Shown: positions 1-61,653 of the stretch, one piece after another
Position numbering within the stretch: position 1 is the first letter of the stretch
Layout: every line of letters starts with the position of its first letter
Assembly (NCBI GenBank): GCA_015228935.1
Contig: JADGCO010000007.1
Coordinates: forward strand, 14,389 to 76,041
DNA length: 61,653 bases
Direction of reading: 5' to 3'
Source of the DNA: Magnetococcales bacterium
Lineage (GTDB): Bacteria; Pseudomonadota; Magnetococcia; Magnetococcales; DC0425bin3
Notes under the pieces: model-generated
Databases searched by the model: none
Seen by the model: only the letters and a program-made list of their open reading frames with translations
Told to the model about the DNA's origin: nothing
Translations under genes and position numbers: made by a program

Positions 1-1
1 A

Positions 2-121
2 CCGGCTCCCCAATCAAGCAAGGAACCGGCTCCCCAATCAAGCAAGGAACCGGCTCCCCAATCAAGCAAGGAACCGGCTTCCGAATCAAACAAGGAACCG
101 GCTCCCCAATCAAGCAAGGAA
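2..121 (+). repeat. 24-bp tandem repeat encoding octapeptides
   Basis: Five in-frame 24-bp units start at 2, 26, 50, 74 and 98. Units 1-3 and 5 are identical; unit 4 carries a few substitutions (PASESNKE). A sixth, decaying unit starts at 122. The array may continue to the left of the window. The near-identity of the units suggests recent expansion by slippage. Confidence 0.9.
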
Positions 122-376
122 CCGGCTCCTGAAAAAAACGCAGATCCGGCAACCAGGAAACCAGAAGATCAGATGCCCGGAAAGAAAAAGGAGACAGAGG
201 CAACCTCGACGGCATCCCCGGTCCCACCGGCCCCTCAGGCAACCCCACCTGCAATGCCCCCTCCGGCGTCAACCCCCTCCCCCGCTCCAGCAGCGGTCCG
301 CAAAGAAACCAGCTACTCCAACAGCGACCTCTTGATTGACACCGAACCTTCCACCCCGGTCAAAAAGAAAAAGTAG
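2..376 (+). CDS. C-terminal part of a repeat-containing hypothetical protein (starts before window)
   Basis: The frame is open from base 2 to the TAG at 374-376 and has no start in view, so only the C-terminal 124 residues are present. It opens with five or more copies of the octapeptide PAPQSSKE. A Pro/Ala/Ser/Thr-rich stretch follows, and the end is basic (VKKKK). Nothing here identifies a catalytic domain. The composition suits a disordered linker or tail, perhaps of an envelope or scaffold protein. The coding assignment rests on the in-frame repeat and the uninterrupted frame. I do not recognise the family. Confidence 0.6.
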   Translation, partial: PAPQSSKEPAPQSSKEPAPQSSKEPASESNKEPAPQSSKEPAPEKNADPATRKPEDQMPGKKKETEATSTASPVPPAPQATPPAMPPPASTPSPAPAAVRKETSYSNSDLLIDTEPSTPVKKKK

Positions 377-388
377 AATACAATACGA

Positions 389-1012
389 TCAACCGTGCAG
401 GGCGCGCTGCACCAGCCAGCCAATCACTTCAGACCGGGAGCCGCCACCCAGTTTTTTGGCCACAGTATCCAGGTCCCGGACCAGATCCTCACTCAACATC
501 ACATTGACCTGGGCGTTTTTGTCGATCACGTAAAAAACTTCGACGAAGAAAGGCTCTTCCTGCAAACGAAAAAATTTGCGGATGCTTTCCAGATCGCTTC
601 GGTAGTCCACTTCATAATCAGCGCCGACAATCACGGTCGGCGGCGTCAGGTTGATCTGACCACAGTTGGCAAACCCTTCCATGCGCGTTTGAATGCCACC
701 GGAAATCATATTGCCCAGTTCGGCAAAACCGTCCCTGGCCTCATCCGTCAGGGTGCGATACCCCTCACCGGAAAGGGCACCGGCCAGAATCCGTGCCACC
801 TTGTTGGAAGTGACCAGACGCACGCCACCATTAAAGCCCCCATTCATGCCCACCATGGCCGAGGCCTCGGCCCGGGCCGCCACATGGGGCACATCCGAGG
901 GTTTGGCCACCCCCTGGGCGGGCACCACATCCAGAAACAACATGGTATTGACAATCTCCATGACCGAATCTTCCGCAGCCTGGAGAATCAAATTCTTCAG
1001 TTCAGGTTTCAT
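389..1012 (-). CDS. CheX-like phosphatase-fold protein with C-terminal ribbon-helix-helix segment
   Basis: The N-terminal ~160 residues resemble the CheC/CheX/FliY phosphatase family. The key helix reads DGFAELGNMISGG, giving the family's ExxN dephosphorylation pair. The last ~40 residues (VNVMLSEDL...SRSEVIGWLVQRAL) look like a ribbon-helix-helix (MetJ/Arc/CopG) unit: a beta strand followed by two helices. CheX removes phosphate from CheY-P, so a DNA-binding tail is unexpected. The ATG at 1012 is chosen because a GGAGG-rich ribosome site lies just upstream; a longer frame reaches 1144. It lies 73 bp downstream of the MCP-like gene, probably in one operon. The CheX call is fairly sure; the RHH call is an inference from pattern. 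Confidence 0.75.
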   Translation of the reverse strand: MKPELKNLILQAAEDSVMEIVNTMLFLDVVPAQGVAKPSDVPHVAARAEASAMVGMNGGFNGGVRLVTSNKVARILAGALSGEGYRTLTDEARDGFAELGNMISGGIQTRMEGFANCGQINLTPPTVIVGADYEVDYRSDLESIRKFFRLQEEPFFVEVFYVIDKNAQVNVMLSEDLVRDLDTVAKKLGGGSRSEVIGWLVQRALHG

Positions 1013-1085
1013 CTCCTCCCCCTCCTCCCCTGCCCCACACAAGCAGCCAGGGGCTGCCCCCCAACAGATATCATGCAGTACGGCA

Positions 1086-1568
1086 TCAATCCAACCCCGC
1101 GCCACTCCCTCCCAGACCGATACCAGCCGTCTGGAATATTTCACTGTTGGCGGTGCTGATCCTCTGGATGCTCTGGATCATTTCCCCGGCGGTACTGGTC
1201 GCTTCCGACGCATTGGATTGGATTTCATCCACCCGCTCGGCAATCATGTTGGTGGCCTCGGCGGTCTGCCGGGAGAGATCCTTCACTTCGTTGGCCACCA
1301 CGGCAAACCCCTTGCCCGCCTCACCTGCACCGGCAGCTTCGATGGAGGCATTCAAAGCCAGCATGTTGGTCTGTCCGGCAATGTTTTTGATCACCTTGAC
1401 CGCCTTGCCGATTTCCTGACTCGACACGGCCAGTTTTTCGATCACGGCAAAATTGCTGCGGGCATGCTGAATCGCCTGTTCCAGTTCCCGATTGGTCTCT
1501 TCAGCCTTGCGATACAAGGCATCAACCAGCGCCTGTGCCTCTTCCAGTGTACCCACTTTCTTGGCCAT
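1086..1568 (-). CDS. short MCP-like signalling-domain protein
   Basis: This is a ~160-residue soluble coiled-coil protein containing the highly conserved hairpin tip of methyl-accepting chemotaxis proteins ([20 protein letters not shown], then [18 protein letters not shown]). The tip binds CheA and CheW in full-length receptors. It has no transmembrane segment and no sensor domain. The descending helix stops soon after STANSEI, so it is much shorter than a normal signalling domain. The ATG at 1568 (MAKKVGTL) follows a plausible ribosome site; the frame opens at 1673. It is either a truncated receptor or a minimal soluble partner of the CheX-like gene downstream. Confidence 0.7.
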
Positions 1569-1716
1569 AAACTCTCTGCCTCCCGGATCCCTGTTGGAAA
1601 GAAGGGTATATGGTACCGACTTCACCGGTCCAGGTAAATTGCTTTTGATCCTCCCGGCAATCTGGACGAACAAAAAGTTGGAATGGGAAAAACAGAGAGA
1701 TCAAAGTGGTCGCGAT

Positions 1717-2181
1717 TCAAAGGCTGGAGGCTGAAGAGATCGGTGAAAACTCCAGCCAGAAAGTCACCGGTCCGTCATTCACCAGCTCCACGTCCATATG
1801 TGCGCCGAACACACCCCGTTGCACAACGACGCCTTCGCCTTCCAAAAACGCACAGAAACGATTGAACAGAGGTTCCGCAACCTCCGGAACCTCGGCCCCC
1901 CCCAGGGAGGGGCGATACCCTTTTTTCAAATCAGCCGCCAGCGTGAACTGGGAGACGGCCAGAATTTTTCCCTGGATATCCCGGCAGGAGAGGTTCATGC
2001 GTTCCCGGGCATCGGCGAAGATGCGCAAACCGGCCACTTTGCGGGCGGCACGCTGTGCATCTTCCTCGCCATCCCCGCGTTCCACGGCCACAAATACCAG
2101 GATGCCCTGACCAATCCGTGCCACTTCCGCACCAGCGACCCGCACCGCCGCCTGCGAAACCCGTTGCACGAGCAGGCGCAT
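1717..2181 (-). CDS. dtd: D-aminoacyl-tRNA deacylase
   Basis: The 154-residue product matches DTD, which hydrolyses D-amino acids mischarged on tRNA (D-Tyr-tRNA and others) in the cytoplasm. Both signature motifs are present: SQFTL at about residues 77-81, and NDGPVT at about 135-140, which supplies the Gly-cisPro chiral selectivity motif. Length is normal for the family (about 145-150). It begins 6 bp after the stop of the single-domain response regulator, so the two are probably co-transcribed. Confidence 0.96.
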   Translation of the reverse strand: MRLLVQRVSQAAVRVAGAEVARIGQGILVFVAVERGDGEEDAQRAARKVAGLRIFADARERMNLSCRDIQGKILAVSQFTLAADLKKGYRPSLGGAEVPEVAEPLFNRFCAFLEGEGVVVQRGVFGAHMDVELVNDGPVTFWLEFSPISSASSL

Positions 2182-2187
2182 CGCCCG

Positions 2188-2562
2188 TCAACCCGGTTGC
2201 AGAGCTGCGGCAACAGCCGCCAAAATTTCCTGGGATGTAAACGGTTTGGCAACCATGATGCAGGCCCCCAACCGTCTGGCAACATCCAGGCTCGTTTCTG
2301 CGGTGAGAACCCGCCCCCCACCCGACAAGGCAATGATGCGCATCCGGGGTTCCAGGGTTTGCAGTTCCCGGATCACACCGACACCATCCAGTTCCGGCAT
2401 CAGCAGATCGGTGATCACCACATCAGGCCGCATCTCCTTGTAAAGAGCCATGCCGGCACGACCGTCAGGTGCCACGCGCACCGTGTGCCCTTCTTCCAGC
2501 AAGATTGCCGACAACAATTGACGAATGACAGGATCATCATCCATGACGAGAATCTGCGCCAC
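2188..2562 (-). CDS. single-domain response regulator
   Basis: This is a stand-alone CheY-like receiver. The acidic pair falls in MDDDP (about residues 7-11), the phospho-acceptor Asp in VITDLLMPELDG (about residue 52), and the conserved Lys in AKPF near the C-terminus. There is no output domain, so it should act through protein contacts. I chose the GTG at 2562 because GGAGGTGG sits just upstream; a longer frame opens at 2628 but overlaps the preceding OmpR-type gene. It sits between that gene and dtd in a minus-strand operon. Confidence 0.88.
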   Translation of the reverse strand: MAQILVMDDDPVIRQLLSAILLEEGHTVRVAPDGRAGMALYKEMRPDVVITDLLMPELDGVGVIRELQTLEPRMRIIALSGGGRVLTAETSLDVARRLGACIMVAKPFTSQEILAAVAAALQPG

Positions 2563-2594
2563 GCTCCACCTCCCTGCCCCCACCCTTTGTACGA

Positions 2595-3326
2595 CTATCC
2601 GTTGCGTTCTTTTTCCACTCTGGAGCAAAACACGTATCCGGCACTCCGCACCGTTTTGATCAATTGTGGTGTACGCGGATCATCATGCAACCGGCGTCGC
2701 AGCCGGCTGACCTGCATATCGATGGTGCGATCAAAATGGTCGGTTCCGCGACCCTGGGTCAAGTCCAACAATTGATCACGCGACAACACCCGATTGGGAT
2801 GATTCAAAAAGATGCTCAACAAGAGGTACTCACTCCCTGTCAAAGCCACCGACACCCCTTCTGGAGAGGTGAGATTCCGGGAAAGGGCATCCAGTTTCCA
2901 GCCCGAGAAAGCATAGATGATGTCATCGAGATCTTCGGATTTTTGCTCCGGGGACAATCGAGTCCGTCGCAAGACACTTTTGACCCGAGCCAACAATTCA
3001 CGCGGATGAAAAGGCTTGGGCAGATAATCATCAGCCCCCATTTCCAGGCCAATGATCCGATCCATCTCTTCGCCTTTGGAACTGAGGATGATGACTGGAA
3101 TGCTGGAGCGGGCACGCAGATTCCGGCAGAGTACCAGACCATCTTCTCCGGGCAGGACAAGATCGAGAATGATCAGGTCCACCTGTTCAACACCACGCTC
3201 CAAACCCCGCCCATCCGGGGATGTGGTGACACGATACCCCTCTTTTTCCAGACAACTCCCCACGAGCTTCCGTATATCCGGGTCGTCATCAACCACCAGA
3301 ATATGGCTTGCGGATTCCATGGTCAT
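2595..3326 (-). CDS. OmpR/PhoB-family response regulator
   Basis: The 243-residue protein has an N-terminal receiver (VVDDD at 11-15, phospho-Asp about 55 in LIILDLVLPG, Lys about 104 in LPKPF). A C-terminal winged-helix follows, with the family hallmarks LTGSEYLLL, LSRDQLLD and TIDMQVSRLRRRL ending in IKTVRSAGY. It should bind direct-repeat promoter sites when phosphorylated. No histidine kinase lies next to it. The HPt protein upstream could be its phosphodonor, which is an inference from proximity. Confidence 0.95.
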   Translation of the reverse strand: MTMESASHILVVDDDPDIRKLVGSCLEKEGYRVTTSPDGRGLERGVEQVDLIILDLVLPGEDGLVLCRNLRARSSIPVIILSSKGEEMDRIIGLEMGADDYLPKPFHPRELLARVKSVLRRTRLSPEQKSEDLDDIIYAFSGWKLDALSRNLTSPEGVSVALTGSEYLLLSIFLNHPNRVLSRDQLLDLTQGRGTDHFDRTIDMQVSRLRRRLHDDPRTPQLIKTVRSAGYVFCSRVEKERNG

Positions 3327-3374
3327 TCAGGTCCTGGACACCGGACACGGAGATGTGAATCAAGAGGCATCGGT

Positions 3375-3686
3375 TCAATCATAGCAGACTTCCACCCGTT
3401 GCAGGTACGCCACCAATTCGTCAATTTCATGTGAAATTTCAGAAATATGCCCATCTCTGGCAGCATTTTCCACCTTGCGGCCGATCTCCGTGATCACATC
3501 AAACCCGTAACCCGCCCCGGACCCTTTCATGCGATGACCGATAATCCGGAGACCATTCACGTCATTTGCCAGTATGGCTTGGCGCATGACATCCACATCG
3601 CGCCACCGATTTTGGATATATCCCGGGACGATCTCTGCCAGATCCTTGTCAATGCGAACCAATATTTTTTCGGTATCTGCTCCCAT
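3375..3686 (-). CDS. HPt-domain phosphotransfer protein
   Basis: This is a small helical protein of about 103 residues carrying the HPt motif HRMKGSGAGYG, with the phosphorylatable His at about residue 51. It is a stand-alone HPt without a kinase core, so it should relay phosphate between a hybrid kinase and a response regulator, probably one of the two encoded just downstream. The ATG at 3686 follows a G-rich ribosome site; an earlier in-frame start at 3725 is possible. Confidence 0.9.
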   Translation of the reverse strand: MGADTEKILVRIDKDLAEIVPGYIQNRWRDVDVMRQAILANDVNGLRIIGHRMKGSGAGYGFDVITEIGRKVENAARDGHISEISHEIDELVAYLQRVEVCYD

Positions 3687-3815
3687 GGAACACCCCCCAT
3701 TCGCATTTGTTAACCGCCTGATCATCGGAAAACAAAATCAAAAAAGCAATTTTCAACTGATAGACGGCAATCACTGAAAAAAAATGAAAGTCCCCTTGCA
3801 AAAAAGGTTGGGTCG

Positions 3816-4514
3816 TTAAAAATGCCCCGGTTTCTTCGTCGCGTCAAGTTCCTCTTGCACAACCTGCTGCAACTTTTGGCGGATCATGGCTTCTGCACCC
3901 GGCATATCGCCACCCAGGAAGCGCTCTGCCACTCCACCTTCGAGGATACTCTGCCAAAAACGCCCTCGTTCTGATAGATTCGGAAGATGTGTCGAGATGG
4001 TTTGCCGCCAGGCACCGAGCCATGTTGCCAGTGCCCCCATATGTTCAGGAAGCGCCTTGGCAATATGACGCCGCAGATAACCGGCCAATGCCGGACTGGC
4101 TCCACCCGTTGAAAAAGCCACTGTTACCGGATCCCGATGGATGACTGCCGGCCACAAAGCGGAACAATACTGGCGTTGATCGACGACATTCATGAAAATC
4201 TGGCGTCGTTGTGCCTCGGCCTGGACTGTCGAGTTGAGGATCGGATCGGTCGAGGTACTCAAGACAAACCATATCCCATTCAGGTGATCTGGACGAAATT
4301 GTTCCTGTGACCATTGCAAAGATCCATCGGCCACTCTTGTTGCCAGAGATGGATCGATTTTTTCAGCCAGAATGAGGACTTGCGCCTGGGCGAGCAGCAG
4401 TGCCCCAACTTTGGGCACGGCCTCCCCTTCCCCGCCCAGCACCAGGCAGGCTCGTTGCCTCAGATCCAAAAAAATCGGCAAACCGGGAATGATTTCCTTG
4501 TCAGATATTGTCAT
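3816..4514 (-). CDS. precorrin-2 dehydrogenase / sirohydrochlorin ferrochelatase-like protein
   Basis: The protein matches the N-terminal half of CysG (Met8/SirC type), which oxidises precorrin-2 to sirohydrochlorin on the way to siroheme. Visible features are IFLDLRQRACLVLGGEG near the N-terminus (Rossmann strand and glycine loop), NVVDQRQYCS, and FSTGGASPALAGYLRR, the typical active-site region. There is no methyltransferase domain, so uroporphyrinogen methylation must be done elsewhere. The start is uncertain: ATG 4514 is preferred, and GTG 4556 would add 14 residues. It is divergent from the DUF2249 gene. Confidence 0.85.
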   Translation of the reverse strand: MTISDKEIIPGLPIFLDLRQRACLVLGGEGEAVPKVGALLLAQAQVLILAEKIDPSLATRVADGSLQWSQEQFRPDHLNGIWFVLSTSTDPILNSTVQAEAQRRQIFMNVVDQRQYCSALWPAVIHRDPVTVAFSTGGASPALAGYLRRHIAKALPEHMGALATWLGAWRQTISTHLPNLSERGRFWQSILEGGVAERFLGGDMPGAEAMIRQKLQQVVQEELDATKKPGHF

Positions 4515-4582
4515 GAACGACACCATCCGCTTAAGATCATCGTCAAACCAGCCCACTCATGGCCCACAGAAGAGGATCTGCC

Positions 4583-4825
4583 ATGGCTTCGGAAATACCG
4601 GCAACACGGTTCCTGGATGTGCGTGATCTGCCCGCCCCGGAGCCTCTTTTGCAAATCATGCAATACACCGCCACCCTGACCCCGGGTGAGCGTCTGATTG
4701 TGCATCACAACCGTGTTCCCTGTCTTCTCTATCCCAGGCTGGCCGAGCGAGGGCTTGAGGTCCATACCGAGCAACAGGCCCCCGACCTGGTCATCCTGAC
4801 CATTCAACGGCCACTCCCGGGATGA
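4583..4825 (+). CDS. DUF2249 domain protein
   Basis: The 80-residue protein has the DUF2249 pattern: LDVRDLPAPEPL at the start, then LTPGERLIVHHNRVPCLLYP and a C-terminal strand DLVILTIQR. The family shares the TusA/SirA-like fold and often occurs near nitrogen-oxide or redox genes; its reaction is not settled. The ATG at 4583 follows GAGG at suitable spacing. It lies 42 bp before the C_GCAxxG_C_C gene and probably forms a two-gene unit with it. Confidence 0.82.
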   Translation: MASEIPATRFLDVRDLPAPEPLLQIMQYTATLTPGERLIVHHNRVPCLLYPRLAERGLEVHTEQQAPDLVILTIQRPLPG

Positions 4826-4867
4826 AGATTTTTCAAGCATCCATCCGCGTCGCGAGGTATTTCAGGC

Positions 4868-5359
4868 ATGACTGAAGAGGAAGTCATTCACAGGGTCGGC
4901 ACGCTGGCCCGGAAGTACTATGCTGATACGCATTATTCCTGTGCCGAAGCCATCGTCAAGGCCTTTACCGAGGTCTTTGCGCCACACCGTTTTGACCCGG
5001 CCACCATCACCCGGATCGCCACACCGCTGAATGGCGGCTTTTCCGAATTGAAAAAGACCTGTGGTGTGCTGACCTCCGGCTTATTGGCCATTGGTATTGT
5101 CGCCGGGCGCGAAAAACCCGGCGACGAGGATGCAAAAGAGGAAGCATACACCCTGGCGCAAATTTTCCACCAGCGTTTCATGGAGAGCGTCGGAACCGAC
5201 TCTTGTCAGGAATTGTTGACGCGCTGGCAGGCTCAGGGAGAGGAAAAGGGCCTCTGTAAGGAGCATACCCGGAAAATGGCCGAAATGCTCGCCCGGACCA
5301 TTCTCCAGGTTGGCTTCCATGACCTGCAGTTGGATGACGACCAGGATGATCCATCATAA
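4868..5359 (+). CDS. C_GCAxxG_C_C family protein
   Basis: The 163-residue protein has conserved Cys and Gly positions of the C_GCAxxG_C_C family: YSCAEAI near residue 25, LNGGFSELKKTCGVLTSG in the middle, and later single Cys residues (DSCQEL, GLCKEH). These proteins are thought to be redox-active or metal-binding, but no reaction is established. The C-terminus is acidic. It is probably co-transcribed with the upstream DUF2249 gene. Confidence 0.85.
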   Translation: MTEEEVIHRVGTLARKYYADTHYSCAEAIVKAFTEVFAPHRFDPATITRIATPLNGGFSELKKTCGVLTSGLLAIGIVAGREKPGDEDAKEEAYTLAQIFHQRFMESVGTDSCQELLTRWQAQGEEKGLCKEHTRKMAEMLARTILQVGFHDLQLDDDQDDPS

Positions 5360-5383
5360 AACGGGTCGGCCTGGACCAAAAAA

Positions 5384-6103
5384 TCAGAACTCCTTGAATT
5401 TCGCAACGACCACGCCACAAAACATGGTCTTTTCATCGATGGAGATGATTGGATAGCGTGGATTCAAGGGCTTCAGATAGCGCTGACCACCGTCGATGAT
5501 CAACTGTTTGAAGGTACATTTGTCCTCTCCGGCCAGACCCACCACGACATACTGTTTGTGGGCCGGTTTCTTCGTGGGGTCCACCAGGACGATATCCCCT
5601 TCCGTAAACTCGATTTCCATGGAGTCGCCGCTGACTTTCAGGGCGAACACCAGGGGATTGATTTTGTGTACGGCGGAGACCCAGTTGGCCACCTTCGGCG
5701 AAATCAGGGACTTGCCCCAGTTGACAGCCTCTTCCCAGGTGATCAGGGGCACCCGGGACGGAGAATCGACCTCTTCAGCCCGATAGGTTTCGGCCTGCTC
5801 TGCCACGGCCGGCAACGGCTCATTACTGTAAGAGGGCAGATTCATCCCTATGGCCATGCTCATGCCACCACCGGCCACCATGTCGCCCTGTCCGGTCTCC
5901 AGCCACACCGGGTCCACTCCACAGGTCATGGCAATGGCCACCGTGCGCCGGGAGGATCTGGAACGGCCACATTCCAGTTTATGAACTGCTGTCTGGCTGA
6001 TTCCCACGCGGTCGGCCAATTCTTTTTGGGTAAACCCGGCGTGTTCCCGCGCAATGCGGATACGACTGCTCAATTTGTTCGGCTGCTTCAGATTCAGATT
6101 CAT
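5384..6103 (-). CDS. XRE-type repressor with S24 (LexA/CI-like) peptidase domain
   Basis: An N-terminal helix-turn-helix (FTQKELADRVGISQTAVHKLE, about residues 24-44) is joined to a C-terminal S24 autoprotease. The serine lies in VSGDSMEIEF and the probable Lys in CTFKQLI. This is the layout of phage CI-like and SOS-responsive repressors, which self-cleave when stimulated by RecA filaments. No prophage lies beside it. It is divergent from yajD, and the gap between them carries inverted-repeat sites suited to autoregulation. Confidence 0.93.
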   Translation of the reverse strand: MNLNLKQPNKLSSRIRIAREHAGFTQKELADRVGISQTAVHKLECGRSRSSRRTVAIAMTCGVDPVWLETGQGDMVAGGGMSMAIGMNLPSYSNEPLPAVAEQAETYRAEEVDSPSRVPLITWEEAVNWGKSLISPKVANWVSAVHKINPLVFALKVSGDSMEIEFTEGDIVLVDPTKKPAHKQYVVVGLAGEDKCTFKQLIIDGGQRYLKPLNPRYPIISIDEKTMFCGVVVAKFKEF

Positions 6104-6202
6104 GGTTGTCTGCTTCTTATCGTTGGGGTGTTGAAAGAGGAACCAAATCTCTTGGAACTTAGTACGTTACGCTGATTTTCCGGAATGTAAGCGCCATCTT
6201 TT

Positions 6203-6248
6203 TTGCAATTTGCATCTCAAACTGCAAACCGAAAATTGCAAATTGCAA
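6203..6248. promoter_or_regulatory. inverted-repeat operator candidate in the repressor/yajD intergenic region
   Basis: TTGCAATTTGCA (6203-6214) and its exact reverse complement TGCAAATTGCAA (6237-6248) are separated by 22 bp that hold a further CTGCAAAC half-site. The pair lies 100-145 bp upstream of the divergent S24-repressor gene. The rest of the 489-bp gap (6104-6592) is AT-rich toward yajD, has a short hairpin GACTCT/AGAGTC near 6270-6290, and shows no convincing gene. Confidence 0.45.
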
Positions 6249-6592
6249 TAAACCCTCAAGGACGACTTGCCTATGACTCTGGGGGAGAGTCACCCTCCAT
6301 CGATTCATCGTCTGTGAGTATACATACACTTTCAGGTTATTTAAACTATTTATTTTCATCAAGGGTCTTTTTTTTTCTCCTTGCACGGACAGAACCTGTC
6401 ATACCCCATTCCATCGCCTGGTTGACGGGTCTGGATTACTTTAGAAAGAGTTTACTGAAAAAATTTTCACAAAGGAAGAAATTTCCGCGTCCGTGCCTTG
6501 CATCCATGGATTTTTATTCCCGGATATAAGACCATGCGGCTGTTTCACCAGCGCCAGAGGCCACCAAAATCAATAAATGGGGTTATCAATTC

Positions 6593-7006
6593 ATGGCAAC
6601 GACCAGATCATTCGGCAACCTTCGGCCAAAACGTGGACAGAATCGTCCGGAAAAAAGCGACGCCATCGTCGCCGAAGCCCGCAGTTCTCGCAGCACCCGG
6701 GAAAGCGGCTATCGGGATCAATCCCTGAAAATCCATCCGTGGGTTTGTACCCGTTGTGGTCGTCAATTCACCCGGGAAACGCTCCACGAGCTGACAGTTC
6801 ACCACAAGGATCACAATCACGACAACAATCCACCCGACGGCAGCAATTGGGAAAATTTATGCATCTATTGCCATGACAATGAACATGCACGCTATCATGA
6901 TCATCTGACCGCAGGGGGCTTGGCCGATGCGCCGGAAGAAACCCCCGCTCCTGCCACCCATTCACCCTTCGCAAACCTGCGTAACTTGATGATTAAAAAA
7001 AATTGA
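6593..7006 (+). CDS. yajD: YajD-family HNH nuclease-like protein
   Basis: The 137-residue protein closely follows the YajD pattern: WVCTRCGRQF, LTVHHKDHNHDNNPPDGS, and NWENLCIYCHDNEHARYH. The two CxxC pairs and the HH...H residues make an HNH (treble-clef) nuclease centre with a structural zinc. The physiological substrate of YajD is not known. An N-terminal basic, Arg-rich extension (about 45 residues) precedes the core. Confidence 0.9.
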   Translation: MATTRSFGNLRPKRGQNRPEKSDAIVAEARSSRSTRESGYRDQSLKIHPWVCTRCGRQFTRETLHELTVHHKDHNHDNNPPDGSNWENLCIYCHDNEHARYHDHLTAGGLADAPEETPAPATHSPFANLRNLMIKKN

Positions 7007-7050
7007 TGTGTTACAAATCAACCATGCTGTCCTGTTGAAAGAAATCAACC

Positions 7051-8010
7051 ATGCCAGAACCTGAAATCCAAGAAAAAAATTCTCCCATCAACTATGATGA
7101 AATCATCAATGAACCCAACCGCATCCGATCACTTCTGCAACTCTGCCTCTTGCATCAGGAAAAAGTCGAGCTGCAAATCGGCGAGCAGGTGCGGATCTAT
7201 TTTTCCAGAATGGCACCCCCCCCTATTTCAGACGGAACAACAGCAGCAGAAGGTCGTCCACCGGTAGAGACAGAACAAAAACCAGCCAACCCAGCCAGCG
7301 GTCCAGGCACCCCGGTAAATCCAAAAGACAATATTTTCCTGATCCCCATGGAACCACCCATCGGTAATGTCCAGCTCCGCAAGCATCCGGATATTCCCCT
7401 GACCCTGCGTTTTTTCAACCGCATGCAAACCATTGAGGGAAAAATTTTATTCCAGGGAACCTGTCAGGGCGGCGAGGGAACCCTTTTGCGCTTTTCCCTG
7501 CCTGTCGAGTTGGGTTCCTATCGACAGAGGCGCCACTACCGCGTCCAGGTCATTCCAGACTACCCGGCAAAATTGACGGTGCAGCTCCCCGGAAAAAAAA
7601 TAGTAACCCCCAGGCTCCAGGATATCAGCTTCGGTGGCATTTCCTGCATTTTCCCCGGTCCGACCGATCTCCCCTCTCTCGGAGCAAAACTCAACCTCTC
7701 CCTGGAAATCCCGGATACAGCCAAACTGGATCTGGTTGGTTATGTCCGCAACCATGAACCGGTCCCCCATCAACCCGGATCCACGTTGCCCGCCAACTCC
7801 ATCCGGGTCGGCATGCAATTGGACCAGGTCAACAGGAGTCAGGAAGATCGCCTGAACAACATTGTCGCCCGTATTCAGCAGGCTTTTCTGGCCAATCTCC
7901 GGCAAAAGGAGGCCCAATCACCCCAGAATGCAGCCGATGAGAAAAAACCTTCGGAATTATCAAAACTCATGGTGCTGAAAAAAAAGAAAAAATCTTCGAT
8001 TATCGGTTGA
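7051..8010 (+). CDS. PilZ-domain protein (YcgR-like)
   Basis: The 319-residue protein has a YcgR-type N-terminal region (beta-rich, about residues 20-150, interrupted by a Pro-rich loop). The c-di-GMP-binding PilZ motifs follow: the RxxxR box in RQRRHYR (about residue 160) and the [D/N]xSxxG box in DISFGG (about residue 191). It ends with a helical, Lys-rich tail. YcgR-type proteins bind c-di-GMP and slow the flagellar motor or regulate surface behaviour. A flagellar role is inferred from the domain pair only; no flagellar gene is adjacent. Confidence 0.88.
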   Translation: MPEPEIQEKNSPINYDEIINEPNRIRSLLQLCLLHQEKVELQIGEQVRIYFSRMAPPPISDGTTAAEGRPPVETEQKPANPASGPGTPVNPKDNIFLIPMEPPIGNVQLRKHPDIPLTLRFFNRMQTIEGKILFQGTCQGGEGTLLRFSLPVELGSYRQRRHYRVQVIPDYPAKLTVQLPGKKIVTPRLQDISFGGISCIFPGPTDLPSLGAKLNLSLEIPDTAKLDLVGYVRNHEPVPHQPGSTLPANSIRVGMQLDQVNRSQEDRLNNIVARIQQAFLANLRQKEAQSPQNAADEKKPSELSKLMVLKKKKKSSIIG

Positions 8011-8018
8011 AGCCGGCC

Positions 8019-8193
8019 AACCCCGGCGGGGTTGTCATACATCGATTTGGCAGATTGCTGGTCGCCAAAATGAACTTTTCGTCACTATTCAGCACCCTTG
8101 CAAGAGAAACCTGGATATGAAAGCCTTTATCAGGGCTTCGCCCCGAACCCACCAGGACTCTGTCCTGGACCTGCCAGGGAGCCAGCCCCCTGG
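8019..8193. repeat. hairpin-rich intergenic segment between convergent genes (possible bidirectional terminator)
   Basis: The 233-bp gap between the convergent PilZ and M16 genes holds AACCCC-GGC-GGGGTT (8019-8033), GGGCTTCGCCC (8133-8143), CAGGAC-TCT-GTCCTG (8153-8167) and CCAGGG...CCCTGG (8174-8193). The last three resemble the mosaic intergenic repeats common in some proteobacterial genomes. None has a clean U-run, so termination is plausible but unproved. Confidence 0.5.
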
Positions 8194-8243
8194 ACCCCAA
8201 TCCGTTGCCGGGTGGTGGACAGTTACAACTTTTCACAACCGCT

Positions 8244-9581
8244 TCATTCCGTTGTCTTCTTTTCCTTTCCGCCGACCGTGATCGTCACGAAGCGCTCGAC
8301 ATCCAGAAACCGCCGGGCCACCCGGGCGATATCTTCCCGGGTCACAGCTCGAATCCGTTCCGGCCACTTTACAAGATAATCCGCCCCGCGCTGATAAAAA
8401 CCAATCGCCGCCCAGGTGGCAGAAAGCTTGTCCAACCCATCCAGATGCAAGGGAAAAGATCCGGTCAGATACTGGATGGCATCCGTCAGTTCCTTCTGTT
8501 CGACCTCTTCCCGGGCCATGCGTTCGATCTCTTTGCGAACCAGGCCCAGGGCCTCCGTAACGGAAGTATTTTTGGTTTCCAGTGCAAAGACCAGAGGTCC
8601 CAACGCACTGAGCGGAGAGAAAGCCGAAGAAACCGAATACGCCAACCCCTTTTTTTCCCGAACCTGCTTGAACAGACGACTGGTCGATCCTCCCCCCAGG
8701 ATATGGTCCATGACCGTTAATGCATAAAAATCGGGGTCCTGACGATTGATGCCGACCCGCCCCAGACGAATCGCCGTTTGGGGAACATCCAGGTCCAGAT
8801 GCCGGGTCTGCCCCTGCGCCGCCACAACAGCCGGCGCAATGACCGGCCACGAGGAAGGCCGATTGTCCATACTTGTAAAATGGCGTTCCAATAACTCTTG
8901 AAGCCGCTGTTGATCGATATCGCCTGCCACCGCCATGACCATGTCTGGCCCACGGAATCCCTCTTCCCGAAACCGGCGCACATCTTCCAGTGAAATACTC
9001 TCCAGACTCTGCAAGGTTCCATTGATGGGGTGACCGTAGGGATGTCCGGCATAGAGCATTGCATAAAGGAGGCGTTCTGCCTGAACCGTCGCTTTTTCCT
9101 TTTCTTGAATCAGATCGGATCTTTTATCGGCAACGGCCCGCGCCAGGGCGTCCGCATCATAACGGGGCTGCAAAAGGGCCAAGCCCAGGCTTTTGAAAGC
9201 CTCATCCAGATAGGCAGTCAACGTGGTCAGACTCACCTGAAAAAAATCTCTTGCCGCAAGCCCCTGGAGACGAATGCCAAAAAAGTCGAGCTGTTCCTGG
9301 AAGGTTTCGGCGGTCTTCTCCCCGGCCCCTTCATTGAACAGCCAGGCCGTGACATCGGCCAACCCCTCCTTGCCGACAGGATCATAGGCACTGCCGGCCC
9401 GGACCATGAGACGCACTTCAACCATGGGATTGGTATGACTCTCCACGAGCAGGACTCGCATCCCCCGGGAGGTCACGAATTCATGGGCAGAAAAATTCAT
9501 CTCACCAGCATAAACCGGACGGAGCAAAAGTCCGACTCCCAGCAGCAAACCCACCACAGTCATCAGGAGATGCCGAATCAT
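8244..9581 (-). CDS. M16 zinc-peptidase family protein, probably the non-catalytic partner
   Basis: The protein has M16 (insulinase/pitrilysin) architecture but the zinc motif HxxEH is replaced by GLADVTAWLFNEGAG at the equivalent place, so the active site is absent. A signal peptide is visible (MIRHLLMTVVGLLLGVG...). It starts at ATG 9581, overlapping the stop of the upstream catalytic paralogue as ATGA, which implies translational coupling. M16 proteins often work as a catalytic/non-catalytic heterodimer. This pair should act in the periplasm. Confidence 0.9.
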   Translation of the reverse strand: MIRHLLMTVVGLLLGVGLLLRPVYAGEMNFSAHEFVTSRGMRVLLVESHTNPMVEVRLMVRAGSAYDPVGKEGLADVTAWLFNEGAGEKTAETFQEQLDFFGIRLQGLAARDFFQVSLTTLTAYLDEAFKSLGLALLQPRYDADALARAVADKRSDLIQEKEKATVQAERLLYAMLYAGHPYGHPINGTLQSLESISLEDVRRFREEGFRGPDMVMAVAGDIDQQRLQELLERHFTSMDNRPSSWPVIAPAVVAAQGQTRHLDLDVPQTAIRLGRVGINRQDPDFYALTVMDHILGGGSTSRLFKQVREKKGLAYSVSSAFSPLSALGPLVFALETKNTSVTEALGLVRKEIERMAREEVEQKELTDAIQYLTGSFPLHLDGLDKLSATWAAIGFYQRGADYLVKWPERIRAVTREDIARVARRFLDVERFVTITVGGKEKKTTE

Positions 9582-10996
9582 TCCTGTACCTTCCTGGGCG
9601 TTGGCGTTGGCAGGGGCAGCAACACCCCCACAATCCACCTGTCTGGTTTCAGATAACGCACGACGGCCTTCTGGACAGCCTCTGCTGTCACGGTACGGAT
9701 CCGGTCCGGATAGTCGATGAGCATTTTTTTCCAGTCAACACCGCTCGTGATGGCCCGCCCGATGTTCCAGGTCAGGGAATGGATCGAATCCTGATCATAG
9801 ACATGTTCGGCAATGATCGAATTCCGGGTTTTGGCCAACTCCCGTTCCGGAACCGGTTCCTGTCCCAGGCGCTCGACTTCAGTACGCACGATCTCTTCAA
9901 GGCGTATCAAGGATGCGTCCTTCCTGGGTGTGACCTGAATCATGAACAAAACCGGATCCCGACTGAGGCTGGCATAATCCGCACTGACGGAGACCGCCAA
10001 TTTTTCTTCGGTCACCAGGCGTCGATAGAGGCGACTGGACAACCCCCCTCCCAGAATGGTACCCGCCACTTCCAGGGCAAAGGCATCACTCTCTGCCTGG
10101 ATGTCGGCAAAGGTTGGTGTCAGAAAGCCGACCATCCACACGGGGATTCTGGCTTCCGGATCCAAAACATACAACTGTTTCTGGGCTGAGGGGGTCGGTT
10201 CCTGGGTAAGCGGTGAACGGGAACGCTGCCCAGTGCCAGGCAAAGAGGCAAAATGGTGCCGGATCCGCTCTTCTGCCGCCGCAAACTCCAGATCCCCTCC
10301 CACCACCAGGGTGGCATTGTCGGGAGCATAATATTTCTGGTAGAAGGCCTGCATGGCCGCCACCGAATGCTTGCGGATATCCGCCATCCAACCAATGATT
10401 GGCCGTCCATAGGGATGGACCTGGTAGGCCATGGCCCGATACTTTTCCACCATCCGTGCCGCAGGGACCGCATCCGTGCGCATCCGTCGCTCTTCCTGAA
10501 CCACCTTGTTCTCGGAAATGAATTTTTCTTCCTTCAGGACCAGGTTGCGCATGCGGTCCGCTTCCATGCGCAAGGCCAGATCCAGATGTTCTGAACCCAA
10601 CTTGATGTAATAGTTGGTATAATCCTGAGACGTGGAGGCATTATCGACACCGCCGTGGCGGGCAATGATGGACGAAAACTCTTCCGGGGCCAGCGTGCGG
10701 GTTCCCTGGAACATCATATGTTCCAGCATGTGGGCCAAACCGGTCTGGCCGGCCACTTCATCTGCCGAACCGACACGATACCAGACCTGAACCACCACCA
10801 CCGGTGCCCGTTTTTCCTGGAGGAGGACAACCCGCAAACCGTTGTCCAGGGTAAAATCCCGATAGGCAAGGGTGGCGGCATGCACTGTCTCGGCTTGCGC
10901 GGCACCTGCCTGTACAGGCAGGGCGCAAAACAGCAACAGGCCGGCAAACACACCCAATCCGACAAAACCGGCAAACCGTTTCCGACAGGAGATCAT
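9578..10996 (-). CDS. M16 family zinc peptidase (catalytic subunit)
   Basis: The 472-residue protein keeps the inverted zinc motif HMLEH (about residues 89-93) and the downstream acidic ligand region. It has an N-terminal signal peptide ending near ALPVQAGAAQA. The C-terminal M16 domain is also present (SRLYRRLVTEEKLA). It should cleave small peptides or protein fragments in the periplasm with the downstream inactive paralogue. It lies in the lspA-lipoprotein-M16-M16 cluster, an order familiar from alphaproteobacteria. Confidence 0.94.
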   Translation of the reverse strand: MISCRKRFAGFVGLGVFAGLLLFCALPVQAGAAQAETVHAATLAYRDFTLDNGLRVVLLQEKRAPVVVVQVWYRVGSADEVAGQTGLAHMLEHMMFQGTRTLAPEEFSSIIARHGGVDNASTSQDYTNYYIKLGSEHLDLALRMEADRMRNLVLKEEKFISENKVVQEERRMRTDAVPAARMVEKYRAMAYQVHPYGRPIIGWMADIRKHSVAAMQAFYQKYYAPDNATLVVGGDLEFAAAEERIRHHFASLPGTGQRSRSPLTQEPTPSAQKQLYVLDPEARIPVWMVGFLTPTFADIQAESDAFALEVAGTILGGGLSSRLYRRLVTEEKLAVSVSADYASLSRDPVLFMIQVTPRKDASLIRLEEIVRTEVERLGQEPVPERELAKTRNSIIAEHVYDQDSIHSLTWNIGRAITSGVDWKKMLIDYPDRIRTVTAEAVQKAVVRYLKPDRWIVGVLLPLPTPTPRKVQE

Positions 10997-11002
10997 GACA
11001 CC

Positions 11003-11386
11003 TCACTCGCCACGTTTTTTGATCCACCCCGGCAATTTTTCTTTCTGATCGCGTGACACCGGATCTGTCTGTTTGGCAACCCTGGTACCGAACAAAATGT
11101 TGCCGGCCGTCGGCGGCACATCCTGCGTCAGGGTATCGGTGCCAGCCGTTTTGGGTTGGGATTCTCCCCCACTCCTGGATTTGGCGTCCATGGTCCCCGC
11201 CCCCGTACCGGCACTCCCCGGCAAGGGGGGAAGCAGGTCCAGGTCCGGTGGAATTTCCAAGGGTTCCCTTGTCGCAATCCGGTTGATGTCCGGCATGTCA
11301 TTTTCCCATGGCAGGCGGAATTTGCCGGAGCAACCGGTCAGCAGCAGGGCCAAAGCCAGGAAGGAAAGACACCCCGTTGATCTCAT
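11003..11386 (-). CDS. DUF3035-like lipoprotein
   Basis: The 127-residue protein has a lipoprotein signal with lipobox LTGC (Cys about residue 19), followed by REPLEIPPDLDLLPPLP, the proline-rich signature of DUF3035 proteins. The rest is low-complexity and probably disordered, with a basic end. It starts at 11386, overlapping the lspA stop by 4 bp. Function is unknown; placement directly after signal peptidase II fits an outer-membrane lipoprotein. Confidence 0.78.
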   Translation of the reverse strand: MRSTGCLSFLALALLLTGCSGKFRLPWENDMPDINRIATREPLEIPPDLDLLPPLPGSAGTGAGTMDAKSRSGGESQPKTAGTDTLTQDVPPTAGNILFGTRVAKQTDPVSRDQKEKLPGWIKKRGE

Positions 11387-11853
11387 GATTGCGCATCTCC
11401 TGCGTGGAAAAAATGTTCCCAGAGCAACAAACCAATCCCCAGGGTAATGGCACTGTCCGCCACATTGAAGACCGGCCAGGAGAGATCATGCCAATGAAGG
11501 TGAATAAAGTCCACCACCCATCCGAAGCGCAGACGATCAACAAGATTGCCGACTGCTCCTCCCAGAACCAGAGCCAGGGCTGTGACTGACCAGTAGTTTG
11601 TGGCCTGACGGATGAGATGGAGCATCAACACAACGGCCAGGGAAGCCACCCCTACCAGGATACCAACCCGCCATGCGGATGGCAGATTGGTAAAGAGACC
11701 AAAAGCGGCTCCCACATTATGTACAATCACCAGATCGACAAATCCGGGCAGGATGATCAGACTGCCCTGTTGCAGGGTATGGACCGCCAGCCACTTGCTG
11801 ACCTGATCCGCAACCAGGACCACGAACGCCAGAGCCATACCGAAACTGGTCAT
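11383..11853 (-). CDS. lspA: lipoprotein signal peptidase (signal peptidase II)
   Basis: The 156-residue protein is a four-helix membrane aspartyl protease that removes signal peptides from prolipoproteins. Catalytic-region motifs are visible: VADQVSK near residue 15, HNVGAAFG (about 45-52), GNLVDRL (Asp about 106) and FNVADSAI (Asp about 133). In many proteobacteria ileS lies between ribF and lspA. Here only a 138-bp gap separates ribF and lspA, so ileS must be elsewhere. Confidence 0.97.
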   Translation of the reverse strand: MTSFGMALAFVVLVADQVSKWLAVHTLQQGSLIILPGFVDLVIVHNVGAAFGLFTNLPSAWRVGILVGVASLAVVLMLHLIRQATNYWSVTALALVLGGAVGNLVDRLRFGWVVDFIHLHWHDLSWPVFNVADSAITLGIGLLLWEHFFHAGDAQS

Positions 11854-11991
11854 TGTCGCAGGCCGTCATGATACGACACGATGTCATGTCCCATGCCACT
11901 CTCCCGACCTTCCGGCGCGAGGAAACACCACAAATACCGGCTTTTACAAAAATTCCGCATCACAGGCAATCACCAGAGAACTTTTTACAAA

Positions 11992-12924
11992 TCAACATGA
12001 ATGATCCGTAAACCAGGCACGGGCCTCAGCCACATCCCGGGTAATCCTGGCCCGCAGGGCACCGGGATCCGGAAAGTGAATTTCATCCCGCAGGCGCTTA
12101 CGGAAACGAATTCTCAAAACCTGACGGTACAGATCACCACAGGGAACCAGCATGTGAACCTCCAATCGGAGACCTTCTCCACCGAACGTGGGATTATCAC
12201 CCAGATTGGCCACCGCCGCCAGCCAGACTCCGTTTACCAGGGCCTCCACGACGTAAACCCCTGGTGGCGGATGGAGAAGTCCATCCAGCCGGAAGTTGGC
12301 GGTGGGAAACCCGAGGCCGCGTCCCCGGCTGCGACCATGCACGACGCGACCCTCAATCTCGAACGGATTTCCCAGCAACCGTTCGGCCATGGCAAAATCG
12401 CCAGACTGGACAAACTCCCGAACCCGGGTGGAAGAGACGGTGATGCCTTCGATTTGACAGGCCTCCTGACGATGCACCCCGAAACCGTACCGGTTGCCCA
12501 GATCCTGGAGCAGGGCGAAGGTTCCCTTTCCCCCGGCACCAAACCGGAAATTGAACCCCACCAGCACCTCGCGTGCCTGGAGAGCCTCCACCAGAAAACG
12601 ATCCACAAAGTGATCCGGCCTGAGAGCCGCCACTTCGGGAGTGAACCGGACCACAAACATGCCATCCACACCATGCTGCCCCATGCGTCTGGCCTTGCCA
12701 CGCAAGCCGGTGATGCGCGGCGGCGCACCCGCCGGAAACAACAGACGCTTCGGATGCGGCTCGAATGTTATGGCAACGGCCTTGGCGTCATGGTGCCGCG
12801 CCAATTCCCGCAAGGTCAGAAAAACCGCATGGTGTCCCAGATGAACCCCGTCAAAATTGCCGATGGTGACCACCGCACCCCGAAAATCTTCCGGAAGATT
12901 TTGTATACCACGCATGATTTGCAT
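11992..12924 (-). CDS. ribF: bifunctional riboflavin kinase / FAD synthetase
   Basis: The 310-residue protein has both RibF modules. The N-terminal nucleotidyltransferase has GNFDGVHLGH (about residues 22-31) and the SSTRVREFVQSGD loop. The C-terminal riboflavin kinase has GRGLGFPTAN and PPPGVYVVEALV. It phosphorylates riboflavin to FMN and adenylylates FMN to FAD. Length is normal. The next gene downstream is lspA. Confidence 0.97.
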   Translation of the reverse strand: MQIMRGIQNLPEDFRGAVVTIGNFDGVHLGHHAVFLTLRELARHHDAKAVAITFEPHPKRLLFPAGAPPRITGLRGKARRMGQHGVDGMFVVRFTPEVAALRPDHFVDRFLVEALQAREVLVGFNFRFGAGGKGTFALLQDLGNRYGFGVHRQEACQIEGITVSSTRVREFVQSGDFAMAERLLGNPFEIEGRVVHGRSRGRGLGFPTANFRLDGLLHPPPGVYVVEALVNGVWLAAVANLGDNPTFGGEGLRLEVHMLVPCGDLYRQVLRIRFRKRLRDEIHFPDPGALRARITRDVAEARAWFTDHSC

Positions 12925-13121
12925 ACAGGATTCGTGCCGACCTCACTGACCAACGTCCTCCACGACCATCGGTTTCCACCGACCAGGAACCACATCAGGG
13001 GAGGAAGCTACCCAATGCCGGTTTATCAGTCAACGCAGGATGCAGGTTGAAATGCGCGACAGACCGGATTAAATTGCTCTTCCTGCCAGATTGTCCTGGT
13101 GCCTGAAGGGAGCCGGATTCC

Positions 13122-15032
13122 ATGTTGAACGTCTTGCGCAAAAGTGCCAAAAGCATCGTCATCAAAATTCTCCTGGTCTTTCTGGCCATCTCCTTTGGCA
13201 TCTGGGGAATCGGCGACTACGCCCAGCGGGCAGCGGAAGAACCCGTCGCCAAAGTGGCGGGATATGACATCTCACCCCGGGAGTTTCAGCGGGCCTACGA
13301 TACATTTTTTGACAATCTCCGGCAAAACTCCGGTGGCAAACTGGACAAAAAAACCGCTGAACTTCTGGGTCTGAAACAGCAGTTCCTGGCGCGCATGATG
13401 CACCGTCTTCTGGTCCAGGACACGGCCCGTCGTCTGCGTCTCACGGTCTCCCCCGATCATTTACGCACCGTGATTGCCACCACCCCGGGTTTTCAGTCCA
13501 ACGGCCACTTCGACGAAGAGCGTTACCGTGCCCTCCTCCACCGGGAGCATCTCACCCCAACCCAGTATGAAGCCAATCTGACGGTCGATATGGCCATGTC
13601 TCAACTCGAAGGAACCCTGAATCAAATTCCCGGCATCCCCAAAGTACTGCAAAACGACCTGCTGCACATGGAAACCGAGGAGCGAACCGTCCAGACCCTG
13701 ACCCTGGATCCACACATTCTCGAAGCAGAGGTCAAGATCACGCCCGACGCCATCCAGGCGTATTATACCGCACATGTCAACCAATTCATGACTCCTTTGC
13801 AGGTCAAGGTCGCCTATGCAACCCTGAATGCCGCGAGCGTGCGTGACGATATTCAGGTATCCGATCAGGAAATCGAGGCCCATTATCAGGACCATCAAGC
13901 CGACCACCAAACCAGCGAATCGCGCAAGATCCGCCATATTCTCGCCCAGACTACCGCCGACGAACAATCATCCGCCAAGGCACTGGAAAAAATTCGTCAG
14001 GCCAGGACCCGTATCCAGGGTGGAGAATCTTTTGCTGACGTTGCCCGTCAACTCTCCGACGATGCCACGGCAGCCCAGGGCGGTGACCTGGGCTTTCTGA
14101 CCCGGGGCGTCACGCAACCTGAATTTGAAAAGGCAGCCTTCTCTCTGACCGAGGGAGCCATATCCGAACCGGTGCGGACCGATTTTGGCTATCATCTGCT
14201 CCAGGTGGAGCGCATCCAGCCAGCCACGGTCCGGTCCCTGCCCGAGGTCAGTGCCGACATTCGCCGGAAACTCACGGATGAAAAAATCCAGGATGCCATC
14301 TATGCCCGTTCCGTCGTCATGGACGACCAGTTGGCCGCAGCCGCTGAATTGAAAAACATGGCCAAGGATCTCCGTCTCGCTTACCACGAGACCGGTTTCA
14401 TCCAACGGGATGATCCAAAACTGCAAGGTGTCGAAAAGCAGCCAAAATTTTTGGAATCTGCCTTTTCCCTTGCCAAGGGGGGTGTTTCGCCACCCATGGA
14501 ACTGGAAGATGGTTCCTTCCTGGTGGTGCAGGTGCTGGACCGCCAGGAACCCCAGACCAGAAAACTGGAAGAGGTCAAGACCGAAGTGGAAAAGCGGGTG
14601 CGCAGGGAACAGGCCGACCAGGATGCCCGCAAAACCATGGATACCCTGCTCCAGGCCTTACGCAAAGGCGACAAGCCGTGGGATGAGGCCAACTCCTTCC
14701 GGGTTGGCGTGACTGGCTGGAAATCCGAACCGTTCACCTACGGAGGCAAGGGGCAAAAACCACCGGCGACTGCCGTTCGCCAGGCCGCCTTTCAATTGAC
14801 CATGGAAAATCCCCTCTACCCAACCGTGGTACGCGATGGCGACATCTACACTGTAATCCGCCTCTCCGGCATCCACCATCCCACGCTTGCCGCCGGCAAC
14901 GACCCACAAAATCAAAAAATGCTCGATGCCTTCCGTACCGAGCTGGGCGAGGAGATATGGGACCGTTTTCTGGCTGGCCTGCGCCAACAGACAGAGATCA
15001 AGATCAATCATAAAGTTCTGGATTCCCTGTAA
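13122..15032 (+). CDS. ppiD: SurA_N / PpiD-like peptidyl-prolyl cis-trans isomerase
   Basis: The 636-residue protein has the PpiD layout: a short cytoplasmic N-terminus, one membrane anchor (IVIKILLVFLAISFGIWGIG), a long SurA_N-type chaperone region, and a parvulin (PPIC) domain at about residues 268-360 with GGDLGFLTRG and PVRTDFGYHLLQV. A second, degenerate PPIC-like segment follows. It should be a periplasm-facing folding helper for outer-membrane proteins. A GGAG ribosome site precedes the ATG. Confidence 0.93.
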   Translation: MLNVLRKSAKSIVIKILLVFLAISFGIWGIGDYAQRAAEEPVAKVAGYDISPREFQRAYDTFFDNLRQNSGGKLDKKTAELLGLKQQFLARMMHRLLVQDTARRLRLTVSPDHLRTVIATTPGFQSNGHFDEERYRALLHREHLTPTQYEANLTVDMAMSQLEGTLNQIPGIPKVLQNDLLHMETEERTVQTLTLDPHILEAEVKITPDAIQAYYTAHVNQFMTPLQVKVAYATLNAASVRDDIQVSDQEIEAHYQDHQADHQTSESRKIRHILAQTTADEQSSAKALEKIRQARTRIQGGESFADVARQLSDDATAAQGGDLGFLTRGVTQPEFEKAAFSLTEGAISEPVRTDFGYHLLQVERIQPATVRSLPEVSADIRRKLTDEKIQDAIYARSVVMDDQLAAAAELKNMAKDLRLAYHETGFIQRDDPKLQGVEKQPKFLESAFSLAKGGVSPPMELEDGSFLVVQVLDRQEPQTRKLEEVKTEVEKRVRREQADQDARKTMDTLLQALRKGDKPWDEANSFRVGVTGWKSEPFTYGGKGQKPPATAVRQAAFQLTMENPLYPTVVRDGDIYTVIRLSGIHHPTLAAGNDPQNQKMLDAFRTELGEEIWDRFLAGLRQQTEIKINHKVLDSL

Positions 15033-15033
15033 C

Positions 15034-15366
15034 ATGAAGGGCCAGCGTCCGCCCATCACCATTCCCATCGTTGACGCCGCGTCTGCGCGGATTGCAGGCG
15101 GCTTTTGTGCATCACGGGAGGCCGTCACCGCTGACGAACTGACGGCATTGCACCATTTGCGCACCTTGCGTGCCGAGGCTGAAACGATCAAAACCCGTCT
15201 GGCGGAAACCCTGGATGCCCCAACGCGAGATACCCTGCAACAACGCCTTGATACGTTGCGTCAGGAGGCCAACCACTGGCGAACAGTGCGTTCCCAGGCC
15301 ACCCTTGACAAGCATATTGCCCTGGGACACGCAACCCTGCCTGTCCTGTCTCTCGATTCGCATTGA
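15034..15366 (+). CDS. hypothetical coiled-coil protein
   Basis: The 110-residue protein starts one base after the ppiD stop. The middle is Glu/Arg/Leu-rich and predicted helical (LRTLRAEAETIKTRLAETLD, then LQQRLDTLRQEANHW), so a short coiled coil is likely. No signal peptide or known motif is visible. Tight spacing to ppiD suggests co-transcription. I do not recognise the family. Confidence 0.55.
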   Translation: MKGQRPPITIPIVDAASARIAGGFCASREAVTADELTALHHLRTLRAEAETIKTRLAETLDAPTRDTLQQRLDTLRQEANHWRTVRSQATLDKHIALGHATLPVLSLDSH

Positions 15367-15485
15367 AGCGGCATCTGTTTTATCAAGGCTCTCGTTTGAT
15401 TTTTTGTCGCAGCCGGTTCGAGTATCGTTATCTTGCTGTTTTCCAATACATGAATCTCGCCAACAACCCGTGAAACCTTCCTGAC

Positions 15486-16220
15486 ATGGCCTTTTTTTCC
15501 GATCCAGCCCTGTGGATGATGGCCGGTGTCATTTTTCTTGGTGCCGTGGTTCAGGGGAGCGTGGGATTTGGATATGCCCTGATTGCAGCACCTGTGGCCA
15601 TGCTTGTGCAACCGCAACTCATTCCGGGACCTCTCACCCTCATCAGCCTTGGCATCACCCTGGCCACCACGTTTCGCGAACGTCGCAGCATGGGGCGTCC
15701 TGCCGGACTCCCCTGGATTGTGGTGGGTCTGTTGCCTGGTTATTGGCTGGGTTCCCATGCCCTGGTGTTTCTGCCTCCCCGGGAGACGGCCTATTTTTTT
15801 GGTTGTGCCGTGTTGATTGCCGTGGGCATTTCCTTTTCCGGTTTGCGCATGCGTCCCAGGCCGGTCACCCTGCTCCCGGCCGGCTTTCTGGCCGGATTCA
15901 TGTCCATCACCACGACCATGGGTGGACCGCCCCTGGCCATTGCCCTTCAGGATCTCCCCGGTCCCCAACTGCGTGGCACGCTGGCTCTCGCCTTTACAGC
16001 CGGCTCTCTGATCTCGCTCTCCATCCTCCATGCCATTGGCCGCTTCGGCCCCGATGAATTTTGGCAGGGCATGCATCTCCTTCCCTTCGCCATCCTGGGC
16101 CTCATGCTCTCCGGCCCGTTGAGTCGCTGGCTTGACCGGGGCAGCACCCGGGTTGCCGTCCTGCTGCTCGCCGCCCTCTCCGGCCTGGCGGTCATGCTGC
16201 GCCAGTTTTTTTCCGGGTGA
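15486..16220 (+). CDS. TauE/SafE-family sulfite/anion exporter
   Basis: The 244-residue protein is almost entirely hydrophobic, with about eight membrane helices arranged as the usual two TauE/SafE repeats. The family motif is visible as FLGAVVQGSVGFGYALIAAP in the first repeat and MSITTTMGGPPLAIALQ in the second. Family members are thought to move sulfite, sulfoacetate or other organosulfur anions across the inner membrane. The substrate cannot be told here. Confidence 0.9.
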   Translation: MAFFSDPALWMMAGVIFLGAVVQGSVGFGYALIAAPVAMLVQPQLIPGPLTLISLGITLATTFRERRSMGRPAGLPWIVVGLLPGYWLGSHALVFLPPRETAYFFGCAVLIAVGISFSGLRMRPRPVTLLPAGFLAGFMSITTTMGGPPLAIALQDLPGPQLRGTLALAFTAGSLISLSILHAIGRFGPDEFWQGMHLLPFAILGLMLSGPLSRWLDRGSTRVAVLLLAALSGLAVMLRQFFSG

Positions 16221-16309
16221 ATGATTCCCTTGGACCTTTTACAAAATTTCGTCAAGAATTATGATGCTTTCGTTGCCAGAGACAATGCCATTCCATCTCC
16301 CTGCCAGGA

Positions 16310-17557
16310 TTGCGGGCCTTGTTCAATTCACAAATCATCGAGCAGATATCGACACTTTGGGGGCAAATCGAGGAGAGCCAGCAACCTGGTTCCCGCATCT
16401 CCCCGGCTCACGTTCAGTGCATTCTGGAGCGGGTCTTTCTGGCCGGACTGAAACGCGAAGAGGATCGGCCTGTCCAGATCAGTGTCTCTTATGTCGATCC
16501 CAGGGAACTGAACGACACGGGATGGTCGGGGGAGAGTGTCGTTTTCGAGTTGGCGGACCCTTTGCCGTTTACAGTGGACTCCATCGTCAAGCTGGCGGCG
16601 GCCTTTGATCCCATCACCACGGCCCTGGCTGTCTCCCCGGTGGTTGACAAGGAGGAACCTCTGCACATTTGGGGAGGGGTTTTTGCCAGCATTCGTGGCC
16701 GCAATCGTTTCGACGCCCTTTCCGAGGGGTTTACGCCTCCCGATTTATTGACCATTTCCACCTGGAAACCCGGATCCTTGTCGGTTTTTCGTGGGCGACG
16801 GATCATTGCCCGTTTCAATTCCGGGCGTTTTACCCGCCCCACCTCGGCCCCTTTCACGGCCAGCCTCATGGGATGGAGTCTGCTCAAGGTCGTCAAGGGT
16901 CATCCGGAATTCCGGCGTCTTGGCGTCACCTATTGGCGAACCTATCGGGACCTTGTGGACCGTCTGCTCGTCGAATCCCGCAACCGGGGTCATGGTGGTA
17001 CCATCATCTGGGTCCCCGAGGATCGCCTCGAAGCCGCGCAGGATTTGATTCTCCCCTCCACCACCATTGCCCGCATTCCGGAAGGGGCACCCCTGATTGC
17101 CGATCTGTGCGACATGGAGTTGAAACGCCAGGAAGAGGCCGCCCAGCGCAAGGCAGGCAATCCTTTGGTGGATTCACGGATTGTGGAAGAGACCATTCTG
17201 GAGTGCAAGCGCCGTATCGTCGAACACATCGAGTTGTTGGCCCAGATGACCCGGGTCGATGGTGCCCTGATATTGACCGACCGCTTGCGGGTCAAATCAT
17301 TTGGTTCTCTCCTCGTCGCCCCTCGCTGGTTGCGCAAGACCGTCCATGGTCCCGAAGAGGAAAACGGCGTCGCCGTCGATGTCAACCTCTCCCACTATGG
17401 TACCCGGCACAACTCGGCAGTCAATTTCATCGGTCATTGTCCGAGTTGTGTGGCCTTTGTTCTCTCCCAGGACGGTCCCATCGCCGGTCTCACCCTCAAG
17501 GATGAAGAGACCGTCTACTGGTGGCCGGATTGCCTGAGTCAATTATGGGCCATTTGA
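16310..17557 (+). CDS. DisA_N/DAC-like protein with large N-terminal sensor-like region
   Basis: The C-terminal ~110 residues match the diadenylate cyclase (DisA_N) fold: VDGALILTD (DGA, residues 317-319), SFGSLL, then YGTRHNSAVNF where DAC enzymes have RHR, and CVAFVLSQDGPIAG. The DGA box is intact, but the third residue of RHR is Asn (366-368 RHN). The first ~300 residues resemble the sensor-like regions described next to variant DAC domains; I cannot name the subfamily securely. It may make or bind a cyclic dinucleotide, or be an inactive sensor. The start (TTG 16310) is uncertain, as no ATG lies between the upstream stop at 16262 and it. It is convergent with the Fic gene. Confidence 0.72.
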   Translation: MRALFNSQIIEQISTLWGQIEESQQPGSRISPAHVQCILERVFLAGLKREEDRPVQISVSYVDPRELNDTGWSGESVVFELADPLPFTVDSIVKLAAAFDPITTALAVSPVVDKEEPLHIWGGVFASIRGRNRFDALSEGFTPPDLLTISTWKPGSLSVFRGRRIIARFNSGRFTRPTSAPFTASLMGWSLLKVVKGHPEFRRLGVTYWRTYRDLVDRLLVESRNRGHGGTIIWVPEDRLEAAQDLILPSTTIARIPEGAPLIADLCDMELKRQEEAAQRKAGNPLVDSRIVEETILECKRRIVEHIELLAQMTRVDGALILTDRLRVKSFGSLLVAPRWLRKTVHGPEEENGVAVDVNLSHYGTRHNSAVNFIGHCPSCVAFVLSQDGPIAGLTLKDEETVYWWPDCLSQLWAI

Positions 17558-17570
17558 TCCCTGATCCGCT

Positions 17571-19064
17571 TCATGTTGCCACTTCCCTGGCAATGGAGCG
17601 CCGCCATTCGGCAAGAGCGATGGCAAGCGAACTTTCCAGCCATTCCTGAAAACGTTTTTCAACGCTTTCCTGCGACTCGACATAATTGAACTGGAAATAA
17701 TCTGGTGATGCAGGCTGGATGTCCGTGGTTTCTGTCCCTTTCTGTCCCTCACGGGGCACCCTGAACAAGGTAAAACCGGACGCAGCCATGATTCCCTTGT
17801 GGACCGGACCCATACCGTGCAGTGCCACGACAAACTGAAAATGATTCATTGTCTGAATGGTCATGGATGCCCAGGAACAGTTTTTTGAAAAATTGACGTG
17901 ATATTTGTATTTCCCGGCCACCTGAATAATTTCATTCCGAAAATACTGACGTTTTTCCGAATGGTTTCCCTGGGAATCTCGCAAGGCACGGTAGGCACGA
18001 GGTAGCCCAGGTGGCGTGAGGGCAGACAGTTCGGTATTCATTGTATCCACAATTGCAGCAAAACGGTTCTCGGTCTTTTTTCGCAGTGTTTCAGCATACT
18101 CGAAAACCCTGTCCATGCGATTGGTTTCAGAGGCAAACCGCTCCTTGAGAAGCTGCAACCCGGAAGCAAGAATTTCTTCGGCATGGCGTGCCTGATGCAC
18201 GCTTTGTTCGATCCCCAGCGCAGCCAGTATCGATTCCCGCTGATTGTACGCAAACAAGTCGCAGAGAGGTTTCAAATCTCCCTGATCCGCATTTTCAAGC
18301 GCCTGGATATACATCTTGCGATCCCTGTCCCGGATCACCACGAGAAACAAGCCGCTTTTCAAAAACACCAGACTCGCCAGGGCACGGGCAACACGACCAT
18401 TGCCATCCTGAAAAGGATGTATCTGTGTAAAGCGATGATGAAGAAAGGCTGATAAAAATTCAGGAGGAGCCTGTTTTTCTTCCCACTCCTTGTACCAGGA
18501 AACCAGGTTGTTCATCTCCTGTTGAACATGTTCTGGCGGACAATAGGTATGGATGGTGTCATCCTGGCGAAGCGGATTGTTCGGCTGTTTCTTGTACTCC
18601 CCTTTCAGCAAGGGAAGCCGCACAGGTCGGCCATCCTCTGTCTGGGCCTCGATAGAGTCCTGATGTATGGTAAATTCGGCATGCAAGGTCCTGATATAAT
18701 GTTCGCTTAAAGTCTGCTCATCTTTTACAAAAGAAAAAAGCCCCTCGACAATGTTGTAATGATCCTTGATCATTGAAGAGATATGTTCGGCCTCCTCCCG
18801 GTGGACACCGCCACGATGCGCAATCAGGGCCGCTTCGATCCCCTGCTCGATCAAGGTCTCTGTGACACCACGATCCCAGGTATACAGCCGTTCAATGATG
18901 CCGGTTTCAATCGCCCATTCACGCTGCATTTTTTTCAAAAATTCCTGATATTCTCCACTTTCCTGCAATTGCCCTTTGCGCTCCCGCCAGATTTCCGCCA
19001 GCGCTCTGAGTTCCATGTTTTCCAGATGGGCAATCTCTTCCGGATTGACAATGAAGTCATACAT
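17571..19064 (-). CDS. Fic-domain protein (probable AMP/NMP transferase)
   Basis: The 497-residue protein carries the Fic active-site loop HPFQDGNGRVAR (His about residue 216), which transfers AMP or another nucleotide moiety from a nucleotide to a Ser/Thr/Tyr hydroxyl of a target. An N-terminal helix contains TGIIER (residues 54-59), resembling the (S/T)xxxE(G/N) inhibitory motif but ending in Arg. A C-terminal ~200 residues of unknown fold follow. A GGGGGAG ribosome site precedes ATG 19064. No antitoxin gene is adjacent, so inhibition may be internal. Confidence 0.9.
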   Translation of the reverse strand: MYDFIVNPEEIAHLENMELRALAEIWRERKGQLQESGEYQEFLKKMQREWAIETGIIERLYTWDRGVTETLIEQGIEAALIAHRGGVHREEAEHISSMIKDHYNIVEGLFSFVKDEQTLSEHYIRTLHAEFTIHQDSIEAQTEDGRPVRLPLLKGEYKKQPNNPLRQDDTIHTYCPPEHVQQEMNNLVSWYKEWEEKQAPPEFLSAFLHHRFTQIHPFQDGNGRVARALASLVFLKSGLFLVVIRDRDRKMYIQALENADQGDLKPLCDLFAYNQRESILAALGIEQSVHQARHAEEILASGLQLLKERFASETNRMDRVFEYAETLRKKTENRFAAIVDTMNTELSALTPPGLPRAYRALRDSQGNHSEKRQYFRNEIIQVAGKYKYHVNFSKNCSWASMTIQTMNHFQFVVALHGMGPVHKGIMAASGFTLFRVPREGQKGTETTDIQPASPDYFQFNYVESQESVEKRFQEWLESSLAIALAEWRRSIAREVAT

Positions 19065-19284
19065 GCGGCATATCTCCCCCGAAAAACGTGAAACAATTCA
19101 TAAAGATCATGACCAGGCCATCCATGATCCCGGCACCTGCCTTGATCCATCATCCCGGCACAGGTATTTTAGATGTGGAATATTCTAACATCAAACCGAG
19201 TCTCCGCACCCTGTGCAGTTTGGAAAAAAAAAGAACAAAACAATCATTTTTCTTCTTGCCGGGGGGCGCAATTTCGTCCATCAT

Positions 19285-19436
19285 TTGACACGAGACTATG
19301 AAAAGTCTTTGCAAGTCCCAACTGTAACCTGCCAGAGGCTCATGGAACCCCTGTGTTCCGGTCGTACCGGGCGGGATTTCACCATACCCAGGTTGCATTC
19401 GTGACATAAACCCCTCCAGGTCTCCTGGAGGGGTTT
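19285..19436 (+). ncRNA. candidate structured small RNA ending in a terminator
   Basis: In the 510-bp gap between Fic and the next gene, a TTGACA box (19285-19290) is followed by a segment able to fold. TGTAACCTG (19323-19331) pairs with CAGGTTGCA (19389-19397, one G-U), enclosing GGAAC/GTTCC and CCGGT/ACCGG hairpins. A strong terminator ends it at 19408-19436. The -10 box is weak and no known RNA family was recognised. The remainder of the gap (19065-19284) shows no gene. Confidence 0.35.
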
Positions 19437-19440
19437 ATTG
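19408..19440 (+). terminator. rho-independent-type terminator
   Basis: A perfect 13-bp stem AAACCCCTCCAGG / CCTGGAGGGGTTT encloses a TCT loop (19408-19436), followed by ATTG. The plus-strand stem ends in TTT; the minus strand also ends in TTT, so it may work in both directions. It insulates the effector gene at 19575 from upstream transcription. Confidence 0.8.
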
Positions 19441-19574
19441 TTGATTGGGCATTTTCATAACCGGGCCATCAAAACAGCCTGGCATTTTGCCGTGTCTTCG
19501 GAAAAATTTCCGGAGGCGATTGGGTGATTTTTATTGTCTTGCAAAACCAACCTCGCATAGAATAGGAACTGAAC

Positions 19575-21701
19575 ATGAGCATTCGTGACGATGAGAACAA
19601 TCCCATGAACCCCTGGGCCGCCAACAAACTCTGGGACGGTATGCGTCAAATTCATACCCAAAACGAACCTTTCGGCCAAGGCGTGGCCACCTGGCGACTC
19701 CACATGGGACTGGGCAATATTCTCGGTAAGAGTCAATTGCCACCCCCGGATTATGTACTCTCCCGGCTCACGGACAATCCCGCGCAGTTGGCAGCGCGGC
19801 GACAGGACCAGAAATACGCCCAACAGATGAAAAACTGGGACCAGGTTGCGCAAATTGATCAGGAGTTTGCCAACATTGCGCCATTCAACAAGCAATACGG
19901 TCCCATGATCGACCAGTTTAAAAAGTTGTACCAGGAACCAACCGTCCAGAATACCCAATCTCTTTCCACAACCACCACCCATCCGTCGGCATTTTCAGGA
20001 ACGGATCCTGTTCCGACCGACAATCCTTTTGATCGCAAACCTCTGCCTGCCAAAAAGCCGAAATACGTCGTTGATATCACACCCAAACCCTCTCAATCCC
20101 TTGCGGAAATGGGTGCTGGCCTTGTCGGTGAGCAACATGCTGATGATTCAGGATATTCCTCTATACAACAAGGGGAATGGGGCGATCCCTCCGCCAGAAA
20201 ATCTGCACGAGGATATGGCATTGATGACTGTGTACGGATTCCAGGGATGCATGATCCTTCTGTCGCCCATACTTCCTGGTCTATTCCTCGCAACGGACTG
20301 TTTACTGACCAAATCATGAAGCGCGCCCAAGCTGCGCGATTCAATCAATATGCTGCGCTGGATGGGGCATACGGCCAGAGTGAACCGGAAACCATTTCCG
20401 ATGCCACGCCGGACCCTGGCTCGAATGACTATTTGCATGATAATGCAGGCCCCCAGTATCAAACCAACCAAAAGACCGATGACCAGGAGAAGCGCACGTT
20501 CGTATTCAACTATGCTTTGAAACCAAACGGTCTATATCCAAAATTGCCATGGAAGATTTTTCAATCAGAACTTCCTGCTCTATACGCCTTGACAGTGGGG
20601 ACAACGGACCGGAAACAACCTGAAGCAATAGAACTGCATCCAGCATTGAAGGCAATACCGTCCAAGGATATACAATACCATGACTTGTTCCATGACGTGG
20701 TTGACCCGGAAACGAGAAAACAGGTGGATGATCTTGGTTATGAGGTGGTTCCACCTGGATACGAAGGACCACTTGCGAACAACCAGATAACCTTGCCACA
20801 ATACGAAGCTCTGCTCCGGGAAGAAGGAACGAAGCACAATTGGGGAGCGTTGGATGCTGTTCAAATGAAGGCGGAAAACATGTATCGTTCGGCAAAAAAA
20901 ACGGTAAATACGGTGCAGAAGAAAGCCGAAGATATATATCAAACCGTCAATGATCAGTTCGAGATGGATGTTGAGAAGAAAGATAGAATGAAAAAAGCGT
21001 GGGAGGAAAACAGAAAAATAGACTACGATAACCTTGGATATCACCCAGATGGCGCACAAGATACGCATTTAAGAAATGCGAAAGATGCGTGGATTCGAGG
21101 CCATAAAAACACAATAAATATTACGGCGAGAAGATATGGTATTCCACCAGAGGTCTTGGCTGGAATTGCTTTCTCAGAGGTGGGTGGGGATCCCGATTGG
21201 ATTGATAATGTAGCTTATCCAGTACGTAAGGTGGTTCATGGTTTCCTGGAACCAGAAACCATTAAAAATTTTCCGGATTGGATGGATAAGATCAAGAAAA
21301 CTCCTCTAGAAACCTCAGCAGGCGATGTTTCCATCCAGATCAGAAGAGTTGCCGAGGTTGAGGGATTGGATGCGTATGATCCCAAAATTCAAGCAGAGAT
21401 CCTCGACAGGCTCCAGAAAAGTAAAGCTTATAATCTGGATGTTTCTGCCAGACATGTCAGAGACTTTTTTGTCAAAATGTATCCAGATCACCAAGGCGGT
21501 GACTGGAACGAAGAACAGGTCAAGCGTATGGGATATTATTACAATAAGGGACCTCACGATACAATTAAAAATCCAAAAAAAACCGCAGCAGATCTGGATA
21601 CTGAATTTATCGGTGGTGGCAAAACCAGTTATGGAAGAGACTTATGGAGAAAAATCCCTTATATGAAAAAATTGTTGGATCCGGGGTTGCTGAGAGAGTA
21701 A
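19575..21701 (+). CDS. large protein with C-terminal lysozyme/transglycosylase-like domain (putative effector)
   Basis: The 708-residue protein has no signal peptide. The N-terminal ~430 residues are Pro/Gln/Asn-rich and unrecognised. A helical linker follows (about 440-510). The last ~190 residues open with ITARRYGIPPEVLAGIAFSE, a pattern like the start of lysozyme-fold muramidases, with a candidate catalytic Glu at about 535. It is followed by two AT-rich, paralogous membrane proteins, the arrangement of a peptidoglycan-targeting toxin with periplasm-facing immunity. Base composition falls toward AT along the gene, as in toxins with swapped C-termini. The toxin call is inference; the delivery route is unknown, though type I secretion genes lie next door, convergently. 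Confidence 0.65.
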   Translation: MSIRDDENNPMNPWAANKLWDGMRQIHTQNEPFGQGVATWRLHMGLGNILGKSQLPPPDYVLSRLTDNPAQLAARRQDQKYAQQMKNWDQVAQIDQEFANIAPFNKQYGPMIDQFKKLYQEPTVQNTQSLSTTTTHPSAFSGTDPVPTDNPFDRKPLPAKKPKYVVDITPKPSQSLAEMGAGLVGEQHADDSGYSSIQQGEWGDPSARKSARGYGIDDCVRIPGMHDPSVAHTSWSIPRNGLFTDQIMKRAQAARFNQYAALDGAYGQSEPETISDATPDPGSNDYLHDNAGPQYQTNQKTDDQEKRTFVFNYALKPNGLYPKLPWKIFQSELPALYALTVGTTDRKQPEAIELHPALKAIPSKDIQYHDLFHDVVDPETRKQVDDLGYEVVPPGYEGPLANNQITLPQYEALLREEGTKHNWGALDAVQMKAENMYRSAKKTVNTVQKKAEDIYQTVNDQFEMDVEKKDRMKKAWEENRKIDYDNLGYHPDGAQDTHLRNAKDAWIRGHKNTINITARRYGIPPEVLAGIAFSEVGGDPDWIDNVAYPVRKVVHGFLEPETIKNFPDWMDKIKKTPLETSAGDVSIQIRRVAEVEGLDAYDPKIQAEILDRLQKSKAYNLDVSARHVRDFFVKMYPDHQGGDWNEEQVKRMGYYYNKGPHDTIKNPKKTAADLDTEFIGGGKTSYGRDLWRKIPYMKKLLDPGLLRE

Positions 21702-21799
21702 CTGGAAAAACGGAAACATGAGAGATGCCGGTAATGGTAAATCCTGTGCATCTCTCATTGTTCCATATAATACAAAATTCACAATAAAGGATTATTATA

Positions 21800-22363
21800 G
21801 TGAAACGCAATCCATCAAAAAAGCCAGCATCTAAATTTATTATGGTTGTAAAATTATTTTTACTTATATTATGGGCAATGTTCTTTAAACTAACAATAGA
21901 ATTAGCTGATGATTCATTTATTATTAAAGAAGATAGAGAAAGAGTTATTGAATATATAAAAAGTGAAGGTGATTATAATGATAATAGCGATGTAATAATC
22001 ATTTTGTTTTATCTGTTTATTATTCTATTGTACATAATCTCATTAATCTGTGTTCTTATAATATTTGCAGTTAAAAAAGATAAATTAAAAATTACACTCG
22101 TTGCTTTAGAGTTGTTGCCAATTTTGTGTTATATTTTAGTATATAATATTAATTCATCAGTATATCACAAGTGGCCAACATCAAGTGAAAAACAAGAAGA
22201 TCTTGTGATGAACTCTACAATAAATGCAATAAATTTCTGGTCATACTGCGAGGCAAGATATGAATATGTTGAAGATGCTGAAGGTTCCTGCAAAACAGTT
22301 TTGCTAATTATTAGATCTTATAAAAATAAAGAAAAATTTAAAGAAAAAATTGTGATTCATTGA
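21800..22363 (+). CDS. AT-rich membrane protein, putative immunity protein (copy 1)
   Basis: The 187-residue protein has three membrane helices (about 15-37, 63-90, 98-120) and a C-terminal ~65-residue domain with two Cys (SYCEAR and GSCKTV). With an N-in topology the C-terminal domain would face the periplasm. It starts at GTG 21800, eight bases after AAAGGA. It is paralogous to the gene at 22605: both share the frame ELxPxLxxxxVYNIN, an aromatic-W-P motif, then NAINxWSxC and SYKN. The gene is strongly AT-rich compared with the chromosomal genes around it, indicating transfer. Immunity to the upstream lysozyme-like protein is inferred from order and topology. Confidence 0.7.
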   Translation: MKRNPSKKPASKFIMVVKLFLLILWAMFFKLTIELADDSFIIKEDRERVIEYIKSEGDYNDNSDVIIILFYLFIILLYIISLICVLIIFAVKKDKLKITLVALELLPILCYILVYNINSSVYHKWPTSSEKQEDLVMNSTINAINFWSYCEARYEYVEDAEGSCKTVLLIIRSYKNKEKFKEKIVIH

Positions 22364-22413
22364 CATTTATAAATAAACATGCAACACAGAATTCACAATA
22401 AAGGATTACCAAG

Positions 22414-22554
22414 ATGATGCATAATTCATCAAAAAGACCTACATCTAAATTTTCTACAATCATGAAAATGTTTTTTCTTAACTGGTATTCACAAACTTCG
22501 CGGAAGATATATACCTATAACACATCACGAATGCGTCTTTCGCAATCTTTTTAA
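22414..22554 (+). pseudogene. truncated third copy of the putative immunity gene
   Basis: A 46-codon frame begins MMHNSSKRPTSKFSTIMKMFF, clearly related to the start of copy 1 (KRNPSKKPASKFIMVVKLFF). After about 24 codons similarity stops and TAA follows at 22552-22554. The leader TTCACAATAAAGGATTA before it matches the leader of copy 1 almost exactly. It is a remnant of a duplication, not a working gene. Confidence 0.75.
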
Positions 22555-22604
22555 TGTTTATTCACCGTAAATACGCTGAAATTATAAAATACGAGAGCCA
22601 ATAA

Positions 22605-23150
22605 ATGCGCCATATACCAAATAAAATAGGCACATTAGTCTTTATATTTTTTAAACTGTGTGTGCTTTCCATATGGTTAAATGCTACAATTCAAATAATT
22701 GAATCTGCAGATTACCCATTCATTATTAAAGACAGCGAAGTCTGCATGGAAAATCGTGAATATGTCGAAGTATGTGAACGTGGAGGTAGCCAATGTAATG
22801 AAGATAGGATGTATTCATTTTTTTTAACGTTATGCGTATTTATTTATTTTTTGTCATTAATTATTTTTCCGATTATTGTTTATAAAATAAAAGGATGGGA
22901 AAGAAAAATTCTTTGGGTGACAGTAGAATTAATTCCACTTTTGTTACATATGTTAATATACAATATTAATGAGTCTATATACTATGAATGGCCAAAAGAG
23001 AAAGCAATACAAGAAGAACTTCTTAAAGACCCTACAAAAAACGCAATAAATTATTGGTCGTTTTGCAATGCAAGATCCAGAAGTTTAAATTATGTAAAAA
23101 GTGCAGAATGCGATAAAATATTGATTATTACTAAATCTTATAAAAATTAA
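22605..23150 (+). CDS. AT-rich membrane protein, putative immunity protein (copy 2)
   Basis: The 181-residue paralogue of the 21800 gene has the same three membrane helices, and a more Cys-rich first outer loop (VCMENREYVEVCERGGSQC). The C-terminal domain keeps NAINYWSFCNAR and a second Cys. After the stop, the DNA still matches copy 1's 3' end (AAAGAAAAATTTAAA), but an extra T has shifted the frame and shortened this copy. Divergence between copies suggests immunity to different effector alleles. Confidence 0.7.
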   Translation: MRHIPNKIGTLVFIFFKLCVLSIWLNATIQIIESADYPFIIKDSEVCMENREYVEVCERGGSQCNEDRMYSFFLTLCVFIYFLSLIIFPIIVYKIKGWERKILWVTVELIPLLLHMLIYNINESIYYEWPKEKAIQEELLKDPTKNAINYWSFCNARSRSLNYVKSAECDKILIITKSYKN

Positions 23151-23251
23151 AGAAAAATTTAAATAAAAAAGCCGCCAATGGGGATGGTTGAGGACAAGCA
23201 TATCATCCGCTATACAAAATGCCAATACCTTAATAAAAGATGAAAACATTC

Positions 23252-24592
23252 TCACCGTTCCCGCAAGGCATTGGATTTGGCCTTGAGAATGGGTTTCAGT
23301 AGATAATCCAGGACGGTCTTTTTGCCGGTGATGATATCCACCACGACCACCATGCCGGGAATGATGGGCAGGGGTTTTTCCGGGGAGCCAAGATGATTTT
23401 TTTGGGTGCGCACCTGAATCCGATAAAAATGCTCGCCCCGTTCGGTACGTTCGCCGCTGTCATCGACGATGGTGTCGGCACTGATGTGAACCAGTTCCCC
23501 TTCCAGCCCGCCATAAATCGAATAATCGTAGGCCGTAAACTTGACCATGGTCTTCAAACCCGGATGGAGAAAACCAATATCGGCAGGCCGGATGCGGGCC
23601 TCGATCAGCAAAGAATCCTCCAAAGGCATGATTTCCATGAGATCCACACCGGGACGAACCACCTGACCAATGGTGCTGACCTTGATTTGCAACACCGTGC
23701 CCCGCACAGGTGACCGAACCGCCGTGCGCGTCACCCGATCCTCCATGGGGGTCATGGACTCCCGGATGCTGTTCAATTCCCCCTTGGCCGTATTCAAATC
23801 GATGAGGGTTTGCTTGCGAAACTCCAACAGGGGTTCATTGGCCTTGGAACGCACCTCTTCCAGGGCAGACCGAATTCGGGGAATGGCCAGGGTAGCATTT
23901 TCATGGGCGGCTTCCAGTTCGGCGGCTTCGCGTTGCAGACGCAGCAGCTCCACCTGGGACATGACCCCCTGTTTGACCATCGGTTCGGTGATGGTCAACT
24001 CCTTGCGAACCATGCTCAGACGGCGATCAATCTGCTTTTGAGATGCGGTCAGCTCGACAATCTCCTGCTCTTTCTGCTCCACCTGACTGCGCAAAATACG
24101 CTGGCTGGACTCCAACGACCGCCGCCGACTCAAAAAAAGCTCTTTTTCGCTGTTGGCCAGACCAGGCTGCTCTTTGACAACCTCGGCAGGCGGCACAAAC
24201 TCTGTGGCCCCCTCGGCCTCGGCGGTCAAACGGGCCGTCCGGGTGAGCAAACCGAGATAACGCATATGATTTTCGCGAAATGTGGAACGGAACTGGGTGT
24301 CGTCGATGCGGAGCAGAACATCCCCTTTTTGCACCACGTTGCCTTCCTTGACAAGAATTTCGGCAACGATACCCCCTTCCAGATTCTGCACCACCTGGAC
24401 CTGCCCCGATGGAATGACACGCCCATTCCCCACGGTGACCTCATCCAAGCCGGCATACCAGGCCCAAACCACCGCTGCCACAAAAAACACTGTGATCAAA
24501 AACAACAACAGGTGCGAGAAAGGGTGCAGACGCCTCTGCCGGGCGGCGGCGGTCTCGGGATAGAAATCACTTTCCTGCCAGGCGTCGCTCAT
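23252..24592 (-). CDS. HlyD-family membrane fusion protein of a type I secretion system
   Basis: After an N-terminal anchor (LLLFLITVFFVAAVVWAWYAG) come the HlyD lipoyl halves (VVQNLEGGIVAEILVKEGNVVQ early and SPVRGTVLQIKVST late), separated by long coiled-coil hairpins. This subunit bridges the inner-membrane ABC exporter to TolC. The ATG at 24592 lies 2 bp after the ABC gene's stop, with GGAGGG upstream, so the two are one operon. No TolC homologue is present in the window. Confidence 0.95.
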   Translation of the reverse strand: MSDAWQESDFYPETAAARQRRLHPFSHLLLFLITVFFVAAVVWAWYAGLDEVTVGNGRVIPSGQVQVVQNLEGGIVAEILVKEGNVVQKGDVLLRIDDTQFRSTFRENHMRYLGLLTRTARLTAEAEGATEFVPPAEVVKEQPGLANSEKELFLSRRRSLESSQRILRSQVEQKEQEIVELTASQKQIDRRLSMVRKELTITEPMVKQGVMSQVELLRLQREAAELEAAHENATLAIPRIRSALEEVRSKANEPLLEFRKQTLIDLNTAKGELNSIRESMTPMEDRVTRTAVRSPVRGTVLQIKVSTIGQVVRPGVDLMEIMPLEDSLLIEARIRPADIGFLHPGLKTMVKFTAYDYSIYGGLEGELVHISADTIVDDSGERTERGEHFYRIQVRTQKNHLGSPEKPLPIIPGMVVVVDIITGKKTVLDYLLKPILKAKSNALRER

Positions 24593-24593
24593 C

Positions 24594-26930
24594 TCACCCT
24601 CCAGCCTGCCGGAAGCGACCTTCGGCGAGTTGCCGCAGGACCACATCCCGGGGTCCGTCAGCCAGGATGCGCCCATCCTCCACCAGGATCAACCGTTCCA
24701 CCAGGGTCAGCAGGGAGGCCTTGTGGGTCACGAGGAGCAGGGTTTTTCCGGGCAGAATGGCCGAGAGATTGTGTTTGAAACGCTCTTCGGCACCACTGTC
24801 CATGGCGCTGGTCGGTTCGTCGAGAAGGAGCAGCGGCGGATCGGCCACCAGGGCACGGGCAATGGCCAGACTTTGGCGCTGTCCGCCGGAGAGGCCCCTC
24901 CCCCCCTCGCCTATGGGCAGATCAAACCCCTGGGGGTGCCTGCCGATGAAAACGTCTGCCCCAGCCAAGGTCGCGGCCCGCAGGACATCCAGATCGTCGG
25001 CAAACGGATGCCCCAGGGTGATATTGTCCCGGGCGGTTCCAAAAAAGAGCAGCGGTTCCTGGGGGACACAGCCGATGCTGCGCCGCAGATCAGCCGGATC
25101 AATCTGACGAATATCGGCCCCATCCGCCAATATGGCCCCTTCCTGGGGTTGGAGAAGACCCAAAATCAGCTTGAAAATGGTGCTTTTCCCCGACCCGATC
25201 CGCCCAATGAAGCCGACCCGTTCCCCGGCCCGGATATGAAAAGAGACCTGGCGCAGGACCGGGGCAGAGAGACCCGGATACTGGAATAACACCTCCTGGA
25301 AGGTGATGCCGCCAGAAAGTTGCGGGCGATGGAGAAAGCGGACTCCCGGGGGACGTTCCACCGGCAGGGTCATGATCCGGTTGAGCATTTTCAGGGAGAC
25401 CAAAGATTGCTGAAGGCGGACCAGAATGCCGGCAATCTGGGACAAAGGTGCCAGGGCACGGCCCGTCAGAATGGAACAGGCCACCAGGGCACCCGTGGTC
25501 AGCTCGCCGGCGGCGATGAGATAGGAACCATGGACCACGACCGCCACCGTGGCCAGATTGGTGGCCAATGCCGCAAAATTGACGGCCAGCGAGGAGATGA
25601 AGCGCGATTTCAGGCCCGAATCCGCCGTCATGGCCACGCACTGTTCCCATTTGCGTTGCATGACCCCGGTGGCACCCAGGGTTTGAATCGCTTCCAGACC
25701 ATTCAAGGTTTCCACAAGAACGGCATGTTTCTGGGACGACTCTTTGAAGCTTTTTTTGACCTCGCGCCCCAGGGGAAACTGCAACAGAATGCCCACCAGC
25801 AGAACGACCGGCACGGTCATGAGCGGAAACCAGGCCGCCGACTTGCCCAAAAAGGCCACCATCCAGAGGAACAACACCAGAAAGGGAAGGTCCATGAAGG
25901 CCGTCAGGGTGGCCGAGGTAAAAAAATCCCGCAAAGATTCAAATTCATGCAGATGCTTGGCCAAGGCACCGGTCGAGCCGGGCTGGGCCACCATGCGCAG
26001 ACCGATGACATGTTCGAAGAGCATGCTGGCCATGAGCATGTCGGCCTTTTTGCCGGCCATGTCCAAAAAATAGCCCCGCAACGAACGAAGAATAAAATCA
26101 AATAGATAAACCGATGTGACACCAATGGCCAGGACCCACAGGGTCTCCATGGCATTGTTGGGCACCACCCGATCATAGACATTCATCACAAACAACGGAC
26201 TGGCCAGGGTGAACAGATTGATCAGGAGCGAAGCAATGATCACCTCGCCATAGATCGGCCAATAACGGCGCAGGGTGCCCCAAAACCAGGTCTTGGGGGG
26301 GGGATCGGTATGCTCTTCGGCGCGGGAATCGAACTGAAACGCCGGTCGCACAAAAATGGCATGTCCGACATAGTGTTGTTTCAGTTCTGCCAGGGAGATT
26401 TCCGCCGTGCCGGTGCCGCTGTCGGGTTGAATGACGTGTGCCATTTTTGTGACATCATCCCGTTTGGTCAGGATGCAGGCCTGCCGCTCCTTGAGCAACA
26501 GGACGACCGGCATGGTCAGGGGAGAGATGCGTTCCAGGGATTTGCGCATGGTACGAGCGGCCAGGCCGGCCCGGGTGGCGGCACGCATGAAAAGCTCCGG
26601 GGTCAGCCGGTTATCGACCAGAGGCAAACCCGTCCGCAGAGCCTCTTCCGAGGCCGGACGGTGCCAATGCCGGGTCAGGATGACCAGACATTGCAGCAAC
26701 GGATCATCCCAGGTCGCCCGGCCTGAGGGTGTCTCCCAGGCAGGGGATGCGGATGCCGTTGTGACAGGTGCAGAAGCGGCAGCCGATGTCGTTGTGACGG
26801 GTTCGGGCACCGCAGCCGATGTCGTTGCAGCAGACCCGGACGCCGCAGCCGATGTCGTTGCGACAGGTTCAGGCACCGCAGCCGATGTCGTCGCGGCAGG
26901 TTCAGGCGCAGCAGAAGAATGGGGCGTCAT
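24594..26930 (-). CDS. type I secretion ABC permease/ATPase with C39-like N-terminal domain
   Basis: Order of parts: an Ala/Thr/Pro repeat tail; a C39-like domain lacking the peptidase Cys (DDPLLQCLVIL...VILLKERQ type); six membrane helices; and an ABC ATPase with Walker A GRIGSGKS, signature LSGGQRQ and Walker B LLLLDEPTSAMD. It resembles the LapB class that exports large RTX adhesins without cleaving a leader. The start is unclear: ATG 26930 is chosen, and upstream in-frame starts reach 27044. It is divergent from the H-NOX-like gene. Confidence 0.93.
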   Translation of the reverse strand: MTPHSSAAPEPAATTSAAVPEPVATTSAAASGSAATTSAAVPEPVTTTSAAASAPVTTASASPAWETPSGRATWDDPLLQCLVILTRHWHRPASEEALRTGLPLVDNRLTPELFMRAATRAGLAARTMRKSLERISPLTMPVVLLLKERQACILTKRDDVTKMAHVIQPDSGTGTAEISLAELKQHYVGHAIFVRPAFQFDSRAEEHTDPPPKTWFWGTLRRYWPIYGEVIIASLLINLFTLASPLFVMNVYDRVVPNNAMETLWVLAIGVTSVYLFDFILRSLRGYFLDMAGKKADMLMASMLFEHVIGLRMVAQPGSTGALAKHLHEFESLRDFFTSATLTAFMDLPFLVLFLWMVAFLGKSAAWFPLMTVPVVLLVGILLQFPLGREVKKSFKESSQKHAVLVETLNGLEAIQTLGATGVMQRKWEQCVAMTADSGLKSRFISSLAVNFAALATNLATVAVVVHGSYLIAAGELTTGALVACSILTGRALAPLSQIAGILVRLQQSLVSLKMLNRIMTLPVERPPGVRFLHRPQLSGGITFQEVLFQYPGLSAPVLRQVSFHIRAGERVGFIGRIGSGKSTIFKLILGLLQPQEGAILADGADIRQIDPADLRRSIGCVPQEPLLFFGTARDNITLGHPFADDLDVLRAATLAGADVFIGRHPQGFDLPIGEGGRGLSGGQRQSLAIARALVADPPLLLLDEPTSAMDSGAEERFKHNLSAILPGKTLLLVTHKASLLTLVERLILVEDGRILADGPRDVVLRQLAEGRFRQAGG
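26779..26910 (-). repeat. 33-bp tandem repeat encoding 11-residue units
   Basis: Four 33-bp units start at 26779, 26812, 26845 and 26878, in frame in the N-terminal tail of the type I secretion ABC protein. The peptide unit is of the form TSAA(V/A)xxPVxT, alternating two variants. This points to slippage-driven expansion in a disordered tail. Confidence 0.88.
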
Positions 26931-27060
26931 GCCAAAATTGGTCCCGATTTTGTTGTTCTGTTTGAACACATGGAAATTGACTTGCATAATAGCATAAACA
27001 TGGGTGGGATGCCTGTCGATCAGAACAGAGAAAAAAAACGGCACGAGTCACGAGGCAAGC

Positions 27061-28320
27061 ATGCTGGGTATCATTTTTTTGGCCATGGAAGATTTTCTCG
27101 AAACGACCATCGGGGCAGGATCCTGGACGCGCGCCCAATCCCTGGCCATGCTCGAAGGGAAGGAGTACGTCCCGGAAATTGATTATCCGGATCAGGAAAT
27201 CATGGCCCTGTTCCGGTCGGCCACACGCCTCATGGAAACCGATCTGGAAACGGTCCTGGAACGCATGGGGATTCATATTGCCAGCGGTCTGGTGGAAATG
27301 GGCATTTCCATGGGATTGATCGAGACCCATTGGACCACCATGGATATTCTGGAAAATCTCCCCTTGATTCTACAGGGGGCGGTGGATTCGCAAAATCCCA
27401 ATGTTGTCCCCCCCCCCATTCGTACCCTGCGTTTGCGGCATGGTGAGGCAGCCATCGTCTACTTTTCAGAACGCCAATTGTGCCCCCTGTTGAAAGGCAT
27501 CGTGCAGGGAATTGGTGAGTATTTTGATGAACCGATCACGCAGAGGGAACTTCTCTGCATGAAAAACGGTTCCCCGCTCTGTCGTTTTTCGGTGGCTTTC
27601 AACGATCCCATTCTCATGCGTTTTGTGGATGTGCCACGGGAATTCGAGACCTGTCGTCAACGGGGTGATGAAATTATCTTTTTCAATCAATTCAAGGGAG
27701 TTCCTCTTTCCGGCAAGGGCAAGGTGGAGGGGTGTTCCGAAAACGAGGCCCTGGTGCGCGTGATGCCTGGACAGTTGCAGGCCATGCAGGCGGAAGGTCG
27801 CACTTTTTTGTCCATGCCGCATTTGCCGATTGGCCTTGTGGCCTATGTGCGCGATGTCTATCCCCATCTTGGTGTGGTGCGCTTGTTCCGGATCAGCATG
27901 GCCGAGGGCTATTTTGGCCATCGGGTCTTCAACCGGGTCGAGCCGTCGCAACCCATTGATTCCCGTTTTGTCCTCAACGGTCAGGAACACAAGGCCACCC
28001 TGCAAAACCTCTCCGCCGGAGGGGGGTCCTTCTCCCTGCCCTTGTCTGCTGCCGTGGATGATCTCTCCCTCTTCGATCCTGTCTGGGTCAGCTTTTCCCT
28101 GCCCCTGAAATGGTTTTCGCAGGGCGATACCCTGGAACTCGGCCCCCAGGATTTGGAAGTCTGGGGCAATCTGCTTCACGTCCAGGTTCGGGAGCAGGAG
28201 CGCCTGGTGCGGGTGGTCTTCAACGACTTGACCCACCGGGATTTGGCAGTGATCGATGAGTATCTCAGGAGTCGCCAACAGGAAGTCCTCCCGGAAATCA
28301 AACAGTATCAGGGACCCTGA
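27061..28320 (+). CDS. H-NOX/V4R-like protein fused to a PilZ-like domain, lacking the heme His
   Basis: The N-terminus follows the H-NOX pattern: MLGIIFLAMEDFLE, then DYPDQEI, then YFSER (Y-x-S-x-R, residues 134-138). At the position of the proximal heme histidine (DILENLPLIL against DFLxNLDNLH) there is Leu 104. The next segment, ELLCMKNGSPLCRFSV, is also typical of V4R domains. A PilZ-like region follows with NLSAGGGSFSL. The ATG at 27061 has GAGG upstream. It may sense a ligand without heme and pass it to a c-di-GMP-type module; this is inference from motifs. Confidence 0.75.
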   Translation: MLGIIFLAMEDFLETTIGAGSWTRAQSLAMLEGKEYVPEIDYPDQEIMALFRSATRLMETDLETVLERMGIHIASGLVEMGISMGLIETHWTTMDILENLPLILQGAVDSQNPNVVPPPIRTLRLRHGEAAIVYFSERQLCPLLKGIVQGIGEYFDEPITQRELLCMKNGSPLCRFSVAFNDPILMRFVDVPREFETCRQRGDEIIFFNQFKGVPLSGKGKVEGCSENEALVRVMPGQLQAMQAEGRTFLSMPHLPIGLVAYVRDVYPHLGVVRLFRISMAEGYFGHRVFNRVEPSQPIDSRFVLNGQEHKATLQNLSAGGGSFSLPLSAAVDDLSLFDPVWVSFSLPLKWFSQGDTLELGPQDLEVWGNLLHVQVREQERLVRVVFNDLTHRDLAVIDEYLRSRQQEVLPEIKQYQGP

Positions 28321-28456
28321 ATGCATCCCAACCCGCAAACCTCACAAATTGTTACAATTGGTCTGGGACTTGCTAATAGAGGCTTCGAGACAGTTGCATG
28401 ACTCTGTAAGGTGTTGGCAAGGTTCTGGCTGAATAAAAGTCAAAAGCTGGAAAACA

Positions 28457-28621
28457 ATGGGAGCCGAGGCCATGTCGGGAAGCAGGTCGCAAAAAAAATG
28501 GCAGCAAACGCGGGATTTGGGATCCAGGATCCTGGCGGCGGTCTATATTGGCGGGGCTTATGGATTGATCCTGATCTCTGTTGTGCAAGCGTTGGTACTC
28601 TTATCCTGGCTGCGGCATTGA
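28457..28621 (+). CDS. small single-pass membrane protein (54 codons)
   Basis: The open frame has a basic, Gln/Ser-rich N-terminus (GSRSQKKWQQTRDLGSR) followed by one hydrophobic helix (ILAAVYIGGAYGLILISVVQ) and a short SWLRH tail. GGA lies seven bases before ATG 28457; ATG 28472 is an alternative. It sits alone in the 387-bp gap between the H-NOX-like gene and panE. It has the pattern of a regulatory small membrane protein, but I do not recognise it. The rest of the gap shows nothing else. Confidence 0.5.
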   Translation: MGAEAMSGSRSQKKWQQTRDLGSRILAAVYIGGAYGLILISVVQALVLLSWLRH

Positions 28622-28707
28622 CTTTCCCTGCCTTGCAATCATCCCGAAAAATCTCTCCAAACCGCATGAATCCTTCAGCAACACGCTGAAAAACCTTGAA
28701 CTATATT

Positions 28708-29676
28708 TCACACCGAGCGGTGTTGAATTTCCGACAGCAGGGCATAAAGCGTTTCGATGCGCGGGATGGCCACGCCCAGTGCCCTGGCAATCCGGACGGT
28801 GTTGCCCAGAATGGCCTCGATTTCCATGGGACGCTTGGCCTCGTGGTCCAGAAGCATGCTTGTCTTATAGGGCTGCATGGTCCGGGTTTCGGCCAGATTT
28901 TTTTCCACCACCTCCGACGGCAGGGGATGGCCGGCCGCATGGGCCGTGACCAGTACCTCTTCCATCACGGCCCGGGCGAGGCTGGTCAATTCCGGTGAAT
29001 TCATGATCTCCCGGGTGGTCAAGCCACCCCCCAGGACCGAAATGGGATTGAAAGGGGCGTTCCAGACCAGTTTTCGCCAACGATCCGTCACAATGGATTC
29101 AGAAACCAGACAGGGAACCCCTGCCTTGCCGAACCATTCTGCCAGATTCCGGGCCGCCAATGACTCCCCTCGCGGATAACGTCCGATGGCCAGCCGACCA
29201 TAGCAGGTGTGACGCAGCACACCGGGTGCCATGCGACTGACACAAATAAAAGCCAAACCGCTCAGAATTTCCTGGTCAGGAAAGGCGGCGGCCACGGCAG
29301 ATTCAATGTCAACCCCATTCTGAATCAACAGGATGACCGTCTTGGGCCCCACCACAGGGCGAATCAGGTCAGCAATGACGATTTCCGGCAGCACTTTCAG
29401 GGTGACGAGGATATAATCCGGGTATCCGTCGTAGTCGGCGGCCTGGCGCAGGACGGAGGCGGGCGTAAAATGAAACCCTCCCTGGGGCGTTTCGATGCGG
29501 ATTCCCTGGGCATGCACGGTTGCAAAGTCCGAGCGGCACACGGCGGATACTTCCAGACCGGCCCGCGCCAAATGTCCGCCATAATAGCCGCCAACCGCAC
29601 CACTTCCCACGACAAGAATCCGGGGAATGGGGGTTGCTTTGGTATCCTTGGCTGCATCAGAGTGAGTTACGTGCAT
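28708..29676 (-). CDS. panE: 2-dehydropantoate 2-reductase (ketopantoate reductase)
   Basis: The 322-residue protein has the N-terminal NADPH-binding loop VGSGAVGGYYGG (about residues 23-34) and the catalytic-Lys region WRKLVWNAPFNPISVLGG typical of PanE/ApbA. It reduces 2-dehydropantoate to pantoate for coenzyme A synthesis. The N-terminus carries a ~17-residue extension before the Rossmann strand, so a later start is possible. It is divergent from the cytochrome c gene. Confidence 0.93.
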   Translation of the reverse strand: MHVTHSDAAKDTKATPIPRILVVGSGAVGGYYGGHLARAGLEVSAVCRSDFATVHAQGIRIETPQGGFHFTPASVLRQAADYDGYPDYILVTLKVLPEIVIADLIRPVVGPKTVILLIQNGVDIESAVAAAFPDQEILSGLAFICVSRMAPGVLRHTCYGRLAIGRYPRGESLAARNLAEWFGKAGVPCLVSESIVTDRWRKLVWNAPFNPISVLGGGLTTREIMNSPELTSLARAVMEEVLVTAHAAGHPLPSEVVEKNLAETRTMQPYKTSMLLDHEAKRPMEIEAILGNTVRIARALGVAIPRIETLYALLSEIQHRSV

Positions 29677-29709
29677 GGATTCAATCTTTCACCCGGAAGG
29701 AAACATCTC

Positions 29710-30024
29710 ATGAAGAAGATAATGGCCGGCATGTTGCTGTCAACCTTTTTGCCTTTGGTCGCAGGCTTTTCCGGCAGCGCCGCAGCAGCAGATGTGGAAA
29801 AAGGCCGTACCCTGCATGAAAAGTCCTGTATGACCTGCCATGCTGCCAAATTCGGCGGAGACCCCCATCGTATCTACACCCGCCCGGATCACAAGAAGAA
29901 AAACAAAAAAGAGCTGGTTGCCATGGTGGCATTCTGCAACCAAAACGTCGGCACCAACTGGTTTGACGAAGAAGTGGCAGATGTGGCAGAGTACCTCGAC
30001 AAAAGCTTTTATAAATTTCCCTGA
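29710..30024 (+). CDS. periplasmic monoheme cytochrome c
   Basis: The 104-residue protein has a signal peptide ending in AAAA, then a single heme site SCMTCHAAKF (CxxCH). A C-terminal helix (EVADVAEYLDKSFY) is typical of class I cytochromes. A candidate distal ligand is unclear; no obvious Met-containing loop matches the usual pattern. AAGGAAA precedes ATG 29710. It should be a small periplasmic electron carrier. Confidence 0.9.
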   Translation: MKKIMAGMLLSTFLPLVAGFSGSAAAADVEKGRTLHEKSCMTCHAAKFGGDPHRIYTRPDHKKKNKKELVAMVAFCNQNVGTNWFDEEVADVAEYLDKSFYKFP

Positions 30025-30068
30025 CCAGGGTAACAGCTCCGGCAGAAGTCGGCTCGCTTCTCCGACGC

Positions 30069-30467
30069 TCAAGGTACATTTCCTTCCACCTGAATAGCAT
30101 CGGTCGCCCAGCGGTATACTTCCTCCATGATCCGCTCCACTTCAAACAGAGTAAGTTCTTCAACATCCAAATCCTCATAACGTAATTGTGCAGCGAAAGG
30201 AGTCAGCAAACTTAAATACTCAGATGAAAATGGCAATGTGATGCCATTGTCGATGATCCTGTCAACCAATTCGTCCAAATCATGGGTTCGGCGAAAGACG
30301 GCTCCTTTCGCCATCAAGACCGCTTTCAGACTTTTTTCTACTGCCTGTTGGGCATGGAAACAGACTGCCTCGCTTTCGATATTGGGATGATTTTTGATGA
30401 CATGAAAAATGGTTCGGTCCTGATCGGCTTTTCTCAACAAACGGCGGGCTTCATCCCAATGAGTCAT
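30069..30467 (-). CDS. HEPN-domain protein (HEPN/MNT pair 1)
   Basis: The 132-residue helical protein has the HEPN pattern FHAQQAVEKSLKAVL and FRRTHDLDELV. In such pairs the HEPN protein is usually an RNase toxin and the nucleotidyltransferase its antitoxin. Its start overlaps the end of the MNT gene by 17 bp. The ATG at 30467 is chosen from the family's usual N-terminus; a frame extends to 30509. Confidence 0.88.
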   Translation of the reverse strand: MTHWDEARRLLRKADQDRTIFHVIKNHPNIESEAVCFHAQQAVEKSLKAVLMAKGAVFRRTHDLDELVDRIIDNGITLPFSSEYLSLLTPFAAQLRYEDLDVEELTLFEVERIMEEVYRWATDAIQVEGNVP

Positions 30468-30771
30468 GGATGGTTTTCCCCTCGCGTAATGCCCAATATA
30501 TGGCCCCACTGGGCAGGTTGCCGCATTCGTTCAGTTCTGGCACGGAGCAAACAAGAAGATCCACGGGAACGCGCATGGGACGCAACACCTGACGCAACCG
30601 CGAAATCTCCCGCAGGCGATTATTGACGACTGGTTTGACAACCAATAAATCCAAGTCCGACTGATCCCCGGCATCACCCCGGGCATGGGAGCCAAACAGG
30701 ATGATCCGGGATGGCCCGGCAGTATCAGCCAACATGGCACCGATTTTTTGAATTGTCTGCTCATCGATCAT
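30451..30771 (-). CDS. MNT-type minimal nucleotidyltransferase (HEPN/MNT pair 1)
   Basis: The ~106-residue protein has the polymerase-beta fold signature IILFGSHARGDAGDQSDLDLLV, with the metal-binding SDLDL acids, and a third acidic strand (VDLLVCS). MntA-type antitoxins neutralise HEPN toxins, in one studied case by AMPylation. The pair overlaps and is certainly co-transcribed. The ATG at 30771 is chosen; the frame opens at 30819. Confidence 0.9.
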   Translation of the reverse strand: MIDEQTIQKIGAMLADTAGPSRIILFGSHARGDAGDQSDLDLLVVKPVVNNRLREISRLRQVLRPMRVPVDLLVCSVPELNECGNLPSGAIYWALREGKTIHDSLG

Positions 30772-30969
30772 GAAACGTCCTCCTCGTCCAACCCGATTTT
30801 CGGTGGTAACCCACGACAACCTGACCCGTTGCCACGATGCGCTTCATCTTATCCGATGACTCATTGATTTTGAAGCACTTTCAAGCCAAGTGCATGATGC
30901 TTCTCCGGGTGTGGAATTGTCACGCAAATTCAAGGTGAACAGGTCATGGCATGGCACCACCAAAAAAAA

Positions 30970-31050
30970 CAGCCCTCCCTCTTGGACATCCATCCCTGTT
31001 TTTCATTCGTTTTTTTGAAATTAACAAGTTATTAGACAGCCTCTCAGACA
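30970..31050 (+). repeat. intergenic repeat, copy A (inverted relative to copy B at 42104)
   Basis: The segment matches the reverse complement of 42104-42207. The last 34 bp (31017-31050), from GAAATTAACAAG to CCTCTCAGACA, are identical. The preceding ~47 bp are clearly related, with a shorter T-rich spacer here. It lies in the 303-bp gap between the two HEPN/MNT pairs, which otherwise shows no gene. It could be a short mobile repeat or an insertion-sequence terminus. Confidence 0.8.
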
Positions 31051-31074
31051 ATCAAGGCCATGTTGATTGATCGA

Positions 31075-31434
31075 TCATGGAAAATCCGGTACAACTCCCT
31101 GGTCGTTGAGGTATTGTCTCGCAGTCGTTTCCATGTGAGGAATTTCCAGCCGCACGATATCCCAGACCATATCCGGATCAAGGGTATAGTAATGATGGGC
31201 AACAAGATTACGAAATCTGGCAGCCAAAGACCATTCCACTCCTGGCATGGCCAGTTTGGCTTCATCCGGCAAGTGCTTGCTCGCTTCTCCAACGATCAGG
31301 AGATTGAGAACCACAGCATCAAATATCAATGGGTTGTTTTGGAATTCCTCCAGACTCATTCTGTCAGTGTATCTCACGACCTTGTGACAGGCGTCAATAA
31401 TATCCTGCAAGAAATGAATCCAGTCACGCGACAT
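31075..31434 (-). CDS. hepT: HepT-like HEPN toxin (HEPN/MNT pair 2)
   Basis: The 119-residue protein is of the DUF86/HepT type, with the RNase motif in RNLVAHHYYTLD (Rx4HxY). Family members cut RNA at this site and are silenced when the partner MntA modifies the Tyr. Its start overlaps the end of mntA by 11 bp. It belongs to a different HEPN subfamily from the protein at 30069. Confidence 0.92.
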   Translation of the reverse strand: MSRDWIHFLQDIIDACHKVVRYTDRMSLEEFQNNPLIFDAVVLNLLIVGEASKHLPDEAKLAMPGVEWSLAARFRNLVAHHYYTLDPDMVWDIVRLEIPHMETTARQYLNDQGVVPDFP

Positions 31435-31717
31435 GGAGCAGGTCCTTCTTGATATGCGCCCATAACCATGGTTTGATCATGGCATGTGTGGCCAGGTCCA
31501 CTCTGACACCCAAAAGCTGCTCCAAATAATCCAGGACACCAAAATACCCTTTGACCGTGGTGCTTCCATCAAATTCCACCAACAGATCTACGTCACTGTC
31601 CGGTCGAGTATCGCCCCTGGCAGTCGAACCAAACAAGGCCAGATGCTTGACCCCGAAGAGACGAATCATTTCTTCCTTATGGGCGGTAAGCAGGTCAAGA
31701 ACTTCCTGGCGGTTCAT
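31424..31717 (-). CDS. mntA: MntA-like nucleotidyltransferase antitoxin (pair 2)
   Basis: The ~97-residue protein has the motif LALFGSTARGDTRPDSDVDLLVEF, that is GSxxRGD...SDVDL, the catalytic core of MntA antitoxins. The ATG at 31717 is preceded by GAGGAAA; an in-frame start at 31738 is possible. It forms an operon with hepT. Confidence 0.92.
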   Translation of the reverse strand: MNRQEVLDLLTAHKEEMIRLFGVKHLALFGSTARGDTRPDSDVDLLVEFDGSTTVKGYFGVLDYLEQLLGVRVDLATHAMIKPWLWAHIKKDLLHVA

Positions 31718-31822
31718 AGGTTTGTTTCCTCGTTTCATGCCAAGGAGTCCGGAAGGCTCTCCTCTCGCGCATGGCCCAGTCAATAGCCCCAACGGATTGA
31801 ACAACGCTGACCGTATCCCATT

Positions 31823-32371
31823 CTATCCCCGATCCAGCGAACTTTCCAATATGGCCGCATCGGCCTTTGTAAAAGCCACCAGCAAAACCCGGCACAAGGA
31901 ACCGCTCCCGGCTGCCAATGTCGCCCGAATGGTCGCAACGGCCACCTGGGCTGCGGCCTCCTTCGGATAGCCATAAACTCCGGTGCTGATGGCGGAAAAA
32001 GCCACCGAAGTCAGGCCATGGGTCATGGCCAAGCGTAGGCAGTTACGATAACAGTCGGCCAGACGGGCTGCCGGATCTTTTTCCTGGTGATAGATCGGCC
32101 CCACCGTGTGGATCACATGACGTGTTGGCAAATTGCCACCGGTAGTGATAACGGCCTCGCCGGTGGGTAACCCATCAGGGTATTGATTTTTGCGGATTTT
32201 TTTGCACTCGGCCAGGATTGTCGGCCCCCCTGCCCGATGGATGGCACCATCCACACCGCCTCCTCCCAGCAGGGAGGTGTTGGCAGCGTTGACGATGGCG
32301 TCAACTTCCAGACGGGTGATATCCCCCGTTAGTACCTCCAGGGTGTACGTGACTCCCGGCGTGTTTTGCAT
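31823..32371 (-). CDS. macro-domain protein (O-acetyl-ADP-ribose deacetylase-like)
   Basis: The 182-residue protein has the MacroD/YmdB pattern: ITRLEVDAIVNAANTSLLGGGGVDGAIH, and later VAFSAISTGVYGYP, which form the ADP-ribose pocket. It probably hydrolyses O-acetyl-ADP-ribose or removes ADP-ribose from acidic residues. AGGAG lies just before ATG 32371. It is placed after two HEPN/MNT pairs, all on the minus strand, but no ADP-ribosyltransferase gene is near. Confidence 0.95.
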   Translation of the reverse strand: MQNTPGVTYTLEVLTGDITRLEVDAIVNAANTSLLGGGGVDGAIHRAGGPTILAECKKIRKNQYPDGLPTGEAVITTGGNLPTRHVIHTVGPIYHQEKDPAARLADCYRNCLRLAMTHGLTSVAFSAISTGVYGYPKEAAAQVAVATIRATLAAGSGSLCRVLLVAFTKADAAILESSLDRG

Positions 32372-32534
32372 GGTTATTCTCCTGAAAATTTTTGATTATC
32401 AAGCCATTGTTACGATTTCGTTACAGGACGTGGGATGCGATTCCTGATAAGATGGTATGAAGATTGCATTGCACCCTGCCAGAGTGATGGATGTTTCTGC
32501 TCCCACGAATCCTTCAGACCCAGGGTAAAGAGCC

Positions 32535-33584
32535 ATGCTGGACGTGACAAGTATTCCCTTACCAACCCTCCCTTTGGCCCAGACCGGATCCGGTGGGACC
32601 AAAGGTGGCACATCGGCTTTTCAGGATGATTTGAACCTGGCTTTCCGGGGTGTCAGTCGTTCAGCGGAAAACGCGCCCTTTTCCGGGATGCCATCGCCGG
32701 GTGCCATGGCACAGATGGAGACGCCATGGTTGACAGGTGGCGGCATGGGAGCAGCCATACGTTCCTCGGAGGGAACGACCCATCCGGCCTGGTTTCCCAT
32801 GACGGACAGCACTCTGACAGGGGTCACCACCGACGCCTTTCTGCAACCCGGCCCGGCCCCGGGACTGGCTTCCCTGAGCAATGCCGAAATGAGTTGGCTG
32901 GCGGAAGGATTCCAGCAACTGTTTGTGGCACAGGGTGTTGGATCCATGGGAGTCATCCAGGGACAGGCAGGAGCAAGGGTGGGTTCCATGCCCGGGAAGG
33001 CTCCGGGACTGGCAGCGCTTTCCAAGTCTGAACAGGCTTTTCTGACCTCTGAAATCCAGTCCATGTCGTCAGCCCCCGGCCAGAAATCACGCACCGCCCA
33101 ACGGGCAACCACAACCCAGCCCCTGGGCCAAAACACCGACCCGGCAGCCCTGGATGCCTTGTATCGGCGTCTGGTGCGGGAGAGCATGACCCCCGCCCAG
33201 TCCACCCCTTATGATCCATTGATCACCCGCGCTGCCCGCCAGAATGGTCTGGATCCAAAATTGTTGCGGGCCGTGGTGCAAACGGAGAGTGGCTTCAATC
33301 CCAAAGCGGTCTCCCGGGCCGGTGCGCAGGGCTTGATGCAGCTCATGCCGGAAACCGCCGAAGAGCTGGGAGTGACCGATCCTTTCAATCCGGAACAAAA
33401 CGTGATGGCCGGAGCAAAGTATCTCAAACAGCTTCTGGATCGCTATCAGGGCAACCGGAATACCGCCCTGGCCGCCTACAATTGGGGCATGGGCAACGTG
33501 GATCGCCGTGAGGATCCCATGCCCAAGGAAACCCGCAACTATATTGCCCGCATCAACCGCCTGATGACATCGCAGACAACTTGA
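32535..33584 (+). CDS. lytic transglycosylase (SLT, family 1) with long N-terminal region
   Basis: The C-terminal ~110 residues are a Slt-type domain: LLRAVVQTESGFNPKAVSRAGAQGLMQLMP, with the catalytic Glu in QTESG, and AAYNWGMGNV. It cleaves the glycan strand of peptidoglycan to anhydro-muropeptides. The first ~230 residues are low-complexity and without a clear signal peptide. That layout is seen in enzymes exported by a dedicated machine such as the flagellar rod system, which is a guess here. Confidence 0.9.
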   Translation: MLDVTSIPLPTLPLAQTGSGGTKGGTSAFQDDLNLAFRGVSRSAENAPFSGMPSPGAMAQMETPWLTGGGMGAAIRSSEGTTHPAWFPMTDSTLTGVTTDAFLQPGPAPGLASLSNAEMSWLAEGFQQLFVAQGVGSMGVIQGQAGARVGSMPGKAPGLAALSKSEQAFLTSEIQSMSSAPGQKSRTAQRATTTQPLGQNTDPAALDALYRRLVRESMTPAQSTPYDPLITRAARQNGLDPKLLRAVVQTESGFNPKAVSRAGAQGLMQLMPETAEELGVTDPFNPEQNVMAGAKYLKQLLDRYQGNRNTALAAYNWGMGNVDRREDPMPKETRNYIARINRLMTSQTT

Positions 33585-33732
33585 TGGGATGCCTGAAAGT
33601 CAAATGAATTCAAGGAAGGGCTTGCAGACATCATGGGCCTTGACATCACTATCGTTGCGCGATAGCATTCTTCGCATTGTCAACACAGTATGGAGATATG
33701 GCTTATGCGCGTGACATTTCGGAATAAATCCG

Positions 33733-33761
33733 TTGACTTGCTCCATATGCATTTTTATGGA
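33733..33761 (+). promoter_or_regulatory. higB promoter with overlapping inverted repeat
   Basis: TTGACT (33733-33738) is a candidate -35 box. An inverted repeat TCCATA/TATGGA (33742-33747 and 33756-33761) covers the expected -10 region. Autoregulation by a HigA-type antitoxin binding such a repeat is usual for these operons. Confidence 0.4.
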
Positions 33762-33771
33762 GATTCAACCA

Positions 33772-34050
33772 ATGATCAAATCGTTTCGGTGTACCGAGAC
33801 CGAAAAAGTTTTTCGTCGGGAGTTTTCACGAAAGTTTCAAAACATTCATAGAGTTGCATTAAGAAAACTGCTCATGCTTCATGCGGCTCCCAGCCTGGAG
33901 GCACTTCGTATTCCACCCGGAAATCACTTGGAAACTTTGCAAGGTGACCGGGCTGGAGAGTGCAGTATACGGATCAACAAACAGTGGAGGATATGTTTCC
34001 GGATGCAAGGGGAAAATGTTCATGATGTGGAAATTACAGACTACCATTGA
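33772..34050 (+). CDS. higB: HigB-type (RelE superfamily) mRNA endonuclease toxin
   Basis: The 92-residue protein follows HigB: MIKSFRCTETEKVFRREF at the start, then LETLQGDRAGECSIRINKQWRICFRM, with the basic residues used for ribosome-dependent mRNA cleavage. The toxin lies before the antitoxin, as expected for hig loci. Unusually, 185 bp separate it from higA. Confidence 0.93.
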   Translation: MIKSFRCTETEKVFRREFSRKFQNIHRVALRKLLMLHAAPSLEALRIPPGNHLETLQGDRAGECSIRINKQWRICFRMQGENVHDVEITDYH

Positions 34051-34235
34051 TCTGGAATTTCTTTTGAATGCCAGTAACAAGGTGGGTTAATGGCATCTTT
34101 TGAACTTTCATAAACTGCGTCTACGGGTGTTTTTATAAAAAATACAAATTTTGAAGTAGGTTCTTTTTAGAGTTTATTGATAATTTTTAAGTTTGCCACT
34201 TTCAGACAGTTTCCTACTCAAATGGCACACCAAAA

Positions 34236-34580
34236 ATGAACACCAAGACAATCAAGGCCAGAATTCCCCCCATACACCCAGGTGAAATTCTTAAAGAAGA
34301 GTTCATGGAACCCTTGGGCATTACCCAGTACCATCTGGCCAAGTGTTTGGGTGTTCCTCAGATGCGAATCAGCGAAATCGTGCGGGGCCTGCGTTCCATT
34401 ACAGCAGATACGGCATGGCGACTTGGACGTTTTTTCAGTATGGATCCCGGATTCTGGTCCAACCTGCAATCCCATTATGACATGGAGCAGGCACGTGACC
34501 AGTTGGATGCTTCTGGAGTTTTGGAAAGAGAAGTGACGCCTTTCCGGTATCCACCAGGAATTCACCCGAAAATTGTTTGA
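34236..34580 (+). CDS. higA: HigA-type antitoxin (XRE HTH)
   Basis: The 114-residue protein has the HigA signature IHPGEILKEEFMEPLGITQYHLAK, a helix-turn-helix (VPQMRISEIVRG), and ADTAWRLGRFF. It should bind HigB and repress the locus. Its last 19 bp overlap the 3' end of the convergent GGDEF regulator. The gap 34051-34235 is AT-rich and has no gene; AGTAGG and CCTACT ends lie at about 34156 and 34211. Confidence 0.92.
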   Translation: MNTKTIKARIPPIHPGEILKEEFMEPLGITQYHLAKCLGVPQMRISEIVRGLRSITADTAWRLGRFFSMDPGFWSNLQSHYDMEQARDQLDASGVLEREVTPFRYPPGIHPKIV

Positions 34581-35560
34581 TACATGATCCGGTTTCTGCC
34601 GCTTCTCTTGGCATCATAGAGCATTTGATCCGCTGCCTGGAAAAGGGATTGTGGGTCACACTCCGGCGTGGGAACAATACTGGCAACACCCATGCTCAGG
34701 GTGACAATGGTGTCAACCGTGGAGTGATGATGGGGAATGCGCAGGTCGGCGACCGCTTTTTGAATTTTTTCTGCCAAATGGACCGCTCCAACCATGGGTG
34801 TTGACGGTAGAATACAGGCAAACTCTTCGCCGCCATAGCGGGCCACCAGGTCGGCACTGCGCTCCAGGGTCGCCGCCATGGCACTGGCGATATCTCTCAG
34901 GCATTGGTCCCCGGCCTGATGGCCGTAATTGTCGTTGAATTTTTTAAAATAATCGACATCAATGAGAATGGCCGCCAGGGAAACATCGCCCTGCCGGATG
35001 CTGCGACCCCACTCCTGACGCAAAAATTCATCCAAACGTCGCCGGTTGGCAATGCCGGTCAGGCCATCAATTGCGGCAATTTTCTTCAGCAGATCATTCT
35101 TGAGTTTGAGTTCAATATGGGCTTTGACCCTGGCCCGCAAGATGAAGGGTTTGATCGGTTTGGCTACATAGTCCACGCCACCGGCCTCGAAACCAATCGT
35201 CTCGAATTGCTCTTCATCCATGGCCGTGACAAAGATGACCGGAATTTCGTGCGTGGTGACGTGACTCTTCAAATCCCGGCACACTTCGTAACCATCCATT
35301 TCCGGCATGATGACATCAAGGAGAATCAAGTCAGGTTCCTTGCTCTCTGCCAATTCCCTGACTTTGCGTGGCTGGGTCGAAAACAAAACGCGGTAGTCAG
35401 GCTGAAGAATTTTCGCCAATACCTCGATATTGACAGGCTCGTCATCCACAACAAGAATAACAGGTTTTTTGATTGAATTTTCCATCCGGTTTTTCTTCAG
35501 TGCCGGCAGTTTAAAGTCAGGACCCGGGCCACCCCTGGCAAGATCATCAGGATTGTTCAT
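34562..35560 (-). CDS. response regulator with GGDEF diguanylate cyclase output
   Basis: A receiver domain (VILVVDDEP, phospho-Asp in LILLDVIMPEMDGYE) is joined to a GGDEF domain with DGLTGIANRR and the catalytic RYGGEEF. It should make c-di-GMP when phosphorylated (PleD/WspR class). The start is ambiguous: ATG 35560 overlaps the kinase stop by 14 bp and would allow coupling; ATG 35485 gives a shorter, cleaner receiver. The upstream hybrid kinase is the likely partner. Confidence 0.93.
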   Translation of the reverse strand: MNNPDDLARGGPGPDFKLPALKKNRMENSIKKPVILVVDDEPVNIEVLAKILQPDYRVLFSTQPRKVRELAESKEPDLILLDVIMPEMDGYEVCRDLKSHVTTHEIPVIFVTAMDEEQFETIGFEAGGVDYVAKPIKPFILRARVKAHIELKLKNDLLKKIAAIDGLTGIANRRRLDEFLRQEWGRSIRQGDVSLAAILIDVDYFKKFNDNYGHQAGDQCLRDIASAMAATLERSADLVARYGGEEFACILPSTPMVGAVHLAEKIQKAVADLRIPHHHSTVDTIVTLSMGVASIVPTPECDPQSLFQAADQMLYDAKRSGRNRIMYQTIFG

Positions 35561-38500
35561 TATAATCAACAAGCAAATCATTCACCAGTCTTGCGCCATC
35601 CTCAAATTCAAGATTGTCCAGACAGTGTTCGATCCTGGAGACGATCAAACCATCCACATGCAAAACCAGATGCATCTTGATGGATTTAAAAACTTCCCGG
35701 GCTTGAAAATCCTGGTCTTGAATCAAGCGATGCAATTCTCTCAAGCGGTCTTCAATCTGGTGTCCATTGCCGACAAGACCTTCACTCTCGCTTGAAGAGA
35801 GCCGGACCGGAAGGGGTTGCCAATGGGCAATGGCCTGGATCACATGTGCCACTTCCCCGGTCATGGCATGGATGGCCAGTTTGCATCCTGAAATGTCGTT
35901 TTGACGAATCATTTTTTCAATTTTGCCGGCCAGGAGCGCAACCTTTTTGGCCGAGACATTCCCGGCAGAACCTTTGATGCCATGGACCAGGCGTTGGATG
36001 CCTTCCATGTCGGACTGGTCAAGAAGTGTGGTCACTTCGGCACTCAAGGCTGCGTATTTATTTGCAAAAGCCGTGAGCAGTTTGTTCAGCAAATCAAAAT
36101 CCCCATCAAAACGCTCCAGGGCATCCTGAACGTCGATGCCATACAGTTCCGTCTGTGCCATCTTTTCCTGCCTGGCAGAAAGATCGCCAGGATTGGCAAT
36201 CACGGGCTGGGATTTTCGTCTGCTCTCCAGGAGAGGAGCCAGAACCCTGGCCAGCGTCTTGAACAGATTTTTGATATTGACCGGTTTGGTCATGTAGTCG
36301 TTCATGCCGAGGGCCAGACACCGTTCCTGTTCACTTTTCAGGGCATGGGCGGTCATGGCAATGATGGGCAATTGTGCCGGAGTCAATTTTTCGCGCAATT
36401 TTTGAGTGGCAACGTACCCATCCATGACCGGCATTTGCAGATCCATGAGGAGACAATCGAACTGGCCGTGGTGATTCAGAATACGTTCCACGGCAACCAG
36501 TCCGTTGGTGGCCCGCTCCGTGATGATGCCTGCCTTGCCGAGAATCCCTTCCGCCACCTGCCAGTTGACATCATGATCCTCGACAACAAGAACTCTGGCA
36601 CCCTGCAATATGTTCCGATGTTCCTGTGTTTCTGCATCGTCAATGGTTTCGTACAGCACCGGACTGTTGTCTCTACCATGCATATCCAGGATGGTGTTGA
36701 GCAGCACGGAAGGGGTGACCGGTTTGAGAATGACCCTTTGGATGCCGACATTCCTGGCCTCGGTCATGACATTGCGCCGGTCAAAGGCCGTCACCATGAC
36801 AACCATGGACGACCGGGCAATCTGGTCATTGTTGGATATGCGACGCGCCGTCTCGATGCCGTCCATGCCGGGCATGTGCCAATCAAGCAGGACCATGTCA
36901 TAGGGACGATTGTCCTGACGCATGGCCCGTTCGAGTTCACCGATGGCGGCTTCCCCCGACGTGACGGAAGTATGGGACAAGCCAAGTTCCCTGACCATGT
37001 TTTCGAGTATTTCACGGGCACTGTCATTATCATCGGCAATAAGAACCCGAAGAGACTCCAATTGGGCAGGTTTGACTGGCATCCTGGCTGCATCAACTGC
37101 GGACTGAAATTGTTTCTCGAACGATACGATAAAAGAAAATTTGCTTCCCGAACCCAATATACTGTTTACAAAAATTTCTCCCCCCATCATGCCCACAAGG
37201 CGTTTGCAGATGGCGAGGCCAAGCCCGGTCCCACCATAATTGCGTGTGGTCGAGGTATCGGCCTGGGAAAAAGCCTGGAACAAGCCATCAATCTGCTCTT
37301 GCGACAAGCCAATACCGGTATCCTTGACCGTAAATTCAAGCTTGATGGAATTTTCCATCTCTTCAATTGGATCAACACGAAAGACAACCTCGCCGGAACG
37401 GGTGAATTTGACCGCATTCGTGCCCAGATTGAGCAGAATCTGTTCCAGGCGCAACGCATCGCCAATCAAGGCACGGGGCAAAGTAGCCGGAACAGCAAAC
37501 ATCACTTCCAAGCCCTTTTCCTCGGCACGCAGAGAGATCATGCCGGATACCTTGCTCAGTACAGACTGGAGATTGAATGGAACGTGTTCCAGTTCCAGAT
37601 GACCAGCCTCAATTTTGGAAAAATCCAGAATGTCATCGATGATGCCAAGCAAGGTCTCGGCAGCGATCTGGATTTTTTGCATTTGCACCTGTTGGTTCGG
37701 TTCCAGATCAGATTGGGAGAGCAAATACCCCATACCGATGATGGTGTTCATGGGGGTACGTATTTCGTGGCTCATGTTGGCCAGAAAAATGCTCTTGGCC
37801 TGATTGGCTTTTTCGGCGGCATTCTTGGCTTCGAGCAGGGCGGCGTTCGCCTGTTGGCGTTCGGAAATGTCGCGAATCACGGCAGAGAAAAACCGCTGAT
37901 TCTCTGCACTGACCCAGGAATTCAGGGACATTTCCAGGGGAAGCTCCCGTCCATCCCTGTGGATTCCCGCCAGCTCGGTAATCTGATTGATCAGGGGTCC
38001 CCTGCCATCCTGATTCAGACAACGCAGAAAACCACGCCGATGGGCATCGCCGTAGCGCTCTGGAACCAAAAGATCCAGCTTCTTGCCAAGTATTTCTTCT
38101 TCCACATAGCCGAACAATATCTGGGCACCCTGGTTCCAGAAAATAATGTTCTGATCCTGGTCAACGGCAATGATGGCGTCCCATATGGAGGTGGTCACCG
38201 AACGAAAACGTTCTTCGCTGCTCTGGAGCAGGGAAAAGGTTTTTTCATGGCGCATGACTTCGTTGCGCAGCTCCAGATTGGCAGAAGCAGAATTGGCAAT
38301 GGCATCTTCGAGAGATTTCAATATCTGCTTGCGCAAGGTGATGTCGCGCAGATAGGCAGTAAAAAAGGTGGAATCCTGGCCGGGCGTCACGGTAATGGCA
38401 ACCTCCGTGGGAATGCGGGTCCCGTTGACATCCACGGAAACAAGTTCAATGTGGCGATTGATGACCCGCTTTTCGCCGGTGGCAAGATAACGGGCCATAC

Positions 38501-39752
38501 CGCGACGATGTGCGTCGCGCATTTCCTGGGGAATGATGGTCTCACGGATATCCTTGCCCAGGACATCCTCTTTGCGATAGCCGAATATTTTTTCCGCTGC
38601 CGGGTTGAATTCCAGAATATGACTTTCGGTATCAATGGAAATGATGGCATCCATCGCCGTGTCCAGAATGGCCCGCAATCGCTGTTCACTGTGGCGCAGA
38701 TCACTATTGGCACGCCGCAAGCGCCCCTCCAGGACAGTCAGGATGCGGTGAAACATCAACCCCAACAGTGCAGCGACACCCAGATTGCCCATCAAGAACA
38801 TCAGTAAATGCCGATTAGTAATCTGGTCCACGCTGGTATCGTTGAAGAGTGCCACAAGGCGCGCCACCGAACGTCCACCAATGTCCGACACGGGAACGGA
38901 AACAACATGGATGTGGTCACCTTTGTAAAGGGCTTTCAGCCTGCCGGATATGAGAGAAATTTTTTGGGTTCCCGTGCGTAAATGTTCGACCACTCCTGAC
39001 GGCATTTCAGCCAGGGTACTGGCGACCAGGACGGTATTGTCCAATTGTTCCCAGTCTGCACGCCGTTCAAGCAAAGACATGCCTTTTTCCCATGTCTTGC
39101 GATCAATGAACTTTTTGTTGAGAAACATCAATAAATCAAACCGCAAGATCGACTTGACCGGCTCCAGCAGTGACTGTACCTCCATGCCCAATTCAACAAA
39201 TCCGATCCGTCTGCCCTCCGCATTCCATGGCATCACAACCCGCAGGGTCAGGGTGTTGCTTGATCCCAGCTCCAGGCCATGTGTCACGACGCCATTTTTT
39301 TCTGCTTCCAGCAAAGTCTGGCGCTGGACAAGATCCCCATACCGTGCAGGATCATAAACACGCAGAAAGTTGACACGATCTGGACCGTGAAAATAAAAAT
39401 GGGTGATACCGTTTGCCTTTAATAAATTATCATGGAGTTTTTGAGTGTTGGCAAGCAACGTCTCCCGGTCCCGCGCCTGAAAGGGAACCCTGTAGCGTGG
39501 ATCACCCTGCAACAAATTGAGAATGGTCGTCATGGTGCGCACATTTTCTGTCAGGAAACCTTGCAAAGTTCCTGACACATCCTGTTTCACCTTGTCATAG
39601 GCCTCCATCTCCAGGGCATGACGTATCCAATCGATGGAAAGCGCAAAAAAAAACAACATCAACCCGGCAGATGCGACAAACGAAACCAGCAAAGGCCGTC
39701 GAATGCGCCAAGTGGGGGTCGCCGCATCAACCGCTCCGCCGGACTTGTCCAT
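35547..39752 (-). CDS. hybrid sensor histidine kinase (CACHE-PAS-PAS-HisKA-HATPase-REC-REC-HPt)
   Basis: The 1401-residue protein has two membrane helices (about 22-42 and about 310-335) around a periplasmic CACHE-like sensor. Then come two PAS domains with PAC segments, HisKA (SHEIRTPMN, His about 661), HATPase (GTGLGLAICKRLV), two receivers (LLDWHMPGMDG and LLMDLQMPVMDG) and a C-terminal HPt (HGIKGSAGN, about 1254). It is a full phosphorelay in one chain. The adjacent GGDEF regulator is the probable output. The periplasmic ligand cannot be told. Confidence 0.96.
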   Translation of the reverse strand: MDKSGGAVDAATPTWRIRRPLLVSFVASAGLMLFFFALSIDWIRHALEMEAYDKVKQDVSGTLQGFLTENVRTMTTILNLLQGDPRYRVPFQARDRETLLANTQKLHDNLLKANGITHFYFHGPDRVNFLRVYDPARYGDLVQRQTLLEAEKNGVVTHGLELGSSNTLTLRVVMPWNAEGRRIGFVELGMEVQSLLEPVKSILRFDLLMFLNKKFIDRKTWEKGMSLLERRADWEQLDNTVLVASTLAEMPSGVVEHLRTGTQKISLISGRLKALYKGDHIHVVSVPVSDIGGRSVARLVALFNDTSVDQITNRHLLMFLMGNLGVAALLGLMFHRILTVLEGRLRRANSDLRHSEQRLRAILDTAMDAIISIDTESHILEFNPAAEKIFGYRKEDVLGKDIRETIIPQEMRDAHRRGMARYLATGEKRVINRHIELVSVDVNGTRIPTEVAITVTPGQDSTFFTAYLRDITLRKQILKSLEDAIANSASANLELRNEVMRHEKTFSLLQSSEERFRSVTTSIWDAIIAVDQDQNIIFWNQGAQILFGYVEEEILGKKLDLLVPERYGDAHRRGFLRCLNQDGRGPLINQITELAGIHRDGRELPLEMSLNSWVSAENQRFFSAVIRDISERQQANAALLEAKNAAEKANQAKSIFLANMSHEIRTPMNTIIGMGYLLSQSDLEPNQQVQMQKIQIAAETLLGIIDDILDFSKIEAGHLELEHVPFNLQSVLSKVSGMISLRAEEKGLEVMFAVPATLPRALIGDALRLEQILLNLGTNAVKFTRSGEVVFRVDPIEEMENSIKLEFTVKDTGIGLSQEQIDGLFQAFSQADTSTTRNYGGTGLGLAICKRLVGMMGGEIFVNSILGSGSKFSFIVSFEKQFQSAVDAARMPVKPAQLESLRVLIADDNDSAREILENMVRELGLSHTSVTSGEAAIGELERAMRQDNRPYDMVLLDWHMPGMDGIETARRISNNDQIARSSMVVMVTAFDRRNVMTEARNVGIQRVILKPVTPSVLLNTILDMHGRDNSPVLYETIDDAETQEHRNILQGARVLVVEDHDVNWQVAEGILGKAGIITERATNGLVAVERILNHHGQFDCLLMDLQMPVMDGYVATQKLREKLTPAQLPIIAMTAHALKSEQERCLALGMNDYMTKPVNIKNLFKTLARVLAPLLESRRKSQPVIANPGDLSARQEKMAQTELYGIDVQDALERFDGDFDLLNKLLTAFANKYAALSAEVTTLLDQSDMEGIQRLVHGIKGSAGNVSAKKVALLAGKIEKMIRQNDISGCKLAIHAMTGEVAHVIQAIAHWQPLPVRLSSSESEGLVGNGHQIEDRLRELHRLIQDQDFQAREVFKSIKMHLVLHVDGLIVSRIEHCLDNLEFEDGARLVNDLLVDYNEQS

Positions 39753-39977
39753 AATACATACACCTTTTTATTCAAAATATTGCATTATAATCAACATAGA
39801 ACAATAGCCGATCTGCAATCCAGTCCGAGCATTGAATTATCAGAACTACGTTAAATAGTGATAACATTTGACAAATCTGTCAACAGAATTCTCAAATTTC
39901 TGAATATTACATTGGTCAATCAATATGCTGAAAATTTAAATGCCGTCTAAAATTTTTCAGAACATCAATTCAGCTTT

Positions 39978-40709
39978 TCAACCAGGCAATGGCACACCGG
40001 AGCTGAACCATCCGGATTTGGGCAGAAAGCGTTGTTCGATCCGTTGCCAGGTTTTTTCGCGCAGCAGGTGTTGGTAGAGGCCGTCGGTTTGGGGAGTGGC
40101 CAAATACAGCCCCACCACGACCAGATACATCAGGCCGGTGGCCAACCAATCCCGTGAATACAATTTCAGGGCTGACCCCAGGGAGTGTTGCATGCCCACC
40201 GGGTTGAACAGATTGAATCCATAAAGTTCATCCAGCAGGAGATGCACAAAAACCCCCATTCCGATGAATGTTCCCACCAGCCAGGCAGTCTGGCGGGGAA
40301 TGCCATACAAACCCCACGCCAGCAAGACCGTCAGAAACGTGAAGAAAAAAAGCGCCGGCAGGGAGTGAAAAATTCCCCGATGCACGGTGGCCCGGGTAAA
40401 AAGACGCAAAACCCCATGGCGTACCAGAAGATATCCTCCCGACCACAAAACGAGCAGTTCCAGGACCGAATACCGACCGGCCTGACTGAACATGAGCAAA
40501 AAAGAAAAGCAGATTGCCAAGGCCGTAAAAGCCATGGCCAATGGGGTGGAGTTATCGGCATCCAGATCGGGCAGGAGTCCACCGATGGTGGCTGCTGCAA
40601 AACAGGCCAGAGTCTCTCCCCAACCAATCTCCCCAGCCACGAGCAACGCCGTCGCCGCCATCCCCCCTGCCACAGCGGCCACCGAAAAATGAACGCGAAA
40701 ATTGGCCAT
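39978..40709 (-). CDS. YdjM/DUF457-type membrane-bound metal-dependent hydrolase-like protein
   Basis: The ~243-residue protein has five to six membrane helices. Conserved polar motifs of the YdjM family are HFSVAAVAGG, LLPDLDADNSTPL, HRGIFHSLP and HLLLDELYGFNLF. They put His and Asp residues at the membrane edge, as in LexA-regulated YdjM of E. coli. The reaction is unknown. The ATG at 40709 is chosen over the longer frame opening at 40754. Confidence 0.85.
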   Translation of the reverse strand: MANFRVHFSVAAVAGGMAATALLVAGEIGWGETLACFAAATIGGLLPDLDADNSTPLAMAFTALAICFSFLLMFSQAGRYSVLELLVLWSGGYLLVRHGVLRLFTRATVHRGIFHSLPALFFFTFLTVLLAWGLYGIPRQTAWLVGTFIGMGVFVHLLLDELYGFNLFNPVGMQHSLGSALKLYSRDWLATGLMYLVVVGLYLATPQTDGLYQHLLREKTWQRIEQRFLPKSGWFSSGVPLPG

Positions 40710-40775
40710 CGTCACCCTTGTTGAGAATCCTGTCACGAATCGATATCGTGGCAAGATCGAATTTCATCTTGCCAA

Positions 40776-41672
40776 TCAACCAGAAAAAATCTTGAGATGG
40801 AACAAGGCTGTCACAACATCCGCCAGGGCAATGCCGTACAGATAGACACATACCGCCGTGGCGGGTTGATTGCCCTGTTCCAGGAAGGCAGGATGGTTCA
40901 GGTCTCCAACCAGGGAAACCGGTGTACGATCAAAGGGAAACTCCTCTTGCAAAGAGCGGGAAAGCTGTGGCATATCGTCTGTAAACGACGGAAAACGTTG
41001 CCGAAATGAGGAACCCAGCAGATAACCTCCATCCTGGGCGATAAACAGGATCGGACCATGGATGGCATCGGTTTCGATCAAATGTTCTGCGGATCGGTTG
41101 TTGGTACAGGCGACGATGACGTTACAATTGGAAAAATCTCGTATCCCGTCCGCAACTTTCGCACATTCTGGAAAGAGCGCCGCATGTTTGTTGATATGTG
41201 TGGGACTGCCACGAATCAAAAATCGCTCGCATCCCCACAAGGTACGCAGGACCCATGCCGTCATCTGATTGATGCGTCCGGTGCCAATGAAACCAATGGT
41301 CAAATCACGACGCAGTCGGGGTGTACAGCGAAAATAGCGGTCCATGGCCAGCGCCGCCATCAAACCACAACGCAGGGCAGTAATGGTTTCAGCATCCTGA
41401 TCGACCAGCAGCGCGAAGGATTTGTCGTACACCACAACCCGTCCTCCCAGGCGATGGGTACCTTCGTCCACAAAGACCAGCTTGCTGCCGAAGGTTCCAT
41501 CGGACAGAACGGCCATCATCTGGTTCAGGTAGACAATCGGAACACCTTGCCCGTCAGCGTGCATGGTGAGACTTGTTTTCGGAGGATTGCGGTCCGGTGT
41601 TCTGATGGTGTACTCATGATCAAGCAAACGATACGCCGCTTCCAATGCTGCGGGCAACAGTGCTTTTGCCAT
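40776..41672 (-). CDS. ornithine cyclodeaminase / mu-crystallin family dehydrogenase (possibly SbnB-like)
   Basis: The 298-residue protein has the OCD family fold: an N-terminal substrate part (PPKTSLTMHADG, GSKLVFVDEGTH), the Rossmann loop IGFIGTGRINQMTAWVL, and SLVGDLNHPAF. The family includes ornithine cyclodeaminase, ketimine reductases and SbnB, which makes L-2,3-diaminopropionate. A dead cyclic-peptide exporter gene lies directly upstream, so a siderophore or non-ribosomal peptide context is possible; that is inference. Confidence 0.85.
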   Translation of the reverse strand: MAKALLPAALEAAYRLLDHEYTIRTPDRNPPKTSLTMHADGQGVPIVYLNQMMAVLSDGTFGSKLVFVDEGTHRLGGRVVVYDKSFALLVDQDAETITALRCGLMAALAMDRYFRCTPRLRRDLTIGFIGTGRINQMTAWVLRTLWGCERFLIRGSPTHINKHAALFPECAKVADGIRDFSNCNVIVACTNNRSAEHLIETDAIHGPILFIAQDGGYLLGSSFRQRFPSFTDDMPQLSRSLQEEFPFDRTPVSLVGDLNHPAFLEQGNQPATAVCVYLYGIALADVVTALFHLKIFSG

Positions 41673-41695
41673 GGCCGTCTTGATGTCACCTCACT

Positions 41696-41730
41696 TCAAA
41701 AAAAGCCTGTCAAAAGCTTTTTTGGCAGGC
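41696..41730 (-). terminator. rho-independent terminator between exporter remnant and OCD gene
   Basis: On the minus strand an 11-bp stem (GCCTGCCAAAA / TTTTGACAGGC, one G-U pair) is followed by seven T residues (41696-41704 side). It lies after the ABC-exporter remnant and just before the OCD start at 41672. Transcription of the exporter would have ended here, so the OCD gene needs its own start or readthrough. Confidence 0.75.
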
Positions 41731-41793
41731 CCCATCCTCTGCCCTGTCACCTCCATCGGGCAAAAGAGGTATGTGCCTGATCGTCTTTGCCTG

Positions 41794-42110
41794 TCAAGCA
41801 ACAATGCGCCCCTCAATCAATTTTATGATACGATCGGCTGCATAAAAATATCGATCTTCATGTGTCACTGCGATAATCTTCTTGCCCTTGCTGCGCAGAG
41901 CCGGAGGCAATACATCATAATAATACCTCCTGAAATTTTAATCCTGATCCACCGCCCATTCGTCGAATATATAGATTTCCTTCTGAGCCAGCATGGTTGC
42001 AACATAAGACAGACGTTTTCTCTGCCCCGTTGAAAGGTCTATGTGGGTAAACCGGCCATCGATAAAATTCGTATGGCGATCAAGATTCATTATTTTCAGC
42101 AAATGTCTGA
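41794..42110 (-). pseudogene. C-terminal remnant of a cyclic-peptide (SyrD/YojI-type) ABC exporter
   Basis: The frame encodes LLKIMNLDRHTNFIDGRF, LSTGQRKRLS (ABC signature), IYIFDEWAVDQD (Walker B), then a TAA at 41938-41940 where the family has a residue before NFRR. The same frame then continues with YYYDVLPPALRSKGKK, AVTHEDRYF and the terminal IIKLIEGRIVA. So one in-frame nonsense codon and loss of all upstream sequence, at the junction with the repeat at 42104, have inactivated it. Confidence 0.82.
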
Positions 42111-42219
42111 GAGGCTGTCTAATAACTTGTTAATTTCCAAAACAAAAAAAACAAAACAAAAAAATAACAAATGAAAAACTGGGATGGAGGTCCAGGAGGA
42201 AGGGCTGTGCCCTTCCTCC
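42104..42219 (-). repeat. intergenic repeat, copy B, with adjoining perfect palindrome
   Basis: 42104-42137 is the exact reverse complement of 31017-31050, and the similarity continues to about 42207. An 11-bp perfect palindrome (GGAGGAAGGGC/GCCCTTCCTCC, 42195-42219) overlaps the far end. The repeat abuts the broken 5' end of the exporter remnant. The following stretch to 42535 has no convincing gene. Confidence 0.8.
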
Positions 42220-42535
42220 AGAAAAATTTGAAATATAAACCGAATTTTTACTTCCCCCATTTGAGGATCTTCTCTGTTTCACCTCACATGGGTCAACAAA
42301 AATGGGCATCACTCATTTATTCGAGGATGAATGCCCAAAAATCAGAAAGCCTAGTTTACCTGAGCCAGGGATTGGGCACAGACGCGGAAAGTCAGGTACC
42401 GGCTGCAACCGGAGAAAAAAGAGAGGAGAGGAATGCGTTTCGCCCTGTATGGATAAACTGCGGGAAGTCCGCCAAAAAGACACCGATGCGTCAGTTTGCC
42501 TTGAGGAGAAAATACCCGGTAACTATTTTATTTAC

Positions 42536-42584
42536 TGGTAGCGAGGGGGGGACTTGAACCCCCGACCTCCGGATTATGAATCCG
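42536..42584 (-). other. 3' fragment of a tRNA-Met gene (att-like remnant)
   Basis: Read on the minus strand the segment has an anticodon loop TTCATAA (CAT) with its CGGA/TCCG stem, a T arm GGGGG-TTCAAGT-CCCCC, and the end CCTCGCTACCA. The D arm and the 5' acceptor strand are missing. Such 3' halves mark the far junction of elements integrated into tRNA genes. By its orientation the element would lie to the right (higher coordinates), but no intact tRNA or integrase is present in this window. Confidence 0.75.
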
Positions 42585-42732
42585 TGCCAAAACTTTCTTA
42601 TTGCCACAAAAAGCCTCTAAAAACGTCAATTTACCATACCCCTTTTATGGGTTATAGTGGCTGTTTGTGGCATTATGGCGCTATAAAATGGACACAATGT
42701 GGACATCCCAAACCAACAGAGAATACCCAAAA

Positions 42733-42990
42733 TCAGCGATACACCACTCCCCGATGGGCAATCTTGACCACCAGAATCAACAACTGATCATCCTCAATGG
42801 CGTACAGAACCCGATAATCTCCGACTCGGATGCGCCATACGTTGGGCATGTTTTCCAACTTCAAAGATCCCGATGGCCTGGGATTGGATTCCAAACTGAC
42901 TATCTTCCGGACGATACGACTGCGCACCTTTGGGTCCAATTTGCGGACCTGCTTCAGGGCAATGTTGTCCCAGATCACAGAGTAAGTCAT
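42733..42990 (-). CDS. RelE/ParE-family toxin
   Basis: The 85-residue protein has the RelE fold pattern: MTYSVIWDNIALKQVRKLD, SNPRPSGSLKL, WRIRVGDYRVLYAIEDDQL and VVKIAHR. It should cleave mRNA on the ribosome or, in the ParE class, act on gyrase. Its start overlaps the antitoxin stop by 4 bp. The start ATG 42990 is chosen; the frame opens at 43017. Confidence 0.92.
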   Translation of the reverse strand: MTYSVIWDNIALKQVRKLDPKVRSRIVRKIVSLESNPRPSGSLKLENMPNVWRIRVGDYRVLYAIEDDQLLILVVKIAHRGVVYR

Positions 42991-43232
42991 GAAAACTCTT
43001 CCCTGGTCAACCCACACTCTTTCAATACGTCGTCCATGGTGACAACGTTTTCAGGGTTCTGACGGTAGGCATCCAATGCCTTGCGTGCATCTTCCATATC
43101 CTGTCGGTCTTCCCACGCTTCAAGATAGTGGCTCAAGGCATCCTCGACCAACTCTTTTGGGGCCTTCCCAGTTTGGTCAGACATGAAAAGCAGTTCCTTC
43201 TCCAACTCCTGTGACAACTCAAATGTTCCCAT
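42987..43232 (-). CDS. RelB-like antitoxin (ribbon-helix-helix type)
   Basis: The 81-residue protein begins MGTFELSQELEKELLFMSDQTGKAPKEL, which fits an RHH strand and helix, and has an acidic C-terminus that would wrap the toxin (VTMDDVLKECGLTREEF). The gene order antitoxin-toxin with a 4-bp overlap is typical of relBE. The longer frame to 43418 is not supported by a ribosome site and crosses AT-rich DNA. Confidence 0.88.
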   Translation of the reverse strand: MGTFELSQELEKELLFMSDQTGKAPKELVEDALSHYLEAWEDRQDMEDARKALDAYRQNPENVVTMDDVLKECGLTREEFS

Positions 43233-43378
43233 ATGGAACCTCCCTGTTAGATAGCAACTCAGCCTTGTCTTATTATGCATAACTCCATCAAGGTGGTCAA
43301 TATCAATATTTTCGATGGCGTAGTTTATCGAGTTGCATCCCCTTTTTTGCCGTAGGCAAAAAAAATCAACTAAATCCT

Positions 43379-43660
43379 TGTGGGTAACCACCAAAAAGGA
43401 CTTGCAGACACGCACCAACTTTATAGGCGGTTATCCACAAGCACTTGGTGCCTGTTGCTGTTGCTGTTTTTTGCTTTTTAGAAATCTTTTTTGAAATTTT
43501 GCGGCTTGTGGACTAACCGCTTTAGCGGTTATCCACATGCTGTTTCAGAACGTGCATCAAATTTGGATGCTTTTTCTGTGGATAACTGCAAGCTCGGATT
43601 TGCAGGCACGAACTTACTATATGCGGTTATCCATAGAAAAAGATCGTGGCTTGTGGATAA
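43379..43660. other. cluster of DnaA boxes (candidate replication origin or DnaA-binding locus)
   Basis: Four perfect 9-mers TTATCCACA occur at 43431-43439 (+), 43529-43537 (+), 43577-43585 (-) and 43652-43660 (-). One-mismatch boxes lie at 43379-43387 (-) and 43627-43635 (+). A perfect AACCGCT-TT-AGCGGTT palindrome abuts the second box, T-rich DNA lies between boxes, and a 20-bp-period pair GGGATTATSAGGGA follows at 43728-43761. The 1087-bp gap (43233-44319) has no gene. Confidence 0.65.
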
Positions 43661-43825
43661 CGCATCCCGGTGTGGGGAGACAATCAGAACTGGACTGAGA
43701 GAAAATAACAAAAAAACAAAAAAATCCGGGATTATCAGGGACTTTACGGGATTATGAGGGATCGCAGTCCAGCTTGAGATGTTTATCAAAAATGGACAAA
43801 ACAGCGCAAAAAATGGTCTTTTTTA

Positions 43826-44155
43826 CACCAAAAGCTGGACAGGAATGATCAGAAAATTATCCGGTTTGGTCAGTCCCTGAATCGTAAGAAATCCTCGTTA
43901 CATGAGTCAATTACGGAATTTCTGATGGCTCTGGTCTGAGGCTTGGAAAGCGTTCAAGTTCCAGGTCCGAACTTGAACCTGCATGCGTAATCATCCTTGC
44001 AACTTTATAACATACTGATAAACAACAGAGTATTAAAATTTAGGTGAAAAATCCACCCGTCCGAACTTGAACCAAACTTGAACGTCAGAAACCCATCGAA
44101 AATTTATGGGCATTAGGAAGACGAATCAACCGGGTTTGTATCACCAAAAGCTGGA
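43826..44155. repeat. short repeats left of the Mu-like repressor (possible transposase- or repressor-binding sites)
   Basis: CACCAAAAGCTGGA is repeated exactly at 43826-43839 and 44142-44155. Between them, TTCAAGTTC/GAACTTGAA occurs at 43953, 43969 and 44063, with a partial copy at 44074-44083. Mu-like elements carry several transposase sites at each end, so this may be the left end. No matching right-end copies were found. Confidence 0.4.
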
Positions 44156-44319
44156 GAAGACCCCCAGTCCATAGGCGCGGTTCTGGAGGTGTACCGTCCA
44201 ACTCCGCACCCACGATCCACCTACGAGTAGTGTACGCCAGCGGAAAAAAGATGTGAACGAAGAAAGTCTATACCGTAATTCTGTATGAAATTTCATTAAA
44301 CTGAAATTTCTGGTAGGTT

Positions 44320-44955
44320 TTATATTTCCTCCCTGCTTCTAAAATACTCTTCTTTCTTCCTTTTTCTCTCAACACCATCCTCTTTAATTTTCTTAACAAG
44401 GTCCTCGGACATATTATAATTTTCGATCAACCCAACTTCTTGTTCTTCGTTTTCATACAGGTACATATCTGAGAAAGGGTCTGAAGGATCTGCGCCATTC
44501 ATCAATAGTTCAACAAGTTTGTTTGCTTCATCACGTGCCACATCTCTAAAAACGTCCATATCATAAAGAAATTCAGATATTCTATTATATATTATTGCTG
44601 AAAAAAACGCTAATTCAGCGTCAAGAACTATTCTGTATCCTTTTTTATCTATTGCATAAGTTAGCATGCCACATATAAAAAACATGTCTCTTGGATATAT
44701 TACAGTCTGTTTTTTATTTGAATTTTTTGGTTTCTGATAACGGAACCCTTCGCCAGATAACAACCATGCAGGGTTTATATTAAATTTACTCATAAGGGAT
44801 TCAATGACTTCTTTTGAAAGAGATCTCTTTCCACGCTCATAATACTGGTAAGCCCTTAAAGAAGTACTGATTGTCTCGGCAAATCCTTTCTGAGAATAAT
44901 CAAGACTCTTTCGAATCTGTTTAAGGCGATTCCCTATATCAGTATTGTTATCCAT
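44320..44955 (-). CDS. XRE-family repressor (Mu-like element)
   Basis: The 211-residue protein has a helix-turn-helix (YSQKGFAETISTSLRAYQYYE, about residues 19-39) and the phage-repressor segment FNINPAWLLSGEG. The rest is helical, charged and unrecognised. The gene is AT-rich relative to its neighbours. It is divergent from the Ner-like gene, with paired operators between them, the standard switch of Mu-like elements. Confidence 0.82.
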   Translation of the reverse strand: MDNNTDIGNRLKQIRKSLDYSQKGFAETISTSLRAYQYYERGKRSLSKEVIESLMSKFNINPAWLLSGEGFRYQKPKNSNKKQTVIYPRDMFFICGMLTYAIDKKGYRIVLDAELAFFSAIIYNRISEFLYDMDVFRDVARDEANKLVELLMNGADPSDPFSDMYLYENEEQEVGLIENYNMSEDLVKKIKEDGVERKRKKEEYFRSREEI

Positions 44956-45312
44956 TAATTTAGCTTTCCGGCTGTATTCATAGATTATCGCAGAACGATC
45001 TTAGACACGTTCCACACAATTTTTCTATCACTTTCTCAGCCGCATTCCATAGCCGTTTCACGGCCTCTTTTCCGACACTGACCAACTACCTTCCTTGGGA
45101 CGGCTTTCCAGGAGTCGAATTTCTCGGTGAAGACAGCCGTATTCCATTCAACATCCTTTCCTGGTTATGGAAGTTTTGACCACGTTTTTCCCCTCAACCC
45201 TTAACCAACCTGCACTGCACATTCAGATCGTACACCTATGTAGCATTGTTGCAAAACTAGCGTTTGGTCATCATAGCACCGTTCTTAATTTTTTGAAATG
45301 GTGTTTTTTCGC

Positions 45313-45361
45313 TTGACATGCGCACGATTGTGCGTTTTTATCCAATACGCACAATCGTGCG
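45313..45361 (+). promoter_or_regulatory. early promoter with two palindromic operators
   Basis: TTGACA (45313-45318) and TTTTAT (45336-45341) are spaced by 17 bp. Two 14-bp sites CGCAC-N4-GTGCG lie at 45321-45334, inside the promoter spacer, and 45348-45361, at the start of the transcript. Their central four bases are reverse complements. A dimeric repressor at either site should block the early operon. The rest of the 438-bp gap 44956-45393 has no gene. Confidence 0.75.
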
Positions 45362-45393
45362 GATTATTCACCCAAACGAGAGGTCGAAGCCAA

Positions 45394-45600
45394 ATGCATG
45401 CCTCCTCCAATACTCCTTCTAATCGCGAACTTTATCTCCAAATTCGTGCTGCCTTCGTGGCACAAGGGACATCCCTTTCCGCTTGGTGCCGCACCAACAA
45501 CGTTATACGGCAAAACGTTATCTCTGCTTTAACAGGAGCTTGGAAAGGCCCAAAAGGACGTGCCATTAGATCCCGCATCATCGAAGACTCTGGAGTCTAA
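45394..45600 (+). CDS. Ner-like DNA-binding protein
   Basis: The 68-residue basic protein has a helix-turn-helix pattern (GTSLSAWCRTNNVIRQNVISALTG). Small proteins of this kind follow the early promoter in Mu-like elements and, like Ner, turn down early and repressor transcription. GAGAGG lies 11 bases before ATG 45394. It is the first gene after the operators. Confidence 0.72.
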   Translation: MHASSNTPSNRELYLQIRAAFVAQGTSLSAWCRTNNVIRQNVISALTGAWKGPKGRAIRSRIIEDSGV

Positions 45601-45700
45601 AAACATGCTGATCAAAAGCACTCAACATAGGGAAATCTTACCTTCACACATATGCATTCTGCAAGAGCAGGTTACAAGCTTGTTTGGGAAGGGGTGAATA

Positions 45701-47857
45701 ATGTTACCCTTCTTCACCCATCCAATGGTCAAGGAGTGGTTCACCCCCAGGGATGCTGCCGGTCTTACTGGGTTACCAGAGACCCCTCAAGGAATGTCCC
45801 GCTGGATAAAAAGAGAAAAACCTAAAACCCGTCTCCGTGAAGGTCGTGGGGGAGGAGTTGAAATCCACGTCTCCTCATTCCCCTGGGAAACCAGGGAGTT
45901 CCTTGCCCGTCAAATCCTGGAACAAGACCTTGAACCGCTACCGGAAAGCACAGAAACCCTGCCGGAAACCCTCCCTGCCACGGGGCAAGCCCCGGCCCCC
46001 ACCAAACTCCTCGACATTGCCGACTGGCAGCGGAAAAAAATGGGGGCACGCAAGGCCATCCTGCTCAAGCTGGCACAGATGGAAGCGACCATGGGCATTG
46101 GCCCGGCCATCAACGAACTGATCCGGCTGGCAAGGGAAAAGGCACTCCCGGAAAATTTGCAAGTCCTGATTCCGGTGGCCAACGGTTCAAATGCCTCGGG
46201 AAAACACACCCTTTCCAGATCCACCCTTTTTGTATGGCGGAAAGCCGCCCTGGAAGGCAACACCGCGATTGCTCCCAAACCCAGACCGGAGAAAAAGACC
46301 TATCTCGCATGGTCGGCGGAACTGCTCAAGCGATATCGTCACCCTTCCCGTCCCACCCTGAGCGCAGTCCTGCGCGATATGAAAGATGATGGTTTCCAAC
46401 CGGTTCCAACCTACAGGCAGGCACATTTTTATCTGCAAACCAAGGTGGGAGCCATAGAGAGACTGCGGGGCCGTCTCAGCCCGAAGGAACTCAAGGCCAA
46501 ACTGCCTTTCGTCCGACGGGATACCTCCAATCTGGTCCCGACCATGATTTACAACCTCGATGGGCACACATGGTGTTCCCTGGTGGCTCATCCCAATACC
46601 GGCAAGCCCTTCTCACCCGAGGTGACATCGGCCATCGATGTGGCCACCCGCCGGTTGGTGGGATTTTCCACAGGTGTTTCAGAATCTTCCGAAGTGGTGA
46701 TCGATGCCCTCATCAACGCCGTCCAGACAGGCGGCGTGATGGCCGTTCTGCAAATGGACAGCGGCAGCGGCAACAAAAACACGATGATGGAAGATGCCGT
46801 CGCCGGCATCCAACCCCGGATCGGCTTTGAAATCTATCGGGCTGCCCCCGGCAACAGCCAGGGGGGTGGCATCATCGAGCGTTACCACCAGACCCTGGTG
46901 GAAGCCGCCAAGAAGATGCCCACCTTCGTTGGCAAAAGGGACACCCACCCCGAATTGCGTCGGGAGGTTGGGAAAAAACTCGGTGCTGGAAAACTCCAAC
47001 TCCCAACCATGGCGGATCTGGTTGCTCTCATTCAGAAAACCATTAAGGATTACAACAACAGACCCCACCGGGAACTGCCCAAGATTCGGGATCATGTCAC
47101 AGGGTCCATGCGTCATCAGACTCCCAACGAAGCGTGGCAACAACACGTCGATGAGGGATGCGAGTTCATCACCCTGGATGATGATGAATTGGTTCAGGAG
47201 TTCCGCCCCGAAAAAGTTTGCACCGTGCGCCGTGGAGAGGTCCTGCTCTTCGGTCTGCTCTATTTTTCCAAACATCTCAATGATTTCAACGATCAGGAGG
47301 TTCGGGTCAAATACGACATCCGTGACGGTGCGAAGGTATGGATCAGCACCATGGCCAACAAGCCCATCTGCGAGGCGATGCGCAACGCCAACCACAAACC
47401 TTACCTCGGAAGTGTGCTGGATGTCGGCGTTGAAAAACGCCTGCAATCCAAGATCAGACGGCTCGATGCCAAGAAGGAAAAGGCCATAGCCGAGTCCAAA
47501 AAGACCCTGGAATTGGCAGCCCAACCACCAAGCCAGGAAATCGTCGAGATTTCCAACCAGCAGTTGAAAAAGATGGGAGTTCTGGAACCTCTGCCGGAAC
47601 TGGAGCCGATCCGGTTGGAAAACAACGTGATCCGTCCCAATTTCAAGGGAACCACGGCTGAAGCGGATTGGGGAAGGTGGGTTCTGAACAACTTTGACCA
47701 AGTGCCACAGACCGACCGGGCAAGGTTTTTTGAAGAGGCAAAAAACTGGAACTTCAGGACGCTTGTGGGGGTGACCGAGGAGGAGATCAAGAACCTGAAA
47801 TCAAGGAAGATTCCCGACAGTCAACCCGCACAAGCGCTGAAGAGTGCAACTGGCTGA
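45701..47857 (+). CDS. Mu-type DDE transposase (MuA-like)
   Basis: The 718-residue protein begins with a MuA-type N-terminal DNA-binding domain (EWFTPRDAAGLTGLPETPQGMSRW). It carries the RNase H-fold catalytic triad D287 (YNLDGHTW), D353 (QMDSGSG) and E393 (IIERYHQ). A C-terminal region follows that in MuA contacts MuB. It should cut and join the element ends. GGAAGGGGTGA precedes ATG 45701; ATG 45725 is an alternative. No frame damage is visible. Confidence 0.92.
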   Translation: MLPFFTHPMVKEWFTPRDAAGLTGLPETPQGMSRWIKREKPKTRLREGRGGGVEIHVSSFPWETREFLARQILEQDLEPLPESTETLPETLPATGQAPAPTKLLDIADWQRKKMGARKAILLKLAQMEATMGIGPAINELIRLAREKALPENLQVLIPVANGSNASGKHTLSRSTLFVWRKAALEGNTAIAPKPRPEKKTYLAWSAELLKRYRHPSRPTLSAVLRDMKDDGFQPVPTYRQAHFYLQTKVGAIERLRGRLSPKELKAKLPFVRRDTSNLVPTMIYNLDGHTWCSLVAHPNTGKPFSPEVTSAIDVATRRLVGFSTGVSESSEVVIDALINAVQTGGVMAVLQMDSGSGNKNTMMEDAVAGIQPRIGFEIYRAAPGNSQGGGIIERYHQTLVEAAKKMPTFVGKRDTHPELRREVGKKLGAGKLQLPTMADLVALIQKTIKDYNNRPHRELPKIRDHVTGSMRHQTPNEAWQQHVDEGCEFITLDDDELVQEFRPEKVCTVRRGEVLLFGLLYFSKHLNDFNDQEVRVKYDIRDGAKVWISTMANKPICEAMRNANHKPYLGSVLDVGVEKRLQSKIRRLDAKKEKAIAESKKTLELAAQPPSQEIVEISNQQLKKMGVLEPLPELEPIRLENNVIRPNFKGTTAEADWGRWVLNNFDQVPQTDRARFFEEAKNWNFRTLVGVTEEEIKNLKSRKIPDSQPAQALKSATG

Positions 47858-47913
47858 CGTTAGCGCGTCAACCAGTTCAGATACATCCAAACCAGAGGGG
47901 TCAATTCTACACC

Positions 47914-48684
47914 ATGCACACCAAGTTTTCAATCACATCGAACGTCCGAAACTTTCTGGCTGCCGTGAATGCGGTAGAGAAACGAGGCGCAGAGGAGGCC
48001 TGCCTGATGGTGGTGGATGGCCTTCCCGGCCTTGGCAAGTCGCGCACCCTCAAATGGTGGGCTGTCCACAATGGCGCTTTGCGCATCGAGGCGCAACCGA
48101 GATGGACGGTGGCCTGGATGCTTCGGGAGATGCTGGAAAAACTGGATCCGAAGATCAAACCGTTCCGGAGCATGGAACGCCTGACCAAACAGGTCTTTGA
48201 AGCCCTGGCCAAGCGGCACCGGGAAATGGCGGCCCGGGGAAGTTCCTTCGGGGTGGTGATCGACGAAGCGGAACCGGTGGTGCGCGACAAGGAGATGATC
48301 GAGACGTTGCGTCTGGCTCTCTCCGACCGGCTTGAAATTCCATTCATTCTTGCCGGGATGGACGAGATCCGCAGCGACCTGATCCGGGTGACACCCCAGG
48401 CGGCCAGCCGGGTGAGCCAATACCTCGAGTTCCACCCGGCCACCCTGGAGGACACAGTTCTGCTGACCAGGGATCTTTGTGAAGTGGAAGTCCGGGATGA
48501 TCTGGTGGCCTTTCTGCACAAGGCATCCGCCGGATTCGTCCGGGAAATCAAGGAGGGACTGAAATCCATCGAGCGGTTCGGCAAAAACAATCCTGGCCCG
48601 GTCGGGATTGCGGAGATGGATGATCACCATCTTTTGAACGACCGCAAGACCGGCAAATCCATCCTGGTGAAGAGTCAGAAATGA
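47914..48684 (+). CDS. MuB-like AAA+ ATPase (target-selection protein)
   Basis: The 256-residue protein has Walker A GLPGLGKS (residues 36-43), Walker B GVVIDEAEP (about 113-121), and a sensor region ILAGMDEIR. It matches the MuB/TnsC-type ATPase that picks targets and activates the transposase. Length is slightly shorter than MuB, lacking its N-terminal HTH. It follows the transposase by 56 bp and overlaps the next gene by 4 bp. Confidence 0.88.
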   Translation: MHTKFSITSNVRNFLAAVNAVEKRGAEEACLMVVDGLPGLGKSRTLKWWAVHNGALRIEAQPRWTVAWMLREMLEKLDPKIKPFRSMERLTKQVFEALAKRHREMAARGSSFGVVIDEAEPVVRDKEMIETLRLALSDRLEIPFILAGMDEIRSDLIRVTPQAASRVSQYLEFHPATLEDTVLLTRDLCEVEVRDDLVAFLHKASAGFVREIKEGLKSIERFGKNNPGPVGIAEMDDHHLLNDRKTGKSILVKSQK

Positions 48685-48962
48685 GCGGCAACGGCTTTGT
48701 TCAGGAAAGCATTTTACGGGCCTTGAAACCTGAGAAGGTCACCACGTCAAAGCAGCTTGCCATCTCCACGGGCTTTTCTTCCCGTCAGGTTGCCAGGGGA
48801 ACGGAAAGGCTGGTCAAGCGTGACCTGATCATCCGGGTCGATACGGGACGTTTTCTTTTATCCGGGAATGGATCCTTGTTCCAGACCAAAGGGAAAGAAA
48901 TCCGTTCCGGTTCAAATGTATCCAAAAAACGCAACCGCAGCATAGGGCTGCGTGAACGATGA
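48681..48962 (+). CDS. winged-helix-like accessory protein of the Mu-like element
   Basis: The 93-residue protein has a winged-helix pattern (TTSKQLAISTGFSSRQVARGTERLVKRDLIIRVD, seen in pieces) and a basic C-terminal tail. It overlaps the ATPase stop as ATGA, so it is an early-operon member. Function is unknown; a role as regulator or DNA-bridging factor is a guess. The last 4 bp overlap the IS5-type fragment. Confidence 0.65.
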   Translation: MSGNGFVQESILRALKPEKVTTSKQLAISTGFSSRQVARGTERLVKRDLIIRVDTGRFLLSGNGSLFQTKGKEIRSGSNVSKKRNRSIGLRER

Positions 48963-49424
48963 ATCTCGAAAAATATGACGAACTCCGAGGAATCGGGTGG
49001 GAGTGGCAGTCCATGGATGGTTCTCTGGTTCAAACTCCGGTTCGGGAAAAAAAATCTGGCCGAGGAAGGGTTGGGTCGCAACCCAACGGACCGAGGCCGT
49101 AGTGGTTGCAAATTGCACCTGCATGTCGATCAGGACGGGATTCCGTTGGGAATTGAGTTGGTTGGAGCCAATGTGCATGACAGCCGTTTGATTGGATCCA
49201 CATTGAATCTCATGGCAATTGATCGTCCGATCCCGACTCAGGACCAGCCACAGAACTTATGCTCGGACAAAGGGTATGACTACGCCAGGGTTGATCGGAA
49301 GATGATCATCCATGGGTATCAACCCCATATCCGACGGATTGGAGAGGAAAAGTTGGATGTAAACCAGGAGAAAAAACACCCCGCTGCCATCATCATTTTT
49401 CGGAAATGTCGGGCAAAGCAGTGA
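48959..49424 (+). pseudogene. IS5-family transposase fragment, frameshifted
   Basis: The first frame (from ATG 48959) reads YDELRGIGWEWQSMDGS and continues to VREKKS. A run of eight A then breaks the frame, and the next frame resumes with GRNPTDRGRSGCKLHLHVD, then LVGANVHDSRL and SDKGYDYARV. Seven A would restore one continuous frame. Both ends are missing: the N-terminal domain, and the C-terminal part after KHPA. No terminal repeats were recognised. Confidence 0.82.
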
Positions 49425-49684
49425 TTAAGCAATATTTATGCCGGATGTCCTCTAAAATGTACGTGGCAAACCGGGCCAGATCATCAAAACAACCGAGACT
49501 CTGGCCGGCCAGACGCAGGTTTATGATAAACTCAAGATAAAAATTCGTTTGGCAAAAACCCGGGAATGGCGACAAACTTTGTGGATATTTCAGTTGACTT
49601 ATTGTCTGATCGGCATCAGACTTCCGCAAGGGAGTGGGGGGGGATATCTTCTCAGCGGATGGTGGGTCTTACGTTGTGATACCG

Positions 49685-50566
49685 ATGCGCATAAATTTAT
49701 TCCTTTTGAATGCTACGGGAGCATGGGTTGCGCTGGTTGCGCTGCTGGTGTTGGTTGGTTTTGAACTGGCCAAAATCGGTCGGTTCTGGTCACCGGAACC
49801 AATTCTGCCAATAGCCTCACGCGCATCTGCACCCGGGAAGCAAATCGCAGAACAGGATTCTGATGCACTGTTGGCATCAGTGGTGCAAAGCTTGCGTCTT
49901 TTCAATCCTTGGGAAAATCCTCCAATTGTAGAAAACAAGCCTTCTCCAGCACAGGAATCCAGGAAGGTCGCAGTGGCAGCGAATTCGGAATTGAGTTTAA
50001 TTGGAGTCATGGCTCTGTCGCGGAGATCATGGGCGGTGATGACCCGTAAATCTGCACCCAATGATCAGATTGTCCTGCAGGTTGGCGAAAAAGTGGGTGA
50101 TGCAACGCTAAAAAGAATTGATCGGCATACTGTATATTTCGACAACCAGGGACGATTGGAACGAATCGACATGCTGAATGATGCCAGACCGGGAGACCTT
50201 CCTGGATCTCCTCCGGGAGATGTCATTCATGCCGACTCCTTGACGGCCAGCCAATCCATCGCACGTGTGGATTATGAAGCCATGCTTGCCAAGGGAATGA
50301 GATTGTTGACGGGTGTCAGAATCACCCCTTATTACCAGAATGGTAATTTATCTGGTTATCAGATCGTCTTCCCGGGCAGCAAATCGGAGTTTCAAAAAAT
50401 GGGCCTGGCCAGCAATGACGTGATCCAACAGGTCCATGGGATACCCGTGACAGATGCATCCCAAATGACGCAATTGACCGGCAAACTGAAAGATCAATCT
50501 TCTGTGCGTATTGATCTATTGCGTGAGAGCCGGACGCTGACCATTGAGCTGAATGTTGAAAATTGA
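49685..50566 (+). CDS. gspC: type II secretion protein C
   Basis: The protein has a short cytoplasmic start, one membrane helix (WVALVALLVLVGFELAKI), a homology region binding the secretin (SLIGVMALSRRSWAVM...KVGDATLKRI), and a C-terminal PDZ domain (FQKMGLASNDVIQQVHGIPV). GspC links the inner-membrane platform to the secretin. The start is uncertain (ATG 49685 is preferred over GTG 49634). It opens the plus-strand T2SS arm; the 260-bp gap before it has no clear gene. Confidence 0.9.
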   Translation: MRINLFLLNATGAWVALVALLVLVGFELAKIGRFWSPEPILPIASRASAPGKQIAEQDSDALLASVVQSLRLFNPWENPPIVENKPSPAQESRKVAVAANSELSLIGVMALSRRSWAVMTRKSAPNDQIVLQVGEKVGDATLKRIDRHTVYFDNQGRLERIDMLNDARPGDLPGSPPGDVIHADSLTASQSIARVDYEAMLAKGMRLLTGVRITPYYQNGNLSGYQIVFPGSKSEFQKMGLASNDVIQQVHGIPVTDASQMTQLTGKLKDQSSVRIDLLRESRTLTIELNVEN

Positions 50567-50629
50567 AGAGTTGGCCGCAGTGGAATTTTTGGCTCTTGAG
50601 TATCGATTTGTGCAACCTGGAATGGGCAA

Positions 50630-52783
50630 ATGATGTCCTCGCTTTTTCTTGTTCTTATCCTGTTTTGCATGCATGTGGCCGAGGCGAACCCTGGTGTCGG
50701 GGGGATACAACCCGTTACATCTGTCAAAGGCAACACTCCTGTTCCGGGGGGTCGGGTCACCCTGGATTTTCATGGCGTGGAACTGGCACAGGTTGTACGT
50801 TTGTTGGCCGAGATGACAGGGAAAAACTATGTGTTGGACCCTCAGGTAAAAGGTAAAGTTACGGTTGTCACTCCTGCTGCGGTTACTGTGGATGAAGCGG
50901 AACAAATCTTCGAATCCATTCTGAGCGTTCATGAATTGTCCGTCGTGGAACGTGATGGTGCCTTTAAAATCGTACCATTAAAATCGAGCGTCGTTGAGGG
51001 AAGAACCCCGGTTTTTCAGAAAGGTTTGGTCCCTGGAAAAGAGGAAACCGTACTGAGTCGTCTGATCCGCTTGAAACATGTGGATGCCAACTCACTGGCC
51101 ACCACCTTGAAACCTCTCTTGCATTCCTGGGGCTCCTTGACAGTACACACACCAACCAATGCCCTGATTGTGACCGACGCAACAGTCACCACCAATAAGG
51201 TGATTACCCTGATCGAGGCCATGGACGTGCCTGTGGAAATGGCTGAACGTCGTTTGTTTTCATTGCGTTATGCCAATGTGGCAATGGTCGAAAAACTGGT
51301 CAATGCCATATTTGCCGACTTCAACAGTCGGCGTCGGAAAGAGGATCATGGCGTCAAGCTGTTCAGTGATGCCCGTACCAATACCCTGGTGGTCGTGTCG
51401 GCTGCCGAGCAAATACAGGAAGTAGAGGACCTGGTTGCAGGCTTGGATCATCCAGTTGTCGCCACTCCCGGGCATTTGCATCTTTATCATCCCAGAAACA
51501 TCGAGGCCGAAAATATTGCCAAGGTGCTGACCAGTCTGATTGGTACAACAGGTGTAGATAAAAGTGGGGGCGACGATCTCAAACCTCTGGAGCTGATGCG
51601 CTCCGTAAAGATTGCCAGTGAGAAGTCAACCAACACCCTGGTGATAGCAGCCACGGCGGAGGATTATCAGACTCTGTTACCCATTATCCAGGGATTGGAT
51701 ATGCGGCGGCTTCAGGTGCATGTGGAGGCCTTGATCATTGAGGTGTCTGCGGAGCGTGCTGCCGAGTTTGGCGTGGAATGGCGTTTCGGTAATGCGCCGA
51801 CACCGGGGTCGAATGCGCTCACTGGATTCAGTGGCTCCTCCTTTGGCAATTCCGTCACAAATCCCTTGGACCTCGGAAGTGGCATGGCCGTTGGGTTGAT
51901 GCACGGCACTCTGCAATGGGGAACCAATGTCGTGCCGAACATTCCAGCATTGATTCGGGCATTCCAATCGGAAGGAGATATCAATATTCTGGCCACGCCC
52001 AATATTGTGACCATGGATGGGGTGGAATCCGAGATCGTGGTCGGGCAAAACATCCCTATTGTCTCCGGAACCACGACATCGACAGCCGTTGCAGCAACAG
52101 CGACTCCGGGAGTCATATCACAGGCTGTGGAACGCAAGGATGTTGGTTTGACCTTGCGGGTCACACCACGGGTGATTGAAGACGAATGGCTGGAAATGAA
52201 AATCTTCCAGGAACAGTCCAGCGTGACCCCGGCCAGTATCAAGCAGTTGGATGCCGGAACCATGGGAAGCGGGGTGGTGACCAACAAACGTTCCATCAAG
52301 ACGACCGTCAATTTGAAAAATGGCCAGACCGTCGTGCTGGGGGGATTGATCAAAGAAGAACAAAGTGAGCAGGTGGGAATGGTTCCCTGTCTTGGCGGTA
52401 TTTCCGGAATAGGCGAATTGTTCAAAAAGACCAGTCGTTCAAAAAACAAATCCAACCTGATGGTATTCATTCGTCCCATAATCACCAAACGGTTCGATGA
52501 TCTGGTGCAAATTTCCCGGGAAAAATATCGTTCCAGTCAGGAAACATGGGGGATGGAAAACACCAGAGGATCACGGTTGATTCCACCATTGAAACCCCAA
52601 CCATTGGCGGATTTGCCGCCGGTACCGGTTCCGGTTCCGGTACCTTTACCGTTACAGACAAACCCTCCCCCGCTTGCGATAAATCCCAATGCGCATCAAC
52701 CTGTTGCGCCGGAACAAGCCATCGGCAACGCATCCGCTCCAGGAGTCGAGCAACATAACTCCAGGCAACTGAAGTCCGAATGA
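50630..52783 (+). CDS. gspD: type II secretion secretin
   Basis: The 717-residue protein has a signal peptide, the N0 domain (LDFHGVELAQVVRLLAEMTGKNY), repeated N1-N3 domains (LKHVDANSLATTLKPLL; TNTLVIAATAEDYQTL), and a C-terminal secretin domain with VPCLGGISGIGELFK. It forms the outer-membrane gate. The C-terminus is a Pro-rich tail of short PVPVP repeats without an evident pilotin-binding S domain. It overlaps gspE by 4 bp. Confidence 0.96.
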   Translation: MMSSLFLVLILFCMHVAEANPGVGGIQPVTSVKGNTPVPGGRVTLDFHGVELAQVVRLLAEMTGKNYVLDPQVKGKVTVVTPAAVTVDEAEQIFESILSVHELSVVERDGAFKIVPLKSSVVEGRTPVFQKGLVPGKEETVLSRLIRLKHVDANSLATTLKPLLHSWGSLTVHTPTNALIVTDATVTTNKVITLIEAMDVPVEMAERRLFSLRYANVAMVEKLVNAIFADFNSRRRKEDHGVKLFSDARTNTLVVVSAAEQIQEVEDLVAGLDHPVVATPGHLHLYHPRNIEAENIAKVLTSLIGTTGVDKSGGDDLKPLELMRSVKIASEKSTNTLVIAATAEDYQTLLPIIQGLDMRRLQVHVEALIIEVSAERAAEFGVEWRFGNAPTPGSNALTGFSGSSFGNSVTNPLDLGSGMAVGLMHGTLQWGTNVVPNIPALIRAFQSEGDINILATPNIVTMDGVESEIVVGQNIPIVSGTTTSTAVAATATPGVISQAVERKDVGLTLRVTPRVIEDEWLEMKIFQEQSSVTPASIKQLDAGTMGSGVVTNKRSIKTTVNLKNGQTVVLGGLIKEEQSEQVGMVPCLGGISGIGELFKKTSRSKNKSNLMVFIRPIITKRFDDLVQISREKYRSSQETWGMENTRGSRLIPPLKPQPLADLPPVPVPVPVPLPLQTNPPPLAINPNAHQPVAPEQAIGNASAPGVEQHNSRQLKSE

Positions 52784-54303
52784 AACCCATGGGATCACGA
52801 CCGGAACGGCTCAACCCAACCCTTGCCAGGTCGCTCACATTCGCTACGGCCAAACGAGCGCTTTTTCTGCCTGCCTGGAAAACCAACGAAGGACGGCTTG
52901 AAGTTTGGGTTACCGAGCAGACCGATCCCTACATGTTTGATCAATACCGTATGGGAACAACGGAACCTGTCTGGCCAATTCAGGTGTCCAGGGAACAGCT
53001 CCTGGAGGCTTTGCATCAGGTTCATCAGGAACACGGTATGGGTGTGGAAAATGTCCTGGAGGATTTGCCACCCTCCATATTGGCAACCCAATTGGCTGAA
53101 AAGCCCGACCTGTTGGATGCCGATGATGATGCCCCCATGATTCAACTGGTCAATTCTCTCATTGTCCAGGCTTTGCGCAATCGGGCGTCTGACATTCACA
53201 TCGAACCCTTCGAAGACAGAATCATTGTACGATTCCGGGTGGATGGAATGTTGCATGAAGCACTCCGTCCACCCAAACCAGTCCAGGCCCCCTTCATGTC
53301 CCGCATCAAAGTGATGGCCGGTCTGAACATTGCCGAAAAGCGTTTGCCCCAGGATGGAGCCATGCGGGTGCAGGTTGCCAATCAGGATGTGGATGTCCGG
53401 GTTTCGGTATTGCCGAGCAACTACGGCGAACGCCTGGTACTGCGTCTGCTGGAAAAACAAGAGACAAGGACCAGTCTGCTGGAGCTGGGGTTGACCGAAA
53501 GCCAATTGGCCTGGATGAAGGTCCGGATGACGGCGAGTCACGGAATCCTTTTGGTCACGGGACCCACAGGGAGTGGCAAAAGCACGACTCTTTATTCCGT
53601 GCTTTCTGCAATCAATACTTCAGAAAAAAACATCATCACCATCGAAGATCCAATTGAATATTCTCTGGTCGGTGTTGGACAGATTCAGGTTTCTCCAAAA
53701 ATTGGTCTTACTTTTGCGGCTGGATTACGGTCCATTCTCCGGCAAGACCCGGATGTCATCATGGTGGGTGAGATTCGGGATCTCGAAACCGCTGAAATAG
53801 CCATCCAGGCCAGCTTGACCGGACATTTGGTTTTATCCACACTCCATACCATTGACAGTGTGGGTGCGGTCGTGCGTCTGGTCAACATGGGCATCGAGCC
53901 TTTTCTGGTCAGCTCCTCGGTGGATGGCGTGGTGGCACAACGTCTGGTGCGCAAATTGTGTGAACAATGCAAGGAAAGGTTCACCCCGGCACCCGAATTG
54001 TTGCGGAAAGAGGGAATACCGATCACCATGTCGGATCATTCCGTTTTCTTTCGACCCAAAGGATGTCAGTTCTGCATGGGAACAGGTTATCATGGAAGAA
54101 CTGCCGTGTTTGAAATGTTGACCATGAGCAGTACGATCAGGGCCATGATTGATCGTCGTACTTCGGATCAGGAATTGCGCCAGGTGGCCTGTGAGGAGAA
54201 CATGGTCTCTCTGCGCAAAGCCGGTCTGGTGAAAGCTGCACACGGCATCACGAGTCTGGAAGAGGTGTTCCGGGTAACTCAGGAACGTAACGAGGTGATA
54301 TAA
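52780..54303 (+). CDS. gspE: type II secretion ATPase
   Basis: The 507-residue protein has Walker A GPTGSGKS (261-268), the Asp box TIEDPIEY, Walker B DPDVIMVGEIRD, and the four-Cys zinc site (CEQCKERF...CQFCMGTGYHGR). It powers pseudopilus assembly. It starts inside the gspD stop (ATGA) and ends one base into gspF (TAATG), so translation is coupled. Confidence 0.97.
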   Translation: MKPMGSRPERLNPTLARSLTFATAKRALFLPAWKTNEGRLEVWVTEQTDPYMFDQYRMGTTEPVWPIQVSREQLLEALHQVHQEHGMGVENVLEDLPPSILATQLAEKPDLLDADDDAPMIQLVNSLIVQALRNRASDIHIEPFEDRIIVRFRVDGMLHEALRPPKPVQAPFMSRIKVMAGLNIAEKRLPQDGAMRVQVANQDVDVRVSVLPSNYGERLVLRLLEKQETRTSLLELGLTESQLAWMKVRMTASHGILLVTGPTGSGKSTTLYSVLSAINTSEKNIITIEDPIEYSLVGVGQIQVSPKIGLTFAAGLRSILRQDPDVIMVGEIRDLETAEIAIQASLTGHLVLSTLHTIDSVGAVVRLVNMGIEPFLVSSSVDGVVAQRLVRKLCEQCKERFTPAPELLRKEGIPITMSDHSVFFRPKGCQFCMGTGYHGRTAVFEMLTMSSTIRAMIDRRTSDQELRQVACEENMVSLRKAGLVKAAHGITSLEEVFRVTQERNEVI

Positions 54304-55538
54304 TGGCTGTCTTCCGTTATGCAGGGATGCGGGCCAGAGGCGGAAGGAAGGTCAAAGGTCTGTTGGATGCGGATTCAGAACGGGATGCACGGCGCTTATT
54401 GAAACAACAAGAAATATATCCAACTGTTTTGGAAAGATTGGCATCCGTTGTCGCAGCCAGGAAGAAAAAGCGTTGGAACCCGTGGGTCCGTGACTATCAG
54501 CCACCCATGCGCGAACGGATTGTGTTTACCCGGCAAATGGCTGGTTTGCTGGCAGCCGGATTTCCTGTCACAGAGGTATTGAGTAGTATCGAAAATCAGA
54601 TTCGAGCGGGTCGTTTTCGCGAAGTGGTTGCCAGTATGCGCAATGCCGTGAATGAAGGCCAATCCTTGTCAGAGGCTTTGGGGCAACATGCGCGGATTTT
54701 TCCACCGGTTTATGTCAGTTTGGTCCGGGCTGGCGAACGGGGTGGTGGTGGAGTACTGGATCGTGTGTTTGAACGTTTGGCCATTGTCATGGAGGAAGAA
54801 CGCCGCATCAAAAGTCGTTTGTCGAGTGCCATGATTTATCCAGGAATCATGGCGGTGGTGGGGGGTGTGATCCTGTTTTTTCTGATTGCTGTCGTTGTTC
54901 CCAAAGTGATGATTGTATTTAAAGAATCCCGGCAGGTGTTGCCCATGGTGACACGCACCTTGTTGGCAATCAGTCAGTTTGTGCGTGAGTGGGGAGTACT
55001 GACTGCTGTCGGTTTCGCAGGTGTGGGGGGGATCTTGACCTGGTGGGCAGGGTCTGGCTCGAACCGCTCCAAAATAGAATATTTATTTTGGAAAATGCCA
55101 TTTCTGGGAAATTTTTTATCCAAGCTGGCAACCATGCGGGTGTGCCAACTGCTGGGTTTGTTATTGCGCAGTGGCGTGCCCATGTTGAGCAGTTTGCAAG
55201 TGACAGCAGATGCGACTGGCTTTACCATCACACGCACAGGTATCCTGGATGTGGCCCACTCTGTGGAACGAGGCGATTCCCTGGCCGATGCCATGCGTCG
55301 GACAGGTTGTTTTCAAGACCTGGCCATTCGCATGATCCAGGCTGGTGAACAGTCCGGAAATTTGGAGTCCATGTTGGATCGGGCAGCCGCGTTGTATCGA
55401 GAGGAAATTGAGCACACCCTGGAGCGATTGATGCTTCTGGTGGAACCGGTGATTATCCTGGTCATGGGTGGTGTGGTGGGGTATGTGGTCGTGGCCGTGT
55501 TGTTGCCCATCTTTGAGATGAATCAATTTGTCAAGTAA
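54303..55538 (+). CDS. gspF: type II secretion inner-membrane platform protein F
   Basis: The 411-residue protein has the two GspF/PilC repeats (FTRQMAGLLAAGFPV and MRVCQLLGLLLRSGVPM), each followed by membrane helices, and the terminal helix VVGYVVVAVLLPIFEMNQF. It is the core polytopic platform protein that contacts GspE. Length is normal. Confidence 0.96.
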   Translation: MAVFRYAGMRARGGRKVKGLLDADSERDARRLLKQQEIYPTVLERLASVVAARKKKRWNPWVRDYQPPMRERIVFTRQMAGLLAAGFPVTEVLSSIENQIRAGRFREVVASMRNAVNEGQSLSEALGQHARIFPPVYVSLVRAGERGGGGVLDRVFERLAIVMEEERRIKSRLSSAMIYPGIMAVVGGVILFFLIAVVVPKVMIVFKESRQVLPMVTRTLLAISQFVREWGVLTAVGFAGVGGILTWWAGSGSNRSKIEYLFWKMPFLGNFLSKLATMRVCQLLGLLLRSGVPMLSSLQVTADATGFTITRTGILDVAHSVERGDSLADAMRRTGCFQDLAIRMIQAGEQSGNLESMLDRAAALYREEIEHTLERLMLLVEPVIILVMGGVVGYVVVAVLLPIFEMNQFVK

Positions 55539-55544
55539 GGATGT

Positions 55545-55706
55545 GTCCATAAATAACTCGAACAAAACAGTCTCCATTGGCACAGAGCAGCAGCTTGTTT
55601 GAGCGGTTGAAATATCCAACTTGCTTATGGACAGTTCCCAAGCCTTGCTGGAATATATATGTTTTCTAGCATGCACTATGAGATGCACTGTGAGATGCAC
55701 TGTGAT
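55545..55706. repeat. 9-bp inverted repeat and 12-bp tandem repeat between gspF and the TPR gene
   Basis: TGTCCATAA (55545-55553) and TTATGGACA (55625-55633) bound an 89-bp segment, which may be a small inserted element. Three 12-bp units ATGCACTRTGAK follow at 55671-55706, just before the next gene. Neither has a known function here. Confidence 0.5.
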
Positions 55707-55715
55707 AGGTTCAGG

Positions 55716-56687
55716 ATGGCTGCGCTTATGAATCAAAAATCAAGAAAGAGTGCGTCTCATCTGGTGACTGGATTGCTGTTTGTTCTGAATTTGCTGATTA
55801 TTGGGGTTGCCTGGCCGAAAAATGCAGGTGGGGCGGATTTATATGCACCAGAGGAGGTGTTTGCCTATGCCCGTGAGCTTGAAAAGCAGGGCGATCACGG
55901 ACGGGCAGCGACGGAATTTGGTCGCTATGTCTCGTTTGCCCGTCGCGTACCAAAAAATGCCCCGCATCTTCCGCAGTTGGAAGAGGCCATGTATCGGCTG
56001 GCAGTCAACCTGTCCCAGGCCGGGGAGCTGGATGCAGCGTTGCGAGCCTTTGCCAGTTTGGGGGAGGCTTTTCCCCAGAGCCGCCATATTCCTCAGGCAT
56101 TATTGCGTATGGGGCTGATTTATGAACAAGGTAAAGATGTCGAGGAGTCGAAGCGGCGCTATCAAAAACTGGTGGCCATGGACCCGGACTCTGAGTGGGC
56201 GGCACTGGCTTCATTGCGTTTGGCGTGGTTATCCTTGGAACAACCGGGTGAAGATGCGATTGCCCGCCAGTATTTGCAGGCAGTGACCCATGCCAGATAT
56301 GTCAAAAATGCCCAAAGTATGTTGCAGGAGATGGATGCACTTCCCCTTTTACCCTACAAAGATTCCTGGGTAGCCGGATCCTTGAGTGCCTTGTTGCCCG
56401 GTGCAGGTCACCTGTATCTGGAACGTCCCAGGGATGCTGGTTTTGCGTTTTTGTCCAATGGATTGCTGGTGGCTGGAACGTACCAAGCCTTTTCCAGGGG
56501 AATTTCCGGTTTGGGTGCGGCCCTGGCCATGGTGGAGTTGGGCTGGTATTCGGGAACGGTTTTCAGTGCGGTCAGCCTGACTCACAGGCACAACCAGAAG
56601 TTGCGTCATGATTATTTAAATCTTACAGGTTCCCTCCTGCAGGCGGACAGCCAGGCAGTTGGCGTGGAAATGACGTGGCGGTATTAG
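55716..56687 (+). CDS. TPR-containing membrane protein with a C-terminal DUF5683/TM2-like part
   Basis: After a hydrophobic leader (VTGLLFVLNLLIIGVAWP) come about four TPR-like helical pairs (EVFAYARELEKQGDHGRAAT; PQALLRMGLIYEQGKDVEE). The C-terminal ~110 residues contain PGAGHLYLERPRDAGFAFLSNGLLV, a pattern of small membrane proteins of the DUF5683 type. It is the fifth gene of the plus-strand T2SS arm and ends 44 bp before the convergent gspM. A T2SS assembly role is possible but not shown. Start choice (55716 or 55728) is open. Confidence 0.75.
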   Translation: MAALMNQKSRKSASHLVTGLLFVLNLLIIGVAWPKNAGGADLYAPEEVFAYARELEKQGDHGRAATEFGRYVSFARRVPKNAPHLPQLEEAMYRLAVNLSQAGELDAALRAFASLGEAFPQSRHIPQALLRMGLIYEQGKDVEESKRRYQKLVAMDPDSEWAALASLRLAWLSLEQPGEDAIARQYLQAVTHARYVKNAQSMLQEMDALPLLPYKDSWVAGSLSALLPGAGHLYLERPRDAGFAFLSNGLLVAGTYQAFSRGISGLGAALAMVELGWYSGTVFSAVSLTHRHNQKLRHDYLNLTGSLLQADSQAVGVEMTWRY

Positions 56688-56731
56688 GGTTTAGTTGAGT
56701 CGCCCTGGCGGCGTTTTCCATGGACAACCCG

Positions 56732-57247
56732 TTACAGCAAGCCGATTTCAAAATAGAGAATGATACCTGCGGTATCCTTGTCAGCGCGTTTGATTTCACC
56801 ACGAATGATGCGTACCTGGGGCGTGGATTCCAAGCGGTACAAAAACCGGATGGCGGTTTCCATGGAAATGGCCTTGAGGCTCAGGTTGGCTTTTTCCCGG
56901 AAAGCATTTGCCTCGGAATGATTGCCAGGCACAGGGGAGATTTGTTGAATTTTATCGGTCAACTGGAATGCTGCCGTTTCTCTTTCCAGCCAGGTCAGCA
57001 GAGAAACAATCGTGTCGGTCTCCGGGATGCTTTTCCGGACCTTGCCGATATGGTGGCTGGGTTTCAATTGTGCGGCCAGCGTGGTGACTTCGTGGTGTAT
57101 GGTTTCCTGTGCCTTGGCCTTGGCTTCCCAGCCTTTGGCTGTACGATCAATCCAGGATATCCCCTGCACAGCCGAGAGTACCGCCAAACATACCAGAGTT
57201 GCCACCAACAGAAGAGGTTTATGGGCCTCATCCATCATGATATTCAT
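56732..57247 (-). CDS. gspM: type II secretion protein M-like
   Basis: The 171-residue protein has one N-terminal membrane helix (LLLVATLVCLAVLSAVQGI), a coiled segment and a small ferredoxin-like periplasmic domain (AISMETAIRFLYRLESTPQVRI). This layout and its place after gspL identify it. Sequence conservation in GspM is low, so the call leans on position. Its start overlaps the gspL stop as ATGA. Confidence 0.82.
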   Translation of the reverse strand: MNIMMDEAHKPLLLVATLVCLAVLSAVQGISWIDRTAKGWEAKAKAQETIHHEVTTLAAQLKPSHHIGKVRKSIPETDTIVSLLTWLERETAAFQLTDKIQQISPVPGNHSEANAFREKANLSLKAISMETAIRFLYRLESTPQVRIIRGEIKRADKDTAGIILYFEIGLL

Positions 57248-58566
57248 AATACTCTCAAACGAAAGCGGACGACCTTTGTTTCGGGGAGGATACGCGCTTC
57301 ATCCGTGCGTATTTCCCTTCCCCCGGAAACCTGAAGCAAGGCGGAGCGCACCCGGTCGAGGTGTTTGTACGAAGGGACCTCACCTGTCAACTGGATATCC
57401 TCAGGTTCGTAGCGCAGTTGCAACCATTTTACCTGGGTTTCGGCAGGAATAGAGGTTTGGATGGTGCTGACCCAACTTCCCAGACTAAGTTGTTCTTTTC
57501 TGGTCGCCTGGATTTGTCTCAGGGCCTGCCTCAACTGCAACAGGGGTTCCACAACCGGAACCTGGGGCAAAGCCTCATGGAAAACCATTTCTGTTTCGGC
57601 TTTGAGTCTGTTGTAGCGGTTTTTGGCCTGTGTCAAGTGCAGGAACTCCTGGATACCCCACGCCAGGAACAGGACCGCAGCCAGGGTAACCACTTTTTGC
57701 CAAGGTTGCAACCATGTTTGCCACGCGACATCTCCTGTACCATGGAGAAAATCCAGCAACCGAAAGTGATCTCTCCGGGCTGCTGCCAGAGCCAGACCTG
57801 CTGGACGCACCCATTCCCAACCCGGCAGACCCTGGCCAAGCACGTCCAGACCTGGAACCTCATAAGTGCCAATCCCTTTTGCTTCCCACAAGGATTGCCA
57901 ACAGGCACGGGTCTTACCCAGAGCAATCACCTTGAAATAAGTTGATTTATCTGGCAGTCGGGCGATAAGATCGGTTGCCAGCCAAGCCAGTTCTTCCAAA
58001 ACGGCGTTTTCACCCTGGGTCACCGTAGCGGGAGCAACCAGACGCAACTCCTGCAACAAACCATCCTTGACCCAATAAATGGAGGCTGGTTGTGCGGTGG
58101 CGTCCACGATCAAAATCCATGTTTGGGATGTCAACATTCCAGCCGCCTCCAGCAAGGGCCATGCACCCAGTTCGGCCATGACCACGCCTACCGGTTTGAT
58201 CTCCGTTGCAGACAAGCCGAGCAGGAGGTCGTCAATTTTCTTTTGTTCACACAGGGCAAAAATGACCGACGAACCTTGCTCAACCAGTTCCCACTGCATT
58301 GCATAACATGGATTTTCAAATGGGTAGATAAGCGTGTCCATGGCTTCTTGAGGCAATACGGCCCAAATTTGATCACGATGGGTAAATGGCAGCACGGTCT
58401 TGCGCAACGCCATGTCAGTTGCCGAGAGTGCTGCAATAACCCTCTGTTTTTTGCCGTTGTTGAGCGTCACGTCACACTTGAATACCCGTGTCTCGTGATC
58501 AACCAGACACACTTGGAGCTGTTTTTCCGCACCCTGGACGATGCCCCATGCAGTCTTGAATTTCAT
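57244..58566 (-). CDS. gspL: type II secretion protein L
   Basis: The ~440-residue protein has an N-terminal actin-like cytoplasmic domain (about 1-290) that binds GspE, a membrane helix (VVTLAAVLFLAWGIQEFL), then a periplasmic coiled coil and ferredoxin-like domain. The ATG at 58566 overlaps the gspK stop; three further upstream codons reach 58575. Confidence 0.88.
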   Translation of the reverse strand: MKFKTAWGIVQGAEKQLQVCLVDHETRVFKCDVTLNNGKKQRVIAALSATDMALRKTVLPFTHRDQIWAVLPQEAMDTLIYPFENPCYAMQWELVEQGSSVIFALCEQKKIDDLLLGLSATEIKPVGVVMAELGAWPLLEAAGMLTSQTWILIVDATAQPASIYWVKDGLLQELRLVAPATVTQGENAVLEELAWLATDLIARLPDKSTYFKVIALGKTRACWQSLWEAKGIGTYEVPGLDVLGQGLPGWEWVRPAGLALAAARRDHFRLLDFLHGTGDVAWQTWLQPWQKVVTLAAVLFLAWGIQEFLHLTQAKNRYNRLKAETEMVFHEALPQVPVVEPLLQLRQALRQIQATRKEQLSLGSWVSTIQTSIPAETQVKWLQLRYEPEDIQLTGEVPSYKHLDRVRSALLQVSGGREIRTDEARILPETKVVRFRLRVL

Positions 58567-59498
58567 CCGTTCCATCTCGTTTTGGTGATTGTCACCTGAG
58601 TGCGATTGCGAACCATCCAGACTGTCAGGATGCCGTGGCTCGAATTGACCCGGGACCGTATGTGCGCGACATGGCAGTGACTGGTGACGGTGAGCAGGCT
58701 GGCCATTTCGGGGGCAAGTATCACACCAACTGCACCAAGATTCGTCAACTGCATGATTGGTGTTGCTTTCCGTATTTCCTCAACATGTTGCCAATTCTGG
58801 TCAGGAGCGAGCGGTTCCAGGGTTTTGCTGGAGGCCGTATTGATATTCAAGCGACTGTTGGTGCAGTTTTCATTGACGGTGACAAATTGTTGCAATTTCT
58901 GCAAGACGACTGTATTCCAACCTTTGATCTGTAGCAATTCTTCCATGGCCTGCAATGGTGGTTTGGCGATCATGGGCGGAGAGTTGCCGGTTGGTGGTTT
59001 CTGTTCCTCCGTGGTCAGATCGATGGGACCAAGCCGCTCAGTGAGACTTTCCAATAATTCTAAAGAAATCCCCTCTCTTTCGAATAATCTTGTCAAGACG
59101 GTGCGTAATTCAGTATTGATTTGGCCGTTCGGCTTTTTTACGGCATTGAGATTCCAACGTCGGGCGGTGTCTTCCAACAAGGCTTCCACCGTATCATTTT
59201 CAGTACCGGTCAGGGAAATGGATTTGGCCCATTCTTCATTCAAATGGTCTACTGCACGGTCTTGAGAGCCATCCTTGACCAGAATCTGCATCACCTTGTC
59301 CAGCATGGATTCGGCACGACGGTGAGCGATTTCAAGGTCAAGTTCTTGTTGGACCTGCCGCAGGTGAAATCTCTGTGATTCCATTCCGGTGTAGACGAGG
59401 GGTATCAGCAGGGCCATGGCGGCGAGCGTTACCAGCAATACCATGCCTGCCTGGCTGGAGGACTTCATGGAGGGTTGGGCAATATGTTGCATCATCAT
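58563..59498 (-). CDS. gspK: type II secretion minor pseudopilin K
   Basis: The protein has a type III-like prepilin leader with the hydrophobic helix GMVLLVTLAAMALLIPLVY and a large globular domain. GspK caps the pseudopilus tip with GspI and GspJ. The leader lacks the usual +5 Glu, which is typical of GspK. The start is placed at ATG 59498, just past the gspJ stop; ATG 59468 is an alternative. Confidence 0.88.
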   Translation of the reverse strand: MMMQHIAQPSMKSSSQAGMVLLVTLAAMALLIPLVYTGMESQRFHLRQVQQELDLEIAHRRAESMLDKVMQILVKDGSQDRAVDHLNEEWAKSISLTGTENDTVEALLEDTARRWNLNAVKKPNGQINTELRTVLTRLFEREGISLELLESLTERLGPIDLTTEEQKPPTGNSPPMIAKPPLQAMEELLQIKGWNTVVLQKLQQFVTVNENCTNSRLNINTASSKTLEPLAPDQNWQHVEEIRKATPIMQLTNLGAVGVILAPEMASLLTVTSHCHVAHIRSRVNSSHGILTVWMVRNRTQVTITKTRWNG

Positions 59499-59502
59499 GA
59501 TG

Positions 59503-60132
59503 TCAGGGGTGTGGTACCTGGCGCACTCCAGTTGGTGGTTGCAAACTTTTGACAAGATGCCACTCTCCCATATTTTGCCAATCGAAACGCCAGCGAATGG
59601 CACTCCAGGGGAGTTGTGTGGATTCTCCAAACAGGTGCCACTCCTTGGTATCGAACAGGGCATACTCCACGTGACCCAGATCTTGATCAATCCGCAATGT
59701 CAACATGGCATTTTCCCGGTTGCTTCCCATGGGCTGTACCAGTCGTTCCCAAACCAGGCCAGTTTTGGTCGTATTTTCTTTCCATCGGTAGATGACCTCA
59801 ACCTGCAAACCCAATCTCCAGTCCGGAATGATGTCTCCTGTACAGCGCAGGATTAATGTTTCCTTGTCCACCGGGACAATTCGGGCTGGTTCTTCCAGGA
59901 CGTTTCGGGTTGGTGATTCCTTGATCAGGTGTTCCAGATCCTTGTTCAGGATACGGCGCAGGTGGATCCAGGCATGGAGTGTTTCCGCCCTCTGTTCCAG
60001 AATCTGGAGTTTGATGACACTTCTGTTGATGACCTGATAAACACCGGATAAAAGAAACGCTGTGATGGTCAAGGCGACGAGCGCCTCCAGCAAAGTGAAG
60101 CCGGTTATTCCGGTTTTGAACGGGGCGTCCAA
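59503..60132 (-). CDS. gspJ: type II secretion minor pseudopilin J
   Basis: The 209-residue protein has the prepilin cleavage site ITG/FTLLEALVALTITAF and the GspJ-type globular region with RWDWQ-like Trp-rich strands (AIRWRFDWQNMGEW). It forms the tip complex with GspI and GspK. Its start overlaps gspI by 28 bp. Confidence 0.9.
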   Translation of the reverse strand: MDAPFKTGITGFTLLEALVALTITAFLLSGVYQVINRSVIKLQILEQRAETLHAWIHLRRILNKDLEHLIKESPTRNVLEEPARIVPVDKETLILRCTGDIIPDWRLGLQVEVIYRWKENTTKTGLVWERLVQPMGSNRENAMLTLRIDQDLGHVEYALFDTKEWHLFGESTQLPWSAIRWRFDWQNMGEWHLVKSLQPPTGVRQVPHP

Positions 60133-60479
60133 AGCAGCGTTTCCTCAAACAGGGGCGTGATGCCTGACCCCACTTGAATACGAACCTCATATCCTTTGCC
60201 ATCGTCAGTTGGGGTGATTTGCCTGACCCAGGAGAGCAATCGTCCGCCCATTTCTTCTGCACCGATCAGATGTTGGGGATCTGGGGGTAAGCCTTCCGCA
60301 CGGAATATCTCCAGAAGATTGCTGGCCAATTGGGCAGCCGCCAATCGTTCTTCAAGATGGTATTGCGTATTCGATAACTGCTTTTGAATGGCCCCGATGC
60401 CGACAAAAACCATGCCAATCAAGGCCATGGCGACCAGGACCTCCAGCAGGGTGAAACCATCTTGCCTCTTGGCTGTCAT
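60105..60479 (-). CDS. gspI: type II secretion minor pseudopilin I
   Basis: The ~124-residue protein has the prepilin site QDG/FTLLEVLVAMALIGM and the short GspI globular domain with a conserved LASNLLEIFR helix. The ATG at 60479 overlaps the gspH stop as ATGA. An earlier in-frame ATG at 60485 is possible. Confidence 0.9.
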   Translation of the reverse strand: MTAKRQDGFTLLEVLVAMALIGMVFVGIGAIQKQLSNTQYHLEERLAAAQLASNLLEIFRAEGLPPDPQHLIGAEEMGGRLLSWVRQITPTDDGKGYEVRIQVGSGITPLFEETLLWTPRSKPE

Positions 60480-60985
60480 TTCCATCCCAACTGGCCAGCT
60501 TCCAGGCGGGGTTTGCTCCATTCCGGGCGGTATGAAACCGTGAATCCGATGGTTGCGTCATGGTCAACAAACTGAACCATGATGGGCTTTTCGGGACCAA
60601 AGCGGGAGAAACGCACGATTATTTCATTCAGGTCTGGCAGGTCAGTCATATCCGGCTGCCATGCCATTCTGCCCACGGCAGGATCCAGAACACCTGACTG
60701 CAGCAAGGGATCATCGACCGGGACAAACCGGTCATTCAGGCGTTGTTCACAAAAGTACATGTTGCGACTCAAATCCAGTCGCAAACGGTATTCCGACAAG
60801 CCAAAGGAACCTTGATCACGCAACCAGATCAAGACCTGACGAAAACGGTTGGCCGCAGAGCGCAGGGACTCTTGTTGATCGGAACCCAGGTGCGGAACGA
60901 CCAGCCCCATCAGGATGGTGACCAGAAACAGGGTGACCATGACCTCCAGCAGAGAAAACCCGTCGGTCACCGACCTTTGTTTCAT
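60476..60985 (-). CDS. gspH: type II secretion minor pseudopilin H
   Basis: The 169-residue protein has the prepilin site TDG/FSLLEVMVTLFLVTILMG and a beta-rich GspH domain (RLRLDLSRNMYFCEQ). It joins the shaft to the tip complex. It overlaps gspG and gspI by 4 bp on each side. Confidence 0.9.
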   Translation of the reverse strand: MKQRSVTDGFSLLEVMVTLFLVTILMGLVVPHLGSDQQESLRSAANRFRQVLIWLRDQGSFGLSEYRLRLDLSRNMYFCEQRLNDRFVPVDDPLLQSGVLDPAVGRMAWQPDMTDLPDLNEIIVRFSRFGPEKPIMVQFVDHDATIGFTVSYRPEWSKPRLEAGQLGWK

Positions 60986-61446
60986 GGTACCTGGCCTGGT
61001 TTCCAGGAGACGATATCGGCTGCATCACCCTCGCCGCCCGGCATACCATCGTTGCCCATGGAAAGCAAATCATAGCTGCCATGTAAACCGGGAGACAAAT
61101 AGACGTAGGGATTGCCCCAGGGGTCCACCGGCATCACGGCCAAATACCCTTCCTGACGCCAGCGACGGGGCACGGGTTCTGTTTCTGGTTTGACCACCAA
61201 GGCCTTCAATGTCTGTTCGGTGGTGGGATATTGTTTGTTGTCCAGCCGGTAAAGATCCAGGGCTTGGCCAATGGATTGAATGTCCAGAACGGCCTTGGTA
61301 TGGCGTGCCTCGTCCGGGCGACTCATGATCTTGGGGATGATCAAGGTGGCCATAATGCCCAGAATGACCACCACCACCATGATTTCGATCAGAGTGAAAC
61401 CGTTTGACCCGGTTTTGGAAGGGTATTGGCAAGCATGCTTCATCAT
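60982..61446 (-). CDS. gspG: type II secretion major pseudopilin G
   Basis: The 154-residue protein has the prepilin site SNG/FTLIEIMVVVVILGIMA and the GspG-specific PVDPWGNPYVYLSPG and YDLLSMGNDG (calcium-site region). It is the main shaft subunit. It starts inside the preceding gene's stop (ATGA), so it is not first in its operon. Confidence 0.97.
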   Translation of the reverse strand: MMKHACQYPSKTGSNGFTLIEIMVVVVILGIMATLIIPKIMSRPDEARHTKAVLDIQSIGQALDLYRLDNKQYPTTEQTLKALVVKPETEPVPRRWRQEGYLAVMPVDPWGNPYVYLSPGLHGSYDLLSMGNDGMPGGEGDAADIVSWKPGQVP

Positions 61447-61653
61447 GGGTTTCCGAAATGGTGATTGAAAAGCCAGAAATCGTTCGCATCCAGTGTGTCT
61501 GGAATCCGCAACGCGCCATCCTGCAGACGTATCCGGTCACGGCGTTCGATTTCAGTACTAATCCTTGCATTGGATAGCCGACATATGGTATACTCCATGG
61601 CATGAACACTACCGATACCGATGGGCGCAAACTGAGCCACAAAACGCTGGAAG
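61443..61653 (-). CDS. C-terminal part of an unknown protein (runs off the window)
   Basis: The frame is open from the window edge to the TGA at 61443, overlapping the gspG start by 4 bp. The visible part ends RIPDTLDANDFWLFNHHFGNP. A GTG at 61640 exists but nothing marks it as a start, so the gene most likely continues beyond the edge. It is in the T2SS minus-strand operon. I do not recognise it. Confidence 0.55.
   Translation of the reverse strand, partial: FQRFVAQFAPIGIGSVHAMEYTICRLSNARISTEIERRDRIRLQDGALRIPDTLDANDFWLFNHHFGNP

Follow-up and report, generated by a model that had tools for sequence, protein, structure and literature searches.

The locus raises the question of whether a CheX-type phosphatase in the Magnetococcales carries a C-terminal ribbon-helix-helix (RHH) unit of the DNA-binding type and, if so, what such a unit would do for an enzyme of this class, as response-regulator phosphatases are generally regarded as soluble proteins or as ones bound to arrays or to the motor. 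Coordinates below refer to the window, that is, the whole stretch of 61,653 nucleotides that was analyzed.

The CheX Domain

The gene in question and its parts, as delimited by profile matches and modeling, are as follows:

389..1012, reverse strand: CheX-RHH fusion gene, 207 aa, with the ATG at 1012 and the stop ending at 389
527..1012, reverse strand: predicted CheX domain, residues 1-162 (Pfam CheX, AF2 model, and 1squ alignment)
710..721, reverse strand: predicted ExxN catalytic motif, E98-L-G-N101
392..511, reverse strand: predicted RHH tail, residues 168-207, with the strand QVNVML, helix A at 175-187, and helix B at 193-206

A purine-rich run, read from the sequence as GGAGGAG, lies directly 5' of the ATG. 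The Pfam CheX profile matched residues 51-144 with an E-value of 1.4e-18 and 67.1 bits (cut-off 27), and a PDB sequence search with the whole protein returned the CheX of Thermotoga maritima at E 7.2e-11. The AF2 model, built from 34 rows with a mean pLDDT of 86.9, places the last CheX strand at residues 153-162, and T. maritima CheX (1squ_A) aligned to model residues 5-162 with Z 19.2 and an rmsd of 2.0 over 150 aligned positions. The same fold, over residues 1-164, is found in the CheX structures of T. maritima (1squ/1xko), Borrelia burgdorferi (3hzh), and Vibrio (6vpw), at Z values from 17.7 to 19.2. The requirement of CheX for its ExxN motif is described in PMC3510030. This motif, common to CheX phosphatases generally and to CheX-RHH, had been called intact by an initial sequence-only reading of the locus, which agrees with the alignment: AELGN occupies residues 97-101, giving the pair E98 and N101, and both residues are invariant in 12/12 fused rows. 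Sequence and model together indicate that residues 1-162 comprise a complete CheX-type phosphatase domain with the ExxN motif present.

An RHH-Like Tail Outside the CheX Fold

The fusion would have been called into question by a C-terminal segment that packs within the CheX fold. Instead, the known CheX structures align to model residues 162-164 and none further, and the tail is therefore an addition to that fold; solved CheX chains finish with the last CheX strand and lack the RHH tail that CheX-RHH bears. The tail in the AF2 model follows a short linker of lower confidence and comprises helices at 175-187 and 193-206, both with pLDDT near 90. In the monomer model of the tail both helices are in place and the RHH strand is unassigned, this strand being one that pairs between subunits.

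The RHH_1 profile scored the window's own tail at 14 bits within the full-length protein and at 18 bits alone, below the cut-off of 20.5. Across the fused set, RHH_1 was matched at E <= 1 by nine of the 12 tails, the window's included, the best of them at 3.2e-7. When the 12 tails were combined into a profile and searched against the PDB, NikR (E 3.3e-4) and CopG (E 2.3e-3) ranked with the top chains. Because these two lines coincide, the RHH match of the tail is beyond chance. Scanning 13 genomes with RHH_1 gave 27 matches, three of which are fused tails flagged above the cut-off (G004 at 29.4 bits, G015 at 27.5, and G005 at 20.4, or 20.7 with neighbors). Four full-length orthologs were scanned: those of G004 and G015 passed both the CheX and the RHH_1 Pfam cut-offs, and those of G012 and G018 lie above the CheX and below the RHH_1 cut-off.

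As a PDB fold search with the whole model was filled by CheX chains, the tail was modeled and searched separately (12 rows, pLDDT 82.5). Foldseek returned NikR, CopG, Arc, MazE9, MatP, and plant TCP-domain chains, with E-values all >= 0.1, as is expected for 47 residues, so that the RHH reading rests on the agreement among these matches. A fold comparison of the isolated tail gave Z values of 5.0-5.5 for the PutA RHH, CopG, and Arc, which are low for a very short chain (CopG: Z 5.4, rmsd 2.5 over 42 residues). The two-domain reading proposed from the sequence, CheX followed by a C-terminal RHH, is thus supported by the Pfam CheX match, the RHH profile matches, and the fold matches of the tail alone; the tail, of about 40 residues, is to all appearances, in sequence and model, an RHH-like unit separate from the CheX fold. 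It resembles RHH_1 and CopG-NikR-type proteins in its sequence pattern, its two helices, and its profile and fold matches alike, and it differs from them in standing C-terminal on an enzyme and in mostly lacking basic strand residues.

Spread, Phylogeny, and Selection

The fusion was found in 12 of 48 Magnetococcales genomes, spread over eight families (G000-G003, G004, G005, G012, G014, G015, G016, G017, and G018, with that of G002 split over two contigs), and CheX itself was matched at E <= 1e-20 in 42 of the 48. Most of the comparison CheX paralogs without a tail stop at about residue 162-168. Elsewhere in the phylum, 350 genomes were covered; four of them have CheX at E <= 1e-12, in frames of 156-177 aa that have no room for a tail. 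A search with the window protein itself recovered three Magnetococcales loci and none beyond (other phyla being covered by this single-sequence query alone), its nearest database relatives being Magnetococcales MAGs at 81-86% and 63% protein identity, and a plasmid search for CheX-RHH gave no match.

In a 34-row tree built from the CheX part, 22 rows of which are plain ones that represent a selection of CheX paralogs, the fused rows cluster, needing three changes rather than one. The exceptions are a plain second copy of G016 nested inside the cluster, likely a case of tail loss, and a long plain branch, the window genome's own paralog G000d, which joins G012. For three pairs within one genus, dN/dS amounted to 0.11-0.22 in the tail and 0.02-0.04 in the CheX part, values that are rough at a pS of 0.55-0.74; for the pair G016/G017 the ratio is undefined because synonymous sites are saturated. 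These ratios suggest that the tail is under purifying selection, with more freedom than the CheX part.

An artifact, either a frameshift or assembly error or a part of CheX mistaken for an RHH, might be suspected in a draft genome of 4.7 Mb in 197 contigs whose tail falls under the RHH_1 cut-off. Against this stand the recurrence of the fusion across genomes and families, dN/dS values below 0.25, the end of solved CheX chains at model residue 162-164, and the two orthologs that pass both Pfam cut-offs, and we consider such an error very improbable indeed. The NCBIfam scan of the window protein gave no architecture name, and a search of a literature library found no paper joining "CheX" and "ribbon-helix-helix"; the fusion, which might have proved an already named common architecture, was thus found under no such name in these two sources. 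CheX-RHH is a real, conserved domain architecture built from known parts and apparently undescribed.

Gene Neighborhood of the Fusion

Upstream of the fusion gene, the window carries the following genes:

1086..1568, reverse strand: stand-alone MCP signaling hairpin of 160 aa, without sensor or membrane part (MCPsignal E 1e-28)
1717..2181, reverse strand: Dtd, D-aminoacyl-tRNA deacylase (Pfam Tyr_Deacylase), in the cluster in six genomes
2188..2553, reverse strand: single receiver (REC) protein, candidate substrate (Pfam Response_reg)
2595..3326, reverse strand: OmpR-type response regulator (REC and winged helix), candidate substrate (Pfam Response_reg and Trans_reg_C), in six genomes
3375..3689, reverse strand: Hpt phosphotransfer protein (Pfam Hpt E 6.4e-7), in six genomes

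The small MCP gene precedes CheX-RHH on the same strand, with 73 bases between it and the CheX start. Synteny, as determined by tblastn and a codon-scored gene call, shows the genes for Hpt, the OmpR-type regulator, Dtd, and the small MCP adjoining the fusion in six of the 12 fused genomes (G000, G001, G002, G003, G016, and G017), four of which also keep the REC protein; contig ends cut the Hpt gene in G016 and the fusion itself in G002. The fusion lies elsewhere, away from the Hpt/OmpR cluster, in the remaining six, and the regulators of the cluster are therefore not its neighbors there.

The small MCP family, whose members span about 150-160 aa, is matched at 60-100% identity within open frames of <= 225 aa in 24 of the 48 genomes, nine of the 12 fused genomes among them, and a further match in G032 lies in a 608-aa frame. 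Within the genus the small MCP is 97% conserved, more than the neighboring phosphatase. The pairing of CheX-RHH with a minimal MCP, which the sequence-only reading had singled out, holds insofar as the MCP is conserved beside the fusion in the six clustered genomes, but the MCP is also common in genomes without the fusion, and the two therefore form no obligate pair. Outside the fused cluster the small MCP gene is often found beside genes that we take, from their N-terminal sequences, to be ferrochelatase-like and DsrE-like.

Several further features of these neighborhoods were observed. The G001 cluster (L040 4663-6423) has an extra REC-PAS-GGDEF protein encoded between the genes for Hpt and the OmpR-type regulator. 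In G004 (L044 5294-9931), the CheX-RHH gene lies near that of a 1013-aa HAMP-MCP-hemerythrin receptor, and the gene between the two is, by its sequence, presumably ferrochelatase-like. A bactofilin gene faces CheX-RHH in G000, G003, and G017; the window starts just past an N run, inside the repeat-rich C-terminal part of this bactofilin (2-376, forward strand; L054 7721-8765), where a 24-base tandem repeat encodes PAPQSSKE and the reading frames differ on either side of the N gap.

DNA-Facing Positions of the Tail

Three alternate strand residues face DNA in RHH proteins, and the start of helix B touches the DNA backbone. The strand triad of the window protein consists of Q168, N170, and M172, none of them acidic, and the triads of the 12 tails read QNM, LNM, LNM, QNS, KST, KST, PSS, QSE, KNI, HEQ, RDA, and LEE. 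Lys or Arg occurs in the triad of 4/12 fused tails versus 17/23 other RHH_1 domains of the same 13 genomes (Fisher p 0.03, or 0.11 with distinct triads only), and Asp or Glu in 4/12 versus 1/23 (Fisher p 0.04), the rows being related so that these p values serve as a guide only. The 23 controls are the 27 RHH_1 matches less the three fused tails and L098, which has a stop just before the strand. The start of helix B is Arg or His in 12/12 tails. Overall, the tails carry a net charge close to zero, no different from that of the control RHH domains.

Since the triads are variable, with few basic residues and with acidic ones in four of the 12, binding to a classical operator appears unlikely as a function common to all 12 tails. 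In the window's own clade, such binding may still occur. No operator-like palindrome or common block stood out when the Dtd-MCP and CysG-Hpt gaps were aligned with those of relatives.

A Second CheX Lineage with Another C-Terminal Module

Another CheX lineage of the Magnetococcales ends in a helical module with the pattern LPxxAExxVREEIERIKxEG. This module is in frame with CheX in G005:C44, G012:C25 (twice in G012), G013:C291, G038:C8, and G039:C18, and in the window's own genome (G000:C102:7846-8683, locus L004) it forms a separate 109-aa frame whose start lies a few bases beyond that of CheX. All eight aligned stretches matched DUF2497 weakly (best E 7e-4, the bit scores shown being below the cut-off), a family that we take to be that of the PopZ pole-organizing proteins, and the module had no match among PDB chains at E below 0.7. 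With a second CheX lineage bearing a different module, the addition of C-terminal modules to CheX would seem to be a habit in this order, which favors the view that Magnetococcales CheX gained them for assembly or placement.

Possible Dimerization, Docking, and DNA Anchoring

We tentatively propose, somewhat short of an even chance, that CheX-RHH forms a response-regulator phosphatase dimer, joined through its RHH units and seated on DNA, which dephosphorylates the receivers of its cluster locally at the promoter. A CheX-type phosphatase would have acquired the RHH unit at its C-terminus, and the RHH strands of two subunits would pair to give an obligate dimer. The strand-paired dimer is modeled on PutA and on RHH proteins in general, an analogy that makes RHH-mediated dimerization likely. 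With less certainty, the RHH dimer would sit on DNA, its most probable place being close to the genes of its cluster. There the CheX heads would remove phosphate from a partner receiver, either that of the OmpR-type regulator or the lone REC protein, and switching off would thereby take place locally, at the promoter. The small MCP would connect the relay with CheA-type kinase arrays. In its narrower form, with the RHH dimer setting the CheX heads beside a DNA-bound OmpR-type regulator that is dephosphorylated at the promoter, the proposal is rather unlikely; if true, it would mean that a two-component response is ended at its site of action.

Dimerization or docking alone is the closest rival to DNA anchoring. 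The tail would then serve purely as a dimerization or docking module of a phosphatase that acts on soluble or array-bound CheY-like proteins and has no contact with DNA, a reading that we regard as doubtful and yet well worth weighing. The acidic strand residues of four tails and the scarcity of basic ones are in keeping with it, as are a pN in the tail about two to four times that of the CheX part and the quite different C-terminal helical module borne by other CheX relatives of the order. In addition, the RHH of EcPutA mediates dimerization (PMC5293562). However, homodimers are already formed by B. burgdorferi CheX, as stated in PMC3641820, and an extra dimer module is therefore not obviously required; its solved chain matches the CheX part of our model alone. 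The conserved start of helix B and the absence of acidic residues from the window's triad likewise weigh against a tail that never meets DNA. If CheX-RHH were a homodimer through its CheX part too, the second dimer contact could either stiffen the dimer or link dimers into chains.

A third possibility is a switch in the manner of PutA, in which the RHH would keep its own cluster repressed until a phosphorylated receiver, engaged by the CheX heads, releases the protein from DNA. NikR, which is an RHH plus a sensing domain, was the top match of the tail profile, and the architecture resembles that of trifunctional PutA, likewise an enzyme with an RHH domain, which, according to PMC5293562, both dimerizes it and binds DNA. 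There, the RHH addition is described as having made a monomeric enzyme a DNA-binding dimer. PutA differs from CheX-RHH in that its RHH is N-terminal, its enzyme is another one, and no phosphorelay is involved. No common palindrome was detected 5' of the cluster or the MCP gene, and we hold this switch to be improbable.

Two other systems offer partial parallels. The RHH-HisKA-REC proteins of Lokiarchaeum join an Arc-type RHH to two-component parts (PMC5847659) and differ in being archaeal and in carrying kinase and receiver rather than phosphatase parts. Myxococcus CdbA shows an RHH role beyond plain operator binding, linked to c-di-GMP (PMC7156744), and differs from CheX-RHH in having no enzyme domain.

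Implications

CheX in the Magnetococcales acquires C-terminal modules more than once. The conservation of a phosphatase with a dimer module of the DNA-binding type suggests that dephosphorylation may be tied to a place, be it DNA or a fixed dimer, and CheX-RHH is a small protein that would allow a direct test of such place-bound dephosphorylation.

Follow-up and report, generated by a model that had tools for sequence, protein, structure and literature searches.

A histidine-less H-NOX domain joined to a predicted c-di-GMP effector in a protein family of the Magnetococcales

What does an H-NOX domain sense when the histidine expected to hold its heme is missing, and what does it control when it is followed by a PilZ domain? 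This question is raised by a gene at 27061..28320 (+ strand) of the window, the 61,653-nucleotide stretch of a Magnetococcales contig (JADGCO010000007.1) that was analyzed here. The open reading frame, which encodes 419 amino acids, was confirmed as previously called. Its ATG at 27061 is the start position used by the homologs and is the likely start because the relatives begin at the equivalent Met; a longer frame from a GTG at 27004 was rejected for the same reason.

The domain composition was analyzed with profiles and with a predicted structure. Pfam HNOB (PF07700) matched residues 3-160 (E=4.1e-21, 76 bits against a curated cut-off of 25.5), and Pfam PilZ (PF07238) matched residues 296-403 (E=1.6e-5, 25.6 bits against a cut-off of 22.5), a match that was also found in 45 of 46 relatives. 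The AlphaFold2 model of the protein, built with 46 aligned relatives, had a mean pLDDT of 91 and a pTM of 0.69, so that the individual domains can be trusted, and their arrangement relative to one another less. When the model was compared with the PDB by Foldseek (TM values normalized to the target), the N-terminal half resembled the solved H-NOX structures of S. oneidensis (4u99/4u9b) and Nostoc (2o09) with TM values of 0.86-0.89, and the C-terminal half resembled MotI/DgrA (5vx6), YcgR with c-di-GMP (5y6f), and VCA0042 with c-di-GMP (2rde) with E values of about 1e-7 to 1e-9. The architecture is therefore H-NOX–PilZN–PilZ, with all parts on the + strand: an H-NOX (HNOB) domain at residues 1-182 (27061..27606; TM 0.89 to 4u9b), a PilZN-like barrel of the YcgR/MotI N-terminal type at about residues 183-287 (27607..27921), and a PilZ domain at about residues 288-405 (27922..28275). 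The middle barrel, which is visible in the strands of the model and in the matches to 5vx6, 5y6f, and 2rde, was absent from the first-pass annotation; the evidence for it is structural in kind, because the window protein has no PilZN Pfam match. By profiles and model, the gene thus encodes a soluble three-part signaling protein with an H-NOX input, a PilZN-like middle barrel, and a PilZ output. The first-pass annotation had already proposed an H-NOX-like domain and a PilZ-like box and had made its reading depend on a C-terminal PilZ barrel; both domains were recovered above their cut-offs, and the barrel is predicted. Its separate V4R-like segment was not upheld: V4R (PF02830) reached 16.3 bits where its curated threshold is 31, and the C...C-x-F segment is the end of the H-NOX fold itself in the model, so that an independent V4R domain was ruled out.

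Replacement of the proximal histidine in H-NOX proteins and in soluble guanylate cyclase normally costs the heme. In the window protein, this position is occupied by Gln105 (CAG, 27373..27375, + strand), which aligns with His103 of the S. oneidensis H-NOX. The absence of the histidine had been correctly noticed before, but the residue had been taken to be Leu104, one position away, and this assignment is replaced here. In the core clade of the fused family (40 sequences), position 105 is Leu in 23 members, His in 6, Phe in 4, Gln in 3, Val in 2, Pro in 1, and Trp in 1; that is, 34 of the 40 lack the proximal histidine. Even a congener (L003) that is 79% identical over the protein carries His (CAT), one base away from the Gln codon of the window. 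On the maximum-likelihood tree, the His/non-His label requires at least six changes and the residue identity at least 10, counts that do not distinguish loss from regain, whereas the cysteine triad described below requires only two on the same tree. One member (L021) may represent a regain of His inside a Leu clade. Five fused paralogues (L043-L047) have kept the histidine, and L048 has Asp.

Outside the fused family, the proximal histidine was present in 40 of 40 H-NOX domains. These comprised 12 relatives from other groups, retrieved with a search pattern in which the site plays no part; 23 further domains, of which 19 came from other Pseudomonadota and 4 were unfused domains from the same order; and five stand-alone domains (L049, L052-L055). 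This is in agreement with the report that the residue is absolutely conserved in 598 sequences (PMC7108781). Fusions of a histidine-bearing H-NOX domain with a Ser/Thr protein kinase were also seen (L088:4560-7181 and L089:4965-6470; Planctomycetota MAG). As far as the alignments go, the Magnetococcales fused family has relaxed the strict conservation of the proximal heme histidine, and the window protein is homologous to H-NOX but is not a canonical heme H-NOX. We infer that its H-NOX part functions with no heme held by a histidine and that the signal sensed is probably something other than a heme-bound gas.

The missing residue might be taken as a sign of a pseudogene or an annotation artifact, but nothing beyond the absence of this normally conserved residue speaks for such a reading. 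The reading frame is open in all full-length relatives, the dN/dS of the window gene is 0.08-0.12 against two congeners, and every domain of the fused protein is under purifying selection (dN/dS about 0.04-0.2 within genera). The gene is therefore maintained and is not decaying. Together with the confidently predicted fold, these data refute the possibility of a pseudogene or artifact, and we give it practically no weight.

Other parts of the heme pocket and of the H-NOX fold have been retained. The heme-propionate motif YxSxR, which had been recognized in the earlier annotation, is present as Y134-F-S136-E-R138 (27460..27474, + strand), with Tyr in 40/40, Ser in 38/40, and Arg in 36/40 core members; the proximal Pro118 is found in 37/40, and the hinge glycines Gly70 and Gly146 are invariant. 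Three cysteines correspond to zinc ligands of the S. oneidensis H-NOX, namely Cys141 to Cys139 (27481..27483; 38/40), Cys166 to Cys164 (27556..27558; 37/40), and Cys174 to Cys172 (27580..27582; 38/40), and 37 of the 40 core members have all three. The fourth ligand position (His161 in S. oneidensis) is occupied by Glu163 (27547..27549; 38/40; all four on the + strand), and not by the His or Gln of the characterized zinc sites. YxSxR is lost in four members (L030, L037, L039, and L042). In two of these, the MC-1-like L037 (L037:6506-7753) and its congener L042, the cysteine triad is gone along with the Ser and Arg of YxSxR. A dN/dS of 0.07 was found across the H-NOX domain between L037 and its congener, which indicates that the triad is not essential everywhere; in this lineage, the domain may play an additional role.

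The C-terminal half carries the two sequence elements of c-di-GMP binding. R288-V-F-N-R292 (27922..27936, + strand), an RxxxR motif that the first-pass annotation did not mention, keeps its two Arg in all of 46 sequences, and the previously noted box N316-L-S-A-G-G321 (28006..28023, + strand), a [D/N]xSxxG motif, has an invariant Gly321 and a Ser318 conserved in at least 90% of the same 46 sequences. The motif of the PilZ output is intact, and c-di-GMP binding is predicted from it. The earlier proposal, in which a heme-independent sensor is coupled to a c-di-GMP-type module, agrees with the H-NOX fold followed by PilZN-PilZ, the absence of His in 34/40, and the invariant Arg residues; the sensor is presumably heme-independent. 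The same proposal pointed to a GGDEF regulator in the window. This gene is real (Response_reg-GGDEF, a diguanylate cyclase, 34565-35581, - strand), but the implied functional link was rejected, since the genome encodes 39 GGDEF domains and about 0.5 per window is expected by chance. From the modeled fold, the target of the window protein would most likely be the flagellar motor; FliG_C is present in the genome, and no motor gene was seen adjacent to the H-NOX–PilZN–PilZ gene. A second protein of the same genome (contig C50; L163:1539-2768, - strand) has a similar PilZN-PilZ half behind a different N-terminal region of about 190 amino acids that matched no Pfam family, and relatives of it occur in G002, G003, G011, G013, G020, and G024. 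This suggests that, in the Magnetococcales, different sensors have been combined with PilZN-PilZ in modular fashion.

We also compared the gene neighborhoods. The window gene is flanked divergently by an LssB-type type I secretion ABC ATPase (24594..27044, - strand; TIGR03375, E=8e-289), whose true start probably lies inside the interval given; HlyD is also encoded divergently upstream. The same ATPase is divergently upstream in G002, G003, the MC-1-like G013, and others. On the other side is a convergent gene for ketopantoate reductase (PanE; 28708..29676, - strand; Pfam ApbA/ApbA_C), a neighbor common to about 25 loci. In 26 genomes of clade C (21 + 5; about 1 kb off in one), the Leu/Phe clade, which is mostly histidine-less, a thioredoxin reductase gene (TrxB; TIGR01292 above the equivalog cut-off, with a CATC motif) is divergently upstream. 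This adjacency fits a thiol-redox role. It is probably a single ancestral event that gave rise to one conserved block, and TrxB is absent beside the window's own gene. Two further features of the region are imperfect 33-bp tandem repeats at 26749-26913, which encode the Ala/Thr/Ser/Pro-rich N terminus of the ATPase ORF, and a low G+C content of 38% at 21000-24000 (about 49-59% in the neighboring 3-kb stretches), where small membrane-protein-like ORFs are found, one of which was scanned and matched no Pfam family. A PilZ protein has been reported near mamAB in Magnetofaba (PMC5088516). The G020/G013 (MC-1-like) pair of the present family is 39% identical, compared with the 31% reported, and lies beside type I secretion genes, so that the Magnetofaba protein is probably a different one.

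On balance, we tentatively favor the reading that the H-NOX domain is independent of heme, that it most likely senses redox state through Cys and Zn, and that it controls a c-di-GMP effector of the YcgR/MotI type; it is a plausible proposal, somewhat short of an even chance. The signal would most likely be the thiol/redox state of the cell, and the Cys141/Cys166/Cys174 cluster, probably holding zinc, would read it. Upon oxidation, the two H-NOX subdomains would turn about the Gly70/Gly146 hinge, as proposed for V. cholerae H-NOX without heme, and this motion would be passed directly in cis to the PilZN-PilZ unit. The resulting change would set the moment at which the protein, with c-di-GMP bound, docks to its target; by analogy with YcgR/MotI, this is most likely the flagellar motor. 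The window protein would then detect the coincidence of a redox signal with c-di-GMP, and swimming would be slowed or redirected. There are precedents: in V. cholerae H-NOX without heme, oxidation of the Zn-Cys site elicits a response, probably via the glycine hinge (PMC7108781), and in the C. vibrioides H-NOX, oxidation of a zinc-ligand cysteine, and not NO, is the activating signal (PMC12329717). The redox reading is supported by these precedents, by the retention of the cysteine triad, Glu163, and the invariant hinge glycines while the histidine was lost, and by TrxB in the 26 clade C genomes. It is weakened by the Glu in place of His or Gln as the fourth ligand, by the loss of the triad in L037/L042 under purifying selection, by the six members that retain His, and by the fact that the TrxB adjacency is one event and is missing beside the window gene. 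The flagellar part is weaker as well, because the target follows from the fold and no motor gene is adjacent.

A further weakness of the redox reading is that YxSxR (90-100%) and Pro118 (37/40) have been kept, because a pure thiol sensor would need neither. The same retention, in the face of the lost histidine, would be explained if the emptied heme pocket had been re-used, with another carboxylate ligand, such as free porphyrin, a bilin, or a fatty acid, held by Y134/S136/R138 and gating the PilZ output. Carboxylate drugs are known in heme-free H-NOX pockets (4iae, BAY 60-2770 in the Nostoc H-NOX). However, a candidate ligand is lacking, the motif could serve folding, and it is lost in the four members named above; we regard such re-use as unlikely. 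The retained propionate motif could also mean that heme is still bound, weakly or via another residue, that NO or O2 is sensed as in other H-NOX proteins, and that the members alternate between His and non-His ligation. The six histidine-bearing core members, which are spread over the tree, and the paralogues L043-L047 agree with this, and His72, present in 34/40 core members, could be thought of as another ligand. However, the seven residue types at position 105, most of which are unable to ligate iron, and the usual cost of replacing the histidine make the retention of heme quite improbable. His72 was judged unlikely as a substitute ligand. It lies at hinge Gly+2, occurs in four of the six His105 members, and is predicted to face away from the pocket; in the Tt H-NOX, the distal pocket is lined by Gly+3 and Gly+7 (Tt N74/F78).

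It is also conceivable that the H-NOX fold is a scaffold or protein-interaction module only and that c-di-GMP is the sole signal. The MC-1-like L037, which is without the histidine, the cysteine triad, and the Ser and Arg of YxSxR at a dN/dS of 0.07, speaks for such a module. Against this, 37/40 core members have the complete triad and the hinge glycines do not vary, and we consider that a purely structural role has a low probability for the family. The favored redox reading can be extended to the history of the family: an order-wide H-NOX family may have given up heme, the accessory Cys/zinc switch would have become the primary sensor, in cis with a c-di-GMP flagellar-brake module, and the mixed His/non-His orthologues would capture the transition. 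We put this forward as possible but somewhat doubtful.

The distribution of the architecture was analyzed next to its sequence features. In the search for the same architecture suggested in the first-pass annotation, a profile of the fused protein matched over its full length in 42 of 48 Magnetococcales genomes (one match is cut by a contig end). Every full-length match among 399 sampled Pseudomonadota genomes was from the Magnetococcales, and none was found outside this order, where either the H-NOX half or the PilZN-PilZ half occurs alone; among 100 near relatives, matches were likewise concentrated in the same order. HNOB is present in 27/27 good-quality Magnetococcales genomes, and the H-NOX–PilZN–PilZ protein is the sole HNOB protein of the window's genome. 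Judged from these genomes, the fused family is order-wide and specific to the Magnetococcales. A review of c-di-GMP sensory proteins lists HNOB only with GGDEF proteins (PMC8846402). In the titles, abstracts, and selected passages of the full-text literature, to which subscription papers mostly do not belong, no description of an H-NOX/HNOB–PilZ fusion, in Magnetococcus or elsewhere, was apparent. What appears to be new is therefore an H-NOX homologue without the heme-ligating histidine whose architecture was seen solely in the Magnetococcales among the 399 genomes. Whether H-NOX proteins signal without heme is a question raised by the V. cholerae and C. vibrioides proteins, in which oxidation of the zinc-site cysteines activates in vitro (PMC7108781, PMC12329717), and a family in which the heme ligand was removed again and again while the cysteines were kept is a clean natural test. 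Magnetotactic cocci swim fast to a redox boundary and would probably benefit directly from a brake under redox control.

Based on its parts, the window protein can be compared with four known systems. It shares the tandem PilZN and PilZ barrels, RxxxR, and [D/N]xSxxG with YcgR, MotI (DgrA), and VCA0042, but adds an N-terminal H-NOX sensor and has no adjacent motor genes, and its c-di-GMP binding is predicted from sequence. The alpha subunit of soluble guanylate cyclase is an H-NOX fold without heme inside a signaling protein; unlike the window protein, it belongs to a eukaryotic heterodimer that carries the heme on its beta partner and has no c-di-GMP module. YcgR-GAZ of Leptospirales is, like the window protein, a YcgR-type protein with an extra putative sensory domain, but this domain is GAF-like and lies between PilZN and PilZ (PMC11800159), whereas the H-NOX domain is N-terminal. 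In the sensor half, the likeness is to the zinc-site H-NOX proteins of S. oneidensis, V. cholerae, and C. vibrioides (HnoX; SSN groups 2/3 of PMC7108781), with which the window protein shares three Cys, the hinge glycines, YxSxR, and the fold (TM 0.86-0.89 to S. oneidensis). It differs from them in lacking the proximal His and in having Glu, not His or Gln, as the fourth ligand, so that it may work like a zinc-site H-NOX and yet is not counted as a member of that group. These proteins act on a separate kinase, cyclase, or phosphodiesterase, whereas the window protein is fused in cis to its PilZN-PilZ unit.
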